NCBI RefSeq assembly: GCF_000613185.1
Contig: NZ_CCBB010000001.1
Location: 2,666,001 to 2,730,000 of the forward strand
Length of the DNA stretch: 64,000 nucleotides
Reading direction: 5' to 3'
DNA from: Mycolicibacterium cosmeticum
Lineage (GTDB): Bacteria; Actinomycetota; Actinomycetes; Mycobacteriales; Mycobacteriaceae
The notes under the pieces are model-generated. The model saw only the letters and a list, made by a program, of their open reading frames with translations. It did not search any database and was not told where the DNA came from. Each line of letters starts with the position of its first letter. The stretch's first letter is position 1. The translations under genes and the position numbers were made by a program. Positions 1-64,000 of the stretch are shown here, piece after piece.

Positions 1-2044
1 ACAAGGCGCCGCCCGCACCGATGGCCAGGCCGATCGCGTTGACGGCGATGGACATCGCGTAGTTCTGCCTGATCACGGTCACCGCGGCGGCACCCAGCGA
101 GCGCACGTCCAGTAGCCGGCGCAGGTCATCGCTGGCCAGGGCGACGTCCGCGGTTTCGACGGCGACGTCCGTGCCCCCGAGACCCATCGCCACGCCGATA
201 TCGGCGGCCGCCAGCGCGGGCGCGTCGTTGACGCCGTCGCCGACCATGGCCACCACATGGCCCGTCGCACGCAATTCGCGCACCACCTCCAGCTTGTCCT
301 CGGGCAGCACCTCGGCCCGCCACTCGGTGATGCCGAGCTCCTCGGCGACGGCCCGCGCCGTCTCCGGATGATCACCGGTGAGCATCACGATCCGGCGAAC
401 ACCCGCGGCGCGCAGCGCCGCCAGCACCTCGAGCGCCTCGGGACGCACCTCGTCGCGCAGGCTGATCAATCCGACCAGCGCACCGTCCACGGCCAGCAGC
501 AGCGGCGTCTCGGCCTGCCGCTGCAGCCGCGTCACCCATTCGGTCGCCTTCTTGGTGACCCGCACCTTCTCCTGCCGGAGCAGCGCCGGGCTGCCCAGTA
601 GCAAGGTCCGCCCGTCGGCGCGGGTCCGCATGCCCAGGCCGACCAACACCTCACATTCCTCGTGCGGTGGGATGACGATGTGGCGTTCCTCGGTCGAGCG
701 GATGACCGCCTGAGCGAGCGGATGCCTGGCGTGGATCTCCGAACTGGCCGCGTAGGCGAGTACCTCGTCGGGCTGCCAATCCTTTTTGAAGGCAATGATA
801 TTGGTGACCACGGGCCGGCCCACGGTCAAGGTTCCGGTCTTGTCGAACACCACCGCGTCGACCTGGCCGGCCTGCTCCAGATGCGAGCCGCCCTTGACCA
901 GGATGCCGCGCCGGGCACCATTGCCGATGGCGGCGCTGATGGCCGTCGGGGTGGCCAGTCCCACGGCGCAGGGGCACGCCACCAGCAGCATGGTCATGGC
1001 TCGGCGGACATCACGGCTGAGCAACAGGGTCACGCCGGCCAACAGAAACGAGGCCGGGACGAACCGTCTGGAAAAGTTCTCCCCGACGGTCTGGATGGGC
1101 GCCCGGTCGTGCTGCGCCTCCTCGACCCGCGTGATGATCCGGCCGATCGCGGTCTGCGATCCCACCGCGGCGGCACGCACCACGATCCGCCCCTGCATCA
1201 CGACGGATCCGGCGTGCACCGGTTCGCCGGTGCGTTTGGCGACCGGTAGCGTCTCGCCGGTGATCGCCGACTGGTCGATCACCGCGTCGCCGTCGACGAT
1301 GTCACCGTCGACCGGCACCGCGACCCGCTCGTGCACGACGACCTCGTCACCGACGGCGAGGGTGTCGATGGCGACCTGCACCTCGGTGCCGTCGGTCAGC
1401 CGGATCCACGCGGTGTCCTGGTTTCCGGTGAGCAGATCGGCGATCGCGCGCCGGGTCCGGCGCAGGGTCAGATCCTGAAGGTACTCACCGATATTCAGCA
1501 ACCACAGCACCGTCAGCGCCACCACGTTCTCTCGCAGCACCAAGCTCGCGACGGTGGCCGCCGACACCAGCACGTCGGTGCCCATGGAGCGGCCGCGCCG
1601 CAGGGCACGCAGCGCCCCGCGCAGAAATGGATAGCCGGTGAAGATGGTGACCGCGGTGGCGAACAGCCTGGTGGTCGGACCGAGGATCGGTGGCCGCGCC
1701 AGCACATATCGCCGGATCCCCAACACCCCGAGGGCCGCCCCACCCAGGCCCATCCGCATGATGTCGCCGCTGCGCACATCGGCGGAATGCGGAGCTCGGG
1801 TCGACAGCTCGGACTTCGGCATGGCCAGCGCCTCGGTGACCGCCGCCAGCAGCGTGCCGACATCGGCACGGGCCGGCGAATACCAGATGACCACCGCACC
1901 GGTCCGCGGATAGGCGTGCACCGCACGCACCCCCGGCACGCGCAGCACGGTGTCCTCGATCAGCACCGCCCGCGGCGTCTCGTTGCGGAAGCCGTCGGCT
2001 TGCAACCGAATCCGGCCTGCCGCATCCGATATGACGGTGGGCAT
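1..2044 (-). CDS. ctpC: CtpC-type P1B metal-transporting ATPase (C-terminus cut by window edge)
   Basis: Heavy-metal efflux ATPase of the inner membrane, probably for Zn2+ and/or Mn2+ as in mycobacterial CtpC. About 681 residues are visible from the ATG at 2044; roughly the last 35, including the final membrane helix, lie outside the window. Seen: actuator motif ITGE near residues 261-264, the metal-site motif ACPCAVGLATP with Cys357 and Cys359, phosphorylation motif DKTGT at 401-405, and the hinge motif GDGVNDAPAL. The N-terminal 75 residues look like a heavy-metal domain without CxxC, as in CtpC. It starts 10 nt after the DUF1490 gene, so the two form one operon. The metal is inferred from the family. 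Confidence 0.9.
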   Translation of the reverse strand, partial: MPTVISDAAGRIRLQADGFRNETPRAVLIEDTVLRVPGVRAVHAYPRTGAVVIWYSPARADVGTLLAAVTEALAMPKSELSTRAPHSADVRSGDIMRMGLGGAALGVLGIRRYVLARPPILGPTTRLFATAVTIFTGYPFLRGALRALRRGRSMGTDVLVSAATVASLVLRENVVALTVLWLLNIGEYLQDLTLRRTRRAIADLLTGNQDTAWIRLTDGTEVQVAIDTLAVGDEVVVHERVAVPVDGDIVDGDAVIDQSAITGETLPVAKRTGEPVHAGSVVMQGRIVVRAAAVGSQTAIGRIITRVEEAQHDRAPIQTVGENFSRRFVPASFLLAGVTLLLSRDVRRAMTMLLVACPCAVGLATPTAISAAIGNGARRGILVKGGSHLEQAGQVDAVVFDKTGTLTVGRPVVTNIIAFKKDWQPDEVLAYAASSEIHARHPLAQAVIRSTEERHIVIPPHEECEVLVGLGMRTRADGRTLLLGSPALLRQEKVRVTKKATEWVTRLQRQAETPLLLAVDGALVGLISLRDEVRPEALEVLAALRAAGVRRIVMLTGDHPETARAVAEELGITEWRAEVLPEDKLEVVRELRATGHVVAMVGDGVNDAPALAAADIGVAMGLGGTDVAVETADVALASDDLRRLLDVRSLGAAAVTVIRQNYAMSIAVNAIGLAIGAGGAL

Positions 2045-2054
2045 GACGGGACCC

Positions 2055-2333
2055 TCAGTGCTCGTGATCGTGGCCGGCCGCCGCGGGTGGAGGCGCCTCC
2101 TCACCGATGCGTTCGCGCGCCTCGGCGACCACGTCCCCGACGGCCAGGCGGGCGCGCTCGGCGCTCTCTTCGGCCTTGCGCACCCCACGCAGACCCCAGG
2201 CGGTCACCGTCACAGTCGCTTCCCGTGCGGGCAGCTTGGCCGCGGTCTTCCGTAACGCCTCGTACGCGGCCACTCCCACCGCACCCGTGACCACCGTGGA
2301 CGCGGCCTTTGCCACCAATCCGTGCCACACCAT
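2055..2333 (-). CDS. DUF1490 / PacL1-like metal ATPase partner
   Basis: A 92-aa protein with a hydrophobic N-terminal segment (about residues 8-25), a charged amphipathic middle part and the C-terminal tail GHDHEH. It resembles Rv3269 (PacL1), the small membrane partner encoded just before ctpC in M. tuberculosis, which uses an acidic/His C-terminal motif to bind Zn2+ and supports the ATPase. Both the immediate downstream ctpC and the His/Asp tail fit that role. The ATG at 2333 gives the usual family length. The function is inferred from family and context. Confidence 0.8.
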   Translation of the reverse strand: MVWHGLVAKAASTVVTGAVGVAAYEALRKTAAKLPAREATVTVTAWGLRGVRKAEESAERARLAVGDVVAEARERIGEEAPPPAAAGHDHEH

Positions 2334-2371
2334 CAGGCCATCCCCTTCCCGTCCGGCAAATTCGTTTCAGA

Positions 2372-2668
2372 CTACTCGCCAGCTTGCCGTTCCAGCCGCC
2401 GTCGCTCACCGGGTGTGGTACCACCCCAGATACCGTGTGGTTCAACATTTTTGACGGCATGGTCAAAGCACTTCGCTTGCACCGCACATGCCCGGCAGAT
2501 GCGCTTGGCGGCCTCTTCACGCTCGGCTCGACGCACCCGGCTCTCGTGATCCGGCGGAAAGAAGATGTCGGCCGACATCCCCCGGCAACGCGCCCGCAGA
2601 CGCCATTGTGCATGCATCAAGCCGCGCGCGCGGCTGTCGCCGCGGCACCGGATGTGCGGCTCACGCAT
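2372..2668 (-). CDS. WhiB-like Fe-S transcription factor
   Basis: A WhiB-family protein, about 98 aa. Cys28, Cys58, Cys61 and Cys67 form the C-x29-C-x2-C-x5-C cluster ligand pattern, followed by the family turn GIWGG and a basic C-terminus (ERRRLERQ). Such proteins hold a redox/NO-sensitive [4Fe-4S] cluster and bind the sigma factor. The ATG at 2668 was chosen because a purine-rich GGTGGGG lies just upstream. The frame extends to a TTG at 2695, and a second ATG at 2617 would still keep all four ligands. It is closest in look to WhiB3-like proteins, but I do not assign a member. It lies upstream of the metal efflux genes on the same strand. Confidence 0.8.
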   Translation of the reverse strand: MREPHIRCRGDSRARGLMHAQWRLRARCRGMSADIFFPPDHESRVRRAEREEAAKRICRACAVQAKCFDHAVKNVEPHGIWGGTTPGERRRLERQAGE

Positions 2669-2753
2669 CACCCCACCGCCCGTCGATTTCGACAATGGTT
2701 TTCATTAGCGCGCGCTACGCTACCCACTCGACAGCGGTTTGTCGACGCGGTCC

Positions 2754-3755
2754 CTAGTGCGGCGGCCCCAGATACGGGAAGACGTCCAGGGTGTCGGTGT
2801 GCGGGTGCAGGCCGCTCGGCGGGCACTCGCCCTTGGTCAGCGAGGCCAGCCGGTAGTCGATGACATCGTCGGTGAACACCCGGCCGTTCGGGTACTTGGC
2901 GGGCTCGGCCGGGTTGTAGGTCAGCATGTCGGGCAAGATGCCTTCGGCGTCGATCGCGGCGACCGCCTCGTCGTGCGAGTAGCCGCCGGTGTGGCCGAGC
3001 AGGTGGACGAACTGACCCAGCCAGCGGGTGCGGTCATGGACGGGTTCGCTGGCGTTGTACTCCTCCTTGGTCTCATCGGTGTTGAAGAAGCTGCTCACCG
3101 AGGGGTGTCCGGCCCGGTCCACGTGCACCAGCTCACCGTCGCGGCGCACGCTGCACCGGCCCCAGATCCTGATGTCCGGTGCCGCACCGAGTTTCACCGT
3201 CGGCAACTCCAGCACCATCGAGCACACATTGGCCTCGATATTGGAATCCACACCGGTCCACGGTGATTCGCCGCCGAGATGCGGTGCGGTGAAATTCCGT
3301 CCGCCGGTGATGTCGAACAGGTTCTTGATCCCGTCGAAGTCGAAGAAGAACGCATCGCTGCGCGCCCCCGCGAAAAACAGGTACTCACCCTCGCGGGCGA
3401 TGACGGGCGCCTTGTCGAAGGACACCGGTACGGCGTCGAAGATCCGCTCCCCCACCGCTTCCGGTGATCGGGCCTCCGCACCGACCGCGAGGTAGACGTC
3501 GACGGTCTGGCGGTCCTGCACGGGCTCGGAGAAGACGTAACTGAACGCGATGTCGTTGCGCAGGTCGCCGTCGTTGTCGATGGCGAGCCGGTAGATGGCG
3601 CCGGGATGCAAGGCGTCGGCGTTCGGGTTGGCGTTGAGGATCAGCACGGTGTTGGCGGGGTTGGCCGGTGACTGAAACGCGTACAGATCGCACAGATCCA
3701 GGCGTTGGTCACCGAGCGGTGGGCCGAGGGACAGACCGGTGAAGTGGTTCGACAT
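2754..3755 (-). CDS. DUF4331 family protein
   Basis: A 333-aa protein of the DUF4331 type, recognised by the opening with DLCDLYAFQSPANP, the NADALHPGAIYRLAIDNDGD block and the FFFDFDGIKNLFDITGG block. No signal peptide or membrane helix is evident. The ATG at 3755 (MSNHFTG) was chosen because the open frame upstream, up to 4016, has the composition of antisense to the RDD gene. The biochemical role of the family is unknown. The gene lies 45 nt downstream of the RDD gene on the same strand and could be part of the kinase operon. Confidence 0.75.
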   Translation of the reverse strand: MSNHFTGLSLGPPLGDQRLDLCDLYAFQSPANPANTVLILNANPNADALHPGAIYRLAIDNDGDLRNDIAFSYVFSEPVQDRQTVDVYLAVGAEARSPEAVGERIFDAVPVSFDKAPVIAREGEYLFFAGARSDAFFFDFDGIKNLFDITGGRNFTAPHLGGESPWTGVDSNIEANVCSMVLELPTVKLGAAPDIRIWGRCSVRRDGELVHVDRAGHPSVSSFFNTDETKEEYNASEPVHDRTRWLGQFVHLLGHTGGYSHDEAVAAIDAEGILPDMLTYNPAEPAKYPNGRVFTDDVIDYRLASLTKGECPPSGLHPHTDTLDVFPYLGPPH

Positions 3756-3799
3756 ACCGCCATCCAACTCCGGATCGGCGCTGCCCGCAGGACTTTGGG

Positions 3800-4273
3800 T
3801 CAGGGCCGCACATAACTGACCCGGCTGCCGAACACGATGTCCTGCAAGGACCTTCGCCGCCGGTCCACGGCCACCCACAGCAACCCGACGGGCAGCAACA
3901 CACAGGCAACGGCGCGTAACAGCGCGACCGCGGGTGTCAGCCGGTTCCCGCTGCGCCCAGTTACCCGTAGCCCCATGGTCACCGACCCCACCGTGCAGCC
4001 CGAGACCGCCCAGCACGCGGTCAGGTAACCGACGGCGACGACGAACAGCACCGCGGTGGAGAACACCGCACCGACGGTGGGCACCCGGAACGCGGCGGGA
4101 TGGAACATCAACCGGGTCAGCAGCAGACCGAGATAGATCGCCGCCATCACGACCCCGACGACCACCAGGTCGATCACGGCGGCGATACCGCGGCTGACGA
4201 CACCGGCGGTACGGGTCTCAGGCACGCCCGCGGTGCGGCTATCAGACACGCCCGCGGTGCGGGCATCAGACAC
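3800..4273 (-). CDS. RDD-family membrane protein with N-terminal octapeptide repeats
   Basis: A 157-aa protein. The first 25 residues are three copies of an 8-residue unit (consensus SDxRTAGV). An RDD-type domain follows (SRGIAAVIDLVVVGVV, about residues 27-42) with three to four membrane helices. It starts with GTG at 4273 and overlaps the stop of the upstream gene by 8 nt, so the two are cotranscribed. Because the repeat codes for V-S-D with a GTG codon in each unit, translation could begin at any of three sites 24 nt apart. The role is unknown; RDD proteins are thought to be transporters. Confidence 0.75.
   Translation of the reverse strand: MSDARTAGVSDSRTAGVPETRTAGVVSRGIAAVIDLVVVGVVMAAIYLGLLLTRLMFHPAAFRVPTVGAVFSTAVLFVVAVGYLTACWAVSGCTVGSVTMGLRVTGRSGNRLTPAVALLRAVACVLLPVGLLWVAVDRRRRSLQDIVFGSRVSYVRP
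4201..4272. repeat. Three tandem 24-bp units at the start of the RDD gene
   Basis: Three imperfect copies of a 24-bp unit (plus-strand core acgcccgcggtgcgg) encode the octapeptide repeats of the RDD protein and place three in-frame GTG codons 24 nt apart. Confidence 0.7.
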
Positions 4274-4703
4274 GGTCGCGGCCCAACAGTCGGTCGACGA
4301 AACCGGCCACCAGATCGTCGGCTCGTTCGCCCTGGCTGCGCACGTCGGTCATGACCTCGGCGGTGACGGACTCGGTGGACTGCCGGATGATGGCCTGCAG
4401 GTCGATTCCCTCGACCACCTCGTCGGCCAGTGCCACCAGATCCACCCTGCGCCGCACCAGTTCGTTGAGGTCGAGTTCGTCGAGCACCCGCTCCACCAGC
4501 TGCACCGCGACCGCGACGATCACCGCCGTCACCGGTTCGATGGCCCGCTCGCCGCGGGCGGCCAGGCCGGTGCGGGTCTCATGCAGCAGATGGCCGATCA
4601 CCGGCAGCCGCTCGGCGCCCCGATACACCGCGGCCGCCCCGCCCACGGCGGTGGCAGCCATGCCGGCGGCGAGCTTCACCGCCGGCGGCGGCTCATCGGA
4701 CAT
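4266..4703 (-). CDS. Conserved membrane-associated protein of a kinase operon
   Basis: A 145-aa protein that I cannot name. It has a short Ala/Gly-rich hydrophobic stretch (about residues 10-27), a second hydrophobic segment (about 58-72), then an amphipathic alpha-helical region rich in Val, Leu, Asp and Glu with LDELDLNELVRRRVDLV. Its ATG shares one nucleotide with the stop of the kinase gene (TGATG), and its end overlaps the RDD gene by 8 nt, so the three are translationally coupled. It could be a substrate or partner of the kinase; that is inference from context only. Confidence 0.7.
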   Translation of the reverse strand: MSDEPPPAVKLAAGMAATAVGGAAAVYRGAERLPVIGHLLHETRTGLAARGERAIEPVTAVIVAVAVQLVERVLDELDLNELVRRRVDLVALADEVVEGIDLQAIIRQSTESVTAEVMTDVRSQGERADDLVAGFVDRLLGRDRV

Positions 4704-6067
4704 CAGGCTCTGCCGTTGCCGCGCATGATGTCCTCGAGGCATTTCAGCCGCGTCTGATGGGTCTGGTCCACGCATACCCGCACCGGTCCCTCGGTTTCGG
4801 GGGCATAGGTCTGCTCGCCCTCGCTGGGCGTGGCGGCGGGCGCGGACGGCTGCGTCACCTGCTGGCTCAGCGACCAGATGGTGGTGCTCGAATCCGGCAG
4901 CTGGGCGCAGTAGGCCGGTGCCCCGGACTCGGCGACGCCGGCCGCGCCCAGGGTCGCGCAGTCGGCGCCGATCACCACGACTGGGATCGGTGGGGCCTGC
5001 GGGGGTGGCGCCGGGGTCGGGGTGGGTTTGGCCTGCTGGGTCGCCGGCGCGCTGCCGGACCCGCTGAACGCGCCGAAGGCGAACGCGACCGCGGCGGCCA
5101 CGATCGCCACCAGCACCACCACGGCGGGGATGAGCAGTTTGGACCGCGATCTGGCGGGGACGGCGTGCGCCTTGGCGTGCCGCGGCCCCGACGCCGGCAC
5201 GGCGAGCATGGTGGCGTCGGATCCCGGCGTCCCGATGCGGTGTTCCAGGGCGCGGACGAAGTCCATGCACCGGCCGTACCGCTGCACCGGGTTCTTCGCC
5301 AGCGCCCTGTCGAAAACCGGACCGAGACTGGATAATTCGGGCCGGCGGTCACCGATGGGTGGCGGGTTCGCGGTCAGGTGCGCACTGATCACCACCGCCG
5401 GGTTGGAGTGCTGGAACGGCGGTGCCCCGGTGAGCAGTTGGTAGGCGGTGGCCGCCAGTGCGTACTGATCGGCGCGGCCGTCGATCTCGGCGCCGGTCAG
5501 CTGTTCGGGCGCCGCGTACGCCACCGTGCCGACGGTCATGTTGGTGCCGGTCAGATTGCTGCTCTCACCGGCCCGGCGGGCGATACCGAAGTCCGCCAAC
5601 AGGATTCGTTCGTCGGGTGTACCCGGATTGGAGATCAGGATGTTGGCCGGCTTCACGTCGCGGTGCAGCAGGCCCTTCTGGTGGGCGTAATCCAGCGCCT
5701 CGGCGACCGCGGTGACGATGCGCACCACGTCGTCGGCGGGCATCCCGTCCGGGTAGCGCTCGGCGAGCAGTGCCCCGGCATCGGTGCCCTCGACGTAGTC
5801 CATGGCGATCCACAGCTGCCCGTCGACGTCACCACGGTCGTGCACCTCGACGATGTGCGGGTGCCACAGCGTGGCCGCGATATCGGCCTCCCGTTCGAAG
5901 CGCTGCCGGTATTCGGAGTCCGCGCACACGGTGGCGCCGAGCACCTTGAGCGCGTCCCGGCGGGGCAGCCGCGGATGCTGGGCGAGGTACACCTCCCCCA
6001 TGCCGCCGGCGCCCAGTGACCGTACGACGGTGTACCCGGCGATCACCTGGCCTTCCTCGAGCGGCAT
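4703..6067 (-). CDS. PknF-like receptor Ser/Thr protein kinase
   Basis: A 454-aa transmembrane kinase. Visible: glycine loop LGAGGMGEV (18-26), invariant Lys41 in DALKVL, catalytic HRDVKPAN (Asp137), DFG at 159-161, activation loop with TNMTVGT and the APEQ motif. A single membrane helix spans about 311-334, followed by a 120-residue Pro/Ala-rich outer domain with several Cys. The first 45 residues read very like M. tuberculosis PknF. The outer domain with paired Cys suggests it senses something outside the membrane. It is the first gene of a three-gene overlapping operon; the GTG/ATG choice is not critical because family similarity begins at residue 1. Confidence 0.88.
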   Translation of the reverse strand: MPLEEGQVIAGYTVVRSLGAGGMGEVYLAQHPRLPRRDALKVLGATVCADSEYRQRFEREADIAATLWHPHIVEVHDRGDVDGQLWIAMDYVEGTDAGALLAERYPDGMPADDVVRIVTAVAEALDYAHQKGLLHRDVKPANILISNPGTPDERILLADFGIARRAGESSNLTGTNMTVGTVAYAAPEQLTGAEIDGRADQYALAATAYQLLTGAPPFQHSNPAVVISAHLTANPPPIGDRRPELSSLGPVFDRALAKNPVQRYGRCMDFVRALEHRIGTPGSDATMLAVPASGPRHAKAHAVPARSRSKLLIPAVVVLVAIVAAAVAFAFGAFSGSGSAPATQQAKPTPTPAPPPQAPPIPVVVIGADCATLGAAGVAESGAPAYCAQLPDSSTTIWSLSQQVTQPSAPAATPSEGEQTYAPETEGPVRVCVDQTHQTRLKCLEDIMRGNGRA

Positions 6068-6166
6068 GGCCGAAGTGTAATGGCTGATCAGAGCTGGTGT
6101 GCCGCATCTTCGCAGGTACCGGTGCGCACCTGGTCAGCGCGGTCGCGGGGCCCCTCGCTCACACTG

Positions 6167-7582
6167 TCAGCGCCGCAGATACGCCAGCGCGTCGGCGGCG
6201 GCATGGGCGCCGCACATGCCGTGGGCACCGGGGCCGGGCGGGGTGGCCGCCGAGCACAGGTACATGCCGGGGATGCCGAGCCGGTAGGGGTGCAGCGTGG
6301 GCCGCGGCCCGAAGACCAGCTGGCGGATGTCCTTGGCGCCGGTGTTGATGTCACCGCCGACGTAGTTGGGGTTGTACACCGACATCTCGGTGGTCGACCG
6401 GACCGCCATGCCCACCACCCGGTCGCGGAAACCGGGTGCGAAGCGTTCGAACTGCCCGATGATCGCCTCGGTGGCGTCCCCGCCGTACCCGTGCGGCACG
6501 TGCGCATACGCGTAGACCGGGTGGATGTCGCCGACCGAGCGGCCCGGATCGGCCAGGTACTGCTGGCCGACGATGATGAACGGGCGGGCCGGCATGCGGC
6601 CGGCCTGGATATCGCGTTCGGTGGCGGCGATCTCGGCCAGCTCCCCGCCCAGGTGCACGGTGCCGGCGCGGCGCGCCCCCGGGTTCGTCCAGGGCACCCC
6701 ACCCTCGACGGCGAAGTCCACCTTGAAAGCCCCTGGGCCGTAACGGAACCGCCGCAGCGCCCGGCCGACCCGCAGGGGCAGCCGGTCACCGAGGATGCCG
6801 GCCACCGCGGTGGGTGCCAGGTCGAAAACCGTCACGTCGGCACGCGGCAGCTGGGCGGCGGCATCGATCCGCACCCCGGTCTGCACGGTGCCGCCGAGGT
6901 CGGCCAGTGTCGCGGCCAACGCATCGGCGATCGCCTGCGAGCCGCCTTCGGCGACGGCCCAGCCGTGCCGGTGCCCGGTGGTCACGATGCCCAGGCCGAT
7001 CGCCGAGGTCATCGGCAGCTGCAGTGGGCGGAAGGTGTGCGCGGCGACGCCGCCGAACAGGGCCGCGGCGGCCGGCGTCCGGAACGCCCGGGTCAGCACC
7101 GTGACCGGCAGCAGCGTCGGCAGGCCGAACCGGGCAAGGGCCAGTGGGTGTTTCGGCACGTGCAGCAGCGGCCCCAGGATGTCGCGCTCCAGCAGGTCGT
7201 ACCGGCTGACCGGGCCGGCGAACAGGGCCCGCCACCGCGCACCGTCGGCGCCCAGAGCCGCCGCGGTGGCCTCGACGCTGCGGTACAGCAGTCCGGCGCC
7301 GCCGTCATCGAGCGGGTGTGCGCAGTCGATTTCGGGCCAGCGCCAACGCAATCCGTGCCGCGCGAGGTCCAGTCCGGCAAGGAAGGGTGAGCCGACGGCC
7401 ATCGGGTGGATGGCCGCGCAGTGATCGTGCACCAAGCCGGGGATGATCGCTTCCCCGGACCGGACGCCGCCACCGACCCGATCGGCCGCCTCCAGCACGG
7501 TGACCTGGACGCCGGCCCGGGCCAGGGTGACAGCGGCGGCCAGCCCGTTGGGGCCGCCGCCCACCACCACCCCCGTCGTCAT
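6167..7582 (-). CDS. Phytoene-dehydrogenase-like FAD oxidoreductase
   Basis: A 471-aa flavoprotein of the phytoene desaturase/CrtI-like group. The N-terminus has the dinucleotide-binding GGGPNGLAAAVTLARAG followed by LEAADRVGGGVRS, and the C-terminus ends in the FAD signature CSAATPPGPGAHGMCGAHAA. No membrane helix is obvious. No carotenoid genes are nearby, so the substrate is unknown. It ends 99 nt before the kinase gene starts and begins only 3 nt after the stop of accD4, so it may be transcribed from the mycolate operon. Confidence 0.8.
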   Translation of the reverse strand: MTTGVVVGGGPNGLAAAVTLARAGVQVTVLEAADRVGGGVRSGEAIIPGLVHDHCAAIHPMAVGSPFLAGLDLARHGLRWRWPEIDCAHPLDDGGAGLLYRSVEATAAALGADGARWRALFAGPVSRYDLLERDILGPLLHVPKHPLALARFGLPTLLPVTVLTRAFRTPAAAALFGGVAAHTFRPLQLPMTSAIGLGIVTTGHRHGWAVAEGGSQAIADALAATLADLGGTVQTGVRIDAAAQLPRADVTVFDLAPTAVAGILGDRLPLRVGRALRRFRYGPGAFKVDFAVEGGVPWTNPGARRAGTVHLGGELAEIAATERDIQAGRMPARPFIIVGQQYLADPGRSVGDIHPVYAYAHVPHGYGGDATEAIIGQFERFAPGFRDRVVGMAVRSTTEMSVYNPNYVGGDINTGAKDIRQLVFGPRPTLHPYRLGIPGMYLCSAATPPGPGAHGMCGAHAAADALAYLRR

Positions 7583-7585
7583 CGG

Positions 7586-9160
7586 TTACAGCGGCGTCAG
7601 GCCGTGCTTGCGCTGCACCTTCTTCAGATTCTGCTTGTCCCGCAACAGATGCAGGGACTTGCGCAGCAGCAGCCGGGTCTGGTGCGGCTCGATGACGCCG
7701 TCGATGTAGCCGCGCTCGGCGGCGATCCACGGGGTGGCCAGGTTGAGGTTGTACCCCTCGATGAAGTCGGCGCGGATCTTCTGCACCTCCGGCGCGGTGG
7801 GATCCGGGAAGCGCTTGACCAGCAGCTGCGCCGCACCCTCGGCGCCGATCACCGCGATCCGCGCGGTGGGCCAGGCGTAGTTCAGGTCGGCGGACAGCTG
7901 CTTGGAGCCCATCACCGCGTAACCACCGCCGTACGCCTTGCGCACGATGATGGTCACCTTCGGCACGTCGGCCTCCACGATGGCGTTGAAGAACCGGCCA
8001 CCGCGCTTGATGATGCCGCCCTTCTCCTCTTCGACGCCCGGCATGGCACCGGGGGTGTCGACGACGAAGACCAGCGGCAGGTTGAACGAGTCGCAGAACC
8101 GGATGAAACCGGCGGCCTTGTCCGACGCCTCGTTGCCCACCGCACCGGACATGTGCATCGGCTGGTTGGCGATGACGCCGACCGGACGGCCGTCCACCCG
8201 AGCGAAGGCGGTGATCATGGACGGGCTGCGCTGGTCGGCGATCTCGAAGACGTCACCGTCGTCGAAGATGCGCAGCAGGACCTCGTGCATGTCGTAGGCC
8301 TGGTTGTCCGAGTCCGGCACGATCGTGTCGAGCTCCAGGTCGGACGCGGTGATTTCGGGTTCCAGGCCCGGGTTGACGATCGGCGCATCGTCGAAGTGGT
8401 TGGGCGGCAGGAAGCTCAGGTAGTCGCGGACGTACTGGTAGGCCGCCGCCTCGGACTCGACCACCTTGTGGATGTTGCCGCGCTCGGCCTGCACGTCGGC
8501 GCCGCCCAGCTCGTCGAAGGTGACGTCCTCACCGGTGACATCCTTGATGACGTCCGGGCCGGTGATGAACATGTAGCCCTGGTCGCGCACCGCGACGATC
8601 AGGTCGGTCTGGATCGGCGAATACACCGCGCCGCCGGCGCATTTGCCGAAGATCAGGGAGATCTCCGGGACCAGGCCGCGCAGCATCTCGTGGCGCCGGC
8701 CGAGTTCGGCGTACCAGGCCAGTGAGGTCGCGGTGTCCTGGATGCGGGCACCGGCCGAGTCGTTGATGCCGATGATCGGGCAGCCGACCATGGCGACCCA
8801 CTCCATCAGCTTGGCCACCTTGCGGCCGAACATCTCCCCGACCGACCCCTGGAACACCGTCTGGTCGTGGCTGAACACCCCGACCGGGCGGCCGTCGATG
8901 GTGCCGTGCCCGGTGACCACGCCGTCGCCGTAGAACGCGTTCGGGTCACCCGGGGTGCGGGCCAGCGCGCCGATCTCCAGGAAGCTGCCCGGATCCAGCA
9001 GGGCGTGGATACGCGCCCGCGCCGACGGGATGCCCTTCTTGTCGCGGCGGGCCTTGGCCTTCTCGTCACCGGGATCCTGGGCCAGCGCCAACTTCTCGCG
9101 CAGCTCGGCCAGTTTCTCGGCCGTGGTGGCCGCGGGCTGTGCCGTCGGGGTTTCCGTCAC
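7586..9160 (-). CDS. accD4: Acyl-CoA carboxylase carboxyltransferase subunit AccD4
   Basis: A 524-aa biotin-dependent carboxyltransferase. With AccA3 and AccD5/AccE5 it carboxylates the long-chain fatty acyl-CoA that becomes the alpha branch of mycolic acids and delivers it to Pks13. Typical blocks are seen: [18 protein letters not shown], a central [15 protein letters not shown] region and [11 protein letters not shown] followed by [15 protein letters not shown] in the second crotonase-fold half. It starts with GTG at 9160, overlapping the pks13 stop by 4 nt (GTGA). The length matches the family. Assignment is secured by the pks13-fadD32 neighbours. Confidence 0.95.
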
Positions 9161-12100
9161 TTGTTCGCGTCCTTCTCTGCCGGGCTATCCGTCGCTTCGT
9201 TCTCGATACGGTTGATGGCCTCGCTCATGTGCGCACCGACCTTGGCGATATAGGGCTCGTCGATGGCCTGGATGTGCTCGCCACCGATGTGCACCACCTC
9301 CAGGTCCTTGACGGCTTCGCCCCAGCCGCCGTCGGGCTGGCGGGTGGCGTAGGCGGGCTCGAACACGATCGCGTCATCGTGGTAGCGGTCGGCCATGTAC
9401 AGCGTGACGTGACCGTCGTAGGGCCGCAGTTCGATGGTGTCCAGTGCCCGGTTGTCCAGGTACGACGTGCGCTGATGCTCGACGATGCCGCCCGGGATCT
9501 GCACCCCGCTCTGCGCCACGATGTCCAGCACGAACTTCACCTGGCCCTCGTCGTCGAGCTTCTCCAGTTCCTCGTAGGGGATCTCGGGAATCTCGACGTT
9601 GAAGGTGCGCTCGGCGAACCGGGCGTAGCGGTCCCAGCGGGCCCGCATCCCCGCCTGCGACTGGTCGATCGGTACACCGGGGCGCACACAGTCGATCAGG
9701 CCGACGAACCGCACATCGGCGCCGTGCTGCTTGAGGCCGATCGCACAGGCGTAGGCCAGCGCCCCGCCGAGCGACCAGCCGGCGAGCAGGAACGGACCCT
9801 TGTGCAGCTCCAGCAGTTTGGGCACGTACTCGGCGGCCCGTTCCTCGATGGATCCCTCGACCCGTTCGATGCCGTACACCGGGGTGTCGGCGGGCAGCCG
9901 CTTGATCAGTGGCTCGTAGACCACCGTCGACCCCCCGGCGGGATGGAAGACAAACAAGGGCACAGCGGCTGAACCCTCTTTCGGCGCCCGCAGGGTGCGC
10001 ACGAAACCGTCGACCATGCCGTCCTCGAGCTGGTTGCGCACCACCGTCGCGAGTTCTTCGATGGTCTTGGCGCCCACCACGTCCTCGACGGTGATGGTGC
10101 CCTCGGCGCGTTCGGACAGGCGCTGGGCCATCTTCTCGGCGGCCGACGCCTCCAGGGCGGGCAGCTCGTTGAAGATGCCGCCCGGCGACTTGCCGGTGAC
10201 GATCGCCCAGGTGGCGAAGGTGACCCGCTCGGCCGCGTCCCGCGGCGGCACGTCGGCGCCGAGCGCCTCGGTGACGGCCTCCTGGGTCAGCACCTTGGCC
10301 GCGGCCGCCGCGGCGGTCGCCTTGCTGGGACCGGACGGGTTTGTCGGTGGGGCCGGGATGGCCGCAGCCGCAGCGGCATTCGCAGCGGGGCCACTCGGAT
10401 CCGTCGGCGGGGCCGGAATGTCGGCGGCCGCCGAGTCCTCGGTCTCCTTCTGCGCCAACGGATGCCCGGCCTCGGCCAGCTTGGCCTCCAGCTCGGCCAC
10501 CGTGGAGGCGCCACCCAGCAGTTCGGCCTGCGCGGCCGCGATCTCCTCGGCGGTCTGCCCCTTCTGGGATTCGGCGATCTGGTCGACCTCGTCGCGGTGC
10601 TCGATCGCGTACTTGATCAGTTCCTCGACGTTGTACAGGTTGGCGTCGCGCACCGCGGTCAGCTGGATGGGCGGCAGGTCGAAGTCGTACTCGACGCGGT
10701 TCTTGATCCGCACGGCCATCAGTGAATCCAGGCCGAGCTCGATCAGCGGCACCTCCCACGGCAGGTCCTCGGGCTCATACCCCATGGCGCCGCCGACGAT
10801 GGCGCCGAGCCGGTCGGCCACCGTCTCACCGGAATCCGGTGACCACTTGGCGAACTGCGCGGCCAGGCCGGCGCCGGCGGTCAGGTTGTCCTGGAGGATG
10901 GCCACATCAGCGCCATCATCGGACGCCGCGGCGCCTTCCGCCGGTAGCTGCCCGACCACCGCGTCCCCGGCGATGGCCACGGCCGCACCGGTGGCCACCG
11001 GCAGTGTCGCGGCACTGCCGTTGCGGGTCACCACGGCGTCGTACACCAGGGTGAAGGACTCGCCGATGCGCGCGTGCACCTGCACGGTGGCGCCACCGGG
11101 ATGGCGGGACAGCGTGGTGACCAGCCGCGCGTCGGCGCCGGGGACGGCGCGCTGCTCGAACGCCGTCAACACGGCATCCGGAAGCACCTGGGTCGCAGCG
11201 GCTTTCACCAGCGCGGCCAGATCGGTCTCCCCGTTGGGGGCGTACTCCCACACGTGCCTGCCGTCCGGGGTCGCCACGTGGGTGCCCGGCATCAACACCG
11301 AGTTGTCACCGGAGAACCGGGCGTCCAGCCAGTGCGCCTTGCGCTTGAACCGGGTGGGCGGGATGGCGGCGAACTCGCCGGGCCCGAACAGCGTGCGCGG
11401 GTCCAGGTCGTGGCCGTGCACGAACAGGTGGGCCATGGCCGTGGTCATCGAGTCGACCTCGTCCTGCTTGCGCGCCAGCGTCGCGATGAGCTGCGCGTCG
11501 TGCAAGCCCGCGCTGGCGGTGGTCAGGCCGACCTGCATGAGCGCCACCGGGTTCGGGGCCAGCTCCAGGAAGGTGGTGTGCCCGTTGTCGACGGCGTTGC
11601 GGATGCCGTGGGTGAAGTAGACGCTGTGCCGCAGGCCCTTCTTCCAGTACTCCACATCGTGGATCGGCTCGGCGCCCGCGCGGATCAGCTTGCCCTCGTG
11701 CACCGTCGAGAAGTACGCCGTCTGCAACGGGTGCGGCTGGATGCCCTGGATCTCGGCGGAGAGCTCACCCAGCAGCGGGTCCATCTGCTGGGTATGGCTG
11801 GCGCCCTTGGTCTGCAGCTTGCGGGCGAACTTGCCCTCGGACTCGGCACGGGCGACGATCGCGTCGATCTGCTCGGGCGGGCCTCCGATGACGGTCTGGG
11901 TGGGGGCGGCGTATACGCAGACCTCCAGACCGGGGAAGTCCGAGAAGACGGTCTTGATCTCGTCGGCGGAGTACTCGACCAGCGCCATCAGGCGGATGTA
12001 CTCACCGAACAGCATCGCCTCGCCCTCACCCATGAGGTGGGCGCGCGAGCAGATGGTGCGGGTCGCGTCGGCCAGCGACAGGCCGCCGGAGAAGTACGCC

Positions 12101-14535
12101 GCGGCCGCCTCGCCGAGCGACTGTCCCACCACCGCACCGGGATGGGCGCCGTGATGCTTGAGCAGCTCACCCAGGGCGATCTGGATGGCGAAGATCACCG
12201 TCTGGACGACCTCGATGGGGTACTCGCAGGTCTCGTTGGTGTAGTCGATGGCGTCGTCGAGGATCAACTCCACCACGGAGTAGCCGCGCTCGTCCTGGAT
12301 GTGCGCGTCGACCTTGTTGATCCACTCCGCGAAGACCTCGTTGCGCAGGTAGAGGTCCTTGCCCATCTTGCGGTGCTGCGCGCCGAAACCGGCCAGCACC
12401 CAGACCGGGCCGTTGGTGACGGGTCCGTCGGCGGAGAGCACCAGCGGGCTCTGCTTGCCCTCGGCGATCGCCCGCAGGCCCTTGACGGCCTCGTCGTGGT
12501 CGTGCGCCAGCACCACCGCGCGGGACCGGCCGTGGTTGCGCCGCGACAGCGACCGGCCGATCGACTCCAGCGACGCGGCGCGGCCGTCCTCACTGTCGAT
12601 CCAGTCGGCCAGTTCGGCCGCGGCGGCCTTCTTGCGGGACGTCAGGAAGCCCGAGATAACCAGCGGCACAATCGGATTCGGCGGCTCTTTGCTCTCCAGC
12701 TCCTGACGGCCTGCCTCGATCAGACGCTGGGCCGCCTCCGTCAGACCCGGCAGCTCGAAGGAGCCTTCCTCGTAGCTCGGGTACTCCTGCTCGAACTCGC
12801 CGTACTCGTTCATCTGGATGCCGCCGACGAACTCGGCCGCGGCATCGTCGGACGACTTCTCCTGCACCGCCTCGGGTTCCGGCTCCGGTTCGACCAGATC
12901 CGAGGGCAGCACCTCGCGCAGCACCAGGTGCGCGTTGGCGCCGCCGAAGCCGAAGCCCGACACACCGGCGATGGCGTGCCCGCTGTAACGCGGCCAGTCC
13001 GAGACGGTGTCGTTGACCTTGAGGTGTTCCTTGTCGAAGTCGATGTAGGGGTTGGGGCCCGCGTAGTTGATGGACGGCGGCAGCTTGTCGTGCTGCAGCG
13101 CCAGCGTCATCTTGGCCAGGCTGGCCGCACCGGCGGCCGACTCCAGGTGTCCCACATTGGATTTCACCGCACCCAGTAGCGCGGGCTTGTCCGCGGCGCG
13201 GCCCCGGCCGATGACCCGGCCCAGCGCGTCGGCCTCGATCGGGTCGCCGAGGATCGTTCCGGTGCCGTGCGCCTCGACATAGTCGACGACGCGCGGGTCG
13301 ATACCGGCGTCCTTGTAGGCCTTGCGCAGCACCGCTTCCTGCGCGTCGGGATTCGGCGCCAGCATGCCGTTGGACCGGCCGTCGTGGTTGACCGCGCTGC
13401 CCGCGATGACCGCCAGGATCTGGTCGCCGTCGCGGCGGGCGTCGGACACCCGCTTGAGCACCAGCATGCCGCCACCCTCGGAGCGGGCGTACCCGTCGGC
13501 GTCCGAGGAGAACGACTTGATCCGGCCGTCCGGGGCCAGCACGCCGCCGACCTCGTCGAAGCCGATGGTCACCAGCGGGGTGATCAGTGCGTTCACGCCA
13601 CCGACGACGGCGACGTCGGCCTCACCCGAGCGCAGCGCCTGCACACCCTGGTGCGCGGCGACCAGCGAGCTGGAGCACGCGGTGTCCACCGACACCGACG
13701 GGCCGCGGAAATCGTAGAAGTAGGACACCCGGTTGGCGATGATCGCGGTCTGGTTGCCGGTGATGGCGTACGGGTGGGTGACCGTCGGATCGGCCAGCGA
13801 CAGGTAGGAATAGTCGTTGTTGGAGCTGCCGATGTACACCGCGACGTTGCCGCCGCGCAGGCTCGACGCCGGGATCCGGGCGTGCTCGAGCGCCTCCCAG
13901 GTCAGCTCGAGGGCCATCCGCTGCTGCGGATCGATGTTGTCGGCCTCCATCTTCGACAGCGCGAAGAACTCGGCGTCGAACCCCTTGATATCGGAGAGGT
14001 AGCCGCCGCGGGTGCGGGCCTTGGCCACCCGCTCGGCGATCCGCGGCTCACCCAGGAACTCCTCCCAGCGGCCCTCGGGCAGGTCGGTGATGGCGTCGCG
14101 GCCTTCCAGCAGCGCCGTCCACATCTCGGCGGGGGTGTTCATGTCGCCGGGGAAGCGGGTCGCGACACCGACGATGGCGATGTCCTCCACGCCCTCCGGG
14201 CGTGACCAGTCCTCGTCCTCGCCGCTGGCAGGCTCGGGTTCGCCCTCGACGATCACCTGGGCCAGCGCCTCGATGGTGGGATGCCGGAAGGCCATGGTGG
14301 CCGTCACGGTGACCCCGGTGAAGTCCTCGATATCGCTGGCCATCGCCACCGCGTCGCGGGAGGACAGGCCGAGCTCGACCATGGGCGCCGCGTCGTTGAT
14401 GCTGTCGGCCGGCTGGCCGGTGGCGTTGGCGATCCAGTTGCGCAGCCAGTCGCGCATCTCGTTGACCGTCAGGTCAGGGCGCACCGGGCCAGTTTCAGAG
14501 TTCTGCGAATTCTCGCTGTTTTCAGTCATTCTCAT
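9157..14535 (-). CDS. pks13: Polyketide synthase Pks13 (mycolic acid condensase)
   Basis: A 1792-aa type I synthase that joins the meromycoloyl chain and the carboxylated alpha chain in a Claisen condensation and releases the product on trehalose. Domains in order: N-terminal ACP (GLSS, Ser59), ketosynthase (Cys287 in DTACSSS, His423 in EAHGTGT, His463 in KSNVGHLES), acyltransferase (GQSLGE), second ACP (LGLDSLMAV), and a thioesterase (GWSLGG Ser1588, Asp1615, His1754). The linker before the thioesterase is Ala/Pro rich and contains a duplicated IPAPPT-PSGP unit. No ketoreductase domain is visible; reduction is done elsewhere. Start is ATG at 14535, with a second ATG two codons later. Confidence 0.97.
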
Positions 14536-14585
14536 TCACTTTCGCCGCCGTGCGGCCTGGATGACGGGCCGGTTGTGTGCGGGTG

Positions 14586-16481
14586 TCAGTCAGCTTCGTC
14601 CGGGAAGGCGTTGGCGATCTTGCCGCTGCGCAGGCTGCCGTCGAGGTAGGCGGCCCGGCACGCGCGGCGGCCGATCTTGCCGCTGGAGGTCCGCGGGATC
14701 GCGCCGGCGGCGGTCAGCAGCACGTCGCGGACGGTGACGCCGTGGCGCACCGCGATGGCGGCGCGGATGTCGTCGGCGATCGGACCCACCTCGAGCTTGT
14801 GCGCGCCAGGCGCCCGCTCGGCGACGATCACCAACTGCTCCGAGGTGTCGTCGGGGTCGCGCTTGATACCGGCGTGGGCGTTCTCGAAGACCTCGTCGGG
14901 CAGCTGGTTGGCCGGCACCGAGAAGGCCGCCACGTACCCGGTGCGCAGTGCCTTGCTGGCCTCCTGCGCCGAGTACTCCAGATCCTGCGGGTAGTGGTTG
15001 CGGCCGTCGATGATGACCAGATCCTTGACGCGGCCGGTGATGTAGAGGTCACCGTCGTAGAAGGCGCCGTAGTCGCCGGTGCGCACCCAGGTGGCGTCGT
15101 CGGCCGCGCCCTCGGCGTGCGACGGGTTGGTCCGCGACTTGAGGGTGTTCTGGAACACCTCCCGGGTCTCCTCGGGCTTGCCCCAGTACCCGGTGCCCAT
15201 GTTCTGGCCGCTGATCCAGATCTCACCGACCTGGCCGTCGGGCAGCTCGGTGGCACTCTCGGCATCGACGATGACCGCCCACTCGGCCATGCCGACCTTG
15301 CCCGCCGAGGCCTGGGCGACGGCTGTCGGGGAGTCCTCGGGCACCTCGACGATGCGCCCGTTGTTGAGTGCGTCCCGATCGACGGTGATGATCTTGGGTT
15401 CTTCGGCCGACGGGGTGGTCGATACGAACAGCGTCGCCTCGGCCAGGCCGTAGGACGGCTTGATGGCCTTGGCCGGGAAGCCGTACGGGCCGAACGCCTC
15501 GTTGAAGCGGCGCACGGTGGCCGCCGAGATGGGCTCGCTGCCGTTGAGCACGGCCTTGACGTTGGACAGGTCCAGCGGCTCCGAGCCCTCCTTCGGCACG
15601 CCGCGGGCGGCCGCGTGGTCGAAGGCGAAGTTGGGCGCCACCGAGATGGTGCCGCCGGTGTCGCCTTCCTTGCGGGCGAGTTCGCGGATCCAGCGTTCCG
15701 GACGGCGCACGAAGGCGGCCGGGGTCATGAAGGTGAAGTAGTAGCCGATCATCGGCGCCAGCAGCGCGGTGATCAGGCCCATGTCGTGGAAGAACGGCAG
15801 CCAGGACAGGCCGCGGTCGCCGTCCTCGCCTTCCAGCGCCTCGATCACCTGCACCACGTTGGTGGCCAGGTTGAGGTGGGTGATCTGCACACCGGTCGGG
15901 ATACGGGTGGACCCCGAGGTGTACTGCAGATAGGCGATGGTGGTCTCGTCCGGATCCTCCGGATGGACCCAGGTGGCGGCGACGTCGTCGGGCACCGCGT
16001 CGACGGCGATGACACGCGGGCGCTGATTGGCCGGGCGGCTGCGGAAGAACTTGCGTACGCCCTCGGCGGCCTCGGTGGTGGTCAGGATGGCCGACGGGTG
16101 GCAATTGTCGAGCACCGCGTGCAGACGGCCGACGTGCCCGGGCTCGGACGGGTCGAACAGCGGCACCGCGATGCGCCCGCCGTACAGGGCGCCGAAGAAC
16201 GCGACCAGGTAGTCCAGGTTCTGCGGGCACAGGATGGCGACCCGGTCACCGGGCTGGGTGACCTGCTGCAGCCGGGCGCCGAGTGCCTTGTTGCGGGCGC
16301 TGAACTGCGACCAGGTCAGGTCGCGCGCGACGCCGTCGCGTTCGGTGGAGAAGTCGAGGAACCGGTACGCGAGCTTGTCGCCGCGCACCTTGGCCCAGCG
16401 CTCGACGTGCTGGACGATGCTGGCGCCGTCGGGGAACTTGATCTGACCGTCCTTGATGAACGGGTTATGGAACGGCATCAA
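14586..16481 (-). CDS. fadD32: Long-chain fatty acyl-AMP ligase FadD32
   Basis: A 631-aa acyl-AMP ligase that activates meromycolic acid as the adenylate and loads it onto the N-terminal ACP of Pks13. Seen: AMP-binding motif [11 protein letters not shown], the adenylate-site region [12 protein letters not shown], the hinge block [17 protein letters not shown] and the C-terminal Lys loop [12 protein letters not shown]. It is followed after 50 nt by pks13, the strict partner order in mycolate producers. Two consecutive ATG codons (16481 and 16478) are possible starts; similarity begins at once. An AT-rich stretch (16575-16600) upstream could hold the promoter of the fadD32-pks13-accD4 operon. 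Confidence 0.95.
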
Positions 16482-16649
16482 ACTCTCCTGTCACAGCACA
16501 TCGCACGCGGTCATCACGAGCCCCGGCGATCGTACCCGGGGCGCCCGATTCCCCCCGTCGACGACCGCACGCCGCTCTTAGTTTTCTCTTAATGTTAGGG
16601 GACCGATTCTCGCAGGCCAAATCTGGTTACCCGCGAGTCGCAAGGAGTT

Positions 16650-17663
16650 TCATCCGTGCTTGGGATGCGGTGCGTTCTCCACCAGGTTGCGGGCCCACTG
16701 CTCGGTCCACTGGGTGGCCGTCTGACCGTCCAGGCTCCAGAACTGAGGGGTGTTGTACAGCGCGTGCACCGGACCGGCGGTGCTGCCGAGCAACGTCTCC
16801 AACGTCTTGGGCAGGTTCCCGACGGAGAAGGCCTGTTCCGGCGCGGCGCAAATCAGGTCGCCGTTACCGCAGATCTGGTAGACGCGGTCGTTGAGCGCCC
16901 CGAAACCACCGTCGCGCGGACCCGTCATCGCCAGCCCCAGCGCCGACAGCATGGGCACCTCGTGCAGCGTGATCTCCGCGCCCTGCCCCGGCGGGTTGGC
17001 AGGCAGGCTCTGCCCCACCCCGTCCTGCCGGCGACCGTCGGCGATCAACGTCACGCCCAGCACCAGGTCCTGGTCGACGGGGCCGCGGCCGTTGCCGATG
17101 TCGGAGGCGATGTCGCCGCCGATCACCGCGCCCTGCGAGAAGCCGACGATGACGTAGCTGGTGAGTGGGCACTTGTTGTTCATGTCCGTGAGCGCCTGGA
17201 TCGCCTTCTTGGTGCCCTCGGCGCGCGAGTCGTTGTAGGACATCTGCCCGTCGGCGGAGAACGGGTTATGGAACTGCGCGGTGTAGGGCACCGTGTACAC
17301 CTGCACCCGGTCGCTGCCGAACTGCTGCAGCAGCGGGTTGGTGACGTTGAGCAGCAGCGCGTTCGGGAATTGCACCGGGTTGTTGGGATCGAGCGCCGGC
17401 GAGGATTCCCACGTGCCGGGGATGGACAGCACGTAGACATCGGGACAGCTGGCATCCTGGGATTCCGGGCGCGGTTTACTCGGCGACGGCCCCGTACTCG
17501 GCACACCCGAGGGCGGCGCGGTGGGCGGGGTGGCCAGCGGCGGTGTCTCCGGCTGCCGCAGCCAGACCACCAACGCGGCGACGATGACCGCCACCAGGAC
17601 CGCGACGGCCGCCGCCGCGGCCACCGCCAGGATCCGGTGGCGTTTGCGGTTGTTGGTCGCCAT
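16650..17663 (-). CDS. culp6: Cutinase-like envelope hydrolase Culp6
   Basis: A 337-aa alpha/beta hydrolase of the cutinase family, equivalent to Rv3802c, an envelope phospholipase/thioesterase encoded beside fadD32. It has an N-terminal membrane anchor (about residues 11-35), a Pro-rich linker to about 70, and then the catalytic domain with nucleophile elbow IVGFSQGA (Ser176). [10 protein letters not shown] segment and the His in GPVHALYN probably complete the triad. Disulfide-type Cys (ASCPDVY, NKCPLTS) are conserved in cutinases. The nearby cell-wall genes support a mycomembrane role. Confidence 0.92.
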
Positions 17664-17727
17664 GTTCGGAAGCGCTCCTCAGTTCAGCTGAATGTCTTCA
17701 GGCGCTGCTGTCCTGCCGCCGGGCGGA

Positions 17728-18225
17728 TCAGCAGAGCTGTTCGGTCGCGATGCGAATGTAGTCGGAGGTGGCGGCGTTGACCTCACCCGCGGGCGGGGCC
17801 GCCGAGCTGATGTGTGCCTCCCGGACATCGGCGCGCACCAGGGGCAGCACGAAATCCCAGACGGCCTGATCGGTCTGCTTGGCGGCGCGGGCCTGGCACA
17901 CGTAGGACCCGATGGTCAGCGCGACCATGTCGTCGGAGGGGTGCACGCCGGCCGCCCCGAGCGCGTCCAGGTAGGACTGCTGCTGGCTCGACATGGGGAT
18001 GTGTTCGCGGTATCCGCCCGCAGCGCTGGCCGCGGGCGGCGCGATGCTGCCCAACCCGTCGGAATGCCCGGCCGATTGCGAGGACGGCAGACCGATCGTG
18101 GTGATCATGTCGTCGCTGAACGAGCAGCCGCACACCGCCGCCGCCGTGGAGGCGAGCATCAGCGGGGTCAACACGAGCGCGGGTCGCTTTGCCAGACCCG
18201 CAGACCACCGCCGGTTACGCTGCAC
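17728..18225 (-). CDS. DUF732-like secreted lipoprotein
   Basis: A 165-aa protein. With the GTG start at 18225 (GGAGCC directly upstream) it has a basic N-terminus, a hydrophobic stretch and a lipobox-like VCGC with Cys34, so it is probably an envelope lipoprotein. The C-terminal half has the DUF732 pattern: QSYLDALGAAGVHPSDDM, GSYVCQARAAK and YIRIATEQLC, where two Cys probably form a disulfide. The frame is open further upstream to 18351, but that part overlaps fbpD and lacks secretion features. The function of the family is unknown. It lies between culp6 and fbpD on the same strand. Confidence 0.7.
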   Translation of the reverse strand: MQRNRRWSAGLAKRPALVLTPLMLASTAAAVCGCSFSDDMITTIGLPSSQSAGHSDGLGSIAPPAASAAGGYREHIPMSSQQQSYLDALGAAGVHPSDDMVALTIGSYVCQARAAKQTDQAVWDFVLPLVRADVREAHISSAAPPAGEVNAATSDYIRIATEQLC

Positions 18226-18274
18226 GGCTCCACGGTACCGGCTGTGCGCGCCGGCCTCCGTGGGCCAGATGTCG

Positions 18275-19222
18275 TTAGCGGATCGCGGCCGACAAATCAC
18301 CGGCCAGCGCGGCCAACTGCGGACCCCAGCTGCCCCAGTCGTGCTGCCCACCGGTCGGGAAGTCGAAGTGCCCGTTGCGTCCGCCGAGTGAGCGGTAATG
18401 CGAATAGAACGTGCGGTTACTGCCTTGGGCCTGATCGCAGTAGCCGATCATGGCGGCGGGGTCGCTGCACGTCAGGGTCTGCGGGCTGAACACCCACAGC
18501 CGGGTGTTGTTGTCCACCAACAGCTGTGCGTGCACGTCCGGGTCGTGCCACTTCCACCGGCCCAGCTGCGCCGCGCCCCACATGGCCTGGGTGTTGACGC
18601 CACCGAACTGGGCCATGCCCGCCGTGATGGCGCCGTTGAGGAAGGTGTTGGACGGGGTCAGGAAGCCCGACATGGAGCCGGCGTAGCGGAACCGGTCCGG
18701 GTGGAATTCGGCCAGCGTGATGGCCGCGGTACCGCCCTGGGCGGCGCCGACGATGCCGTGCCCGTTGGGCGCCAGGCCCTTGTTGGCGGCCAGCCAGTTG
18801 GGCAGCTCATCGGTGAGGAAGGTCTCCCACTGCTTGCTGCCGTCCATCTCCCAGTTGGTGTAGAGGCTGAACGCCCCGCCGGCCGGAGCGGCCACCGAGA
18901 TGCCCTTACCGGCCAGGGTGTTGAACGCGCCGGCGCCGACCCAGTTGCTCACATCGGGTCCGGCGTTGAAGGCGTCGAGCAGATACACCGCGTGCGGGCC
19001 ACCGGCCTGAAAGGCCACCGGGATATCGCGGCCCATGGCCGCCGAGGGCACCATGAGGTACTCGATACCGTCGGCCCTGGCCGGGGTGTCCACCGCGCCC
19101 GACGCCGACCACAGGCCCATCGCCAGCAACACCGCAAAGGTCGCCTGCAGGGTCTTGCGGATGGCCGAATGCAGCGCGTGGTTCCCGTCGCCTCGCTCGC
19201 CCAGCCTCATTGCCCACCTCAT
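18275..19222 (-). CDS. fbpD: MPT51/FbpD, catalytically inactive antigen 85 relative
   Basis: A 315-aa secreted alpha/beta-hydrolase-fold protein of the antigen 85 family. An N-terminal hydrophobic export segment ends near SGAVDTPARA, followed by IEYLMVPSAAMGRDIPVAFQ. The nucleophile elbow reads GIVGAAQGG where active antigen 85 proteins have GLSMAG, so the catalytic Ser is missing, as in known MPT51. It therefore probably binds fibronectin or glycolipid rather than transferring mycolate. Starts at 19222 (ATG) or 19210 (ATG) are both plausible; the frame also has a GTG at 19264. It sits in the conserved place between culp6 and fbpA. Confidence 0.9.
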   Translation of the reverse strand: MRWAMRLGERGDGNHALHSAIRKTLQATFAVLLAMGLWSASGAVDTPARADGIEYLMVPSAAMGRDIPVAFQAGGPHAVYLLDAFNAGPDVSNWVGAGAFNTLAGKGISVAAPAGGAFSLYTNWEMDGSKQWETFLTDELPNWLAANKGLAPNGHGIVGAAQGGTAAITLAEFHPDRFRYAGSMSGFLTPSNTFLNGAITAGMAQFGGVNTQAMWGAAQLGRWKWHDPDVHAQLLVDNNTRLWVFSPQTLTCSDPAAMIGYCDQAQGSNRTFYSHYRSLGGRNGHFDFPTGGQHDWGSWGPQLAALAGDLSAAIR

Positions 19223-19306
19223 CTTGATCGCCGATCCCCCAGCACCCGGGTTGTAGTGAATCACATCACTGCGGCGCGGTGCTTTCGAAACGGTCCGGAA
19301 ACGACC

Positions 19307-19342
19307 GACGGCGGCGACCCCGAAGGATCGCCGCCGCCCGTC
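19307..19342 (-). terminator. Hairpin after the antigen 85 gene
   Basis: A GC-rich inverted repeat with 9-bp arms (19309-19317 and 19328-19336) separated by 10 nt lies 40-75 nt beyond the stop of the antigen 85 gene that ends at 19384. It would separate that gene from fbpD. No clear U-tract follows. Confidence 0.55.
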
Positions 19343-19383
19343 TTGTCGTTGTTTGCCTGTTGCCGTTGCTCAGGTGCCGCGGA

Positions 19384-20394
<1,011 letters not shown>

Positions 20395-20509
20395 TTACCT
20401 ATCCCATCTGTCGTGTGCCGCACCCGGTCGGTGTGCGCCGGTCCGGGCCGCATTGCCCGTGTAGTCAACCACAAGTCTGTGTGACTTCTCTCTTCCGACG
20501 AATGCCCGC

Positions 20510-21634
<1,125 letters not shown>

Positions 21635-21660
21635 TTACGCCACCCGCAAAACCGCGTGCG

Positions 21661-23652
21661 CTACGGACCGGTGGCCGGCATCCCGGTGTACGGCGGATTC
21701 TTCGGCGGCGGCGCCTGCAGACCGCACCGGTACAGCTCATAGAGCGGGACCCGGTCGATCCGGTAACTGCCGAACTGCAGCGCATGGGTGAGGTTGGAGA
21801 TGAACAGCCGGGGCGTCAGCTTGCCTCGCACCGAGTTCAGGATCACTTCGGTCTCCGGACACTTCAGCGCCACCTCGGCCTGGGCGATCCAGTCCTCGTC
21901 CAGGTAGGCCGGGATGTACGGACGTTCCTTGAGGAAGGGTCCTTCGGCGACCGCCCAGTCCGGGAACAGGTTCTTGTCGTGACCGATGCGGGCGTCCTCC
22001 AGCCGGGCGGTGTGCGCCGCCAGGGTGTTCACCAGACCGATCTGGTCGATGACCCGGACGTCGAGGCCGACGTTCATCCCCAGCATGCCCATGTTGGTGA
22101 AAAAGACTGTGTGCGGCCCGGTTTCGCCGTTGCGGTAGGGCTTGTCCGGCGGCGGCGGGATGGCCGGGACCACGTCCCAGCGGTCATAGTCGCCGGACGG
22201 CAGCAGCAGCGCGCCGTCGGGGGTGTTGTTGATGGCGGTGAGCACCGCGCGCATCCGCGGGTAGTCCAGGTAGTCGGCCGCGGTCAGCGGGTGGGCGTGG
22301 CCGGTGGCCTGGGCATAGAACCGGCGTTCGTCGACGATGCCGGAATAGGTGACCCGGGTGGCGTCGGCGCCCATTCCCGGCGAATTCGCCGCCCACAGTG
22401 ACCATCCCGCGATCGCCAGCCACAACACGCTGGTCGCCCCCGCCAGCAGATAGCCGGTCCGGCGGCTGACCTTGGTCTCGTCGGGCACCCTGACCGGGAT
22501 CACCGCCACCGGCGCGAGCATGCAGAACAGCGCGGTGAGCAACACCCGCCCATGCATGAAGTCACCACCTTGGCGCACCCAGTACACGCCTTGCAGCAGG
22601 CCACTTCCGACGATGAAAACCACCACCGCCGTGGGGTTTTGCACCATCCTGGCCAGGGACCGCCCGGCGGACCCGGACCGGATGGGCCCGATGGTCCAGG
22701 GATGCGACCGGCCGCGCACCAGCACCACCGCCAGCAGGATCACCAGCAGCAGCGGCAGCCACAGCAGATAGGGCCGGTTGAAGTTGGTCAGATACTCGAA
22801 ACCCTGGGCCCACTTCGAACCCGAGGCGTCCTTGGCGATGGCCGTCTGGGGCACCGCCAGGCCGTAATACCCCATCCGAAAGATCTGATATCCCACCGGA
22901 AGTGCACCACCGGCCGCGATGATCAGCGCTCGCCGCCGCCACCGCGGCTCGGCCACCACCATCATCACCAGCGCCAGCCCGCCGATGAGCGCCAGTTCCG
23001 GACGGACCAGCACGCTCAGGCCGGCCACGCAGGCCAGCGATCCCAGGAACACCGGGCCCTGCCGCCGCCCCTCGGGCAGCCTGGGCGCCTGCGACCAGCA
23101 CACCATCAGCCACCACAACAGGCCGAGATAGGCGAGCACCAAACCGTTTTCCAGCCCCGAGGTGGCGAAGTCGCGGGCCGGTGGCACCGCGATGTAGACG
23201 AGCGCGCCCGCCGGCAGCAACACCGCGGCCCTGCCCTGCAGGCCGGGCGCGTACAACCGGCCGGTCCCGAGCATCAACAGCACCACGCCGGCCACCGAGA
23301 GCACCAGTGCCAGTGTCAGCGCGACGTACTCCAGGCGGACCGGACCGCTGATCCAGCTGACCACGTAGATGAGATACGTCCACAGGGTGGAGGTGTTGGA
23401 CTCCACCCGTTCCCCGGCATTGAAGACGGGGCCGTTGCCGGCCAACAGGTTGCGCACGGTGCGCAACACGATCAGGCCGTCGTCGGCGATCCAGCGTCGC
23501 TGCCATGCCCCCCAGCCGAACAGGCCGGCCACCACCAGCACCGACAGCCACAGGCTGATCCGCACCGACACGCTGTAGCGGAACGACGGCCAGCCGGACA
23601 GGCGGGTCGCCGCGGCGCGGCCGGCTCGGTCAGCCGAAGTAGACAGCGGCAC
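21661..23652 (-). CDS. aftB: Arabinofuranosyltransferase AftB
   Basis: A 663-aa GT-C glycosyltransferase that adds the terminal beta-1,2-linked arabinofuranose to arabinogalactan and lipoarabinomannan. The first membrane helix (about 33-48) is followed by WIADDGLIVLRTV, which carries the acidic pair typical of GT-C enzymes in the first outer loop. About ten hydrophobic segments fill residues 30-440, and the last 200 residues form a soluble outer domain. It uses decaprenyl-phospho-arabinose made from the product of the next gene, ubiA. Its start overlaps the end of ubiA by 23 nt. Confidence 0.93.
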   Translation of the reverse strand: MPLSTSADRAGRAAATRLSGWPSFRYSVSVRISLWLSVLVVAGLFGWGAWQRRWIADDGLIVLRTVRNLLAGNGPVFNAGERVESNTSTLWTYLIYVVSWISGPVRLEYVALTLALVLSVAGVVLLMLGTGRLYAPGLQGRAAVLLPAGALVYIAVPPARDFATSGLENGLVLAYLGLLWWLMVCWSQAPRLPEGRRQGPVFLGSLACVAGLSVLVRPELALIGGLALVMMVVAEPRWRRRALIIAAGGALPVGYQIFRMGYYGLAVPQTAIAKDASGSKWAQGFEYLTNFNRPYLLWLPLLLVILLAVVLVRGRSHPWTIGPIRSGSAGRSLARMVQNPTAVVVFIVGSGLLQGVYWVRQGGDFMHGRVLLTALFCMLAPVAVIPVRVPDETKVSRRTGYLLAGATSVLWLAIAGWSLWAANSPGMGADATRVTYSGIVDERRFYAQATGHAHPLTAADYLDYPRMRAVLTAINNTPDGALLLPSGDYDRWDVVPAIPPPPDKPYRNGETGPHTVFFTNMGMLGMNVGLDVRVIDQIGLVNTLAAHTARLEDARIGHDKNLFPDWAVAEGPFLKERPYIPAYLDEDWIAQAEVALKCPETEVILNSVRGKLTPRLFISNLTHALQFGSYRIDRVPLYELYRCGLQAPPPKNPPYTGMPATGP

Positions 23653-24547
23653 CGACTGTTCCGATCAACGCCAGGGCGAGCAGCTGCAGCACGCGGTCAT
23701 GCAGGGCGATGTCCTCGGGTTCGCCCGCGTCGCCGCCGTCGATGTCGACGGCGTAGCGCAGGATCGCGATGGTGAACGGGATGATGGACACGGCCCACCA
23801 GGAGGCCGAGCCGCCGTCACGCTCGAAGGCGAACAGCCCGTAGCAGAGCACCACTGCGGTGGCCGACAGCGTCCAGACGAAGCGCAGATACGAACTGGTG
23901 TAGCTCTCCAGCGATTTGCGGATCTTGGCGCCGGTGCGTTCGGCCAGCTGAAGTTCGGCGTAGCGCTTGCCGGCCGCCATGAACAGCGAACCGAAGGCCA
24001 TCACCAGCAGGAACCACTGGGACAGCTGGATGTCGGTCGCGGCACCGCCGGCGATGGCCCGGATCAGGTAGGCCGAGGACACGATGCAGATGTCCAGCAC
24101 CGCTTGATGTTTCAGCCCGAAACAGTAGGCCAGTTGGATGCCGATGTAGACGGCGATGACGACGGCCAGGCTGGGGCTGACGACATAGGAGATGACCAGC
24201 GCGGCCACCCCCAGCACGACGGCCAGGCCGTAGGCCAGTGACTCCGGGACCACCCCGGCCGCGATCGGGCGGAACCGCTTGGTCGGGTGCTGGCGGTCGG
24301 CCTCGACATCACGGGAGTCGTTGATCAGGTAGATGCACGAGGCGGCCATGGAGAACACCACGAAGGCCACCGCGACCCGGGAGGCCAGGAAACCGTAGTC
24401 GTAGTGCACGTCGGTACCCAGCGCCGCCAGCGGTGCGGCAAGCACCAACACGTTCTTGACCCACTGACGGGGACGCAGCGCCTTGATCAGCCCGCTCGCC
24501 AGGTTCTTCGGCGGGCCCAGAGTCGATTCCGGCGCTCCGTCACTCAT
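23630..24547 (-). CDS. ubiA: Decaprenyl-phosphate 5-phosphoribosyltransferase UbiA
   Basis: A 305-aa membrane enzyme of the UbiA prenyltransferase superfamily that joins PRPP to decaprenyl phosphate, the first step to decaprenyl-phospho-arabinose. The metal/diphosphate motif is seen as NDSRDVEADRQHPTKRFRP (Asn76, Asp77, Asp80, Asp84), and a second acidic motif is carried in VDIDGGDAGEPEDIAL. About eight to nine membrane helices are present. It lies between aftB and the PAP2 gene, whose product may be the phosphatase acting on the phosphoribosyl product. The ATG shares one base with the stop of the PAP2 gene. Confidence 0.94.
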   Translation of the reverse strand: MSDGAPESTLGPPKNLASGLIKALRPRQWVKNVLVLAAPLAALGTDVHYDYGFLASRVAVAFVVFSMAASCIYLINDSRDVEADRQHPTKRFRPIAAGVVPESLAYGLAVVLGVAALVISYVVSPSLAVVIAVYIGIQLAYCFGLKHQAVLDICIVSSAYLIRAIAGGAATDIQLSQWFLLVMAFGSLFMAAGKRYAELQLAERTGAKIRKSLESYTSSYLRFVWTLSATAVVLCYGLFAFERDGGSASWWAVSIIPFTIAILRYAVDIDGGDAGEPEDIALHDRVLQLLALALIGTVGAAVYFG

Positions 24548-25068
24548 CAGTAGCCCGCCTTCTTGTCAGCGATGACCTGAACCGCTTTGGCGGTGGCAAG
24601 TCCCACCGCCGCTCCGGTGAGCACGTCCGTCGGGTAGTGCACGCCGAGTACCAAGCGCGACAACGCCATGGGGGGTACCAGCAGCCACGGCAGGCGCGAG
24701 CCGGTGGCCCGGCCGATCAGCACGGCAGCCGCGGTGGTCGAGGTGGCATGCGCGGACGGGAAGCTCAGCCGGCTGGGGGTGCCGACGTTGACGGCGATCG
24801 CCGGGTGGTGCGGGCGTTCGCGTTTGACGACGCGTTTGATCAGCACCGCCGCCGCGTGCGCGGCGAAGGCCCCGATGCCCGCGGCCAGCCAGGCCCGCCG
24901 GTGCCGCGGCTGCAGCGCCGCGCCGAGGGCGGCGACGCCGACCCAGCCGGCGCTGTGCTCACCGAAATGCGAAAGGGCGCGCGCGGCCGGAAGCACCCCC
25001 GGCCGGCCGGCCAGCGTGGCCTGCACCACCACCAGCGCGGTCTCCTCGCGCGTCAGGTCACCGGCCAT
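24547..25068 (-). CDS. PAP2-type phosphatase (Rv3807c-like)
   Basis: A 173-aa membrane phosphatase of the PAP2 superfamily. The three signature parts are visible: KRVVKRERPHH, PSAHATSTTAA and SRLVLGVHYPTDVLTG, with four to five membrane helices. Its place between glfT2 and ubiA suggests it dephosphorylates decaprenyl-phospho-5-phosphoribose during arabinose donor synthesis; that is inference from order. It begins 1 nt after the glfT2 stop. Confidence 0.88.
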   Translation of the reverse strand: MAGDLTREETALVVVQATLAGRPGVLPAARALSHFGEHSAGWVGVAALGAALQPRHRRAWLAAGIGAFAAHAAAVLIKRVVKRERPHHPAIAVNVGTPSRLSFPSAHATSTTAAAVLIGRATGSRLPWLLVPPMALSRLVLGVHYPTDVLTGAAVGLATAKAVQVIADKKAGY

Positions 25069-25069
25069 C

Positions 25070-28428
<3,359 letters not shown>

Positions 28429-28476
28429 TCACCGAATCAACCGCAAACACGTAGTCCATGTATTGAGGAGACTTCC

Positions 28477-29487
28477 GTGCCGAACCGACGTCGACGCAAG
28501 CTCTCGACAGCCATGAGCGCAGTCGCCGCCCTGGCCGTCGCAAGTCCAGTTGCAATTGCTGCGCTCTCAGAACTACCCGCCAAGGACGAACAACCGCAGC
28601 ACCGGCAGTTCGTGCAGGCGGCGCTGATCACCGACCTGCCCGGGGAGTTGATCTCGGCCCTGTCCCAGGGGCTGTCCCAGTTCGGGGTCAATCTGCCCCC
28701 GATGCCGACGGGCATTCTCACCGGTTCGCCGGCGGCCAGCCCGGTGTTGACGTCACCGGGCCTCGGTGCCACCGGCCTCACCTCGCCGGGTCTGACCTCG
28801 CCCGGATTGACGCCCGGCCTGAGCACACCCGGACTGGGCACCACCGGCCTGACCCCGCCGACCGGCCTGACGCCGGGCCTGCAGGGCTCGGGGACCACCG
28901 CGCCCGGACTCAGCGTGCCGCCGATCAACTCGACGACCCCGTCGCTGAGCCCGACCTCGCTGACCGATCCGTCGAACACCAACCCGGCGCTGACCGGCGC
29001 CACCCCGGGCCTCACCTCGCCGCTGTCGCCGAGCCTGGCCACCCCGGCCGGTCTGGGCACCACGCCGGGACTGGGCACCGCCGGCCTGACGACGCCGGGC
29101 CTGGGTACGCCGGGGCTCGGTGGCACCGGCTTGGGCGTTCCCGGTGAGGTGCCGATCTCGGCGCCGATCGGGCTGGACCCGATGGCGGGCACCTACCCGA
29201 TCCTCGGTGGCGATCCGGGTCTGGGCCTGGGCGCCCCGGCGGCCGCCAGCGGTGGCGGCGGGCTGCTCGGCGACCTGAACAGCGCGGCCCAGCAGCTGGG
29301 CGCCGGGCAGGCCATCGACCTGCTCAAGGGCATGGTGATGCCGGCCATCCAGTCGGCCATCAAGCAGGCGGCTCCGGCCGCTGCCCCGGCCGCGGCGGCC
29401 GCCGCGCCGGTTGCCGACGCCGCCAGCACCGCCGCCAGCACGGCGACGGGGGCGGTGGCCCAGGTCGCTTCAGGCGCGGGCGCCTGA
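28477..29487 (+). CDS. erp: Exported repetitive protein Erp (PirG)
   Basis: A 336-aa exported surface protein needed for envelope integrity and virulence in other mycobacteria. GTG start at 28477 with TGAGGAG upstream. Signal peptide: basic PNRRRRK then a hydrophobic core to about residue 30. The middle (about 90-230) is made of imperfect PGLTS / PGLGT pentapeptide repeats, the species-variable hallmark of Erp. The C-terminal domain contains GAGQAIDLLKGMVMPAIQSAIKQ and ends in an Ala-rich tail. The open frame extends far upstream as antisense to glf and is not coding there. Downstream the last codons are part of a triplicated repeat. Confidence 0.93.
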   Translation: MPNRRRRKLSTAMSAVAALAVASPVAIAALSELPAKDEQPQHRQFVQAALITDLPGELISALSQGLSQFGVNLPPMPTGILTGSPAASPVLTSPGLGATGLTSPGLTSPGLTPGLSTPGLGTTGLTPPTGLTPGLQGSGTTAPGLSVPPINSTTPSLSPTSLTDPSNTNPALTGATPGLTSPLSPSLATPAGLGTTPGLGTAGLTTPGLGTPGLGGTGLGVPGEVPISAPIGLDPMAGTYPILGGDPGLGLGAPAAASGGGGLLGDLNSAAQQLGAGQAIDLLKGMVMPAIQSAIKQAAPAAAPAAAAAAPVADAASTAASTATGAVAQVASGAGA

Positions 29488-29542
29488 TCAAGCCCCAGGC
29501 GCGGGCGCCTAGTCAAACTTGAGCGCGGGCGCCTGATCTCAA
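29472..29542. repeat. Three tandem 25-bp repeats overlapping the erp stop
   Basis: Copies at 29472-29491, 29497-29516 and 29521-29542 share the core gcgcgggcgcctgatcaa. The first copy contains the erp stop codon (TGA); the second carries TAG and the third TGA at the same position. The core itself contains the inverted repeat CAGGCGC-GG-GCGCCTG in copies one and two. Confidence 0.75.
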
Positions 29543-29553
29543 GCCTGTCACCG

Positions 29554-29593
29554 AACGGCACCGCAGAAGCCCTTCCGGCTCTGCGGTGCCGTT
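29554..29593 (+). terminator. Strong hairpin terminator after erp
   Basis: A perfect 14-bp inverted repeat (29554-29567 with 29580-29593, arms aacggcaccgcaga) encloses a 12-nt loop about 70 nt after the erp stop. It most likely ends the erp transcript. Confidence 0.8.
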
Positions 29594-29630
29594 ATGTGCA
29601 GCCCAGAATTCGTATCGTGTCGAAACTCTG

Positions 29631-29670
29631 GTAACACCAGACCCATACGTAACATCGGGGCGTGTTACGT
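29631..29670. promoter_or_regulatory. GTAACA-site cluster with 8-bp inverted repeat at a start codon
   Basis: Before and over the GTG at 29662 there are two direct GTAACA hexamers (29631-29636, 29649-29654) and one inverted TGTTAC (29663-29668). The latter two extend to a perfect 8-bp inverted repeat, ACGTAACA and TGTTACGT, with an 8-nt spacer. It could be an operator; GTAAC elements are reported for the MtrA regulator, which controls wall hydrolases, but this link is inference. Confidence 0.45.
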
Positions 29671-31254
29671 CGTCGTCCTGCACCGTCACTGCTGCTCTCG
29701 GCAGTCGTCGGCACGGTCGTGATCCTGCCGTGGGCGATCAACGGCGTACCCGAGACCGACAAGCAGCCCCCGGTGGCCATCAGCCAGCAGCCGCTGAACG
29801 ACCTGCGCGGCACCGACGCCGCCGGCGAAACCATCAAGGAAGTCCACCAGGACACCCCGTTCTCGCTGGTGGCGATCACCGCCGACGACCTGGACGGCAC
29901 CACCGCGCGGGTCCGCGCCAAACAGCCGGACGGCTCCTGGGGCCCCTGGTACGAGACCGAGACCCTGGACGGGGTCGGGCCGCAGGGTAAGGCGACGCAC
30001 GGCACCGAGCCGGTGTTCGTCGGCCGCACCACCACCGTGCAGATCGCGGTCAGCCACACACCACCGGCACCGGCCCCGGTGAAACGCGACCTCGGCTACA
30101 TCCCGGCCAATGTCGAGCAGCCGCTGCCGCAGAACGTCAACGCCGTGCTGATCAGCCCACCCAAGGCGCCGATCGACGTGCAGTTCAACCCGCCCGCGGC
30201 CGCCGCGACCATCCCCGGCCGCCCGCCGAACATCATCAGCCGCGCCCAGTGGGGTGCCGACGAAGCGATGAAGTGCGGCGCCCCCATCTACGACCAAGGG
30301 GTGCGGGCCGGGGTCGTGCACCACACGGCCGGCAGCAACGACTACCTGCCCGAGGACTCCGCGGCGATCGTGCGCTCGATCTACGAGTACCACGCGCGCA
30401 CCCTGGGCTGGTGCGACATCGCCTACAACGCCCTGGTGGACAAGTACGGGCAGGTGTTCGAGGGCCGCGCCGGTGGCATGGACCGCCCCGTGCAGGGCGC
30501 GCACACCGGCGGCTTCAACACCGACACCTGGGGTGTGGCCATGCTCGGCGACTTCGACACCGAGCCGCCCACCCCGATCCAGTTGCGCACCACCGGCCGG
30601 CTGCTGGGCTGGCGTCTGGGGCTGGACCACGTGGATCCGCTGGGCACCGTCACCCTGACCTCGGCCGGCGGTGACTTCACCAAGTTCCCGCAGGGCGCCG
30701 TGGAGACCTTGCCCACCATCTTCACGCACCGCGACGTCGGCAACACCGACTGCCCGGGCAACGCCGCCTACGCCCTGATGCCGGTGCTGCGGGATATCGC
30801 CGCCCGGTTCAACCGGCCGGCCGGCCCCGCCGATCTGGTGGACACGCTGCGCGGCGGCGCCATCTTCGCCAAGTGGCAGGCAATGGGCGCCGAGAAGGGC
30901 CCGTTGGGCATGCCGACCTCACCGGAGGCCGCCGGCGACGGGACCGCCCGCTATGTCACCTTCGACCGCGGCGCCATGTACTGGTCACCGGTCACCGGCG
31001 CCCAACCGGTGACCGGCGCCATCTACGACGCTTGGGGCGCACTGGGTTTCGAGCGCGGCGCGCTCGGCCTGCCCACCAGCGGCGAGATCGGCGAGCCGCA
31101 GTGGATCGTGCAGAACTTCCAGCACGGCACCCTGAACTTCGACCGGGAGACCGGTGCGGTCACCCGGGTCACCGACGGCGTGCCGCTGAAGCTGCCGCCG
31201 CCGAATCACTCCCCCATCCAGATGGAGCGGTTCACCCCGATCGACGCGCGCTGA
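29662..31254 (+). CDS. Secreted PGRP/amidase-domain protein with LGFP repeats (Rv3811-like)
   Basis: A 530-aa exported protein. Signal-type N-terminus (LRRRPAPSLLLSAVVGTVVIL). A PGRP/N-acetylmuramoyl-L-alanine amidase type domain spans about 190-395, with the zinc-site segments VVHHTAG and IFTHRDVGNTDCPG, and the YNALVDKYGQVFEGR block. The C-terminus has at least two LGFP repeats (AKWQAMGAEKGPLGMPTS and YDAWGALGFERGALGLPTS), which bind the envelope. It probably acts on peptidoglycan stem peptides. It starts with GTG at 29662 inside an inverted repeat. Confidence 0.88.
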   Translation: MLRRRPAPSLLLSAVVGTVVILPWAINGVPETDKQPPVAISQQPLNDLRGTDAAGETIKEVHQDTPFSLVAITADDLDGTTARVRAKQPDGSWGPWYETETLDGVGPQGKATHGTEPVFVGRTTTVQIAVSHTPPAPAPVKRDLGYIPANVEQPLPQNVNAVLISPPKAPIDVQFNPPAAAATIPGRPPNIISRAQWGADEAMKCGAPIYDQGVRAGVVHHTAGSNDYLPEDSAAIVRSIYEYHARTLGWCDIAYNALVDKYGQVFEGRAGGMDRPVQGAHTGGFNTDTWGVAMLGDFDTEPPTPIQLRTTGRLLGWRLGLDHVDPLGTVTLTSAGGDFTKFPQGAVETLPTIFTHRDVGNTDCPGNAAYALMPVLRDIAARFNRPAGPADLVDTLRGGAIFAKWQAMGAEKGPLGMPTSPEAAGDGTARYVTFDRGAMYWSPVTGAQPVTGAIYDAWGALGFERGALGLPTSGEIGEPQWIVQNFQHGTLNFDRETGAVTRVTDGVPLKLPPPNHSPIQMERFTPIDAR

Positions 31255-31272
31255 GCTCCTGGCCCCTGGTGG

Positions 31273-32085
31273 CTACATCCACCAGCGTTCGAGCACCCGG
31301 GCCACCCCGTCGTCGGCATTGGTGGTGGTGACCTCGTCGGCGACGGCCACCGCGTCGGGATGCGCGTTGCCCATGGCGACCCCGTGCCCGGCCCAGCTCA
31401 ACATCGGGATGTCGTTGGGCATGTCACCGAACGTCACCACATCCTCGGCGGCGATCCCCAGCGGCCCGGCCACCTCCGCGATGCCCGAGGCCTTGCTGAC
31501 GCCCCGTGGCGTCACCTCGATCAGACCGTTGTTGGTCGAGTAGGTCAGGTCACCCCGGACGCCGACGTACGGTGCCAGCGCCGCGGCCATATCGGCGCTC
31601 TGCGCCCCCGCCTTGCGGATCAGCAGCTTCACCGCGGCAGCGCTGAGCAGGTCCTCGATGGACACCTCGGTGTTGTCCGGGTTGAGCCACGCGTGTTCGT
31701 AACCGGGTGAGCTGACGAACTGCGGGGTCGCGGCATCGTGTGCGCTGCGGCCCACCCGCTCCACCGCCAAACCGGCGCCAGGAATCACCGAGGTGGCGAT
31801 ATCGGCCAGCGCGGTGAGCACCTCCGCCGACAGGGTGCGCGCCGACACGATCCGGTCGTTGGCGGCGTCGTAGATCACCGCGCCGTTGGCGCACACCGCC
31901 ATCGGGGCGAAGCCCAGCTGCTCCACCACCGGCGGCACCCAACGCGGCGGGCGGCCGGTGGCCAGGACGAACTGCGCCCCGGCGTCCACCGCGGCCCGCA
32001 CCGCGGCGCGGGTACGGGGGGTGACGTTCTCGCCTTCGTCGAGCAGCGTGCCGTCGACGTCCGTGGCGATCAGAGCGGGCAACAT
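31273..32085 (-). CDS. HAD-superfamily Cof-type phosphatase
   Basis: A 270-aa HAD hydrolase of the Cof/sucrose-phosphatase subgroup, similar to Rv3813c. Motif I is ATDVDGTLLDEG (Asp9, Asp11), motif II the Thr in VLATGRPPR, and motif IV VVTFGDMPNDIPML. The cap region lies between. The ATG at 32085 is set by the motif distance; the frame is open upstream across the neighbouring acyltransferase in another frame and is not coding there. Probably dephosphorylates small sugar phosphates; substrate unknown. It follows the acyltransferase gene after 17 nt. Confidence 0.87.
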   Translation of the reverse strand: MLPALIATDVDGTLLDEGENVTPRTRAAVRAAVDAGAQFVLATGRPPRWVPPVVEQLGFAPMAVCANGAVIYDAANDRIVSARTLSAEVLTALADIATSVIPGAGLAVERVGRSAHDAATPQFVSSPGYEHAWLNPDNTEVSIEDLLSAAAVKLLIRKAGAQSADMAAALAPYVGVRGDLTYSTNNGLIEVTPRGVSKASGIAEVAGPLGIAAEDVVTFGDMPNDIPMLSWAGHGVAMGNAHPDAVAVADEVTTTNADDGVARVLERWWM

Positions 32086-32102
32086 TGCGTGCCTTCCAAG
32101 AT

Positions 32103-32849
32103 TCAGTGCCTCCCGAGTTGTCTGCGGCCCCGCTCGGCCAGCTCGGCCTCGTCGAGACGGGCGGCTTCCTCGGGGGTGGGTGCGCCGCCGCCGAGCCGCC
32201 GCGGCACCCAGTACGCCCCCGCGGGATGTGGATAGGCCTCTTGCACGGCATGCAGCAACGACCGCATCGCCCGGCGCAGCTCGGCCATGATCTCGTCGAC
32301 GCCGCCCTCGGGGGGCAGCGCTGGACCCAGCGCCACCGTGATGGGAAGGTGGTTGCGGCCCAAGGCCTTCGGATGGTCCTTCGTCCAGACGCGGTGTGCT
32401 CCCCAGACGATGAGCGGGATGATCGGCACCCGCGCGTCGAGCGCCATCCGCGCCGCCCCGGTCTTGAACTCCTTCAGCTCGAAGCTGCGGCTGATGGTGG
32501 CCTCCGGATACACCCCGACCAGCTCGCCGGCCCGCAGGCGCTCGACGGCGATCGGGTAGGACGCACCGCCGGCGCTGCGGTCCACCGGAATGGTGCCGGC
32601 ATGCTTGATCAGAAAGTGCACCCCGCGCACGTCCTGCATCTCGGCCTTGATCATGAACCGCATCCGGCGCCCGCGAGCCGTCGCGGCCAGCGCCGCGGGC
32701 AGGAAATCCACGTAACTGGTGTGGTTGATCGCGACCACCGCCCCGCCCACACGCGGAAGGTGTTCCAGCCCCTGGAAATCCAGCCGGGTGCCGGTGACAC
32801 GCATCGCCGCCTTCCCCGCGATCTCGAGGGAACGAAAAACCGGCTCCAT
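32103..32849 (-). CDS. PlsC-like 1-acylglycerol-3-phosphate acyltransferase
   Basis: A 248-aa acyltransferase. Catalytic motif NHTSYVDF (His43, Asp48), then a GVHFLIKHAGTIPVDRS block and the substrate motif GVYPEATISRSFELKEFKTG. It would acylate lysophosphatidic acid or a related lipid at the membrane. It is a close tandem copy of the next upstream gene; the same PEATISRSFE block occurs in both. M. tuberculosis has three such genes here. Separated by 5 nt from its neighbour. Confidence 0.88.
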   Translation of the reverse strand: MEPVFRSLEIAGKAAMRVTGTRLDFQGLEHLPRVGGAVVAINHTSYVDFLPAALAATARGRRMRFMIKAEMQDVRGVHFLIKHAGTIPVDRSAGGASYPIAVERLRAGELVGVYPEATISRSFELKEFKTGAARMALDARVPIIPLIVWGAHRVWTKDHPKALGRNHLPITVALGPALPPEGGVDEIMAELRRAMRSLLHAVQEAYPHPAGAYWVPRRLGGGAPTPEEAARLDEAELAERGRRQLGRH

Positions 32850-32854
32850 ACGCG

Positions 32855-33625
32855 CTACTCCGGCGCCTCACCGGCGCGCTGGGCCCGGCGGGCCGCCTTC
32901 TCCGCCGCCTCTTCGGCGTCCATCCGATCGGCCTCGGCCAGCGTCGGCGCCCCGCCACCCAACCGGTGCGGTACCCAGTACTCGCCCGCCGGGTGCGGCC
33001 CGTAGGCATCCTGCACCTGCTCCAGCAGATGCTGCATGCGCGAATGCAGCAGCGCCGTCAGCTCGGCGGCCGGCAGCGTCGGGTAGATGGGCTCACCCAC
33101 CGCCACCGAGATCGGCACCTTCGGCCGCCACATCTTCTTGGGGTGACCCTTGGTCCAGATGCGCTGGGCGCCCCACACGATGTGCGGGACGATCGGCACG
33201 TCGGCCGCGATGGCCATCCGGGCCGCCCCGGACTTGAACGCCTTGATCTCGAAGCTGCGGCTGATGGTCGCCTCGGGGTACACCCCCACCAGCTCCCCGG
33301 CCTTGAGGGCCTGGCAGGCCGCGGTGAACGACTCGGCACCACTGTCGCGGTCCACCTCGATATGGCGCAGGCTGCGCATGATCGGGCCGCTGACCTTGCT
33401 GTCGAACACCTCTTTCTTCGCCATGAACCGGACCTTGCGGCCGCGGTGCTGCAGATATGCGGGCAGCCCGGCGAAGGTGAAATCGAAGTAGCTGGTGTGG
33501 TTGATCGCGATCACCGCACCCCCGGTGACCGGGAGGTGCTCCACCCCGGTCACGGTGAACTTCAAGCCCTGCAACCGCCACACGAGGCGAGCGGCTTGGA
33601 TGACAGTCCCGTATACCGGCTCCAC
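32855..33625 (-). CDS. PlsC-like acyltransferase, tandem copy
   Basis: A 256-aa acyltransferase paralogous to its downstream neighbour: NHTSYFDF (His43, Asp48), RHIEVDRDSGAES and GVYPEATISRSFEIKAFKSG. The C-terminus is longer and ends in an Ala/Glu/Arg-rich helix. GTG at 33625 is in frame and directly follows the divergent promoter region shared with the plus-strand MBL gene. Likely role in phospholipid or envelope lipid synthesis; the exact acceptor cannot be told. Confidence 0.88.
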   Translation of the reverse strand: MEPVYGTVIQAARLVWRLQGLKFTVTGVEHLPVTGGAVIAINHTSYFDFTFAGLPAYLQHRGRKVRFMAKKEVFDSKVSGPIMRSLRHIEVDRDSGAESFTAACQALKAGELVGVYPEATISRSFEIKAFKSGAARMAIAADVPIVPHIVWGAQRIWTKGHPKKMWRPKVPISVAVGEPIYPTLPAAELTALLHSRMQHLLEQVQDAYGPHPAGEYWVPHRLGGGAPTLAEADRMDAEEAAEKAARRAQRAGEAPE

Positions 33626-33710
33626 ATCGCACAGCCTAGTGCTGCAGCGGCCACCCGGCGGCTCCGGTTACCCTGATACCGCACGGCTGTAACCACACGA
33701 AAGGGTATTT

Positions 33711-35270
33711 GTGCAGGTCACGAGTGTGGGGCACGCAGGCTTCCTGATCGATACGTCGGCAGGCAGCATCTTGTGCGACCCCTGGGTCAACCCCGCGTAT
33801 TTCGCCTCCTGGTTCCCCTTCCCGGACAACAGCACGTTGGACTGGGACGCCCTCGGGAACTGCGACTACCTCTACGTCAGCCACCTGCACAAGGACCACT
33901 TCGATCCGGCGACCCTGCGCGACCACGTCAACAAGGACGCCGTCGTGCTACTGCCGGACTACCCGGTGCCCGATCTGCGCCGCGAGTTGGAGGCCCTCGG
34001 GTTCCACCGTTTCGTCGAGACCACCGATTCGGTGAAGCACACCGTCAGCGGCCCCAAGGGCGAGCTGGACATCATGATCATCGCGCTGCGCGCTCCCGCC
34101 GACGGCCCGATCGGCGATTCAGGCCTGGTGGTCTCCGACCGCGTCACCACCGCGTTCAACATGAACGACGCGCGGCCGATCGATCTGGACATGCTGGCCC
34201 GCGAGTTCGGCCATATCGACGTGCACATGCTGCAGTACTCCGGCGCCATCTGGTACCCGATGGTCTACGACATGCCGGCCCGGGCCAAGGAGGCCTTCGG
34301 CATCCAGAAGCGGCAGCGCCAGATGGACCGCTGCCGCCAGTACATCGCCCAGGTCGGTGCCACCTGGGTGGTGCCGTCGGCCGGGCCGCCGTGTTTCCTG
34401 GACCCGGAGCTGCGCGACCTGAACGACGACCACGGCGATCCGGCCAACATCTTCCCCGACCAGGTGGTGTTCCTGGACCAGCTGCGCACCCACGGTCACG
34501 ATGGCGGGCTGCTGATGATCCCCGGCTCGACGGCGGATTTCACCGGCGCACAACTGGTTTCGCTGACCCACCCGGTCGACGACCCGGAGTCCATCTTCAC
34601 CACCGGCAAGGCCGCCTACATCGAGGCATACGCGCAGCGGATGGCCCCGGTGCTGGCGGCGGAGAAGGCCGGTTGGGCACCGGCCGACGGAGAATCGCTG
34701 CTGGAGCCGCTGCGAGCCCGCTTCGAACCGATCATGGCGCAGTCCGATCAGATCTGCGACGGGATCGGGTACCCCGTGGAGCTGCGGCTGCCCGGGGCGT
34801 CGCGCACCGAGACCGTCGTGCTGGACTTCCCGAAACGGGCAGTGCGCGAGCCGATCCCGGATGAGAAGTTCCGGTACGGCTTCGAGATCCCGGCGCAGTT
34901 GGTGCGGACGGTGGTGCGCGACAACGAACCCGACTGGGTGAACACCATCTTCCTGTCCACCCGGTTCCGGGCCTGGCGGGTCGGCGGCTACAACGAATAC
35001 CTCTACACGTTCTTCAAATGCCTCACCGACGAACGGATCGCCTACGCGGACGGCTGGTTCGCCGAGGCGCACGACGACAGCGCCTCCACCGTGCTCGACG
35101 GATGGGAGATCCAGCGCCGCTGCCCGCACCTGAAGGCGGATCTGTCCAAATTCGGTGTGGTGGAAGGCAACACGCTGACCTGCAATCTGCACGGCTGGCA
35201 GTGGAATCTGGAGAACGGCCGCTGCCTGACCGCCAAGGGGCACCAGCTCAGGAGCGCCAGGACGTCATGA
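33711..35270 (+). CDS. Metallo-beta-lactamase-fold protein with C-terminal Rieske domain (Rv3818-like)
   Basis: A 519-aa two-domain protein. The N-terminal MBL fold has the metal motif VSHLHKDHFD (His58, His60, Asp62, His63). The C-terminal 50 residues hold a Rieske [2Fe-2S] site: Cys471-x-His473 in RRCPHL and Cys491-x2-His494 in TCNLHGW. The same domain pair, in reverse order, occurs in CMP-N-acetylneuraminate hydroxylase. An oxygenase or oxidoreductase role is possible, but no substrate is known. GTG start at 33711 with AAAGGG upstream. Its stop overlaps the next ATG by 4 nt. Confidence 0.85.
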   Translation: MQVTSVGHAGFLIDTSAGSILCDPWVNPAYFASWFPFPDNSTLDWDALGNCDYLYVSHLHKDHFDPATLRDHVNKDAVVLLPDYPVPDLRRELEALGFHRFVETTDSVKHTVSGPKGELDIMIIALRAPADGPIGDSGLVVSDRVTTAFNMNDARPIDLDMLAREFGHIDVHMLQYSGAIWYPMVYDMPARAKEAFGIQKRQRQMDRCRQYIAQVGATWVVPSAGPPCFLDPELRDLNDDHGDPANIFPDQVVFLDQLRTHGHDGGLLMIPGSTADFTGAQLVSLTHPVDDPESIFTTGKAAYIEAYAQRMAPVLAAEKAGWAPADGESLLEPLRARFEPIMAQSDQICDGIGYPVELRLPGASRTETVVLDFPKRAVREPIPDEKFRYGFEIPAQLVRTVVRDNEPDWVNTIFLSTRFRAWRVGGYNEYLYTFFKCLTDERIAYADGWFAEAHDDSASTVLDGWEIQRRCPHLKADLSKFGVVEGNTLTCNLHGWQWNLENGRCLTAKGHQLRSARTS

Positions 35271-35602
35271 CCACGGCGGTGTCGTACGACGACGGGCTGA
35301 TCCAACTGGATCGCCAGGCCCTGACGCTGCGGCGCTACCACTTCCCGTCCGGGACGTCGAAAATCATCCCGCTGCAGGCGATCCGGGGTTACAAGGCGGA
35401 GTCGCTGGGCCTGGTCTTCGACCGGTTCCGGATCTGGGGGCCGTCGGACGACCCGCGCCGCTGGCTGCCGCTGGACGTGTGGCGGCCGATCAAGTCCACC
35501 CTGATCGTGCTCGACGTGCCCGGCACCCGGCCCAGCCCGGCGTTCACGCCGCTGCGGGTCAAGGAGTTCGTGTCGGTGTTGGACGAGCTGCTGCAGCAGT
35601 GA
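35267..35602 (+). CDS. Small conserved protein coupled to the MBL-Rieske gene
   Basis: A 111-aa protein without a recognised name. It has no signal peptide or membrane helix. The pattern of short strands (DDGLIQLDRQALTLRRYHFPSGTSKIIPLQAIRGYKAE) followed by a C-terminal helix (LRVKEFVSVLDELLQ) suggests a small PH-like or beta-barrel fold. The ATG overlaps the stop of the preceding gene (ATGA), so it is probably its functional partner, perhaps for membrane or lipid contact. Confidence 0.75.
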   Translation: MTTAVSYDDGLIQLDRQALTLRRYHFPSGTSKIIPLQAIRGYKAESLGLVFDRFRIWGPSDDPRRWLPLDVWRPIKSTLIVLDVPGTRPSPAFTPLRVKEFVSVLDELLQQ

Positions 35603-35605
35603 CGG

Positions 35606-35950
35606 TCAGGCCTCCAGCCGGGCCCGCACCGCTGCCAGCCGCTGCGCCAGCTCGGCCTCCCCGATCACCCCGCGCGCCAGCAGCGAATGGGCCAGTGACA
35701 TCAGCTGGTTCTCCGGGTACGGCAGGTCTGCGTACACCGTCGCCGACAGCGCATCCTCCTCGTCCCGGCGCTCCTTGAAGTTCGGGAGGTCGGCCTCGTC
35801 GCACTCGGCGCGGTCGAGCGCGTCGCACAGCCCGTCCAGGCTCGTCTTCCAGGGCGGAACCGGGTTCTCCACACCGTATTTCGCGGCCATCCGCGACCAC
35901 ACCTGATTGCGCTCGACGATGGCGGCCAGCGGCTCGGGCGCGGTGCTCAT
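35606..35950 (-). CDS. Nitrile hydratase activator-like protein (beta N-domain homologue)
   Basis: A 114-aa helical protein resembling the N-terminal domain of nitrile hydratase beta subunits and the small activator proteins (P14K/NhlE type) that load cobalt into the alpha subunit. Seen: a PPWKTSLDGL-type helix start and LPYPENQLMSLAHSLLARGVIGEAELAQRL. It is the last gene of a beta-alpha-activator operon, the order known for cobalt-type nitrile hydratases, and overlaps the alpha gene by 4 nt (ATGA). It could alternatively be a structural subunit of a three-subunit thiocyanate-hydrolase-like enzyme. Confidence 0.7.
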   Translation of the reverse strand: MSTAPEPLAAIVERNQVWSRMAAKYGVENPVPPWKTSLDGLCDALDRAECDEADLPNFKERRDEEDALSATVYADLPYPENQLMSLAHSLLARGVIGEAELAQRLAAVRARLEA

Positions 35951-36657
35951 GCGCCGTTGGGGTGGATCGCGGGCCGGGTCTCCACGACGACGTTGGTCGT
36001 CACGCCCGCCTTGGGCAGCGCGACGCCGATCAGACAGTCGCGGGTGACGATCTCGGCGAGCTGGTCCTCAGTCCAGCCGTCGGTGCCCTCGGGGCGCAGC
36101 GGCATCACCATGAAGCGATGCTTCTGGTTCGAATCCTGCACGCGCACTTCGATGTCGTCACCCAGATAGAGGCCGAACTCGGAGAGCACCTGACGGGGCC
36201 AGCGCACCAGCCGGCGCCGGTAGTTGGGGGTGCGGTACCACTCGGGCGAGTTGCCCAGGATCGGTCTGGGATAGCAGGAACACAGCGCGCACACGATCAC
36301 GTGGTGCACGGTCGGGGTGTCCGCCAGGATCTCGAAGGCGGTGAAGTCACTCGGCGTGCCGAACCCGGTTGGTTCCAGCCAGTCGACCCCCACCTCCTTG
36401 CTCGCGGTCATCGGTTCGGCCAGCGCCAGCGCCTTGAAGTCGGGATCCAGCCAGGCCCGCGCCACCAGCCGGGCCGCGGGGGTCGGGCCGATCTGCTCGG
36501 CGAATTCGGTGAACCGGCGGTGCTCCTCGGCGGTGAAGATGCCCTTCTCGATGCACAGCTCGCGCAGCGCGATCTCGAGCACCTCGAAGTCGGTGATCTC
36601 GTCGACCATCGGCTTCACCGTGCGGTCATGGTCGTGATCGTGGTCGTGGTCGTGCAT
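35947..36657 (-). CDS. Nitrile hydratase / thiocyanate hydrolase family metal subunit (alpha type)
   Basis: A 236-aa subunit with the family metal claw VCALCSC (Cys123, Cys126, Ser127, Cys128); in this family two of these Cys are oxidised post-translationally and bind Co(III) or Fe(III). Further marks: RARAWLDPDF-like region and YRRRLVRWPRQVLSEFG, then the VRVQDSNQKHRFMVMPLRP block. The N-terminus is an unusual alternating run MHDHDHDHDHD, a likely metal-binding tail. Ala replaces the usual Thr (Co type) or Ser (Fe type) after the first Cys. ATG at 36657 shares a base with the beta stop (TGATG). Confidence 0.82.
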   Translation of the reverse strand: MHDHDHDHDHDRTVKPMVDEITDFEVLEIALRELCIEKGIFTAEEHRRFTEFAEQIGPTPAARLVARAWLDPDFKALALAEPMTASKEVGVDWLEPTGFGTPSDFTAFEILADTPTVHHVIVCALCSCYPRPILGNSPEWYRTPNYRRRLVRWPRQVLSEFGLYLGDDIEVRVQDSNQKHRFMVMPLRPEGTDGWTEDQLAEIVTRDCLIGVALPKAGVTTNVVVETRPAIHPNGA

Positions 36658-37496
36658 CAGGCGCCTCGCAACCAGTGTTCGGGGATCTCGGTTCGCAGGG
36701 TGTCGGTCGGGGACCCGGTGTAGTCGTCCCACAGGTCGGCCTGGTTGAACTGCACCACGTAGAACCACTCCGGCTTGGCGTCGGAGCGGGCCCAGGTCTC
36801 GTCCTCGGCGGCCGGGCTCTCGTAGGCGACGACGGCGATCTCACCTTCGGCGCCGCGGCAGTACTCGGGGGTGCGGGTGTAGAACAGCACCGGCAGTTCG
36901 TCGCGCACCACCACGCGGTCGCCGACCGTGAACTTGGGGTCACCGGCCTGGCCGGCGTACACCTGTGGGTCACCCTTGCCGACGGCGTGGATGTGGTGCT
37001 CGTTGCGCGGGACCTGCGAGCCGTCCCCCGCGCCCTTGGGCTCGGCCCGCAACTGTCTGCCGGCCAGGCCGTCGGCATATCGATCGCGCACCTCGATCAT
37101 CCGCTCGGTGAGTTCGGTGAGGCCGATGTGGTGTTTCTCGATCAGCACCCGCGCGACCGACAGCAGCCACCGGCCGTAGTACGGGAAGCCTTGGTAGACG
37201 GCGCGTCCCACGTCGACGTTGCCGATCCGTCGGCGCTCCTCGGACAGCCAGATGCCGCGCCAGGCGAGCACTTCGCACATGACATAGGTCATGTGCTCCC
37301 AGTACTCGTAGTCCTTGTTGACGTAGCGCATCGGGGCGTCGGGTTCGCCCCCGACGTCGTGCACCGGTTTGGTCAGCGCGACGATCCGCCCGTGATCCAT
37401 CAGGTCGGGATAGGGCGCGTCCGGGATCTCGGGAAAGGCCGATTTCAACCGGCCTACCAGATCCAGTTGGGCAGCGCGTTCGGCGGCCGTACTCAT
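36657..37496 (-). CDS. Nitrile hydratase / thiocyanate hydrolase family beta subunit
   Basis: A 279-aa beta subunit. The N-terminal half is helical (MTYVMCEVLAWRGIWLSEERRR), with a YYGRWLLSVARVLIEKHHIGLTEL region; the C-terminal SH3-like half begins at about KFTVGDRVVVRDELPVLFYTRTPEYCRG and ends WDDYTGSPTDTLRTEIPEHWL, as in nitrile hydratase beta chains. ATG at 37496 with GAGGGGGA upstream. First gene of the three-gene operon. Together with the alpha subunit it would hydrate a nitrile, isonitrile or thiocyanate-like substrate; which one cannot be told. Confidence 0.82.
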   Translation of the reverse strand: MSTAAERAAQLDLVGRLKSAFPEIPDAPYPDLMDHGRIVALTKPVHDVGGEPDAPMRYVNKDYEYWEHMTYVMCEVLAWRGIWLSEERRRIGNVDVGRAVYQGFPYYGRWLLSVARVLIEKHHIGLTELTERMIEVRDRYADGLAGRQLRAEPKGAGDGSQVPRNEHHIHAVGKGDPQVYAGQAGDPKFTVGDRVVVRDELPVLFYTRTPEYCRGAEGEIAVVAYESPAAEDETWARSDAKPEWFYVVQFNQADLWDDYTGSPTDTLRTEIPEHWLRGA

Positions 37497-37604
37497 GCGC
37501 GATTCCCCCTCAACCAGCGGCAGGGCCATGCTCGCGGTCAAGTACAGCGCACATCGCGGCGCCGCGGGGGCGGAACCGCCCCGATTCGTCGACCGGCGCT
37601 TCGC

Positions 37605-38417
37605 TCAGCGCACCTTCTGGCGCAATTCGGAGTACGCGTCGGATGCGGTGTCGTACACCCGCACCACCGCCTCGTCACCCGGCGACAGATAGGTCGACTC
37701 GCCCAGCGGGGTGTAGCGGGTGGCGCCGATCCCGATGAGCACGTGCTCGGGGTGTCCGGAGGCCACCATCAGGGCGCCGACATCCTCCAGTGGCGTGTCC
37801 GGGGAGCCCTTCTGGTTGGCCAGCCGTTCGGTGATCCAGTCCAGCAGCACCTCGCCGTAGTACGAGTAGCCCAGCAGCGGGCTGTCCAGCCCGTACTCGT
37901 GCTCCTGACCGTCGGCGGTGTGCAGGTAGCACACCAGGCGCATGGTGGCCGTCGGGCCGTCCGGGGTGAGGTCGTGGGCCTCGAAGAACTGGCGCGCAAC
38001 ACCTTTGGAGGCGGGGCCCCAGTTCTTCTTGTGGCTGATCTTCGGTGCGCCCGGCCGCCGGATGGAGCAGTCGTTGAACGCGCCGAGGGCGAACGGGAGC
38101 AGCGACACCACGGTGTCGCCCTGCCAGCGCACCTCGCAGGCCAGTCCGACCTCGGGCTCGATCTGCAGGTTCAGCGGGGTATCACTGGCCGGCAGGGCGA
38201 TCTCGTCGTGCGACAGCGGGAACTCGCCGAGGAAGGTGTCGCTGCCCGGCGCGTACCACGGGAAGATCCCCTTGGGTGCCGGGCCTGTTACGCCTTCTGG
38301 ACTCTCAACGTTGACGAAATCGACTGCCTCCCCGGCCTGTTCGAGGTGCCCGGCGAAGTTGCCCGCCACCCCGAAGCCGAACCAGCCTCGCAGTTCCGCG
38401 TCGTCGAGTTCGATCAC
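37605..38417 (-). CDS. DUF5718 family protein
   Basis: A 270-aa protein that resembles the DUF5718 group. Conserved-looking blocks: [18 protein letters not shown] at the start, [39 protein letters not shown] and a [17 protein letters not shown] region. No signal peptide or membrane segment. The layout is reminiscent of fumarylacetoacetate-hydrolase-like folds, with acidic residues in the EPEVGLACE segment, but I cannot prove a catalytic role. GTG at 38417 overlaps the serS stop by 4 nt (GTGA), and the nitrile hydratase operon starts 108 nt downstream. Confidence 0.7.
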
Positions 38418-39667
38418 GCTGTCAGCACCTCCGTACCGAGATAGGGCACCAGCGCGGCGGGCACCCGGACACTGCCGTCGGGCTGCTGGTGGTTCTCCAG
38501 GATCGCGACCAGCCAGCGGGTGGTGGCCAGGGTTCCGTTGAGCGTCGCGGCGATCTGCGGCTTGCCGTCGTCGTCGCGGTACCGGGTGGACAGCCGGCGG
38601 GCCTGGAACGTCGAGCAGTTCGACGTCGAGGTGAGCTCGCGGTAGGTGCCCTGGGTCGGCACCCAGGCCTCGCAGTCGTATTTGCGCGCGGCCGACGAGC
38701 CCAGATCGCCCGCGGCGACGTCAATCACCCGGTACGGCACCTCGATGGCGGCCAGCATCTCGCGCTGCCAGCCCAGCAGCCGCTCGTGTTCGGCCTCGGC
38801 TTCCTCGGGCTTGCAGTAGACGAACGCCTCGACCTTGTCGAACTGGTGCACGCGGATGATGCCGCGGGTGTCCTTGCCGTAGCTGCCGGCCTCGCGCCGG
38901 AAGCAGGACGACCAGCCGGCGTAGCGCAGCGGCCCGCCGGACAGGTCCAGGATCTCGTCGGCGTGATAGCCGGCCAGCGGCACCTCCGAGGTCCCCACCA
39001 GGTACAGGTCGTCGTCGTCGAGGTGGTAGATCTCGTCGGCGTGCGCGCCGAGGAATCCGGTCCCGGCCATCACCTCGGGCCGCACCAACACCGGCGGGAT
39101 CATCAGGGTGAACCCGTTGGCGGTGGCCAGCCGGACCGCGAGCTGCAGCAGGCCCAGTTGCAGCAGCGCGCCCTGGCCGGTGAGGAAGTAGAAGCGTGAC
39201 CCCGACACCTTGGCGCCGCGCTCCATGTCGATCAGGCCCAGCGCCTCGCCGAGCTCGAGATGGTCCTTCGGCGATTCGATGGCCGGCGGCTCACCGACGG
39301 TGTCAAGCACGACGAAGTTGTCCTCGCCGCCGGCCGGCACCCCGTCCACGATGACGTTGGCGACGGCCAGGTGCGCGGCGGTGAAGGCGCTCTCGGCCGT
39401 TGCCTGCGCGGCCTCGGCGGCCTTGACCTCCTCGGCGAGTTGCTTGGCGCGCTCGAGCAGGGCCGGCCGCTCTTCGGGGGAGGCCTTGCCCACCGACTTA
39501 CTGGCCGTCTTCTGTTCGGCGCGGAGATTGTCGGCGGCCGAGATGGCGGCGCGGCGGGCGGTGTCCGCATCCAGCAGCGCATCCACCAAGCCGGGGTCCT
39601 CGCCGCGGGCGCGCTGTGAGGCCCGCACCCGGTCCGGTTCGTCACGCAGCAGCTTGAGGTCGATCAC
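38414..39667 (-). CDS. serS: Seryl-tRNA synthetase
   Basis: A 417-aa class II aminoacyl-tRNA synthetase. The first 110 residues form the antiparallel coiled-coil arm ([18 protein letters not shown] start). The catalytic domain shows [12 protein letters not shown], motif 2 region [34 protein letters not shown], and motif 3 around [18 protein letters not shown] and [19 protein letters not shown]. The GTG at 39667 gives the usual length; the long open frame upstream is non-coding. It is divergent from the septum-formation gene. Confidence 0.96.
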
Positions 39668-39754
39668 GGCGGTAACCCTACTGTGCCGCCCGCGTCGGGC
39701 AGCGTCGGCCGGGGGCACCATGCCACAACCACATAACGTTACAACCGCATCACT

Positions 39755-39781
39755 TGTCACAGGCCGTGACACGCCTGTCAC
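39755..39781. promoter_or_regulatory. Alternating TGTCAC/GTGACA hexamers before the septum-formation gene
   Basis: Three hexamers in the serS/septum-protein divergent region: TGTCAC (39755-39760), GTGACA (39766-39771) and TGTCAC (39776-39781), spaced 5 and 4 nt apart, ending 1 nt before the ATG at 39783. Each adjacent pair forms an inverted repeat. Candidate operator for an unknown regulator. Confidence 0.4.
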
Positions 39782-39782
39782 A

Positions 39783-41228
39783 ATGGAGCCGATGTTGGAC
39801 GCACCTGAGCACCCGCAGCCGTTCCTTGACGAGGGGCCCCCGCCGCCCGCGTCACGGCGGCTGGCCTGGCTGCGGGACGCCCAGCTGACCCCCACCCGGC
39901 GCGCGCTGCTGCTGACCGCCCTCGGTGGACTGATGATCGCCGGCGTGATCACCGTGCTGCCGGACACCGCGGCCGGTGGCCGGCTCGCCGGCCTGAGTTC
40001 CGGCACCGGTGGCCTGGCCCGGTCCAACAGCACCTTCGACCACGCCACCAGCGGATCGTGCCTGAACTGGCCGGACCGGGTGCCCGATGCCGCCCAGATC
40101 GTCGACTGCACCACCGAGCACCGGTTCGAGGTGGCCGAGGCCATCGACCTGCGCACCTTCCCCGGCACCGAGTACGGGGCCGACGCCGCGCCGCCGTCGC
40201 CGGCGCGCATCCAGCAGATCAGCCAGGAGCAGTGCCAGAGCGCCGTGCAGCGCTATCTGGGCGACAAGTACGACCCCAACGGCCGGTTCGCGGTGAGCCT
40301 GTTGTGGTCCGGGGAGAAGGCCTGGCGGCAGAACGGCGAGCGCCGCATGCTGTGCGGCCTGCAGCTGCCCGGCGCGGACAACCAGCAACAGGCTTTCCAG
40401 GGCAAGGTCGCCGCGGTGGATCAGTCCAAGGTGTGGCCCGCAGGCACCTGCCTGGGCATCGACCCGGCCACCAACCAGCCCACCGACATCCCGGTCGACT
40501 GCGCCGGCCCGCACGCGCTCGAGGTCACCGGCGCGGTCAACCTCGCCGAGAAGTACCCGGCCGGCGTCCCGCCCGAGCAGGAGCAGGACGCCTACGTCAA
40601 GGACACCTGCGCCAAGATCACCGAGGACTACCTGGCGCCGCTGAAGCTGCGCACCACCACGCTGACGCTGGTGTACAGCACCATCTCGCTGCCCAGCTGG
40701 CTGGCCGGCAGCCACCAGGTGTCCTGCAGCATCGGCACCACCCTGGGCAACGGCGGCTGGTCCACCCTGCTCAACAGCGCCAAGGGTGCGCTGATGATCA
40801 ACGGTCGGCCGCCGGTGCCGCCGCCCGACATCCCGGACGAGCGCCTGAACATGCCGGCCATCCCGCCGCCGTCCATCGATCTGTCGCAGAGCCAGTCGTC
40901 GAGCGGCTACGACTCCAGCCAGTCCTCGCAGTCGACCCAGCAGACACAGTCCAATCAGCACCTGCCCGGTCAGTCGAACCAGACGCCGGCCACCCAGAGC
41001 AGCCAGCCGTCGACCCCGGCGCCGGCGCCCGGCGGCAACACGTTCCTGAACGGACCGCCCCCGCCGGGTGACGTGCCGCCGCCGGTCGATGGGCAGGCTC
41101 CCGGTGGGCCCCCGCTGGACGGACCGCCCCCGCCGGCGGACGCACCTGCCGCGCCGCCCGCACCAGCCGCTCCGCCGCCCGGCCCGCCGCCCGGTCCCGT
41201 CGAGCCGGTGCTGCCGCCGGTGCAGTGA
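39783..41228 (+). CDS. Septum-formation family membrane protein (Rv3835-like)
   Basis: A 481-aa protein with one N-terminal membrane helix (about 41-59) and a large outer domain containing two copies of a Cys-containing module: GSCLNWPD...[17 protein letters not shown] and [11 protein letters not shown]...[17 protein letters not shown]. This is the Septum_form arrangement. The last 120 residues are Gln/Ser- then Pro/Gly-rich and probably wall-spanning. Two ATG codons (39783 and 39792) are possible. The stop overlaps the next gene by 4 nt (GTGA). A role in cell division or wall assembly is inferred from the family name only. Confidence 0.8.
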
Positions 41229-41587
41229 CGCACCTGATGCCGGTACCGATGAGCCGGAAGCGGTTCGACGAGTTGGTGTCCGATGCCCTGGACCTGATCC
41301 CGCCGGAACTGGCCGCCACCGCCGACAACGTGGTGTTCCTGGTGCAGGGCCGCCATCCCGACGAGCCGGATCTGCTCGGCCTCTACGAGGGCGTCGCGCT
41401 CACCGAACGGGATTCGTCCTACGGCGGCTATCTGCCCGACACCATCACCATCTATCGCGATGCCCTGCTGGAGATGTGCGATACCGAGGAGCAGGTGGTC
41501 GAGGAGGTCGCGATCACCGTCGTGCACGAACTGGCCCATCACTTCGGCATCGACGACGACCGGCTGCACGAATTGGGTTGGGGCTGA
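41225..41587 (+). CDS. Zincin-like metallopeptidase family protein (Rv3836-like)
   Basis: A 120-aa minimal zincin. The zinc motif HELAHHFGIDDDRLHELG gives His101, Glu102, His105 and a third ligand near Asp111 or His115. Such small proteins (PF06262 type) are widespread in actinobacteria; substrates are unknown. GTG at 41225 overlaps the upstream stop; an ATG at 41237 is an alternative. Its coupling to the septum-formation gene suggests a processing partner. Confidence 0.85.
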   Translation: MTHLMPVPMSRKRFDELVSDALDLIPPELAATADNVVFLVQGRHPDEPDLLGLYEGVALTERDSSYGGYLPDTITIYRDALLEMCDTEEQVVEEVAITVVHELAHHFGIDDDRLHELGWG

Positions 41588-41600
41588 GGACTCACCGACC

Positions 41601-41656
41601 CGGGGCGAGCGAAGCGACGGGGGGAGGACTCCGGGGCAAGCGAAGCGACGGGGGGA
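41601..41656. repeat. Two tandem 31-bp repeats
   Basis: Two direct copies of cggggcgagcgaagcgacgg-type sequence start at 41601 and 41632, differing at one base in the shared 25-nt core. They lie between the zincin gene and the small Cys-rich gene. Confidence 0.7.
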
Positions 41657-41732
41657 AGCCTCCGCGTGGGAACCCCGGCTTGTCGGTGCGCGGTGCTATG
41701 AACGAACCATGAGGACCAGCGAGGAGCTGCAC

Positions 41733-41948
41733 ATGAGTGCGCACTGCCGCGAGTGCGCGGACGGCCTCGCCCACTGCCACGGCACGGTGATCCTGCACAT
41801 CGGGCAGCGGGCCGAGTGCACCGATGACTGCGGCGCCCCGGAGGTGGAGCACACCTACACCATCGACTGCGTGGCCATCGGGTGTGGCTGCGCCCGGGAT
41901 CAGCCCATCGGGTCGGGCACGCTCTCCTCGGGCAGCTTGTCCGCGTAG
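41733..41948 (+). CDS. Small Cys/His-rich actinobacterial protein
   Basis: A 71-aa protein. Start ATG 41733 is set by a GAGGAG six bases upstream; an ATG at 41709 is in frame. The first 56 residues carry eight Cys and several His (HCRECADGLAHCHGT, AECTDDCGAPEVEH, IDCVAIGCGCA), which looks like a two-site zinc-binding or Fe-S fold. I recognise the pattern from small actinobacterial proteins but know no function. Its end overlaps the convergent phosphoglycerate mutase gene by 49 nt, a little odd for a real gene but common in this genome type. Confidence 0.65.
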   Translation: MSAHCRECADGLAHCHGTVILHIGQRAECTDDCGAPEVEHTYTIDCVAIGCGCARDQPIGSGTLSSGSLSA

Positions 41949-42571
41949 AACGGCGGGGCCAGCTCGCCCCACTGCACACAGCTCCACCGCCCGTCGGTGA
42001 TCGGGCTGAGCACCACGCTCTCGGTGTTGGCCAGGTGGTGATCCAGGGCGAACCGGCCGTCCACGCCGGCCAGCACCGCGGCCACCAGCCGGATCGCCGC
42101 GCCGTGGCTGACCACGACGATGTCGTCCTGCCAATCGTGGTCGTCGAGGTGTCGGATCCGCAGCTTGGTCAGGACCGGCACGATGCGATCGAGGACCTGC
42201 CGCCCGCTCTCGCCCCCGGGCATCGACGCGTCGAGGTCGCCCAGCTGCCAGCGCCGGTAGATGCTGTCGAACTGCTCGACGGCGGCGTCGTCATTGCGGT
42301 CCTCGAGGTGGCCGACCTGAACCTCGTAGATGTCGTCGAGCTCGTGCGGCGCCACGTCGAGATGCCCGCCGATCCCGGCGGCGGTCTGCCGGGCCCGGGT
42401 GGCCACCGAGTGGGCGACCACGCCGACCGGGTGCTTCCAGTCCCGCGCGAAGGCCCTGGCCTGTTCGTGCCCCAGCTCGGTGAGCTCGGCGCCGGGCGGC
42501 CGGGTGTCCAGGCGTTTCTCGACGTTGCCGAAAGACTGCCCGTGCCGTACCAGTACCAGCCGCCCGCTCAC
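41900..42571 (-). CDS. Histidine phosphatase (phosphoglycerate mutase) family protein
   Basis: A 223-aa branch-1 histidine phosphatase. The catalytic LVRHGQSFGN is near residue 6, and the second His lies in VVVSHGAAIRL. The EVQVGHLEDR block is typical of the family. GTG at 42571 overlaps the pheA stop (GTGA); similarity begins immediately at VSGRLVLVRHG. It corresponds to Rv3837c, encoded after pheA. Could dephosphorylate a sugar phosphate; the true substrate is not evident. Confidence 0.86.
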   Translation of the reverse strand: MSGRLVLVRHGQSFGNVEKRLDTRPPGAELTELGHEQARAFARDWKHPVGVVAHSVATRARQTAAGIGGHLDVAPHELDDIYEVQVGHLEDRNDDAAVEQFDSIYRRWQLGDLDASMPGGESGRQVLDRIVPVLTKLRIRHLDDHDWQDDIVVVSHGAAIRLVAAVLAGVDGRFALDHHLANTESVVLSPITDGRWSCVQWGELAPPFYADKLPEESVPDPMG

Positions 42572-43509
42572 GATCGCTCTCCTTGCCGCAGTGCCGCCAG
42601 CCACCGCGTCGCCTCGCTGGAGGCGGGCGGTACCGCCCCGGCCGCGGCACCGGTCGGCCAGGACCCCAGGAAACGAACGTCGGCGCAGCGCCGGTGCAGC
42701 GCCTTGAGTGCCTCGGCGACGGCGTCGTCATCGATATGCCCCACACAGTCGAGGAAAAACTTGTAGGTTCCCAATTCCGTTCGGGTGGGCCGGGATTCGA
42801 TGCGGGTGAGGTCGATGTCCCGCATGGCGAACTCGGTCATCGCGGCCACCAGCGCGCCGGGCTCGTTGTCCAGGCTCAGCACCACCGAGGTGCGGTCGGC
42901 GCCGGTGCGCCCCGGCGGCGGTGCCGGCGGCCCGACGAGCACGAACCTGGTACGGGCGTTGGGCTCGTCGACGACGCCGGCGGCGAGCACCTGCAGCGCG
43001 TAGCGTTCGGCCGCCAGCGCGGTGCTGACCCCGGCGTCGGCCCGTCCGGCCGCGACATCGGCGGCCGCGGCGGCATTGGACTGTGCGGGGATCACCGCGG
43101 CCTGCGGTAGTTCGGCGGCCAGCCAGCGCCGCACCTGTGCGGCCGCGACGGGGAAGGCCGCCACGGTGGCGACGTCCGGGGCGGCGGTGCCCGCCCGGGT
43201 GACGATGCTGAACGCCACGTCGAGCGTGTGCTCGGCGAAGATTTGCAGGGCCGGTCCGGCGGCCAACCCGTCCAGGGTGGGCAGCACCGACCCTTCGATG
43301 GAGTTTTCGATGGGCACGCACGCGTACTCGGCGCCGCCCGAGCGGACGGTTTCCAGCGCCGCGGCGGGGCTGTCGCAGCCCACGGGCGTGACCTCGGTTC
43401 CCGTAGCACCGCCGCCGGGGATCATCGCACCGGCCGCCATCTGCAACAACGCCGCCTCGGTGAACGTCCCCTCCGGTCCGAGATAGGCGATGCGCGGCAC
43501 GTCTTTCAC
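42568..43509 (-). CDS. pheA: Prephenate dehydratase
   Basis: A 313-aa enzyme converting prephenate to phenylpyruvate in phenylalanine synthesis. The N-terminal catalytic part begins RIAYLGPEGTFTEAAL and contains CVPIENSIEGSVLPTLDGL; the C-terminal ACT domain has SVVLSLDNEPGALVAAM and LTRIESRPTRTELGTYKFFLDCVGH, the phenylalanine-binding ESRP region. GTG at 43509, or GTG nine bases later. It is coupled to the histidine phosphatase gene. Confidence 0.95.
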   Translation of the reverse strand: MKDVPRIAYLGPEGTFTEAALLQMAAGAMIPGGGATGTEVTPVGCDSPAAALETVRSGGAEYACVPIENSIEGSVLPTLDGLAAGPALQIFAEHTLDVAFSIVTRAGTAAPDVATVAAFPVAAAQVRRWLAAELPQAAVIPAQSNAAAAADVAAGRADAGVSTALAAERYALQVLAAGVVDEPNARTRFVLVGPPAPPPGRTGADRTSVVLSLDNEPGALVAAMTEFAMRDIDLTRIESRPTRTELGTYKFFLDCVGHIDDDAVAEALKALHRRCADVRFLGSWPTGAAAGAVPPASSEATRWLAALRQGERS

Positions 43510-43577
43510 CCTAGTGGCTCGCGCGAGTGGCCCCGCCCGCGCCGAGGGAAACCTTGCGAACCGGACAGGTGGTGTAG

Positions 43578-43596
43578 TTAAGTAAGGCTTACCTCA
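43578..43596. promoter_or_regulatory. IdeR iron box
   Basis: TTAAGTAAGGCTTACCTCA matches the 19-bp IdeR consensus TWAGGTWAGSCTWACCTWA at 17 positions. It lies 19 nt before the ATG of the DUF2470 gene, predicting repression of that gene when iron is ample. Confidence 0.85.
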
Positions 43597-43614
43597 CTAA
43601 CGGAAGGTGTTCAG

Positions 43615-44406
43615 ATGACGACTGTGGTGGCGGCACCGACGACGGCCGAGCGGATCCGCAGCGCCTGTGCGCGGGCCGGTGGCGCGATGGTTGCGGTCGA
43701 CGGCCTGGATCCCACCGCCACCCCGGTGCACCATCTGTTGGCCGACGGCTCGTTCGCGATCACCATTCCCGTCGACGGATACCTGGCCGGTGCGCTGGTG
43801 TCGGCCGGTGCGGCCGGCATGCAAGCCGTGCTGGAGATGACGGACTACGCGCCGCTCCCGCTGCGGGAACCGGTGCGGTCGCTGGTGTGGATCCGTGGCC
43901 GCCTGGTGTCCGTGCCCGCCGGTGAGGTCGGCGGCCTGCTCGACCTGATCGCCGCCGAACACCCGAATCCCGCCCTGCTGCAAGTGAATACCGACGAACC
44001 GGCCGGCGGCGAGACGGCGTACGCGTTGGTCCGCCTGGAGATCGAATCCGTGGTGGTCGCCGACTCGACCGGGGCCGAGTCGGTCGGTGTCGGCGCCCTG
44101 CTGGAGGCGCGGCCCGATCCGTTCTGTGGCTTGGAGTCCTGCTGGCTGCGCCACCTGGAATCGGCGCATCGCGATGTCGTCGAGCGGCTGTCGGCCCGGC
44201 TGCCGATGACGCTGCGCGGTGGCCGGGTGCGACCGTTGGGCCTGGACCGCTACGGCGTGCAACTGCGGGTCGAGGACGAGACCGGCGATCATGACGTCCG
44301 GCTACCGTTCGCCAAACCGGTCGACGACGTCGCGGGCCTCAGCCAGGCCATCCGGGTCCTGATGGGCTGCCCCTTTCTGAACGGACTACGCGCGCGCCGG
44401 ATCTGA
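43615..44406 (+). CDS. DUF2470 protein, iron-regulated (Rv3839-like)
   Basis: A 263-aa protein resembling Rv3839. The N-terminal half is a flavin-reductase-like/pyridoxamine-oxidase fold, and the C-terminal block (LESAHRDVVERLSARLPMTLRGGRVRPLGLDRYGVQLRVED) is DUF2470, also seen in haem-utilisation proteins. No catalytic residues are certain. The IdeR box just upstream predicts induction under iron limitation, so a role in haem or iron handling is likely. Confidence 0.82.
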   Translation: MTTVVAAPTTAERIRSACARAGGAMVAVDGLDPTATPVHHLLADGSFAITIPVDGYLAGALVSAGAAGMQAVLEMTDYAPLPLREPVRSLVWIRGRLVSVPAGEVGGLLDLIAAEHPNPALLQVNTDEPAGGETAYALVRLEIESVVVADSTGAESVGVGALLEARPDPFCGLESCWLRHLESAHRDVVERLSARLPMTLRGGRVRPLGLDRYGVQLRVEDETGDHDVRLPFAKPVDDVAGLSQAIRVLMGCPFLNGLRARRI

Positions 44407-44429
44407 AGTCGCACCGCGGGGCCACTAGC

Positions 44430-45194
44430 GTGGCTGCGGTGACCGAACCGGACCCGCTGCCCCGGCGCACCCTGCGCATCGAGGTCTTCGTCGTCCTCGC
44501 CGTCACCTTCGGGCTGAGCGCCTACACCGCGCTGCTGGATCTCGTCGAGGCCGTCCTGTTGGGGCTGGCCGGCCGCCGGGTGGCACTGAACCAGCGCCGG
44601 TCCCCGTTCGACCTCATCGACTTCGGCCTCAACCTGGCCTCGGTGCTGCAGCTGGTGGCCTGGGGAGCCCTGGGGCTGTACCTGTTGTGGCGCAGCGGTT
44701 TCGGCCCCCGCCGCATCGGCCTCGGACGCATCCGCTGGCATCCCGACGTGACGGGCGGCCTCGGCCTGGCCGCACTGATCGGCCTGCCCGGACTGGGGCT
44801 CTACGTCGCGGCCCGGGTGTTGGGTCTGAGCGCATCCGTGGAACCGGCCCAGCTGTACGACACCTGGTGGCGCATCCCGGTGCTGCTGGCGCTGGCCTTC
44901 GCCAACGGCTGGGCCGAAGAGATCATCGTCGTCGCGTTCCTGATCACCCGACTGCGCCAGCTGCAGTTCAATCCGGCGGCCGCGCTGGCGATCTCGGCGG
45001 TGCTGCGCGGGGCCTACCACCTGTACCAGGGCTACTCGGCGGGCCTGGGCAACGTGGTGATGGGGGTGGTGTTCGGATACCTCTGGATGCGCACGGGCCG
45101 ACTGTGGCCGCTGATCATCGCGCACGGACTGATCGACGCCGTGGCGTTCGTCGGTTACTCGCTGGCCGCGGGCCACTTGGACTGGCTGACCTGA
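44430..45194 (+). CDS. CPBP-family intramembrane protease
   Basis: A 254-aa multi-helix membrane protein. Motif 1 EEIIVVAFLITR (Glu163, Glu164), motif 2 RGAYHLYQG (His197) and motif 3 AHGLIDA (His232) match the CPBP/Rce1-like family. Start GTG at 44430 or 44439. It lies between a DUF2470 gene and an LCP gene. Substrate unknown; bacterial members modify prenylated or small membrane peptides or act in maturation. Confidence 0.85.
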   Translation: MAAVTEPDPLPRRTLRIEVFVVLAVTFGLSAYTALLDLVEAVLLGLAGRRVALNQRRSPFDLIDFGLNLASVLQLVAWGALGLYLLWRSGFGPRRIGLGRIRWHPDVTGGLGLAALIGLPGLGLYVAARVLGLSASVEPAQLYDTWWRIPVLLALAFANGWAEEIIVVAFLITRLRQLQFNPAAALAISAVLRGAYHLYQGYSAGLGNVVMGVVFGYLWMRTGRLWPLIIAHGLIDAVAFVGYSLAAGHLDWLT

Positions 45195-45225
45195 CGATGC
45201 GGGCCGGGCCAGTACATTCGCAGCT

Positions 45226-46443
45226 GTGAACGACCACCGGCCGCCCGGCCAGGAGCCGCCGCCGCCCCGCAGGCGGCCGGCACCCCCACGGGAGCCGTCC
45301 CAGGTCATCCGTCGTGAGCCCGGGTACCGACCGCCACCGCAATGGCCGCCCAATCCACCGACACCACACCGGGCGCCGCCCCCGCCGCCACCACCGCTGC
45401 GTCGCCCACCGCCACCGCGGCCCGCGCCCCCGCGTCAGGCCGCACCCCCGACGCCCGCCCCGCCCGCCAAGCCGCGTCGCAGGGGGCGCGTCCGCCGGGC
45501 AGCGGCCCTGCTCACGGTGCTGCTGCTGATCGTGCTGACGGCCGCAGCCGGCGGCGCGGTGTGGTTCGACACCACCCTGCAGCGGGTGCCGGCCCTGGCC
45601 GACTACCCCGACCGACCGGCGCAGGGCAAAGGTGTCACGTGGCTGCTGGTCGGCTCTGACAGCAGGCAGCACCTCACGCCCGAACAGCAGGCCGAGCTGG
45701 CCACCGGCGGTGATGTGGGCAACGGCCGGACCGACACCATCCTGCTGATCCACATCGGCGGAATCGCCTCGGGCGTGCCCACCACGATGGTGTCGTTGCC
45801 GCGCGACTCCTACGTCGACATTCCCGGCCACGGCCAGGACAAGATCAACGCCGCCTTCGCCATCGGCGGTGCCCCGCTGCTCGCCCAGACGGTGGAGAAG
45901 GCCACCGGCCTGCGGCTGGACCACTACGCCGAGGTCGGCTTCGACGGGTTCGCCGAACTTGTCGACGCCATCGGCGGCGTCACCATGTGCCCGGCCGAAC
46001 CGATCACCGACCCGCTCGCCGGTATCGACCTCCAGGCCGGCTGCCAGGAACTCGACGGCCGCAACGCGCTGGGCTTCGTGCGCTCGCGCGCCACGCCGCG
46101 CGCGGACCTGGACCGGATGCTCAACCAGCGGGCCTTCATGTCGGCGCTGCTGCACCGGGCCGCCAGCCCGGAGGTGCTGTTGAATCCGCTGCGGTGGTAC
46201 CCCATGGTCCACGCGGTCGGCGCCGCACTTACGGTGGATCAGGGCGGGCATGTGTGGGACCTGGCCAGGCTGGGGTGGGCACTGCACGGCGATGCCGTGA
46301 CCACGACGGTGCCGATCGGGGAATTCACCAGCAGCGACTCCGGCGCGGTGGTGGTCTGGGACAGCGAGGCCGCCGGCCGACTGTTCGCCGCCCTCGCCGC
46401 CGACACCGCGGTTCCCGCGGATGTGCTGAACCTGGGATCGTGA
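45226..46443 (+). CDS. LCP (LytR-CpsA-Psr) family wall-polymer ligase
   Basis: A 405-aa protein. The first 85 residues are a Pro/Arg-rich cytosolic tail, then one membrane helix (about 90-110), then the LCP domain: LLVGSDSR, GRTDTILLIHI, VSLPRDSYVDIPGHGQDKINAAFAIGG and ALGFVRSR near 290-297. LCP enzymes join arabinogalactan to peptidoglycan, which matches the theme of this window. The usual C-terminal LytR_C extension is absent, so it is the short type. GTG start at 45226. Confidence 0.88.
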   Translation: MNDHRPPGQEPPPPRRRPAPPREPSQVIRREPGYRPPPQWPPNPPTPHRAPPPPPPPLRRPPPPRPAPPRQAAPPTPAPPAKPRRRGRVRRAAALLTVLLLIVLTAAAGGAVWFDTTLQRVPALADYPDRPAQGKGVTWLLVGSDSRQHLTPEQQAELATGGDVGNGRTDTILLIHIGGIASGVPTTMVSLPRDSYVDIPGHGQDKINAAFAIGGAPLLAQTVEKATGLRLDHYAEVGFDGFAELVDAIGGVTMCPAEPITDPLAGIDLQAGCQELDGRNALGFVRSRATPRADLDRMLNQRAFMSALLHRAASPEVLLNPLRWYPMVHAVGAALTVDQGGHVWDLARLGWALHGDAVTTTVPIGEFTSSDSGAVVVWDSEAAGRLFAALAADTAVPADVLNLGS

Positions 46444-46480
46444 CCGCCAGCAAACTTTTCGACGCGTCGCTCGAGGGGTG

Positions 46481-46501
46481 TAACTGGAGTCACTCCAGTT
46501 A
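46481..46501. promoter_or_regulatory. 21-bp perfect palindrome upstream of bfrB
   Basis: TAACTGGAGT and ACTCCAGTTA are perfect 10-bp arms around a single C. It ends 62 nt before the bfrB ATG and partly overlaps an IdeR-like box. The sequence does not fit the IdeR consensus and suggests a second regulator. Confidence 0.6.
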
Positions 46502-46537
46502 GGAGACGCTAACCTCCGTAAGGGTGGCCTTCGCTGA
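46499..46537. promoter_or_regulatory. Two adjacent IdeR-like boxes upstream of bfrB
   Basis: 46499-46517 matches the 19-bp IdeR consensus at 14 positions and 46519-46537 at 13. The two lie 20 bp apart on the same face. In M. tuberculosis, IdeR activates bfrB through tandem boxes upstream, so this is likely the same arrangement; the match is weaker than the box before the DUF2470 gene. Confidence 0.5.
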
Positions 46538-46563
46538 CAGGGCCTCTGACCTGCGTTATTGTC

Positions 46564-47115
46564 ATGATCATGACCGACGCGAGCACTCTCGACACCAAAT
46601 TCAACACTCTGCTGCGCGAGCAGATCCGGGCCGAATTCACCGCGTCGCAGCAATACATCGCCGTCGCCGTGTACTGCGATGGATCCGATCTGCCGCAGCT
46701 GGCCGCGCACTTCTACGCCCAGTCGGTCGAGGAGCGCAATCACGCCATGATGCTGGTCCAGTACCTGCTCGACCGGGACCTGGATGTCGAGATCCCCGGC
46801 ATCGATGCCGTGCTCAACTCCTTCGACACCCCGGCGCAGGCGCTGCGGCTCGCTCTCGAGCAGGAACGCACCGTCACCGAGCAGATCACCCGGCTGGCCA
46901 GCGTCGCCCGCGAAGAGGGCGACTACCTCGGCGAGCAGTTCATGCAGTGGTTCCTCAAGGAGCAGGTCGAGGAGGTGGCCACCATGTCGTCTCTGGTCCG
47001 GATCGCCGAGCGCGCCGGAGCCAACCTGTTCCACCTGGAGGACTTCGTCGCCCGCGAACTCGCGCGCGGCGCCGCCGACCCCAGCGCGCCGAAGGCCGCC
47101 GGCGGCAACCTCTAG
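46564..47115 (+). CDS. bfrB: Ferritin BfrB
   Basis: A 183-aa non-haem ferritin that stores iron. The ferroxidase residues lie in EQIRAEFTASQQYIA (helix A) and SVEERNHAMML (helix B), with further Glu in LEQERTVTEQI and FLKEQVEEVATM. Length and the Ala/Gly C-terminal tail match the mycobacterial protein. ATG at 46564 or 46570. Candidate IdeR boxes and a palindrome lie upstream. Its stop codon overlaps that of the convergent glpQ1 within the palindrome CTAG. Confidence 0.94.
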   Translation: MIMTDASTLDTKFNTLLREQIRAEFTASQQYIAVAVYCDGSDLPQLAAHFYAQSVEERNHAMMLVQYLLDRDLDVEIPGIDAVLNSFDTPAQALRLALEQERTVTEQITRLASVAREEGDYLGEQFMQWFLKEQVEEVATMSSLVRIAERAGANLFHLEDFVARELARGAADPSAPKAAGGNL

Positions 47116-47978
47116 TCCCGGCCCACCCCGGTCAGCCCGTTCTGCAGCCAGTCCTTGGTGCGGCCGGGGTGATTGGTGGCGACCCAGCCCACCCCGACGT
47201 CCCGGCAGTACCGCACGTCCTCGTAATGGTCCACGGTCCAGCAGTACAGGGCGCGGCCCTGGGCGGCGGCACGGTCGACGAGTTCGGGGTGCTCCCGCAA
47301 GGTGGCGATGGACGGCCCGACGGCGGTGGCGCCCACCGTCGTCGCCGCGCTGCCGCCGAGATAGCGCGAGGTCTCCCCCAACAGCACGGTGGGCAGCATC
47401 GGCGCCGCCCGCCGGATCCGCCACACCGCGGCGGCGGAGAACGACATGACCACCGCTCTGGCCAGATCGGCCGAGGCCGGTGCCGCGATGCCGTACCGGT
47501 GCAGCACCGCCAGCACCTTGCTCTCCACCAGGGCGCCGTAGCGCACCGGGTGTTTGGTCTCGATGAACAGTTTGACCGGCCGCTTCCAGTCCAGCACCAG
47601 CGTGATCAACGCGTCCAGCGTCAGCAGCCCGGTATCGCCGGTGCCGCCGCTCTCGCGCCAGCCGGCGTGCCAGGACCCGAAATCGAGCTCACGAAGCTGG
47701 GCCAGGGTCATCTCGCTGACCAGCCCGGTGCCGTCGGAGGTGCGGTCGACACGGCGGTCGTGCACGCACACCAGGTGGCCATCCCTGGTCAGTCGCACAT
47801 CGCATTCGACGCCGTCGGCACCCTCCTGCAGCGCCAGCTCGTAAGCGGCCAGGGTGTGCTCGGGGCGCTCGGCCGACGCACCGCGGTGCGCGACGACGAA
47901 GGGGTGCCGGTCGGCCGCCGGTCCCGGTGTCGGTTCCGATCTGGCCGGCCCAGTCGCCCCGGCGTCGCCCGCGGTCAT
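47112..47978 (-). CDS. glpQ1: Glycerophosphodiester phosphodiesterase GlpQ1
   Basis: A 288-aa enzyme that cleaves glycerophosphodiesters to glycerol-3-phosphate and an alcohol. The GDPD signature is visible: VVAHRGASAERPEHTLAAYELALQEGADGVECDVRLTRDGHLVCVHD, and the C-terminal WTVDHYEDVRYCRDVGVGWVATNHPG. No signal peptide is evident with the ATG at 47978. It matches Rv3842c in position and follows the DUF4328 gene closely. Confidence 0.92.
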   Translation of the reverse strand: MTAGDAGATGPARSEPTPGPAADRHPFVVAHRGASAERPEHTLAAYELALQEGADGVECDVRLTRDGHLVCVHDRRVDRTSDGTGLVSEMTLAQLRELDFGSWHAGWRESGGTGDTGLLTLDALITLVLDWKRPVKLFIETKHPVRYGALVESKVLAVLHRYGIAAPASADLARAVVMSFSAAAVWRIRRAAPMLPTVLLGETSRYLGGSAATTVGATAVGPSIATLREHPELVDRAAAQGRALYCWTVDHYEDVRYCRDVGVGWVATNHPGRTKDWLQNGLTGVGRD

Positions 47979-47982
47979 ATGG

Positions 47983-49044
47983 CTATGCTGCCGGGTTCTG
48001 GTCTTCGGTCTCAACCGCTGGCGCGGAATCGGCCTCGTGCGCCTCGGATTCCCCGTCCTGCGGGCCGGTGGCCACCATCACCCAGCGCTTGACGGGCCGG
48101 TCGACCGGCCTGCTCTCGAAGCCCTGGAAGACCTGCAGCACCAGCACGACGGCGGCCAGCGCGAGCAGATAGGCGATCGTGGTGGTCACCGTGTTGTTGG
48201 CGATGCCCTGCGCATCGCTGACGAAGCTGGTCGCGATGGACATCACCGACACCACCGTGCTGAACACCCAGGTGATCCACCACGCCGTGATCCGCAGCCC
48301 CGTGCGGCCCTCCGCCCGGGCCAACTCGATGAGGAACACCGGCGCCCAGAACAGGTTGACCAGTGGCACCAGGCAGCCCGCCCACAGCTGCCACTTCGAC
48401 CGCGGATCCTCCCGGCCGTTGTGCGCGAACACGCCGGCCCGGCGCGCGATCAGCCAGTTGGTCAGCACCACGGCGGTCACGATCACGCCGAACAGCGCCA
48501 GCGCGCTGGCCGCCACGCCGACCCAGGTGACCACCGCGGCCAGCACGGGGTTCAGCAGCACCGACCGATTGATCAGCAACAGGGCATAACGCACGATGTG
48601 CAGCACCGCGGCGAAGCCCAACAATCCCATCGTGGTGACCAGCGTGGCCCGCACCATGGTCGCCGACGGACCGCGACGCTCCTCGGCATCGGCGGCGGCA
48701 CCCGGGGCGTACTCACCCGGCGGGCCGTACAGGCTCCAGCGCGGGATGCTCGCGTAGCGCGGCGTGGGCCCCAAGGGGCGACGGTGAGGCCGGGGCGGGG
48801 GCGCCGCACCGGGGCGCACCGCGATCCACTTGAACCCTTGCGGCAGTGGGCCGGGTTGAGGACGGGCGGGCGGCCGGCTCGGCGCGCCGGCCGGTGGCCG
48901 CCATCGCGGATCAGGGGCACACGGCTGCGGCGGGACAGGCAGCACACCGGGAGCCAGCAGCGTGCCCCGGCACCGTGGGCACCAGACCCGCTGGCGATCG
49001 CGGACGTTCCACCGCGTCCCGCACTGGGCGCAGACCTGAATCAC
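47983..49044 (-). CDS. DUF4328 membrane protein with N-terminal zinc ribbon (Rv3843c-like)
   Basis: A 353-aa protein. A zinc ribbon opens it (CAQCGTRW...CPRCRG), then a long Pro-rich cytosolic part (to about 110), then six or so membrane helices forming the DUF4328 region, with NREDPRSKWQLWAGCLVPLVNLFWAPVFLIEL and WWITWVFSTVVSV. An acidic tail ends the protein. Function unknown. GTG at 49044. Only 4 nt separate it from glpQ1, so the two are an operon. Confidence 0.85.
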   Translation of the reverse strand: MIQVCAQCGTRWNVRDRQRVWCPRCRGTLLAPGVLPVPPQPCAPDPRWRPPAGAPSRPPARPQPGPLPQGFKWIAVRPGAAPPPRPHRRPLGPTPRYASIPRWSLYGPPGEYAPGAAADAEERRGPSATMVRATLVTTMGLLGFAAVLHIVRYALLLINRSVLLNPVLAAVVTWVGVAASALALFGVIVTAVVLTNWLIARRAGVFAHNGREDPRSKWQLWAGCLVPLVNLFWAPVFLIELARAEGRTGLRITAWWITWVFSTVVSVMSIATSFVSDAQGIANNTVTTTIAYLLALAAVVLVLQVFQGFESRPVDRPVKRWVMVATGPQDGESEAHEADSAPAVETEDQNPAA

Positions 49045-49064
49045 CGGTCCAGCCTACGGCGTGT

Positions 49065-49406
49065 TCAGACCGTGCCGGCGGTGCCGCCGTCGGTGGTCAC
49101 CGGCCGTCCGGCCTGCGCCCACGCCAGCATGCCGCCGGTGACGTTGATGGGTTCGAAACCTTCCCTGGCCAGGTACTGGGCCACCCGCAGCGACCGGCCG
49201 CCGGCGTGGCAGACGACATAGAGGGTCGCGTCACGGTCGATCTCGTGGATCCGGGCCGGCACGTCACCCATCGGAATGTGCTGGGCACCGGCGGCGTGGC
49301 CGCGCTGCCATTCGTCGTCCTCGCGGACGTCCAACAGCACCACCGCGTCGCCGAAATCCAGGGGGACGTCCTTCACCTCGGCATGCGCCACGTCACTGTC
49401 AGACAT
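49065..49406 (-). CDS. Single-domain rhodanese
   Basis: A 113-aa rhodanese-like protein. The domain opens VVLLDVREDDEWQRGHAAGAQHIPMGD and the active-site loop is VVCHAGGRS, with the catalytic Cys present. It would carry persulfide sulfur. ATG at 49406 (MSDSDV) fits the family; the frame extends 12 codons upstream. It ends 20 nt before the DUF4328 gene. Confidence 0.88.
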   Translation of the reverse strand: MSDSDVAHAEVKDVPLDFGDAVVLLDVREDDEWQRGHAAGAQHIPMGDVPARIHEIDRDATLYVVCHAGGRSLRVAQYLAREGFEPINVTGGMLAWAQAGRPVTTDGGTAGTV

Positions 49407-49488
49407 GAGCAGACATTCTGGTCGGTCCCGCTGGGGAGGCAAGGCGTCGGGTCATGGACTCCATGCTGGCATGGGTCCGGGCCCACCG

Positions 49489-49532
49489 GCCGGTTCAGTG
49501 CCGGTTCGGCGCCGGTTCAGCGCCGGTTCCGG
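49489..49532. repeat. Four tandem 11-bp iteron-like repeats
   Basis: Units gccggttcagt, gccggttcggc, gccggttcagc and gccggttccgg follow one another without gaps. The period of 11 bp places each on the same face of the helix, as in plasmid iterons or tandem regulator sites. Confidence 0.75.
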
Positions 49533-49572
49533 ACGCACGCGACGGTCACCGGGGGTGACAGCAATGTTTCGA

Positions 49573-49764
49573 CTATCCACAGTTTCCACAGGTTCATCCA
49601 CAGGCACCGGGTGCCACCGCACCGCCGCACGCACGCGACTCCGCGGTCCCGCTGTGGATAACCTGAGCCCGCCACGGCGTCGTCATCAACAAGCGCGGGC
49701 ACCGCCGAGCGAAAAAGGTTGCTCAGCTAACTTTCACCGGAAATCGACAAACCGGTGTGGATTC
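49573..49764. promoter_or_regulatory. Cluster of DnaA-box-like 9-mers
   Basis: CTATCCACA (49573-49581), GTTTCCACA (49582-49590), TCATCCACA (49594-49602), TGTGGATAA (49653-49661, exact complement of the classical TTATCCACA box) and TGTGGATTC (49756-49764). All keep the TCCACA core on one strand or the other. Confidence 0.55.
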
Positions 49765-49911
49765 CCACCGCCGCCCACTTTCAAACGTACCGACCCCGTG
49801 CGGAGTCCGGATTTCCCGCGGGACAGCTAAGGGTTTATGATCACCGTCACTACAGCCGTGTGACAGAACTCACTGGGGGATGTTTCGAATCGTGCAGGTC
49901 AGGAGCTTGTG

Positions 49912-50067
49912 ATGGCAGCGCACCCAATGGGCCACGGATCGGCCGTGCCGCAGTCGGACTGGCAGGGAACGTCGCGGATCTACGGCAACCAGGCCATGGC
50001 GTGTCTGCGCGCCGGCGTCATCGCCCTCGTCCTCCTCGCGGTACTCGCACTCATCGTGTTGACCTGA
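49912..50067 (+). CDS. Small single-helix membrane protein
   Basis: A 51-aa open frame with ATG at 49912 and AGGAG nine bases upstream. A soluble N-terminal part (MAAHPMGHGSAVPQSDWQGT) is followed by one membrane helix, AGVIALVLLAVLALIVL, at the very C-terminus. A hairpin with a T-run before it follows at 50101, which supports a real transcription unit. I know no family. It lies between the iteron/DnaA-box region and sodA. Confidence 0.5.
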   Translation: MAAHPMGHGSAVPQSDWQGTSRIYGNQAMACLRAGVIALVLLAVLALIVLT

Positions 50068-50100
50068 ATTACCGACCTGAGCCAACCGAGTTTTATTCCC

Positions 50101-50121
50101 CGTGTGCGCTAATGGCACACG
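50101..50121 (+). terminator. Short hairpin after the small membrane protein
   Basis: Seven-bp arms CGTGTGC and GCACACG around a 7-nt loop, about 35 nt past the stop. It could end the small transcript before sodA. Confidence 0.4.
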
Positions 50122-50254
50122 TCCTTGCGGTGTCAGCCGTGATCGGGCAAGGATGGTGTCGAGCTTGTTGTCGACATTTCCGACGCCGAACTCCACCGCG
50201 ATCCACCCGACGCGGATCGCATGACCGCGGATCACATGACTAGGAAGGAAGCCA

Positions 50255-50878
50255 GTGGCTGAATACACCCTCCCGGAGCTTGATTACGACTACAGCGCCC
50301 TGGAACCCCACATTTCCGGACAGATCAACGAGATCCACCACAGCAAGCATCACGCCACGTACGTCAAGGGCCTGAACGACGCGCTGGCCAAGCTGGAGGA
50401 AGCCCGCGCCAAGGACGACCAGTCGGCCATCTTCCTGAACGAGAAGAACCTGGCGTTCCACCTCGGCGGGCACGTCAACCACAGCATCTGGTGGAAGAAC
50501 CTCTCCCCCAACGGTGGTGACAAGCCCACCGGTGAGCTCGCGCAGGCGATCGACGACCAGTTCGGTTCTTTCGACAAGTTCCGCGCGCAGTTCACCGCCG
50601 CGGCCAACGGCTTGCAGGGCTCGGGCTGGGCGGTGCTCGGCTACGACAGCCTCGGTGATCGACTACTGACCTTCCAGCTGTACGACCAGCAGGCCAACGT
50701 GCCGCTGGGCATCATCCCGCTGCTGCAGGTCGACATGTGGGAGCACGCCTACTACCTGCAGTACAAGAACGTGAAGGCCGACTACGTCACCGCGTTCTGG
50801 AACGTCGTCAACTGGGCCGATGTCCAGGACCGGTTCGCCAAGGCCACCAGCAAGACCGGCGGTCTGATCTTCGGCTGA
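50255..50878 (+). CDS. sodA: Superoxide dismutase SodA (Mn type)
   Basis: A 207-aa Fe/Mn-family superoxide dismutase. Metal ligands His28, His76, Asp160 and His164 are all present ([20 protein letters not shown]). Residue 145 is Gln (YDQQAN); M. tuberculosis Fe-SOD has His there, and Gln is typical of Mn enzymes in fast-growing mycobacteria. No signal peptide, as usual for this secreted or surface-associated enzyme. GTG at 50255 with AGGAAGGA upstream. A strong hairpin follows the gene. Confidence 0.95.
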
Positions 50879-50899
50879 GCCGGCCGGCTCGCAGCACGG

Positions 50900-50937
50900 G
50901 CCCCGCACGCCATGCCTTTCCGGGCGGCGTGCGGGGC
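50900..50937 (+). terminator. Hairpin terminator after sodA
   Basis: A perfect 12-bp GC-rich inverted repeat (50900-50911 with 50926-50937) around a 14-nt loop, 22 nt after the sodA stop. Confidence 0.75.
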
Positions 50938-51048
50938 TCGTCGCATTTGGCACTCGTGTCCTCTTGCGTGCTAGCCACGTCCTGCCTCATCCTTGGCGAA
51001 TCGACCCACAGCAGTGTCGTCAGCATTCCAGCACTGTCGGGAGGCCAG

Positions 51049-51582
51049 ATGGAGACCGGACCCCAACGGGCGGTGGAGATCGCCCCATTCCATGCTCGCG
51101 GTTGTTTGAAAGGGTTTGTGGTTTCCGGCCGTTGGCCGGATTCGACCAAGGAGTGGGCCCAGCTGTTGATGGTGGCGGTGCGCGTCGCCTCCATGCCCGG
51201 GTTGCTCTCCACCACAACCATATTCGGAGTCCGCGAGGAACTCCCCGAACAACCCGCCCCTGGCACGGTCGGCCTGGTCCTGGCCGAGGGCACCGTTGTG
51301 GGTGAATCAGCCGTTCCCCCAGGCTTTTTCGCCGATCACCAACCACCGGCCCTGCTGATGCTGCATCCGCCTTCGGAGACCACGCCGTCGCTGCCCGAAT
51401 GCACCGGAGCCGCTTCGGGTTGCGTGCTGCTGCCCGGCCTGCCGCATCTGGGCCTGGAACACCGGGCGGCCTGGGTGGAAGCCGAATCCGACGGGACCAT
51501 CACGTCGATGGTCAGCCGCGTCGGGGTGGACCCCATCAGCCATCCGGACACCGCAATCCTCGCGATGCTGCTTGCCGCATAA
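51049..51582 (+). CDS. Conserved protein, Rv3847-like
   Basis: A 177-aa protein matching Rv3847 in length and position. ATG at 51049 with GGGAGG upstream; the open frame upstream to 50737 overlaps sodA and its terminator and is not coding. No signal peptide or membrane helix. Some blocks are recognisable (WAQLLMVAVRVASMPGLLSTTTIFGVREE and ECTGAASGCVLLPGLPHLGLEHRAAWVEAESDG), but no catalytic motif is evident. Function unknown. Confidence 0.8.
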   Translation: METGPQRAVEIAPFHARGCLKGFVVSGRWPDSTKEWAQLLMVAVRVASMPGLLSTTTIFGVREELPEQPAPGTVGLVLAEGTVVGESAVPPGFFADHQPPALLMLHPPSETTPSLPECTGAASGCVLLPGLPHLGLEHRAAWVEAESDGTITSMVSRVGVDPISHPDTAILAMLLAA

Positions 51583-51853
51583 GGCTTTTCGCATCGGGTA
51601 GCAAGAAAGTACGGGCACCCGAATCCGCCGGCCGAGGTGGCGCCGTTGCCGCGCAACGGTTATCGTCGGTGGCATCAGCGAAGGGGAGTAGCCCCCAATC
51701 GTCGTGTCGACATACTGGCAGCGCACATCGAAGGTGCGCAGGCCCGGCCGGCGAACCGCTCCTCGATCCGAGGGTGGTGGGCGAGACCTTCGACCGAACG
51801 TCCGGAGACCATCAGCACGTGGTCGGCCGGCGCCGCGTCGAAAGGTCGTCCTC

Positions 51854-52567
51854 GTGCTCAGTGCCGCACTCGTCAGTCTTTCAGTGGTGTTCGTCGCCGA
51901 GTTGGGCGACAAATCCCAGCTGATCACCATGACCTACGCCCTGCGGCACCGGTGGTGGGTGGTGCTCTCCGGCGTCGGCATCGCCGCCTTCCTGGTGCAC
52001 GGCCTGTCGGTCACCATCGGCCACTTCCTCGGTCTGTCCCTGCCGGAACGCCCCATCGCCTTCGCCGCGGCCATCGCCTTCCTGCTCTTCGCGGTGTGGA
52101 CCTGGCGCGACAGCCGCGCCACCGATGACGACACCGAGGACGTCCGGGTGGCCGAACCGCGGTTCATCGTGTTCGCGGTGGTCTCGTCGTTCGTGCTGGC
52201 CGAACTCGGGGACAAGACGATGCTGGCCACGGTGGCCCTGGCCAGCGACCACAACTGGGCGGGCGTCTGGATCGGCGCGACCATCGGCATGGTGGCCGCC
52301 GACGGGGTGGCGATCGCCGCCGGGACGCTGCTGCATCGCCGGCTGCCCGAGCGTTTCCTGCACAGCATGGCCGCGGTCTTGTTCGCGTTGTTCGGCCTGT
52401 GGATCCTGTTCGACAACGCCCTGCATCTGCCGTGGGTGGCCGCGGTGGTGACGGGCACGCTGGCGCTCACCGCGGTGGGAACCGCGCTGGTCCGGTATCG
52501 GCGAGCCAAGCGCGGGACCGCGGCGACCGACGCGTCGACACTGGATTCGTCGCCGGAATATCGCTGA
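51854..52567 (+). CDS. GDT1/UPF0016 family cation transporter (Rv3848-like)
   Basis: A 237-aa membrane protein with two ExGDKS/T signatures: FVAELGDKSQLITM near the N-terminus and VLAELGDKTMLATV in the second half, each at the start of a three-helix bundle. GDT1/TMEM165 proteins exchange Mn2+ or Ca2+ for H+. The GTG at 51854 was chosen by the AAAGG upstream and by the motif position; the frame extends to 51704 without membrane-protein character. It lies two genes after the predicted Mn-dependent SodA. Confidence 0.88.
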   Translation: MLSAALVSLSVVFVAELGDKSQLITMTYALRHRWWVVLSGVGIAAFLVHGLSVTIGHFLGLSLPERPIAFAAAIAFLLFAVWTWRDSRATDDDTEDVRVAEPRFIVFAVVSSFVLAELGDKTMLATVALASDHNWAGVWIGATIGMVAADGVAIAAGTLLHRRLPERFLHSMAAVLFALFGLWILFDNALHLPWVAAVVTGTLALTAVGTALVRYRRAKRGTAATDASTLDSSPEYR

Positions 52568-53004
52568 ATCGCCCCTGGCTACTGTCATCCAATCGGATGA
52601 CAGCAGGCCGTCGACCGTCTTGCCCTCTTCGTTACGTGGCCCGACGGAATCTCATGCCGGTGACGACCCATATTTCGCCAGTGCCAGCAGCAAATCCATC
52701 TTTCCGCTTTGCTGCAGGTAGCGGCCGCGGCGGGGTGCAGGCCCTGGGCGGGCTGTGACAACGCGCCGCAGGGGATCACTTCGGGCAAAACAACGCATAC
52801 GTCATTTTTTTGTTAACCGGACCGGCGGTCCTGGGTTTCTGAAACTGCCTGACGTGCTGCTGGGGGGCCTAGCGGCGTATGCTGAATCTGCATGGTTCGA
52901 CTTTTCAGTGGTTTGCACTTGGTTGTGGCGACAACACTCGCTACGATGATCAGCAAATACGAGACTGACGTGCAACACTCGTGAGTTATGTGGAGGAAAG
53001 TTAG
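52568..53004. other. 437-bp intergenic region upstream of espR
   Basis: No convincing gene seen. It holds a hairpin (52582-52603) and an AT-rich stretch (about 52790-52820) with a run of T, and presumably the espR promoter. Confidence 0.6.
52582..52603. terminator. Hairpin after the GDT1 gene
   Basis: CTGTCATCC and GGATGACAG form perfect 9-bp arms around a 4-nt loop, 15 nt after the stop. It may be a terminator or, given its even symmetry, an operator. Confidence 0.5.
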
Positions 53005-53403
53005 ATGAGCAAGACGTTCGCCGCCCGGCTGAACCGGTTGTTCGAGACGGTTTACCCGCCGGGGCGTGGCCCGCATACATCTGCTGAGGTCATCGGCGCG
53101 CTGAAGGCCGAGGGCGTGACGATGTCTGCTCCGTATCTCTCGCAGCTGCGGTCGGGTAACCGCACCAATCCGTCGGTTGCCACGATGGCCGCCCTGGCCA
53201 ACTTCTTCCGCATCAAGCCGGCGTACTTCACCGACGACGAGTACTACGAGAAGCTCGACAAGGAGCTGACCTGGCTGGCCAACATGCGCGACGAGGGTGT
53301 GCGCCGCATCGCCGCCCGCACCGTCGGACTGTCGCCCGAGTCCCAGCAGGACCTGGCGCTCAAGGCCGACGAGTTGCGCCGCAAGGAGAATCTCGACAGC
53401 TGA
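53005..53403 (+). CDS. espR: EspR-type nucleoid-associated transcription regulator
   Basis: A 132-aa XRE-like DNA-binding protein. The N-terminal arm (SKTFAARLNRLFETVYPPGRGPHT) and helix-turn-helix (VTMSAPYLSQLRSGNRTNPSVATMAALANFFRI) are followed by a C-terminal dimer domain, FTDDEYYEKLDKELTWLANMRDEGVRRIAARTVGLS. It matches Rv3849, which regulates the espACD/ESX-1 locus and binds many loci. It faces a convergent pair of genes with an HExxH peptidase. Confidence 0.93.
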   Translation: MSKTFAARLNRLFETVYPPGRGPHTSAEVIGALKAEGVTMSAPYLSQLRSGNRTNPSVATMAALANFFRIKPAYFTDDEYYEKLDKELTWLANMRDEGVRRIAARTVGLSPESQQDLALKADELRRKENLDS

Positions 53404-53444
53404 CCAGACCCCGTCTGGTCGCCGTAGACGGTGTCACCGCGCGT

Positions 53445-54650
53445 TCAGCGCTCGGTGGCACCGTTTCTGCGTTCCGGCCCCGTGCGTTCCGGCCCTGTGC
53501 GCTCCAGCTCGCAATACTGCTCGGCGATCGCCAGGATCCACTCCCGGTCCGAGAAGGTCGCCGGCTGTCGAAGCCAGTTGAGCCCGGGGAACTCGGCGTT
53601 GGCCGCGTCGCGGCCCGCACCGCGGCCGTCGTAGATCCACTGGGCGATCCCCCTGGCCTGCTCCTCCGCCGTGACCGGGGGTCCGTCCAGCTCCGCGATG
53701 TCGGCGATGTCCACCACGTCGTCGGCATCGTCGTCGTCCAGTGCCGTGGATCCGTTGGACTTGACCCGTCGGCGGATGGCCTCGGCTGCGGTGGCCTCCA
53801 GGTACAGCGAGTCGGAGATGAGCGACATCTGCTCGGCCACCCGGAACAGCAGCGGCCCGCGGGGGCGCACACCGATGCCGACGTCCGGGTGCCGCAGGCT
53901 CAGCTCGGCCAGGAGCGGCGACACCGTGCGCAGTTCCCGGCGGGCGCCGAACCAGTCTTCGACGCTGGGCAGCAGTGAGCCGCCCGCCACCACCAACATG
54001 GCGCAGCCCAGCAGCGTCGCGGCCGAGCCGACGCCGAGCAGCTCGGTGGTCCCCACCGCCCGCAGCAGGAAGAACGCGCTGGCCAGCACGATCAGCACGA
54101 TGCCGATGCTGAACACGAACAACGCCCGTCCGCGCCGGGTGCGGTTGGAATGGCGCATCCCGGCCCAGGCCACCAGCGTCAGCGCGAGCAGCACGTACAG
54201 CAAGGGCAGCAGCCACGCCGACCATCCGCCTGCGGAGCCGAGGTTGCGTCGCAGGTACTCCTCGGGGGCCATCTCGGGTTCCTGGCCGGAGACGAAGAAC
54301 GCCACCATGGTGACGACGGCGATGACGGCGGCCACCACGTATTGCGCGATGGCGATGCGCCGGATGGTCGCCGGCTTGCGGTCGGAGGCGACCGTGGTGA
54401 TCATGACGCAACTGCCCGCCGCACACGAGATGAGCGCCACCTGACTGAGTGCCACGGCGATGTTGGGCCAGTGCAGCGCGGTGTCGATGAGCAGGGTCAG
54501 CGGCTGCCAGTTCAGGGCCGCGACCGTGCCGAGGCTGCCCAGCGCCAGGATCATCGCGCTGCTGACCAGGGATTGCTTGTTGACCAGGGCCCATCCGATG
54601 CGCAAGCCGGTCGCCAATCCCAGCAGGCCGGCGAGCACCCAGACGATCAA
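53445..54650 (-). CDS. Multi-TM membrane protein of the MAB_1171c type
   Basis: A 401-aa protein with seven hydrophobic segments in residues 1-240 and a cytosolic C-terminal part (about 245-400) containing RHPDVGIGVRPRGPLLFRVAEQMSLISDSLYLEA and an acidic run DDDDADD. This layout matches the MAB_1171c family, encoded next to small HExxH peptidases and XRE regulators in actinobacteria. The C-terminus ends with a short ERTGP duplication. TTG at 54650 overlaps the peptidase stop (TTGA), so the pair is translationally coupled. Function unknown. Confidence 0.75.
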   Translation of the reverse strand: MIVWVLAGLLGLATGLRIGWALVNKQSLVSSAMILALGSLGTVAALNWQPLTLLIDTALHWPNIAVALSQVALISCAAGSCVMITTVASDRKPATIRRIAIAQYVVAAVIAVVTMVAFFVSGQEPEMAPEEYLRRNLGSAGGWSAWLLPLLYVLLALTLVAWAGMRHSNRTRRGRALFVFSIGIVLIVLASAFFLLRAVGTTELLGVGSAATLLGCAMLVVAGGSLLPSVEDWFGARRELRTVSPLLAELSLRHPDVGIGVRPRGPLLFRVAEQMSLISDSLYLEATAAEAIRRRVKSNGSTALDDDDADDVVDIADIAELDGPPVTAEEQARGIAQWIYDGRGAGRDAANAEFPGLNWLRQPATFSDREWILAIAEQYCELERTGPERTGPERRNGATER

Positions 54651-55138
54651 CCAAACGCCTCTCCGAGCCGCACCTGCACCATCGACGAACGATCCGACGG
54701 CAACCGGCCGAGCCGATAGATCAGCAGTGCGGCGAAATCCTCCGCCTCCTGCTCGGCGTCCTCACCGGCTGGACCCATGCACCCGGTCCGTTGATTCAGC
54801 ATGTAGCCGATGAGGTCGGAACCGGCCAATTCCATGGCGCCGCGGGCGGCCTCCACCACCGGGATGCCGTCATGCCCCAGGACCAGGTGACCGAGCTCGT
54901 GGGCCAGCGTGCGGTCCCACGCCGGCAATCCCTTCTGGATGAGGAAGACGTCGTGGTCAGCGTACTGCCGCCATTGCCCGCACACCCCGGCCGGAAGCTC
55001 CGCCATCTTGAGTTCGATCGGCCGGCCGCGGTCGGCGCTGACGGCCTCCACCAATCGGGGCACGGACACCTCGCCCTTGCGCGGGGCAAGGTCCAGCACG
55101 GCACTGACAGCTTTGGTCACGCGGCGACTAGCAGGCAT
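54647..55138 (-). CDS. ImmA/IrrE-like HExxH peptidase
   Basis: A 163-aa small zinc-peptidase-like protein. The HExxH motif is LAHELGHLVLG (His80, Glu81, His84), with a probable third ligand in EDAEQEAEDFAALL. ImmA/IrrE proteins cut or antagonise XRE-family repressors. ATG at 55138 with GGAGG just upstream. It is the first gene of a coupled pair whose second product is a membrane protein, and the nearest XRE-like gene is espR on the opposite strand. Substrate unknown. Confidence 0.8.
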   Translation of the reverse strand: MPASRRVTKAVSAVLDLAPRKGEVSVPRLVEAVSADRGRPIELKMAELPAGVCGQWRQYADHDVFLIQKGLPAWDRTLAHELGHLVLGHDGIPVVEAARGAMELAGSDLIGYMLNQRTGCMGPAGEDAEQEAEDFAALLIYRLGRLPSDRSSMVQVRLGEAFG

Positions 55139-55200
55139 TTCGACCTCCTTCCGATACTTCCACTATGGTGCCGCAACGCGGCACAGGCGAGCGATTCCGG

Positions 55201-56226
55201 TCAACTGGTGAATCTGGCCGACCGCCGGGAACTCAAGGCGAGCGCCGAACGCGCCTGTCGGTATCCAATGATCCCACCCGCAGCGGTCAGCAACATCATT
55301 CCGGTGACTCCGGGTACCGCCACGGCAACCACTTGGGGGATGTCGGCCGTGCGCAGGTAGTCGCCGTACCCGGCCCGGTAGGACACCGGCACCACGGCCC
55401 TGTCGACGGCCTGGACCGGGGTGCGCGGCGGCTGCGGCGCAACGGCGCCGGGCGGTCCCGGTGGTGGCGGCACGGACGGTTCCGGTGTCCCGCTGGATCC
55501 ACCGGATCCGCCGCCCGCCGCGGGCAGCGGTGGCAGCTCGATCACCGGCAACGCCGGCACGGGCCCGACGATCGCGGGCAGGGCCGGCAGCCCCGGCACG
55601 GCGCCGTTCGGGGTCGGTTCAGGTAATCGCATGACCGGCGGACGTATCGGCTTGACCGTCGGTGGCTTCGGCCCGCCACCACCGAGTCCCCCGTTGCCGT
55701 TACCGGAGTTCTTCACCCCCGGCTTGGGCCACCACCACGGCAGGCAGTGCTTCCCCTCCTTGTCGCAATCATCGGGATCGTCGGGGTCATCGGGATCGTC
55801 CGGGTCGTCGGGGTCGGTCGAGTCGGCGGGGGCGCCCGGATCCGCGGGTGTCTGCGGTTCGCCGGCGGTCGTCCCGGGAGCCCCGGACGCCCCGCTTCCC
55901 GTGCTCTCGGATTGTTTGCTGGGACTGCCTCCGGTCGCGCCGGTACCGGCCTTGGGCAGGGTGTTGTCGCGTCCGTTCCCCACGGTCACCCGGGGCGGGT
56001 GCGCCGGGGCGCCCGGGCGGCCGGGGTGCGTGCCGCCGGCACCGCCCGAGTCGGGTTCCGCGGCCCCGGACGACGCGTCGCTCGTGCTGTCACCGGTCGT
56101 ACCGGTACCGCCTGCACCATCGCTTTCGTCCGGGCTGGCAAATGCGACCGCGGCGCAGGCACCACCGACGAACAGGCCGGAAGCGACCAGACAGGCTGCC
56201 GCCGCGACTCGCACCCGCGACATCAC
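55201..56226 (-). CDS. Secreted Pro/Gly/Asp-rich protein with C-terminal membrane helix
   Basis: A 341-aa exported protein. Signal peptide: MMSRVRVAAAACLVASGLFVG-type N-terminus up to about residue 30. The middle is low-complexity: Gly/Ser/Thr-rich, then four DDP/DPDD repeats near 140-155 followed by a Cys pair (DDCDKEGKHC) and Pro-rich sections. A single hydrophobic helix near residue 310 (VVAVAVPGVTGMMLLTAAGGIIG) is followed by an Arg-rich tail, so it is probably anchored. I know no function. The acidic repeats could bind Ca2+. Confidence 0.7.
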   Translation of the reverse strand: MMSRVRVAAAACLVASGLFVGGACAAVAFASPDESDGAGGTGTTGDSTSDASSGAAEPDSGGAGGTHPGRPGAPAHPPRVTVGNGRDNTLPKAGTGATGGSPSKQSESTGSGASGAPGTTAGEPQTPADPGAPADSTDPDDPDDPDDPDDPDDCDKEGKHCLPWWWPKPGVKNSGNGNGGLGGGGPKPPTVKPIRPPVMRLPEPTPNGAVPGLPALPAIVGPVPALPVIELPPLPAAGGGSGGSSGTPEPSVPPPPGPPGAVAPQPPRTPVQAVDRAVVPVSYRAGYGDYLRTADIPQVVAVAVPGVTGMMLLTAAGGIIGYRQARSALALSSRRSARFTS

Positions 56227-56429
56227 GTCGTCACCCCCTCACGGCGCCACACGTTCTGGCGGCGGAAATTTACCCGATTGTCGCATATTGCGGCCAAAAT
56301 GTTTGCTGCAGAGGGGATCACGGTAGCGCGGGAGGACACCGGCGGCCGACGCGTGGTACGGGCGATAGTGTTGGCCACACTGCCGTCCGGTGACCGCGGC
56401 AGTCGACGACATACCGGGAGGCAACGCCG

Positions 56430-57098
56430 ATGGGCCTGTTCACGCGACGCAAGAGCCGGGCGACCCGCCGGGCCGAGGCCCGCGCCATCAAGCGCGCCGC
56501 CACGAAGAAAGCCAAGCTGGAGGCCAAACTCGCGGCCAAGAACGACGCCCGCCGCTACAAGGCCGACCGCAAGGACCAGTCCCGCGCGCTCAAGGCCCAG
56601 CTCCGGGCGCAGCGCGACAGCGACCGGGCCGCACTGAAGGTTGCTGAGGCCCAGCTCAAGGCCGCCCGTGAGGGCAAGCTGCTCTCGCCCACCCGGATTC
56701 GCCGAACGCTGACCGTATCGCGGCTGCTCGCGCCGATTCTGGTGCCGCTGGCCTACCGCGCCGCGGTGGCCGCGCGCGGTCTCCTCGACCAGCGCCGCGC
56801 CGACCGCCTCGGGGTTCCGCTGAGCCAGCTCGGCCAATTCTCCGGGCACGGGGCGGCGCTGGCCGCGCGTATCGCCGGCGCCGAGCAGACGCTGCAGCAG
56901 GTGGCGGCCAAGAAACCCAAGGACGCGGAGACCAAGCAGTTCGTCACCGCGATCACCGATCGGCTGACCGATCTGTCGGCAGCGGTGACGGCCGCCGAGA
57001 ACATGCCCACCCAGCGCCGCGCCGCCGCCCATGACGCGATCAGCGCGCAGCTCGACGGTATCGACGCCGATCTGCTGGCCCGGCTCGGAATCGGCTGA
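56430..57098 (+). CDS. Rv3850-like coiled-coil protein
   Basis: A 222-aa protein. The first 80 residues are a highly basic Lys/Ala/Arg coiled coil (TRRAEARAIKRAATKKAKLEAKL) ending in a DRAALKVAEAQLKAAREG helix. A hydrophobic segment follows (VSRLLAPILVPLAYRAAVAARGLL, about 94-117), then a mostly helical domain. It matches Rv3850 in place and length. The basic coiled coil could contact nucleic acid or membrane; function unknown. Confidence 0.8.
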   Translation: MGLFTRRKSRATRRAEARAIKRAATKKAKLEAKLAAKNDARRYKADRKDQSRALKAQLRAQRDSDRAALKVAEAQLKAAREGKLLSPTRIRRTLTVSRLLAPILVPLAYRAAVAARGLLDQRRADRLGVPLSQLGQFSGHGAALAARIAGAEQTLQQVAAKKPKDAETKQFVTAITDRLTDLSAAVTAAENMPTQRRAAAHDAISAQLDGIDADLLARLGIG

Positions 57099-57109
57099 GC
57101 CACCGCGTC

Positions 57110-57619
57110 ATGACCGCCGCCACGCCTCGCCGGCCCGCGCTGCTGCGCGGCGTCGCCGTCGGGGCGCTGACGGCCACTTTGGCCCTGGCCGCACACGGGA
57201 CCGCCGCCGGGGCGTTCCCGGCGGGCGGGTCCGTCACCGCGCTGCTGGTGCTGGCGGGTGCCGTGGCGGCGGTGGCCGCCGTCGCCCGCGGCGGCGTGGT
57301 CACCTTGGCGACGGTGCTGGCGGCCGGCCAGGCGGTCGGGCACCAGCTGCTCGGTATCGACGGCCATTCCCATCTTCAGGTGAACCCGGCGGCCATGCTG
57401 GTCGCGCACACCATCGCCGTCGGTGCCGGTGCGCTGTTGATCGGCGCCGGGGAACGGCTGGGCGCGGCACTGTCGCGCACCGTTGCGGTCATCACCGGGC
57501 CGCGGTCACCGCGGGTGCCGTCCGCCCCGTCGGCCCGTCGCAGCGCCGGTCAACCGCTGCAGTCGGCCCTGCTGGTGCGGGCGTCGATATCGCATCGAGG
57601 TCCACCGGTTGCGGCCTGA
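57110..57619 (+). CDS. Membrane protein of the copper gene cluster
   Basis: A 169-aa protein with four or so short hydrophobic helices, separated by a His-containing loop (VGHQLLGIDGHSHLQVNPAAML), and a C-terminal Pro/Arg-rich tail. It is encoded directly before YcnI, CopC and CopD homologues, so a metal role is likely. Start ATG 57110, 11 nt after the Rv3850-like stop. No named family can be assigned with certainty. Confidence 0.7.
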   Translation: MTAATPRRPALLRGVAVGALTATLALAAHGTAAGAFPAGGSVTALLVLAGAVAAVAAVARGGVVTLATVLAAGQAVGHQLLGIDGHSHLQVNPAAMLVAHTIAVGAGALLIGAGERLGAALSRTVAVITGPRSPRVPSAPSARRSAGQPLQSALLVRASISHRGPPVAA

Positions 57620-57659
57620 CCGCCCAACCGACCCTCGACCCAGAAAGCCCACAACCGAA

Positions 57660-58331
57660 ATGCGCTACACCCACCGGGCGCCCGCGCGCGCCCTTCTCAC
57701 GCTGGCCGCGGCCGGCGCCGCCCTCCTCACTGCCGCACCGGCATCGGCACACGTGCACGTCGACGCCGACGATGCCCACCCCGGCGGCACCGCCGTGCTG
57801 ACCTTCCGGGTGCCTGGCGAGTCCGAAAAGGGAGCGCTGACAACACAATTCAGCGTCGCCTTACCCAATGTCGCTTCCGCTCGTACCGAACTGATGCCGG
57901 GCTGGACCGCGCGGCTGGACCGCGACAGTGCCGCGGGCACCGTCCGGTCGGTCACCTGGACCGCCGCACCGCAGGTCGGCATCTCCCCCGAGCAGTTCGG
58001 GTTGTTCAGGGTTTCGGTGACCCTGCCCAACCAGGACGACGTCAGCTTCCCGGCCACCCAGACCTATTCCGACGGCACGGTCGTGCGTTGGGATCAGCCG
58101 CCGCTGCCCGGCGGCGGTGAGCCCGAATATCCCGCTCCGGAGCTGTCCCTGACCGGTGCCCCCGAAGCCGCGCACGCTCCGGCCCCGGCGCCGCAGGCCA
58201 CCACCGCGGCGGCGCCGGCCGCCGAGCCGGCTGGCCGAGCGGACAACGGAGCCCGCTGGCTGGCCGGCGGGGCGCTCGCGCTGGCCGCGGTCGCCGTGGC
58301 GGTGGCCCTGATCGGGCGGCGGCGCGCATGA
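57660..58331 (+). CDS. YcnI (DUF1775) copper-binding membrane protein
   Basis: A 223-aa exported protein. The signal peptide ends PASA-H31, so the mature protein begins HVHVDADDAHPGG; the free N-terminal His with nearby His is the YcnI mono-histidine brace type for Cu2+. The DUF1775 domain runs to about 145, with TELMPGWTARLDRD and QFGLFRVSVTLPN. A Pro/Ala linker and one C-terminal membrane helix (about 197-217) follow. It overlaps copC by 4 nt. Confidence 0.88.
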   Translation: MRYTHRAPARALLTLAAAGAALLTAAPASAHVHVDADDAHPGGTAVLTFRVPGESEKGALTTQFSVALPNVASARTELMPGWTARLDRDSAAGTVRSVTWTAAPQVGISPEQFGLFRVSVTLPNQDDVSFPATQTYSDGTVVRWDQPPLPGGGEPEYPAPELSLTGAPEAAHAPAPAPQATTAAAPAAEPAGRADNGARWLAGGALALAAVAVAVALIGRRRA

Positions 58332-58831
58332 GGTGGCGCGCCCTCGGGCTGATCGGCGCCGTGCTGGCCGTCGCGGCGATGCTGGGCGCCGGGGTGGCCT
58401 CGGCGCACGCGGTGCGGGTGTCCAGCGATCCCGCCCCCGACGCGGTGCTGACGGCGGGACCGGCCCGGATCACCGCGACCTTCAACGAGCAACTCCAGAC
58501 GGCGTTCGCCTCGATGACCCTGGTCGGTCCGGACGGCAACCTGTGGTCGACGGGCGAGGCCCGGGTGCAGGGTCCGGCGGTCGAGGTCGACCTGCGTCCG
58601 CTCGGCCCGGTCGGCACGTACACCGCCAATTACCGGGTGACCTCCGCCGACGGTCATGTGGTGAACGGGTCGTGGTCGTTCCGGCTGTCGGTCGCCGGTA
58701 CCGGGACGCCCGGGCCGCCGGTGGCCGCGCCGCGGGCGGGTGACGAGGAGTTCCCGATCTGGCCGTTCGTCGTGCTCGCGGTGGCGATCGTGGGGGCGGG
58801 TGCCTGGTGGAGCCGGCGCCGGCGGACGTGA
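58328..58831 (+). CDS. CopC-type periplasmic copper protein
   Basis: A 167-aa copper resistance protein. The signal peptide ends ASA-H27, so the mature N-terminus HAVRVSSDPAPDAVL supplies the His ligand; the Asp and His in TSADGHVVNGSW complete the usual Cu2+ site. It lacks the Met-rich Cu(I) loop, so it is of the single-site type. A C-terminal membrane helix follows (FPIWPFVVLAVAIVGAG). ATG overlaps the YcnI stop (ATGA). Confidence 0.9.
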   Translation: MRWRALGLIGAVLAVAAMLGAGVASAHAVRVSSDPAPDAVLTAGPARITATFNEQLQTAFASMTLVGPDGNLWSTGEARVQGPAVEVDLRPLGPVGTYTANYRVTSADGHVVNGSWSFRLSVAGTGTPGPPVAAPRAGDEEFPIWPFVVLAVAIVGAGAWWSRRRRT

Positions 58832-59739
58832 GGAAGGCGGTCGGGGCCGCCGCCGTCCTGGCGGTGGGTCTCGCGCTGGCGTGGACGCTGACCTATCCGC
58901 AGCCGGCGGTCGCCGCGACCGTGACCCGCGCCGCGGCCGATATCGGTGCGGTGCTGGTGCTCGGTCTGGCGCTGGTGCCGGCGTTGGAGACCGCGCGGTA
59001 CCGCGACGAGCTGGCCCGGCGCAGCTCGTCGGCCCTGGTGGTCGCGGCGGCGGTCTGGTTGATCGCGGAGCTGACCCGGTTGGTGGTCGCCGCCGCCGCC
59101 ACCGCGGCGGTGCCGCTGAGTGCGCTCGGGGCCCGGACCACCGTCGAATATGCGGTGTCGACGATGGCGGGCCGGGCCGATCTGATCTGCGTGGTGGCCG
59201 CCGCGCTGGTGGGTCTGCTCGCCGTCACGATCCGGACACCGGCCGCGGGCGTGGCGGTGGCCGGCATCGCGGCGATCGGCACCACGGCACGCACCCTCGC
59301 CGGGCACCTCTCCGAGAACGCGTTCGGTGGCGTCGCGGTCACCCTGCACGCCCTGGCGGCCGCGGTGTGGTGCGGCCTGCTGGCGGCGCTGGTCCTCACC
59401 GTGGGGCATCGGGGCCGGTGGGCCCGCATGCTGCCGCGGTTCTCGGCGCTCTCACTGTGGTGTGTGGTGGTGCTGCTGGTCGCCGGCGTCGGCAGCGCGG
59501 CGGTGACGCTCGACGGGCCCGCGCAGTTGTGGGGCACCGGATACGGTCGGTTGCTCCTGGCCAAGGTGCTGCTCACCGTCGCGCTCATGGTGCTGGCCTG
59601 GCGAAATCGGACCGACTGGCTGCCCTCGGCGCGCGGGCATCGGGTCACGGCGCAGCGCTCCAGCCGGCGCTCCTACCCGGAGCTGGCCCTGATGCTGGTG
59701 GCGTTGACGCTGGCGGCGGCGCTGGCGGTCTCCGGATAG
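58828..59739 (+). CDS. CopD-family copper transporter
   Basis: A 303-aa protein with about eight membrane helices. The CopD-type features are HLSENAFGGVAVTLHALAAAVWCGLLAAL, with conserved His and Trp, and the following GHRGRWARMLPRF. It takes part in copper import together with CopC and YcnI. The GTG at 58828 overlaps the copC stop (GTGA); an in-frame GTG at 58807 is an alternative. Confidence 0.87.
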   Translation: MRKAVGAAAVLAVGLALAWTLTYPQPAVAATVTRAAADIGAVLVLGLALVPALETARYRDELARRSSSALVVAAAVWLIAELTRLVVAAAATAAVPLSALGARTTVEYAVSTMAGRADLICVVAAALVGLLAVTIRTPAAGVAVAGIAAIGTTARTLAGHLSENAFGGVAVTLHALAAAVWCGLLAALVLTVGHRGRWARMLPRFSALSLWCVVVLLVAGVGSAAVTLDGPAQLWGTGYGRLLLAKVLLTVALMVLAWRNRTDWLPSARGHRVTAQRSSRRSYPELALMLVALTLAAALAVSG

Positions 59740-59800
59740 GGATCCCGCGACTGGCATGATGGAACCACTGCCTGTGCGAAACAGCGAAGGAGCGCCCCCC

Positions 59801-60214
<414 letters not shown>

Positions 60215-60237
60215 GCTACCTCGCTAGCATCGACGGC

Positions 60238-60720
60238 GTGAGCATCGAACCCCGCGCGACCGCCGACCTGGTCGACGAGATCTATCCCGACGTCCGCAGC
60301 TGTGATCTGCAGTTGCAGAACTACGGTGCCCGTACCGCTTTCGCCGGCCGGATCACCACCGTGCGCTGCTTCCAGGACAACGCCCTGCTGAAGTCCATCC
60401 TGTCGACGCCGGGCGAGGGCGGTGTGCTCGTCGTCGACGGTGACGGCTCGCTGCACACCGCGCTGGTCGGTGACATCATCGCCGGGTTGGCCAGCGACAA
60501 CGGCTGGGCCGGCATCATCGTGCACGGGGCGGTGCGCGACGCATCGACGCTGCGCACCATCGACGTCGGCATCAAGGCGTTGGGCACCAATCCGCGCAAG
60601 GGCACCAAAACCGGTGCGGGCGAACGCGATGTCGAGGTCACCTTCGGCGGCGTGACCTTCGTCCCCGGCGATATCGCCTACAGCGACGAGGACGGCATCG
60701 TGGTGGTCTCGCCCTCCTGA
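60238..60720 (+). CDS. menG: RraA-like protein (annotated MenG in mycobacteria)
   Basis: A 160-aa trimer-forming protein of the RraA family. The glycine-rich loop [27 protein letters not shown] and [15 protein letters not shown] are diagnostic; other members inhibit RNase E or are 4-hydroxy-2-oxoglutarate aldolase-like. The old name MenG (methyltransferase) is not supported by sequence. GTG start at 60238. A very strong hairpin follows. Confidence 0.9.
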
Positions 60721-60728
60721 GCCGACCC

Positions 60729-60776
60729 GACACCAGAGTCCCGCATCTCCGGACGGAAATGCGGGACTCTGGTGTC
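60729..60776. terminator. Bidirectional hairpin between menG and ethA
   Basis: A perfect 18-bp inverted repeat (60729-60746 with 60759-60776) around a 12-nt loop lies between two convergent genes and can end both transcripts. Confidence 0.85.
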
Positions 60777-60786
60777 TGTCGGGCAG

Positions 60787-62256
60787 TTAAACCTGCACCG
60801 GCGCGCGGTGTTTGGTGAAGTGCAGCGACTCCTCGTCGACCTTGCCGTACCGGATGGTGCGCAGGTCGATGAAGTAGTTCTGCTTGAGCCGCCACGGTGC
60901 CCGCGACCCGGACTTGGGCAGGCTGTCCATGGCACGGCGGAAGTAGCCGGGGGTGAAGTCCATGAACGGTTCCTCGCCCACCGATGCGCCGGGATGCTGG
61001 GGTTCGACGCGGTCGAAGCCGTTCTCGTCCATGTAGTTCAGCAGCCGGCAGATGAACTCGGACACCAGGTCGGCCTTGAGCGTCCAGGAGGCGTTGGTGT
61101 AGCCGAAGGTGATGGCCATGTTCGGCACACCGGAGAGCATCAGGCCCTTGTAGGTCATCGACTTGGTGAGGTCGATGGGCTCGCCGTTGCGCAGCGCCTT
61201 CGCGCCGCCGAACAGCTGCATGTTCAAACCCGTTGCGGTGATGATGATGTCGGCCGCCAACTCCTCACCGGAGTTCAGCTTGATGCCCGTCTCGGTGAAC
61301 CGGTCGATGGTGTCGGTGACGACGTCGGCCTTGCCGGAGCGGATGGCCTTGAACAGATCACCGTTGGGCGCCAAGCAGACTCGCTCGTCCCACGGGTTGT
61401 AGCGCGGGCTGAAGTGCTTGTCGTAGTCGAAGCCCTCGGGCAGCCGGCGGGTCGCCATCTCACGCAGCGCCTTCTTGAAGACGCCCGGGAACTTGCGCGC
61501 GATCTGGTACTGGCCGGTGCTGTAGGCGATGGCCTTCCAGCGGTTGACCCAGTGCGCCAGGTTCTTCGGCAGGTACTTGTTGGCCTGTACCGCCACCGGA
61601 TCCTCCAAGGGCAGCGACCCGATGTAGGTGGGTGACCGCTGGAGCATCGTGACGTGGCCGGCGCCACCGTCGACCAGCGACGGGATCAGGGTGACCGCCG
61701 TGGCCCCGGAACCGATGACGACGATCTTCTTGCCTGCGTAGTCGAGGTCCTCGGGCCAGTGCTGCGGATGGATGATCTGGCCCTTGAAGTCCTCGGACCC
61801 GGCGAACGTCGGCGTGTAGCCCTGGTCGTAGTTGTAGTAGCCGCTGCACACCGACAGGAACGACGCGGTGATCTGCTTCTCCTGCCCGTCGCTCTCGATG
61901 GTGACGGTCCACCTGTTGTCGGCATCAGACCAGTCCGCGGCCGTCACCTTCTGGCCGGTGCGGATGTGCTTGTCGATGCCGTTCTCCACGGCGGCCTCGT
62001 TGATGTAGTTCCAGATCGACGGGCCGTCGGCGATCGAGCGGGCCGAGGTCCAGGGCTTGAACCGGAAGCCGAGGGTGAACATGTCCGAGTCGGACCGGAT
62101 ACCGGGATATTTGAAGAGGTCCCAGGTGCCGCCGATGTTCTCGCGACGCTCCAGGATGACGTAGCTCTTGGACGGGCAGCGCTCCTGCAGGTGCCAGGCG
62201 GTGCTGATGCCGGAGATGCCGGCACCCACGATCACGACATCGAAGTGTTCGTTCAT
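60787..62256 (-). CDS. ethA: Baeyer-Villiger monooxygenase EthA
   Basis: A 489-aa flavoprotein monooxygenase that activates ethionamide in M. tuberculosis. The FAD site GAGISGISTAWHL near residue 12, the BVMO signature FKGQIIHPQHWPED, and the NADPH-binding VVIGSGATAVTL are visible. The length matches EthA. It is divergent from ethR and controlled by it. Confidence 0.94.
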   Translation of the reverse strand: MNEHFDVVIVGAGISGISTAWHLQERCPSKSYVILERRENIGGTWDLFKYPGIRSDSDMFTLGFRFKPWTSARSIADGPSIWNYINEAAVENGIDKHIRTGQKVTAADWSDADNRWTVTIESDGQEKQITASFLSVCSGYYNYDQGYTPTFAGSEDFKGQIIHPQHWPEDLDYAGKKIVVIGSGATAVTLIPSLVDGGAGHVTMLQRSPTYIGSLPLEDPVAVQANKYLPKNLAHWVNRWKAIAYSTGQYQIARKFPGVFKKALREMATRRLPEGFDYDKHFSPRYNPWDERVCLAPNGDLFKAIRSGKADVVTDTIDRFTETGIKLNSGEELAADIIITATGLNMQLFGGAKALRNGEPIDLTKSMTYKGLMLSGVPNMAITFGYTNASWTLKADLVSEFICRLLNYMDENGFDRVEPQHPGASVGEEPFMDFTPGYFRRAMDSLPKSGSRAPWRLKQNYFIDLRTIRYGKVDEESLHFTKHRAPVQV

Positions 62257-62298
62257 GGGACCGACGGTATCAACATTGCGTCGAGTGGGTCAACAGTG

Positions 62299-62315
62299 TG
62301 TCGAGATTCTCGACA
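62299..62315. promoter_or_regulatory. Palindrome in the ethA-ethR operator region
   Basis: TGTCGAGA and TCTCGACA form a perfect inverted repeat around one T, ending 18 nt before the ethR GTG. In M. tuberculosis EthR covers a long operator in the same place built of similar GTCGA/TCGAC repeats, so this is a probable EthR site. Confidence 0.6.
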
Positions 62316-62333
62316 TGGCGTAAAGTCGGCTGC

Positions 62334-62975
62334 GTGACCACCGCCAGCCAGGCCCGCGCCACCCGCGGGCGCCGCTCCGCCCGGCCCTCCGGGGACGACC
62401 GCGAGCAGGCGATCCTGGCGACCGCGACACGCCTGCTGGAGAGCCGGTCGTTCGCCGACATCTCGGTCGACGATCTCGCCAAGGGTGCCGGTATCTCCCG
62501 GCCCACCTTCTACTTCTACTTCGCTTCCAAGGAAGCGGTGCTGCTCACGCTCATCGAACCCCTCATCAAGCTGGCCGACACCGGCTTCGACCACGCCATG
62601 GACAGCATGCCCGCCGAACCGCACCAGGCGATCCGGCGCGGGATCGAGATCTTCTTCAGCTCGTTCGGGTCGCACCCGGCCACCGCACGGGCCGGCGTCG
62701 AGGCGGTGACCACCAGCCCCGAGTTCCGCGCCATCTGGCAGGGCTTGATGCAGAAGTGGATCGCGATGACGGCCGCGCTCATCAGAGTCGAACGCGAGCG
62801 TGGTGCCGCCCCGGAGACCATCTCGGCGCTGGATCTGGCGACGTCGCTGAACCTGATGAACGAGCGCACCATGATGGCCGCGCTGGCCGGCGAGCAGCCG
62901 GCCGTCGAGCACGACAAGGTCGTCGACACCCTCACCCACATCTGGTTGACCAGCATCTACGGCGCCCGGCCCTGA
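62334..62975 (+). CDS. ethR: TetR-family repressor EthR
   Basis: A 213-aa TetR regulator. The DNA-binding part RSFADISVDDLAKGAGISRPTFYFYFASKEAVLL is nearly identical to EthR, while the ligand-binding part is more divergent. It represses ethA. The GTG at 62334 was chosen to fit the family N-terminus; the frame runs upstream to 62298 through the operator. Confidence 0.93.
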   Translation: MTTASQARATRGRRSARPSGDDREQAILATATRLLESRSFADISVDDLAKGAGISRPTFYFYFASKEAVLLTLIEPLIKLADTGFDHAMDSMPAEPHQAIRRGIEIFFSSFGSHPATARAGVEAVTTSPEFRAIWQGLMQKWIAMTAALIRVERERGAAPETISALDLATSLNLMNERTMMAALAGEQPAVEHDKVVDTLTHIWLTSIYGARP

Positions 62976-62992
62976 CCTGTCGGACCCCGGTG

Positions 62993-63006
62993 CGAACATA
63001 TGTTCG
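62993..63006. promoter_or_regulatory. LexA-like SOS box over the dinB start
   Basis: CGAAC-ATAT-GTTCG is a perfect 5-bp inverted repeat with a 4-nt spacer, matching the mycobacterial SOS box TCGAAC-N4-GTTCGA except for its two outermost bases. It overlaps the ATG at 63000. Confidence 0.7.
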
Positions 63007-64000
63007 TGTCAGGGCCCGTTCCGGCCGCGAGCATTCTGCACGCGGATCTCGACTCGTTCTACGCCTCGGTGGAGCAGCGAGACGATCCCGCGCTGCGCGG
63101 ACGCCCCGTCATCGTCGGTGCCGGCGTGGTGCTCGCGGCCAGCTACGAGGCGAAGGCCTACGGGGTGCGCACCGCGATGGGCGGCCACCTCGTCCGCCGG
63201 CTGTGTCCCCACGCGATCGTGGTGCCACCCCGCATGTCGGCCTACTCCGAAGCCAGCCGCGCCGTGTTCGACGTCTTTCACGACACCACGCCCGTGGTCG
63301 AGCCGCTCTCGGTGGACGAGGCGTTCCTCGATGTGTCCGGACTGGGCCGGGTGGCCGGCACCCCGGTGCACATCGGGGCGACGCTGCGCGATCGGGTGCG
63401 GGAGCTGGTGGGACTGCCCATCACCGTCGGTATCGCGCGGACCAAGTTCCTGGCCAAGGTCGCCAGCCAACAGGCCAAACCCGATGGCCTGCTGCTGGTT
63501 CCGCCCGACCGTGAGCTGGCGTTCCTGCACCCGTTGCCGGTGCGCAGCCTGTGGGGCGTGGGCGCCAAGACGGCGGAGAAGCTGCAGGTCCACGGGATCC
63601 ACACCGTCGCCGATGTGGCCGAATTGAGCGAGACGTCGCTGGCCGCGATGGTCGGCGGCGCCATGGGCCGGCAACTGTTCTGCCTGTCGCGCAACATCGA
63701 CCGCCGCCGGGTGGTCACCGGGGTGCGGCGCCGGTCGGTGGGGGCTCAGCGCGCGCTGGGGCGGGCCGGGAATGCCATGTCGGACACCGAGATCGACGCG
63801 GTGGTCGTCAACTTGGTGGACCGGATCACCCGCCGGATGCGGGCCGGCGGGCGCACCGGTCGCACCGTGGTGCTGCGGTTGCGTTTCGACGACTTCGGCA
63901 GGGCCACCCGCTCACACACCCTGCCCAGGGCCACCGCGTCGACCGAGGTGGTGCTGGCCGCGGCTCGTCAGCTGGTGGCCGCGGCGGGCCCGTTGATCGC
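63000..64000 (+). CDS. dinB: DNA polymerase IV (DinB), C-terminus beyond the window
   Basis: Y-family translesion polymerase; about 333 residues visible. Catalytic segments: ILHADLDSFYASVEQ (first Asp), YSEASRAVFDVF and PLSVDEAFLDVSG (Asp-Glu pair). The GIARTKFLAKVASQQAKPDG block and the little-finger domain follow; the clamp-binding C-terminus is cut off. ATG at 63000 or GTG at 63006; the ATG lies inside a LexA-like box, which makes the GTG start or leaderless translation plausible. It follows ethR on the same strand. Confidence 0.9.
   Translation, partial: MFVSGPVPAASILHADLDSFYASVEQRDDPALRGRPVIVGAGVVLAASYEAKAYGVRTAMGGHLVRRLCPHAIVVPPRMSAYSEASRAVFDVFHDTTPVVEPLSVDEAFLDVSGLGRVAGTPVHIGATLRDRVRELVGLPITVGIARTKFLAKVASQQAKPDGLLLVPPDRELAFLHPLPVRSLWGVGAKTAEKLQVHGIHTVADVAELSETSLAAMVGGAMGRQLFCLSRNIDRRRVVTGVRRRSVGAQRALGRAGNAMSDTEIDAVVVNLVDRITRRMRAGGRTGRTVVLRLRFDDFGRATRSHTLPRATASTEVVLAAARQLVAAAGPLI

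What the first reader, a model, noticed from the sequence alone, without database searches (positions are those of the whole stretch)
49489..49764. Iteron-like 11-bp repeats beside a DnaA-box cluster in a chromosomal gap
Seen: four gapless 11-bp repeats (49489-49532), then three DnaA-box-like 9-mers in 30 bp, then an exact complement of TTATCCACA (49653-49661) and one weaker site, within 276 bp. Iterons plus DnaA boxes are the layout of plasmid origins and of some chromosomal DnaA-titration loci. The flanking genes are a rhodanese and a small membrane protein, not replication genes. It could be a DnaA-titrating or timing site, a relic of an integrated replicon, or a multi-site operator.
Basis: partly seen in the sequence, partly recalled or inferred. 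Interest (0 to 1): 0.7.

Follow-up and report, generated by a model that had tools for sequence, protein, structure and literature searches.

The report
Conserved DnaA-binding module near mycobacterial origin
A short stretch of non-coding DNA near the replication origin carries four precisely arranged landing sites for the replication-starting protein DnaA, nearly unchanged in most mycobacteria sampled and recognisable in several related genera, so it is probably a control point for when chromosomes are copied.

Summary
The DnaA boxes are real and beyond chance; the 'iterons' are real but private to this species. Three same-strand boxes (49573-49602) and an exact inverted TTATCCACA (49653-49661) form one module. 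Three TCCACA cores with gaps of 0-30 bp occur at two places in this 6.46-Mb genome, oriC and here (simulated expectation 0.2). A similar cluster pattern matches 229 of 248 sampled genomes of the genus (reversed control about 33). In 89 of 91 distinct triplet-selected loci it lies at the same gene neighbourhood, including Tsukamurella, Rhodococcus and Nocardia. The spacer varies freely in sequence, but in Mycobacterium the inverted box lies 50 or 59-62 bp away, never 51-58: whole helical turns. Distance to the right-hand promoter is not kept, and in two loci the module is inverted as a unit. Hicks et al. 2020 found DnaA bound at Rv3843c-RVnc0040 in M. tuberculosis DNA in vitro and at the M. smegmatis homologue in cells, without a function. 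Best reading: an oriC-proximal DnaA-pool control element, working like datA/DARS; membership untested. DnaA control of neighbouring genes is the main rival. Plasmid relic or second origin is unlikely.

The parts
49559..49564 (+). conserved accessory motif cAGCnA, usually 7-8 bp before box 1
   Evidence: 89-96% per conserved column in the 71-locus Mycobacterium alignment; spacing 7 or 8 bp in 50 of 71, not found by the regex in 15
49573..49581 (+). DnaA box 1, CTATCCACA
   Evidence: columns 92-100% identical in 71 loci (loci were chosen for the triplet)
49582..49590 (+). DnaA box 2, GTTTCCACA, starts 9 bp after box 1
   Evidence: columns 90-100%
49594..49602 (+). DnaA box 3, TCATCCACA here, TTATCCACA in many relatives; starts 12 bp after box 2
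49603..49652 (.). spacer: sequence not conserved, length 50 bp here and 59-62 bp in most Mycobacterium loci
49653..49661 (-). DnaA box 4, exact TTATCCACA, inverted
   Evidence: columns 92-100%
49685..49691 (+). conserved accessory motif ATnnACA
49707..49730 (+). conserved accessory motif GAGCGAAAt...TtG....gCTAA; unknown binder
   Evidence: at this locus with 0-1 mismatch in 8 of 12 genomes, not within 3 mismatches at the locus in the other 4; elsewhere in the 12 only with 2-3 mismatches
49489..49532 (+). species-specific 11-bp tandem repeats; not part of the conserved module
49836..49842 (+). -10-like promoter element TATGATC before the small gene, at variable distance from the module
49859..49873 (+). 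CRP-like palindrome tGTGAc..a.ctcac, 16-19 bp after the -10 element in 59 of 71 loci
49912..50067 (+). 51-aa small membrane-protein ORF, read in most mycobacterial loci
49065..49442 (-). rhodanese-domain gene, without a hit at this place in many relatives that keep the module
47983..49044 (-). DUF4328 gene, taken as the Rv3843c counterpart by synteny and recall (inference; no M. tuberculosis record was compared)

Best explanation
The 172-bp stretch 49559-49730 is a dedicated DnaA-binding module. DnaA binds head to tail on boxes 1-3 and again on the inverted box 4, which is held on a fixed helical face across a short spacer, so that a compact bent or looped DnaA complex forms. Because it lies a few per cent of the chromosome from oriC it is copied early in each round, and the most likely job is to act on the DnaA pool after initiation, by holding DnaA or by switching its nucleotide state, so that oriC does not fire again or fires in time. 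Shown here: boxes, conservation, geometry, synteny, position. Shown by others: DnaA binding at the homologous region. Inferred: loop, effect on initiation, role of the accessory motifs.
For: Only two loose TCCACA triples in the genome, oriC (dnaA-dnaN gap) and here. Loose-cluster match in 229 of 248 sampled genus genomes (the reversed control pattern matched in about 33 by my count of its rows); the 29-mer within 3 mismatches in 18 of 22 re-examined genomes, control 0, all 18 in the same neighbourhood (14, 4). Same neighbourhood in 89 of 91 distinct triplet-selected loci, with named members Tsukamurella spumae, Rhodococcus, Prescottella, Nocardia takedensis, Mycobacteroides, M. szulgai, M. interjectum, M. 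wolinskyi. Near-invariant boxes beside a freely varying spacer. Distance from box 3 to box 4 is 50 bp (9 loci) or 59-62 bp (60 loci) of 71, 2 without a box by the relaxed pattern; in six loci of other genera 47-49 and in one 58; three changes between the two classes on a DUF4328 tree, two of them within Mycobacterium. Distance from the GAGCGAA motif to the right-hand -10 element varies: 69-193 bp in 54 loci, 256 and 295 in two. In two loci (L119, L120) triplet and inverted box together are turned round relative to the neighbouring genes. In 31 genomes with dnaA usable on the same contig the module lies 81-458 kb away (median 190 kb) and its boxes read toward dnaA in 31 of 31. DnaA binding: PMC7738170 section 9 passages.
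Against: No phenotype of this locus is known to me. The module stays beside the same left-hand genes, which also fits an operator. In 11 of 18 non-Mycobacterium loci no inverted box was found at that spacing, so box 4 is not universal; and an exact spaced triplet was found in only 22 of 38 genomes of other genera of the family (count of rows, some at other loci). Four boxes alone could hold few DnaA molecules. Proximity to oriC and orientation follow synteny and are not independent evidence. Two unnamed 3.3-Mb genomes keep SodA but have no recognisable triplet beside it, so the element is not indispensable everywhere. The long accessory motif is missing at the locus in 4 of 12 genomes.
Confidence: 0.58

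Rival explanations
1. Operator: DnaA acts here as a transcription factor for the leftward (rhodanese-)DUF4328-GDPD genes or the rightward small membrane-protein gene, coupling them to the replication cycle.
For: The module lies upstream of the leftward DUF4328/rhodanese genes in 89 of 89 syntenic loci, in one orientation in 87, and a conserved -10-like element with a CRP-like site lies to the right. DnaA is known as a transcription factor (PMC8203912, search listing only).
Against: The distance from the GAGCGAA motif to the right-hand -10 element varies from 69 to 295 bp over 56 loci, while -10 to CRP site is 16-19 bp in 59. No rhodanese hit in 39 of 66 Mycobacterium loci on the tree, so the nearest left gene changes. 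In the non-Mycobacterium loci SodA lies 1.0-5.2 kb away (14 of 18 where held) rather than 0.5-0.8 kb (46 of 48 Mycobacterium loci where held). In L119 and L120 the module is inverted as a unit.
Confidence: 0.27
2. Structural or segregation site: the module anchors DnaA or the origin region in the cell without changing initiation or transcription.
For: oriC-proximal position and one orientation relative to dnaA in 31 of 31 genomes; accessory motifs of unknown binder.
Against: I recognised no parS- or KOPS-like site by eye (motifs recalled, not searched); orientation may simply follow inversions centred on the origin.
Confidence: 0.09
3. Plasmid-type or second chromosomal origin, or relic of an integrated replicon.
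For: Tandem 11-mers next to DnaA boxes.
Against: The 11-mers are exact in none of 60 other genomes; no replication protein among ten flanking genes scanned; no stretch as AT-rich as in the oriC gap (lowest GC over 60 bp 0.48 against 0.42; a weak test).
Confidence: 0.03
4. The boxes are conserved for a protein other than DnaA.
For: Conserved motifs beyond the boxes.
Against: The repeats match the DnaA box, occur as such a cluster otherwise only at oriC in this genome, and DnaA binds the homologous region (PMC7738170).
Confidence: 0.03

Closest known systems
Rv3843c-RVnc0040 DnaA-binding region of M. tuberculosis and its M. smegmatis homologue (Hicks et al. 2020, PMC7738170)
   Same: By synteny and recall this is the same locus: a DnaA peak between the Rv3843c gene and the next transcript.
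   Different: In what I read (abstract, passages of section 9, section 12) the region is listed as bound, with 'no obvious correspondence' to other bacteria; box architecture, phasing, family-wide conservation and function are not given there. Its supplementary tables were not readable here.
datA of E. coli (DDAH)
   Same: Non-coding multi-box DnaA cluster near oriC; five boxes plus an IHF site, with spacing to the IHF site important (PMC4585315 passages).
   Different: Here four boxes, no IHF site tested, other accessory motifs; ATP hydrolysis not tested.
DARS1/DARS2 of E. coli
   Same: Core of three DnaA boxes with conserved spacer distances; DARS1 needs flanking DNA (PMC4585315 passages).
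   Different: Here three head-to-tail boxes plus a distant inverted one; nucleotide exchange not tested.
DnaA-box cluster of Streptomyces that affects replication (recalled, no text seen)
   Same: Actinobacterial non-oriC DnaA-box cluster proposed to titrate DnaA (recalled).
   Different: Locus and geometry not compared here.
oriC of the same genome (dnaA-dnaN gap)
   Same: Shares a doublet NTTTCCACA-3 bp-TCATCCACA with the same 12-bp step (this genome only).
   Different: Different placing of the inverted box, an AT-richer stretch, and dnaA/dnaN as neighbours.

Membership tests
datA (DDAH locus) | cluster of DnaA boxes outside oriC, near oriC | tested here: met
datA (DDAH locus) | IHF-binding site between boxes with critical spacing | not tested
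   no mycobacterial IHF site model used; the spacer sequence is not conserved
datA (DDAH locus) | promotes ATP-DnaA hydrolysis / limits re-initiation | not testable with these tools
   needs biochemistry and deletion
DARS | core of three DnaA boxes with conserved spacing | tested here: inconclusive
   three boxes with fixed 9- and 12-bp steps; the arrangement was not aligned with E. coli DARS
DARS | stimulates ADP release from DnaA | not testable with these tools
   needs biochemistry
iteron plasmid origin | iterons conserved with a cognate Rep gene nearby | tested here: not met
   repeats exact only in this genome of 61; no Rep domain in ten flanking genes
chromosomal origin | DnaA boxes next to an AT-rich unwinding element and dnaA/dnaN | tested here: not met
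   the dnaA-dnaN gap lies 146 kb away; lowest 60-bp GC 0.48
DnaA-binding locus | bound by DnaA | not testable with these tools
   published for the homologous region in M. tuberculosis DNA and M. smegmatis (PMC7738170); not measured in the window's species

The most novel reading that the evidence does not exclude
This is the missing DnaA-cycle control element of mycobacteria and their family: a single-copy, origin-proximal module that, with its own accessory protein bound at the cAGCnA and GAGCGAAAT-TTG-GCTAA motifs, folds DnaA on four phased boxes into a complex that resets or recharges DnaA, an independent counterpart of datA/DARS built on different parts.
Probability: 0.33. Interest if true: 0.85.

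Novelty: new variant of a known kind. Interest (0 to 1): 0.64.

Why it matters
How mycobacteria limit replication to once per cycle is poorly understood; counterparts of the E. coli DnaA switches are not established there as far as I know (recall; the rows listed by the searches showed none). This turns a published but unexplained binding peak into a defined element of about 170 bp with fixed geometry and accessory motifs that can be deleted, scrambled or re-spaced in a laboratory mycobacterium.

Tried and rejected
Iteron/plasmid relic: rejected. RNA families: two sub-threshold chance-like matches (E 0.7), one over the 11-bp repeats, none accepted; no tRNA in the window. Order-wide hits: 20 regions were fetched, one of them the own oriC; of the 19 hits, 12 are syntenic and 7 are not (L128, L132-L137). 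L128 and L132 are of the same family; L132 has another spacing and was not put into the 91-locus count. In one search, 22 of 38 genomes of other genera of the family had a match (my count of rows). Broad paper search on 'datA' matched the word 'data' and was of little use. The first tree count gave 4 and 3 changes because a loose pattern mislabelled one row (L078); corrected. One search printed nothing because of a wrong gap in my pattern; repeated. The accessory 24-mer has no second well-matched site in 12 genomes, but is not found at the locus in 4 of them.

Full report
OBSERVATION. The window lies at C1:2666001-2730000 of a 6.46-Mb genome. At 49489-49532 there are four tandem 11-mers with the core GCCGGTTC. 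Three same-strand DnaA-box-like 9-mers follow at 49573, 49582 and 49594, and an exact TTATCCACA on the minus strand at 49653-49661. All three plus-strand boxes are one mismatch from TTNTCCACA. The last 'weaker' site (49756-49764) has two mismatches and is not conserved.

CHANCE. The genome holds 19 exact TTATCCACA and 18 exact TTGTCCACA, about as many as the same words read backwards (20 and 24), so single boxes mean nothing. Clusters do: TCCACA three times with gaps up to 30 bp occurs at two places only, this one and C1:2861742-2861797 (reversed control 0). The second lies between dnaN and dnaA (ORFs of L118; dnaA place), that is, in oriC. A first-order simulation of 60 Mb of the window's composition gave 0.2 such triples per genome and none with the spacing seen here.

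CONSERVATION. A 901-bp DNA search matched 40 of 61 genomes, own included, and the piece most often recovered was query 160-206, the box triplet. A loose triple pattern (gaps 0-20) matched 229 of 248 genomes of the genus; the reversed control matched in about 33 (my count of the rows). The output lists only part of the matches, so I did not verify each as orthologous, and some genomes have additional unrelated hits. The 19 without a match plus three others (G183, G139, G557) were re-searched with up to 3 mismatches: 18 of 22 have a site, control 0, all 18 in the same neighbourhood (14, 4). Of the four misses, two have no SodA hit either (G076, 87% complete; G233, 94% complete), and two are 3.3-Mb genomes that keep SodA but show no good triplet near it (best 29-mer 11 and 14 mismatches); fragments of the small gene and the DUF4328 gene are still readable there.

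SYNTENY. I collected 94 loci with the triplet (two of three cores exact), 91 distinct; 71 are Mycobacterium in the broad sense, 18 other genera of the family, 2 (L128, L208) lie elsewhere. These loci were chosen for the triplet, so synteny is the test. All 71 and all 18 have one or more of the genes LCP, ferritin, GDPD, DUF4328, rhodanese, small membrane protein, SodA, GDT1, EspR on the expected sides; in 87 the module has the orientation seen here, in 2 (L119, L120, one genus) triplet and inverted box are turned round as a unit. The element is thus older than the genus: Tsukamurella spumae, Rhodococcus, Prescottella and Nocardia takedensis have it at the same place. It is not universal in the family: an exact spaced triplet was found in 22 of 38 genomes of other genera (rows), and some of these lie at other loci. 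The rhodanese next to it here has no hit in 39 of 66 Mycobacterium rows, and the module stays.

GEOMETRY. In the 71 loci the triplet is nearly invariant, with 9- and 12-bp steps, whereas the following spacer is unconserved. The inverted box follows at 50 bp (9 loci) or 59-62 bp (60 loci), absent by the relaxed pattern in two (which looked 40-75 bp downstream); the stricter pattern, looking up to 120 bp downstream, finds it in 63 of 71, all at 50 or 59-62 bp. In other genera it is at 47-49 bp (6 loci) or 58 bp (1), and not found in 11 of 18. The two classes differ by about one helical turn, with three changes on a quick DUF4328 tree (two within Mycobacterium). Selection therefore seems to act on the face of the helix, which implies a protein complex that spans boxes 1-4. 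Three more motifs are conserved: cAGCnA, ATnnACA and GAGCGAAAt...TtG....gCTAA; the gap GAGCGAA to CTAA is 13 bp in 45 of 71 (26 not found). In 12 genomes the last motif lies at the locus with 0-1 mismatch in 8, is not found there within 3 mismatches in 4, and elsewhere occurs only with 2-3 mismatches.

POSITION. Of 52 genomes searched for dnaA, 31 have it on the module's contig without crossing the contig start: the module is 81 to 458 kb from dnaA, median 190 kb, and reads toward it in 31 of 31; in 16 it lies on the dnaN side, in 15 on the other. Seventeen more cross the contig start and give about 87-707 kb with rounded genome sizes. Four were left out: G026, whose position I did not have, and G039, G350 and G448, other families whose triplet is not at this locus. 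The pattern fits inversions around the origin and is not independent proof of function.

NEIGHBOURING GENES. To the right a -10-like element TATGATC and a CRP-like palindrome precede a 51-aa membrane-protein ORF. Their mutual spacing is 16-19 bp in 59 of 71 loci (12 not found), but the distance from the GAGCGAA motif to the -10 element is 69-193 bp in 54 loci and 256 and 295 in two (15 not found). This argues against a classic operator for that promoter, though not against action at a distance or on the leftward genes.

LITERATURE. Hicks et al. 2020 (PMC7738170; abstract, passages of section 9, section 12) mapped DnaA in vitro on M. tuberculosis DNA and by ChIP-seq in M. [quoted passage not shown] I equate Rv3843c with the DUF4328 gene by synteny and recall. 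[quoted passage not shown] The small RNA MTS2975 maps between Rv3843c and Rv3844 and is lower in stationary phase (PMC3207917 passages), and a CRP site lies upstream of ncRv13843 (PMC4117774 passage), which fits the CRP-like site here. E. coli comparisons come from PMC4585315 passages, and a 2025 paper reports that DnaA boxes accumulate near oriC in E. coli and Salmonella (PMC12371093 passages). The rows listed by searches for DnaA clusters, titration or DARS in mycobacteria and in Corynebacterium showed no such element; only the best rows of each search are listed.

VERDICT. DnaA binding here is close to certain by homology with the published peak. That the module is a unit selected for geometry is strongly supported. 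That it controls initiation is an inference (about 0.58), with transcriptional control the main rival (about 0.27). Its likeness to datA/DARS is in working principle; membership is untested.

Noticed in passing
window 49912-50067: A conserved ~50-aa one-helix membrane-protein ORF with promoter and CRP-like site; the script read an ORF in 64 of 71 loci, 59 of them with the typical helix. In M. tuberculosis the corresponding gap is annotated as small RNA MTS2975/ncRv13843, which might be its mRNA; M. tuberculosis DNA was not examined.
   Followed up: partly
L128 7987-8535; L208 around 714: A TCCACA triplet with the same spacing overlaps the 5' end of a dciA (PF05258) gene in L128; L208 (Rhodococcus zopfii) has a similar triplet off-synteny, its gene not checked.
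   Followed up: partly
L118 8462-8997: oriC of this genome holds a box doublet NTTTCCACA-TCATCCACA with the same 12-bp step as boxes 2-3 of the module.
   Followed up: partly
L119, L120: In two loci of one related genus triplet and inverted box are turned round together relative to the neighbouring genes.
   Followed up: partly
L413, L414: Two unnamed 3.3-Mb genomes of the genus keep SodA but lack a recognisable triplet beside it.
   Followed up: partly
window 49489-49532: Species-private 11-bp tandem repeat array GCCGGTTCNNN between the rhodanese gene and the module, origin unknown.
   Followed up: yes
window 53005-53403: HTH_3 protein downstream of sodA in the place of EspR (Pfam; name recalled).
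   Followed up: no
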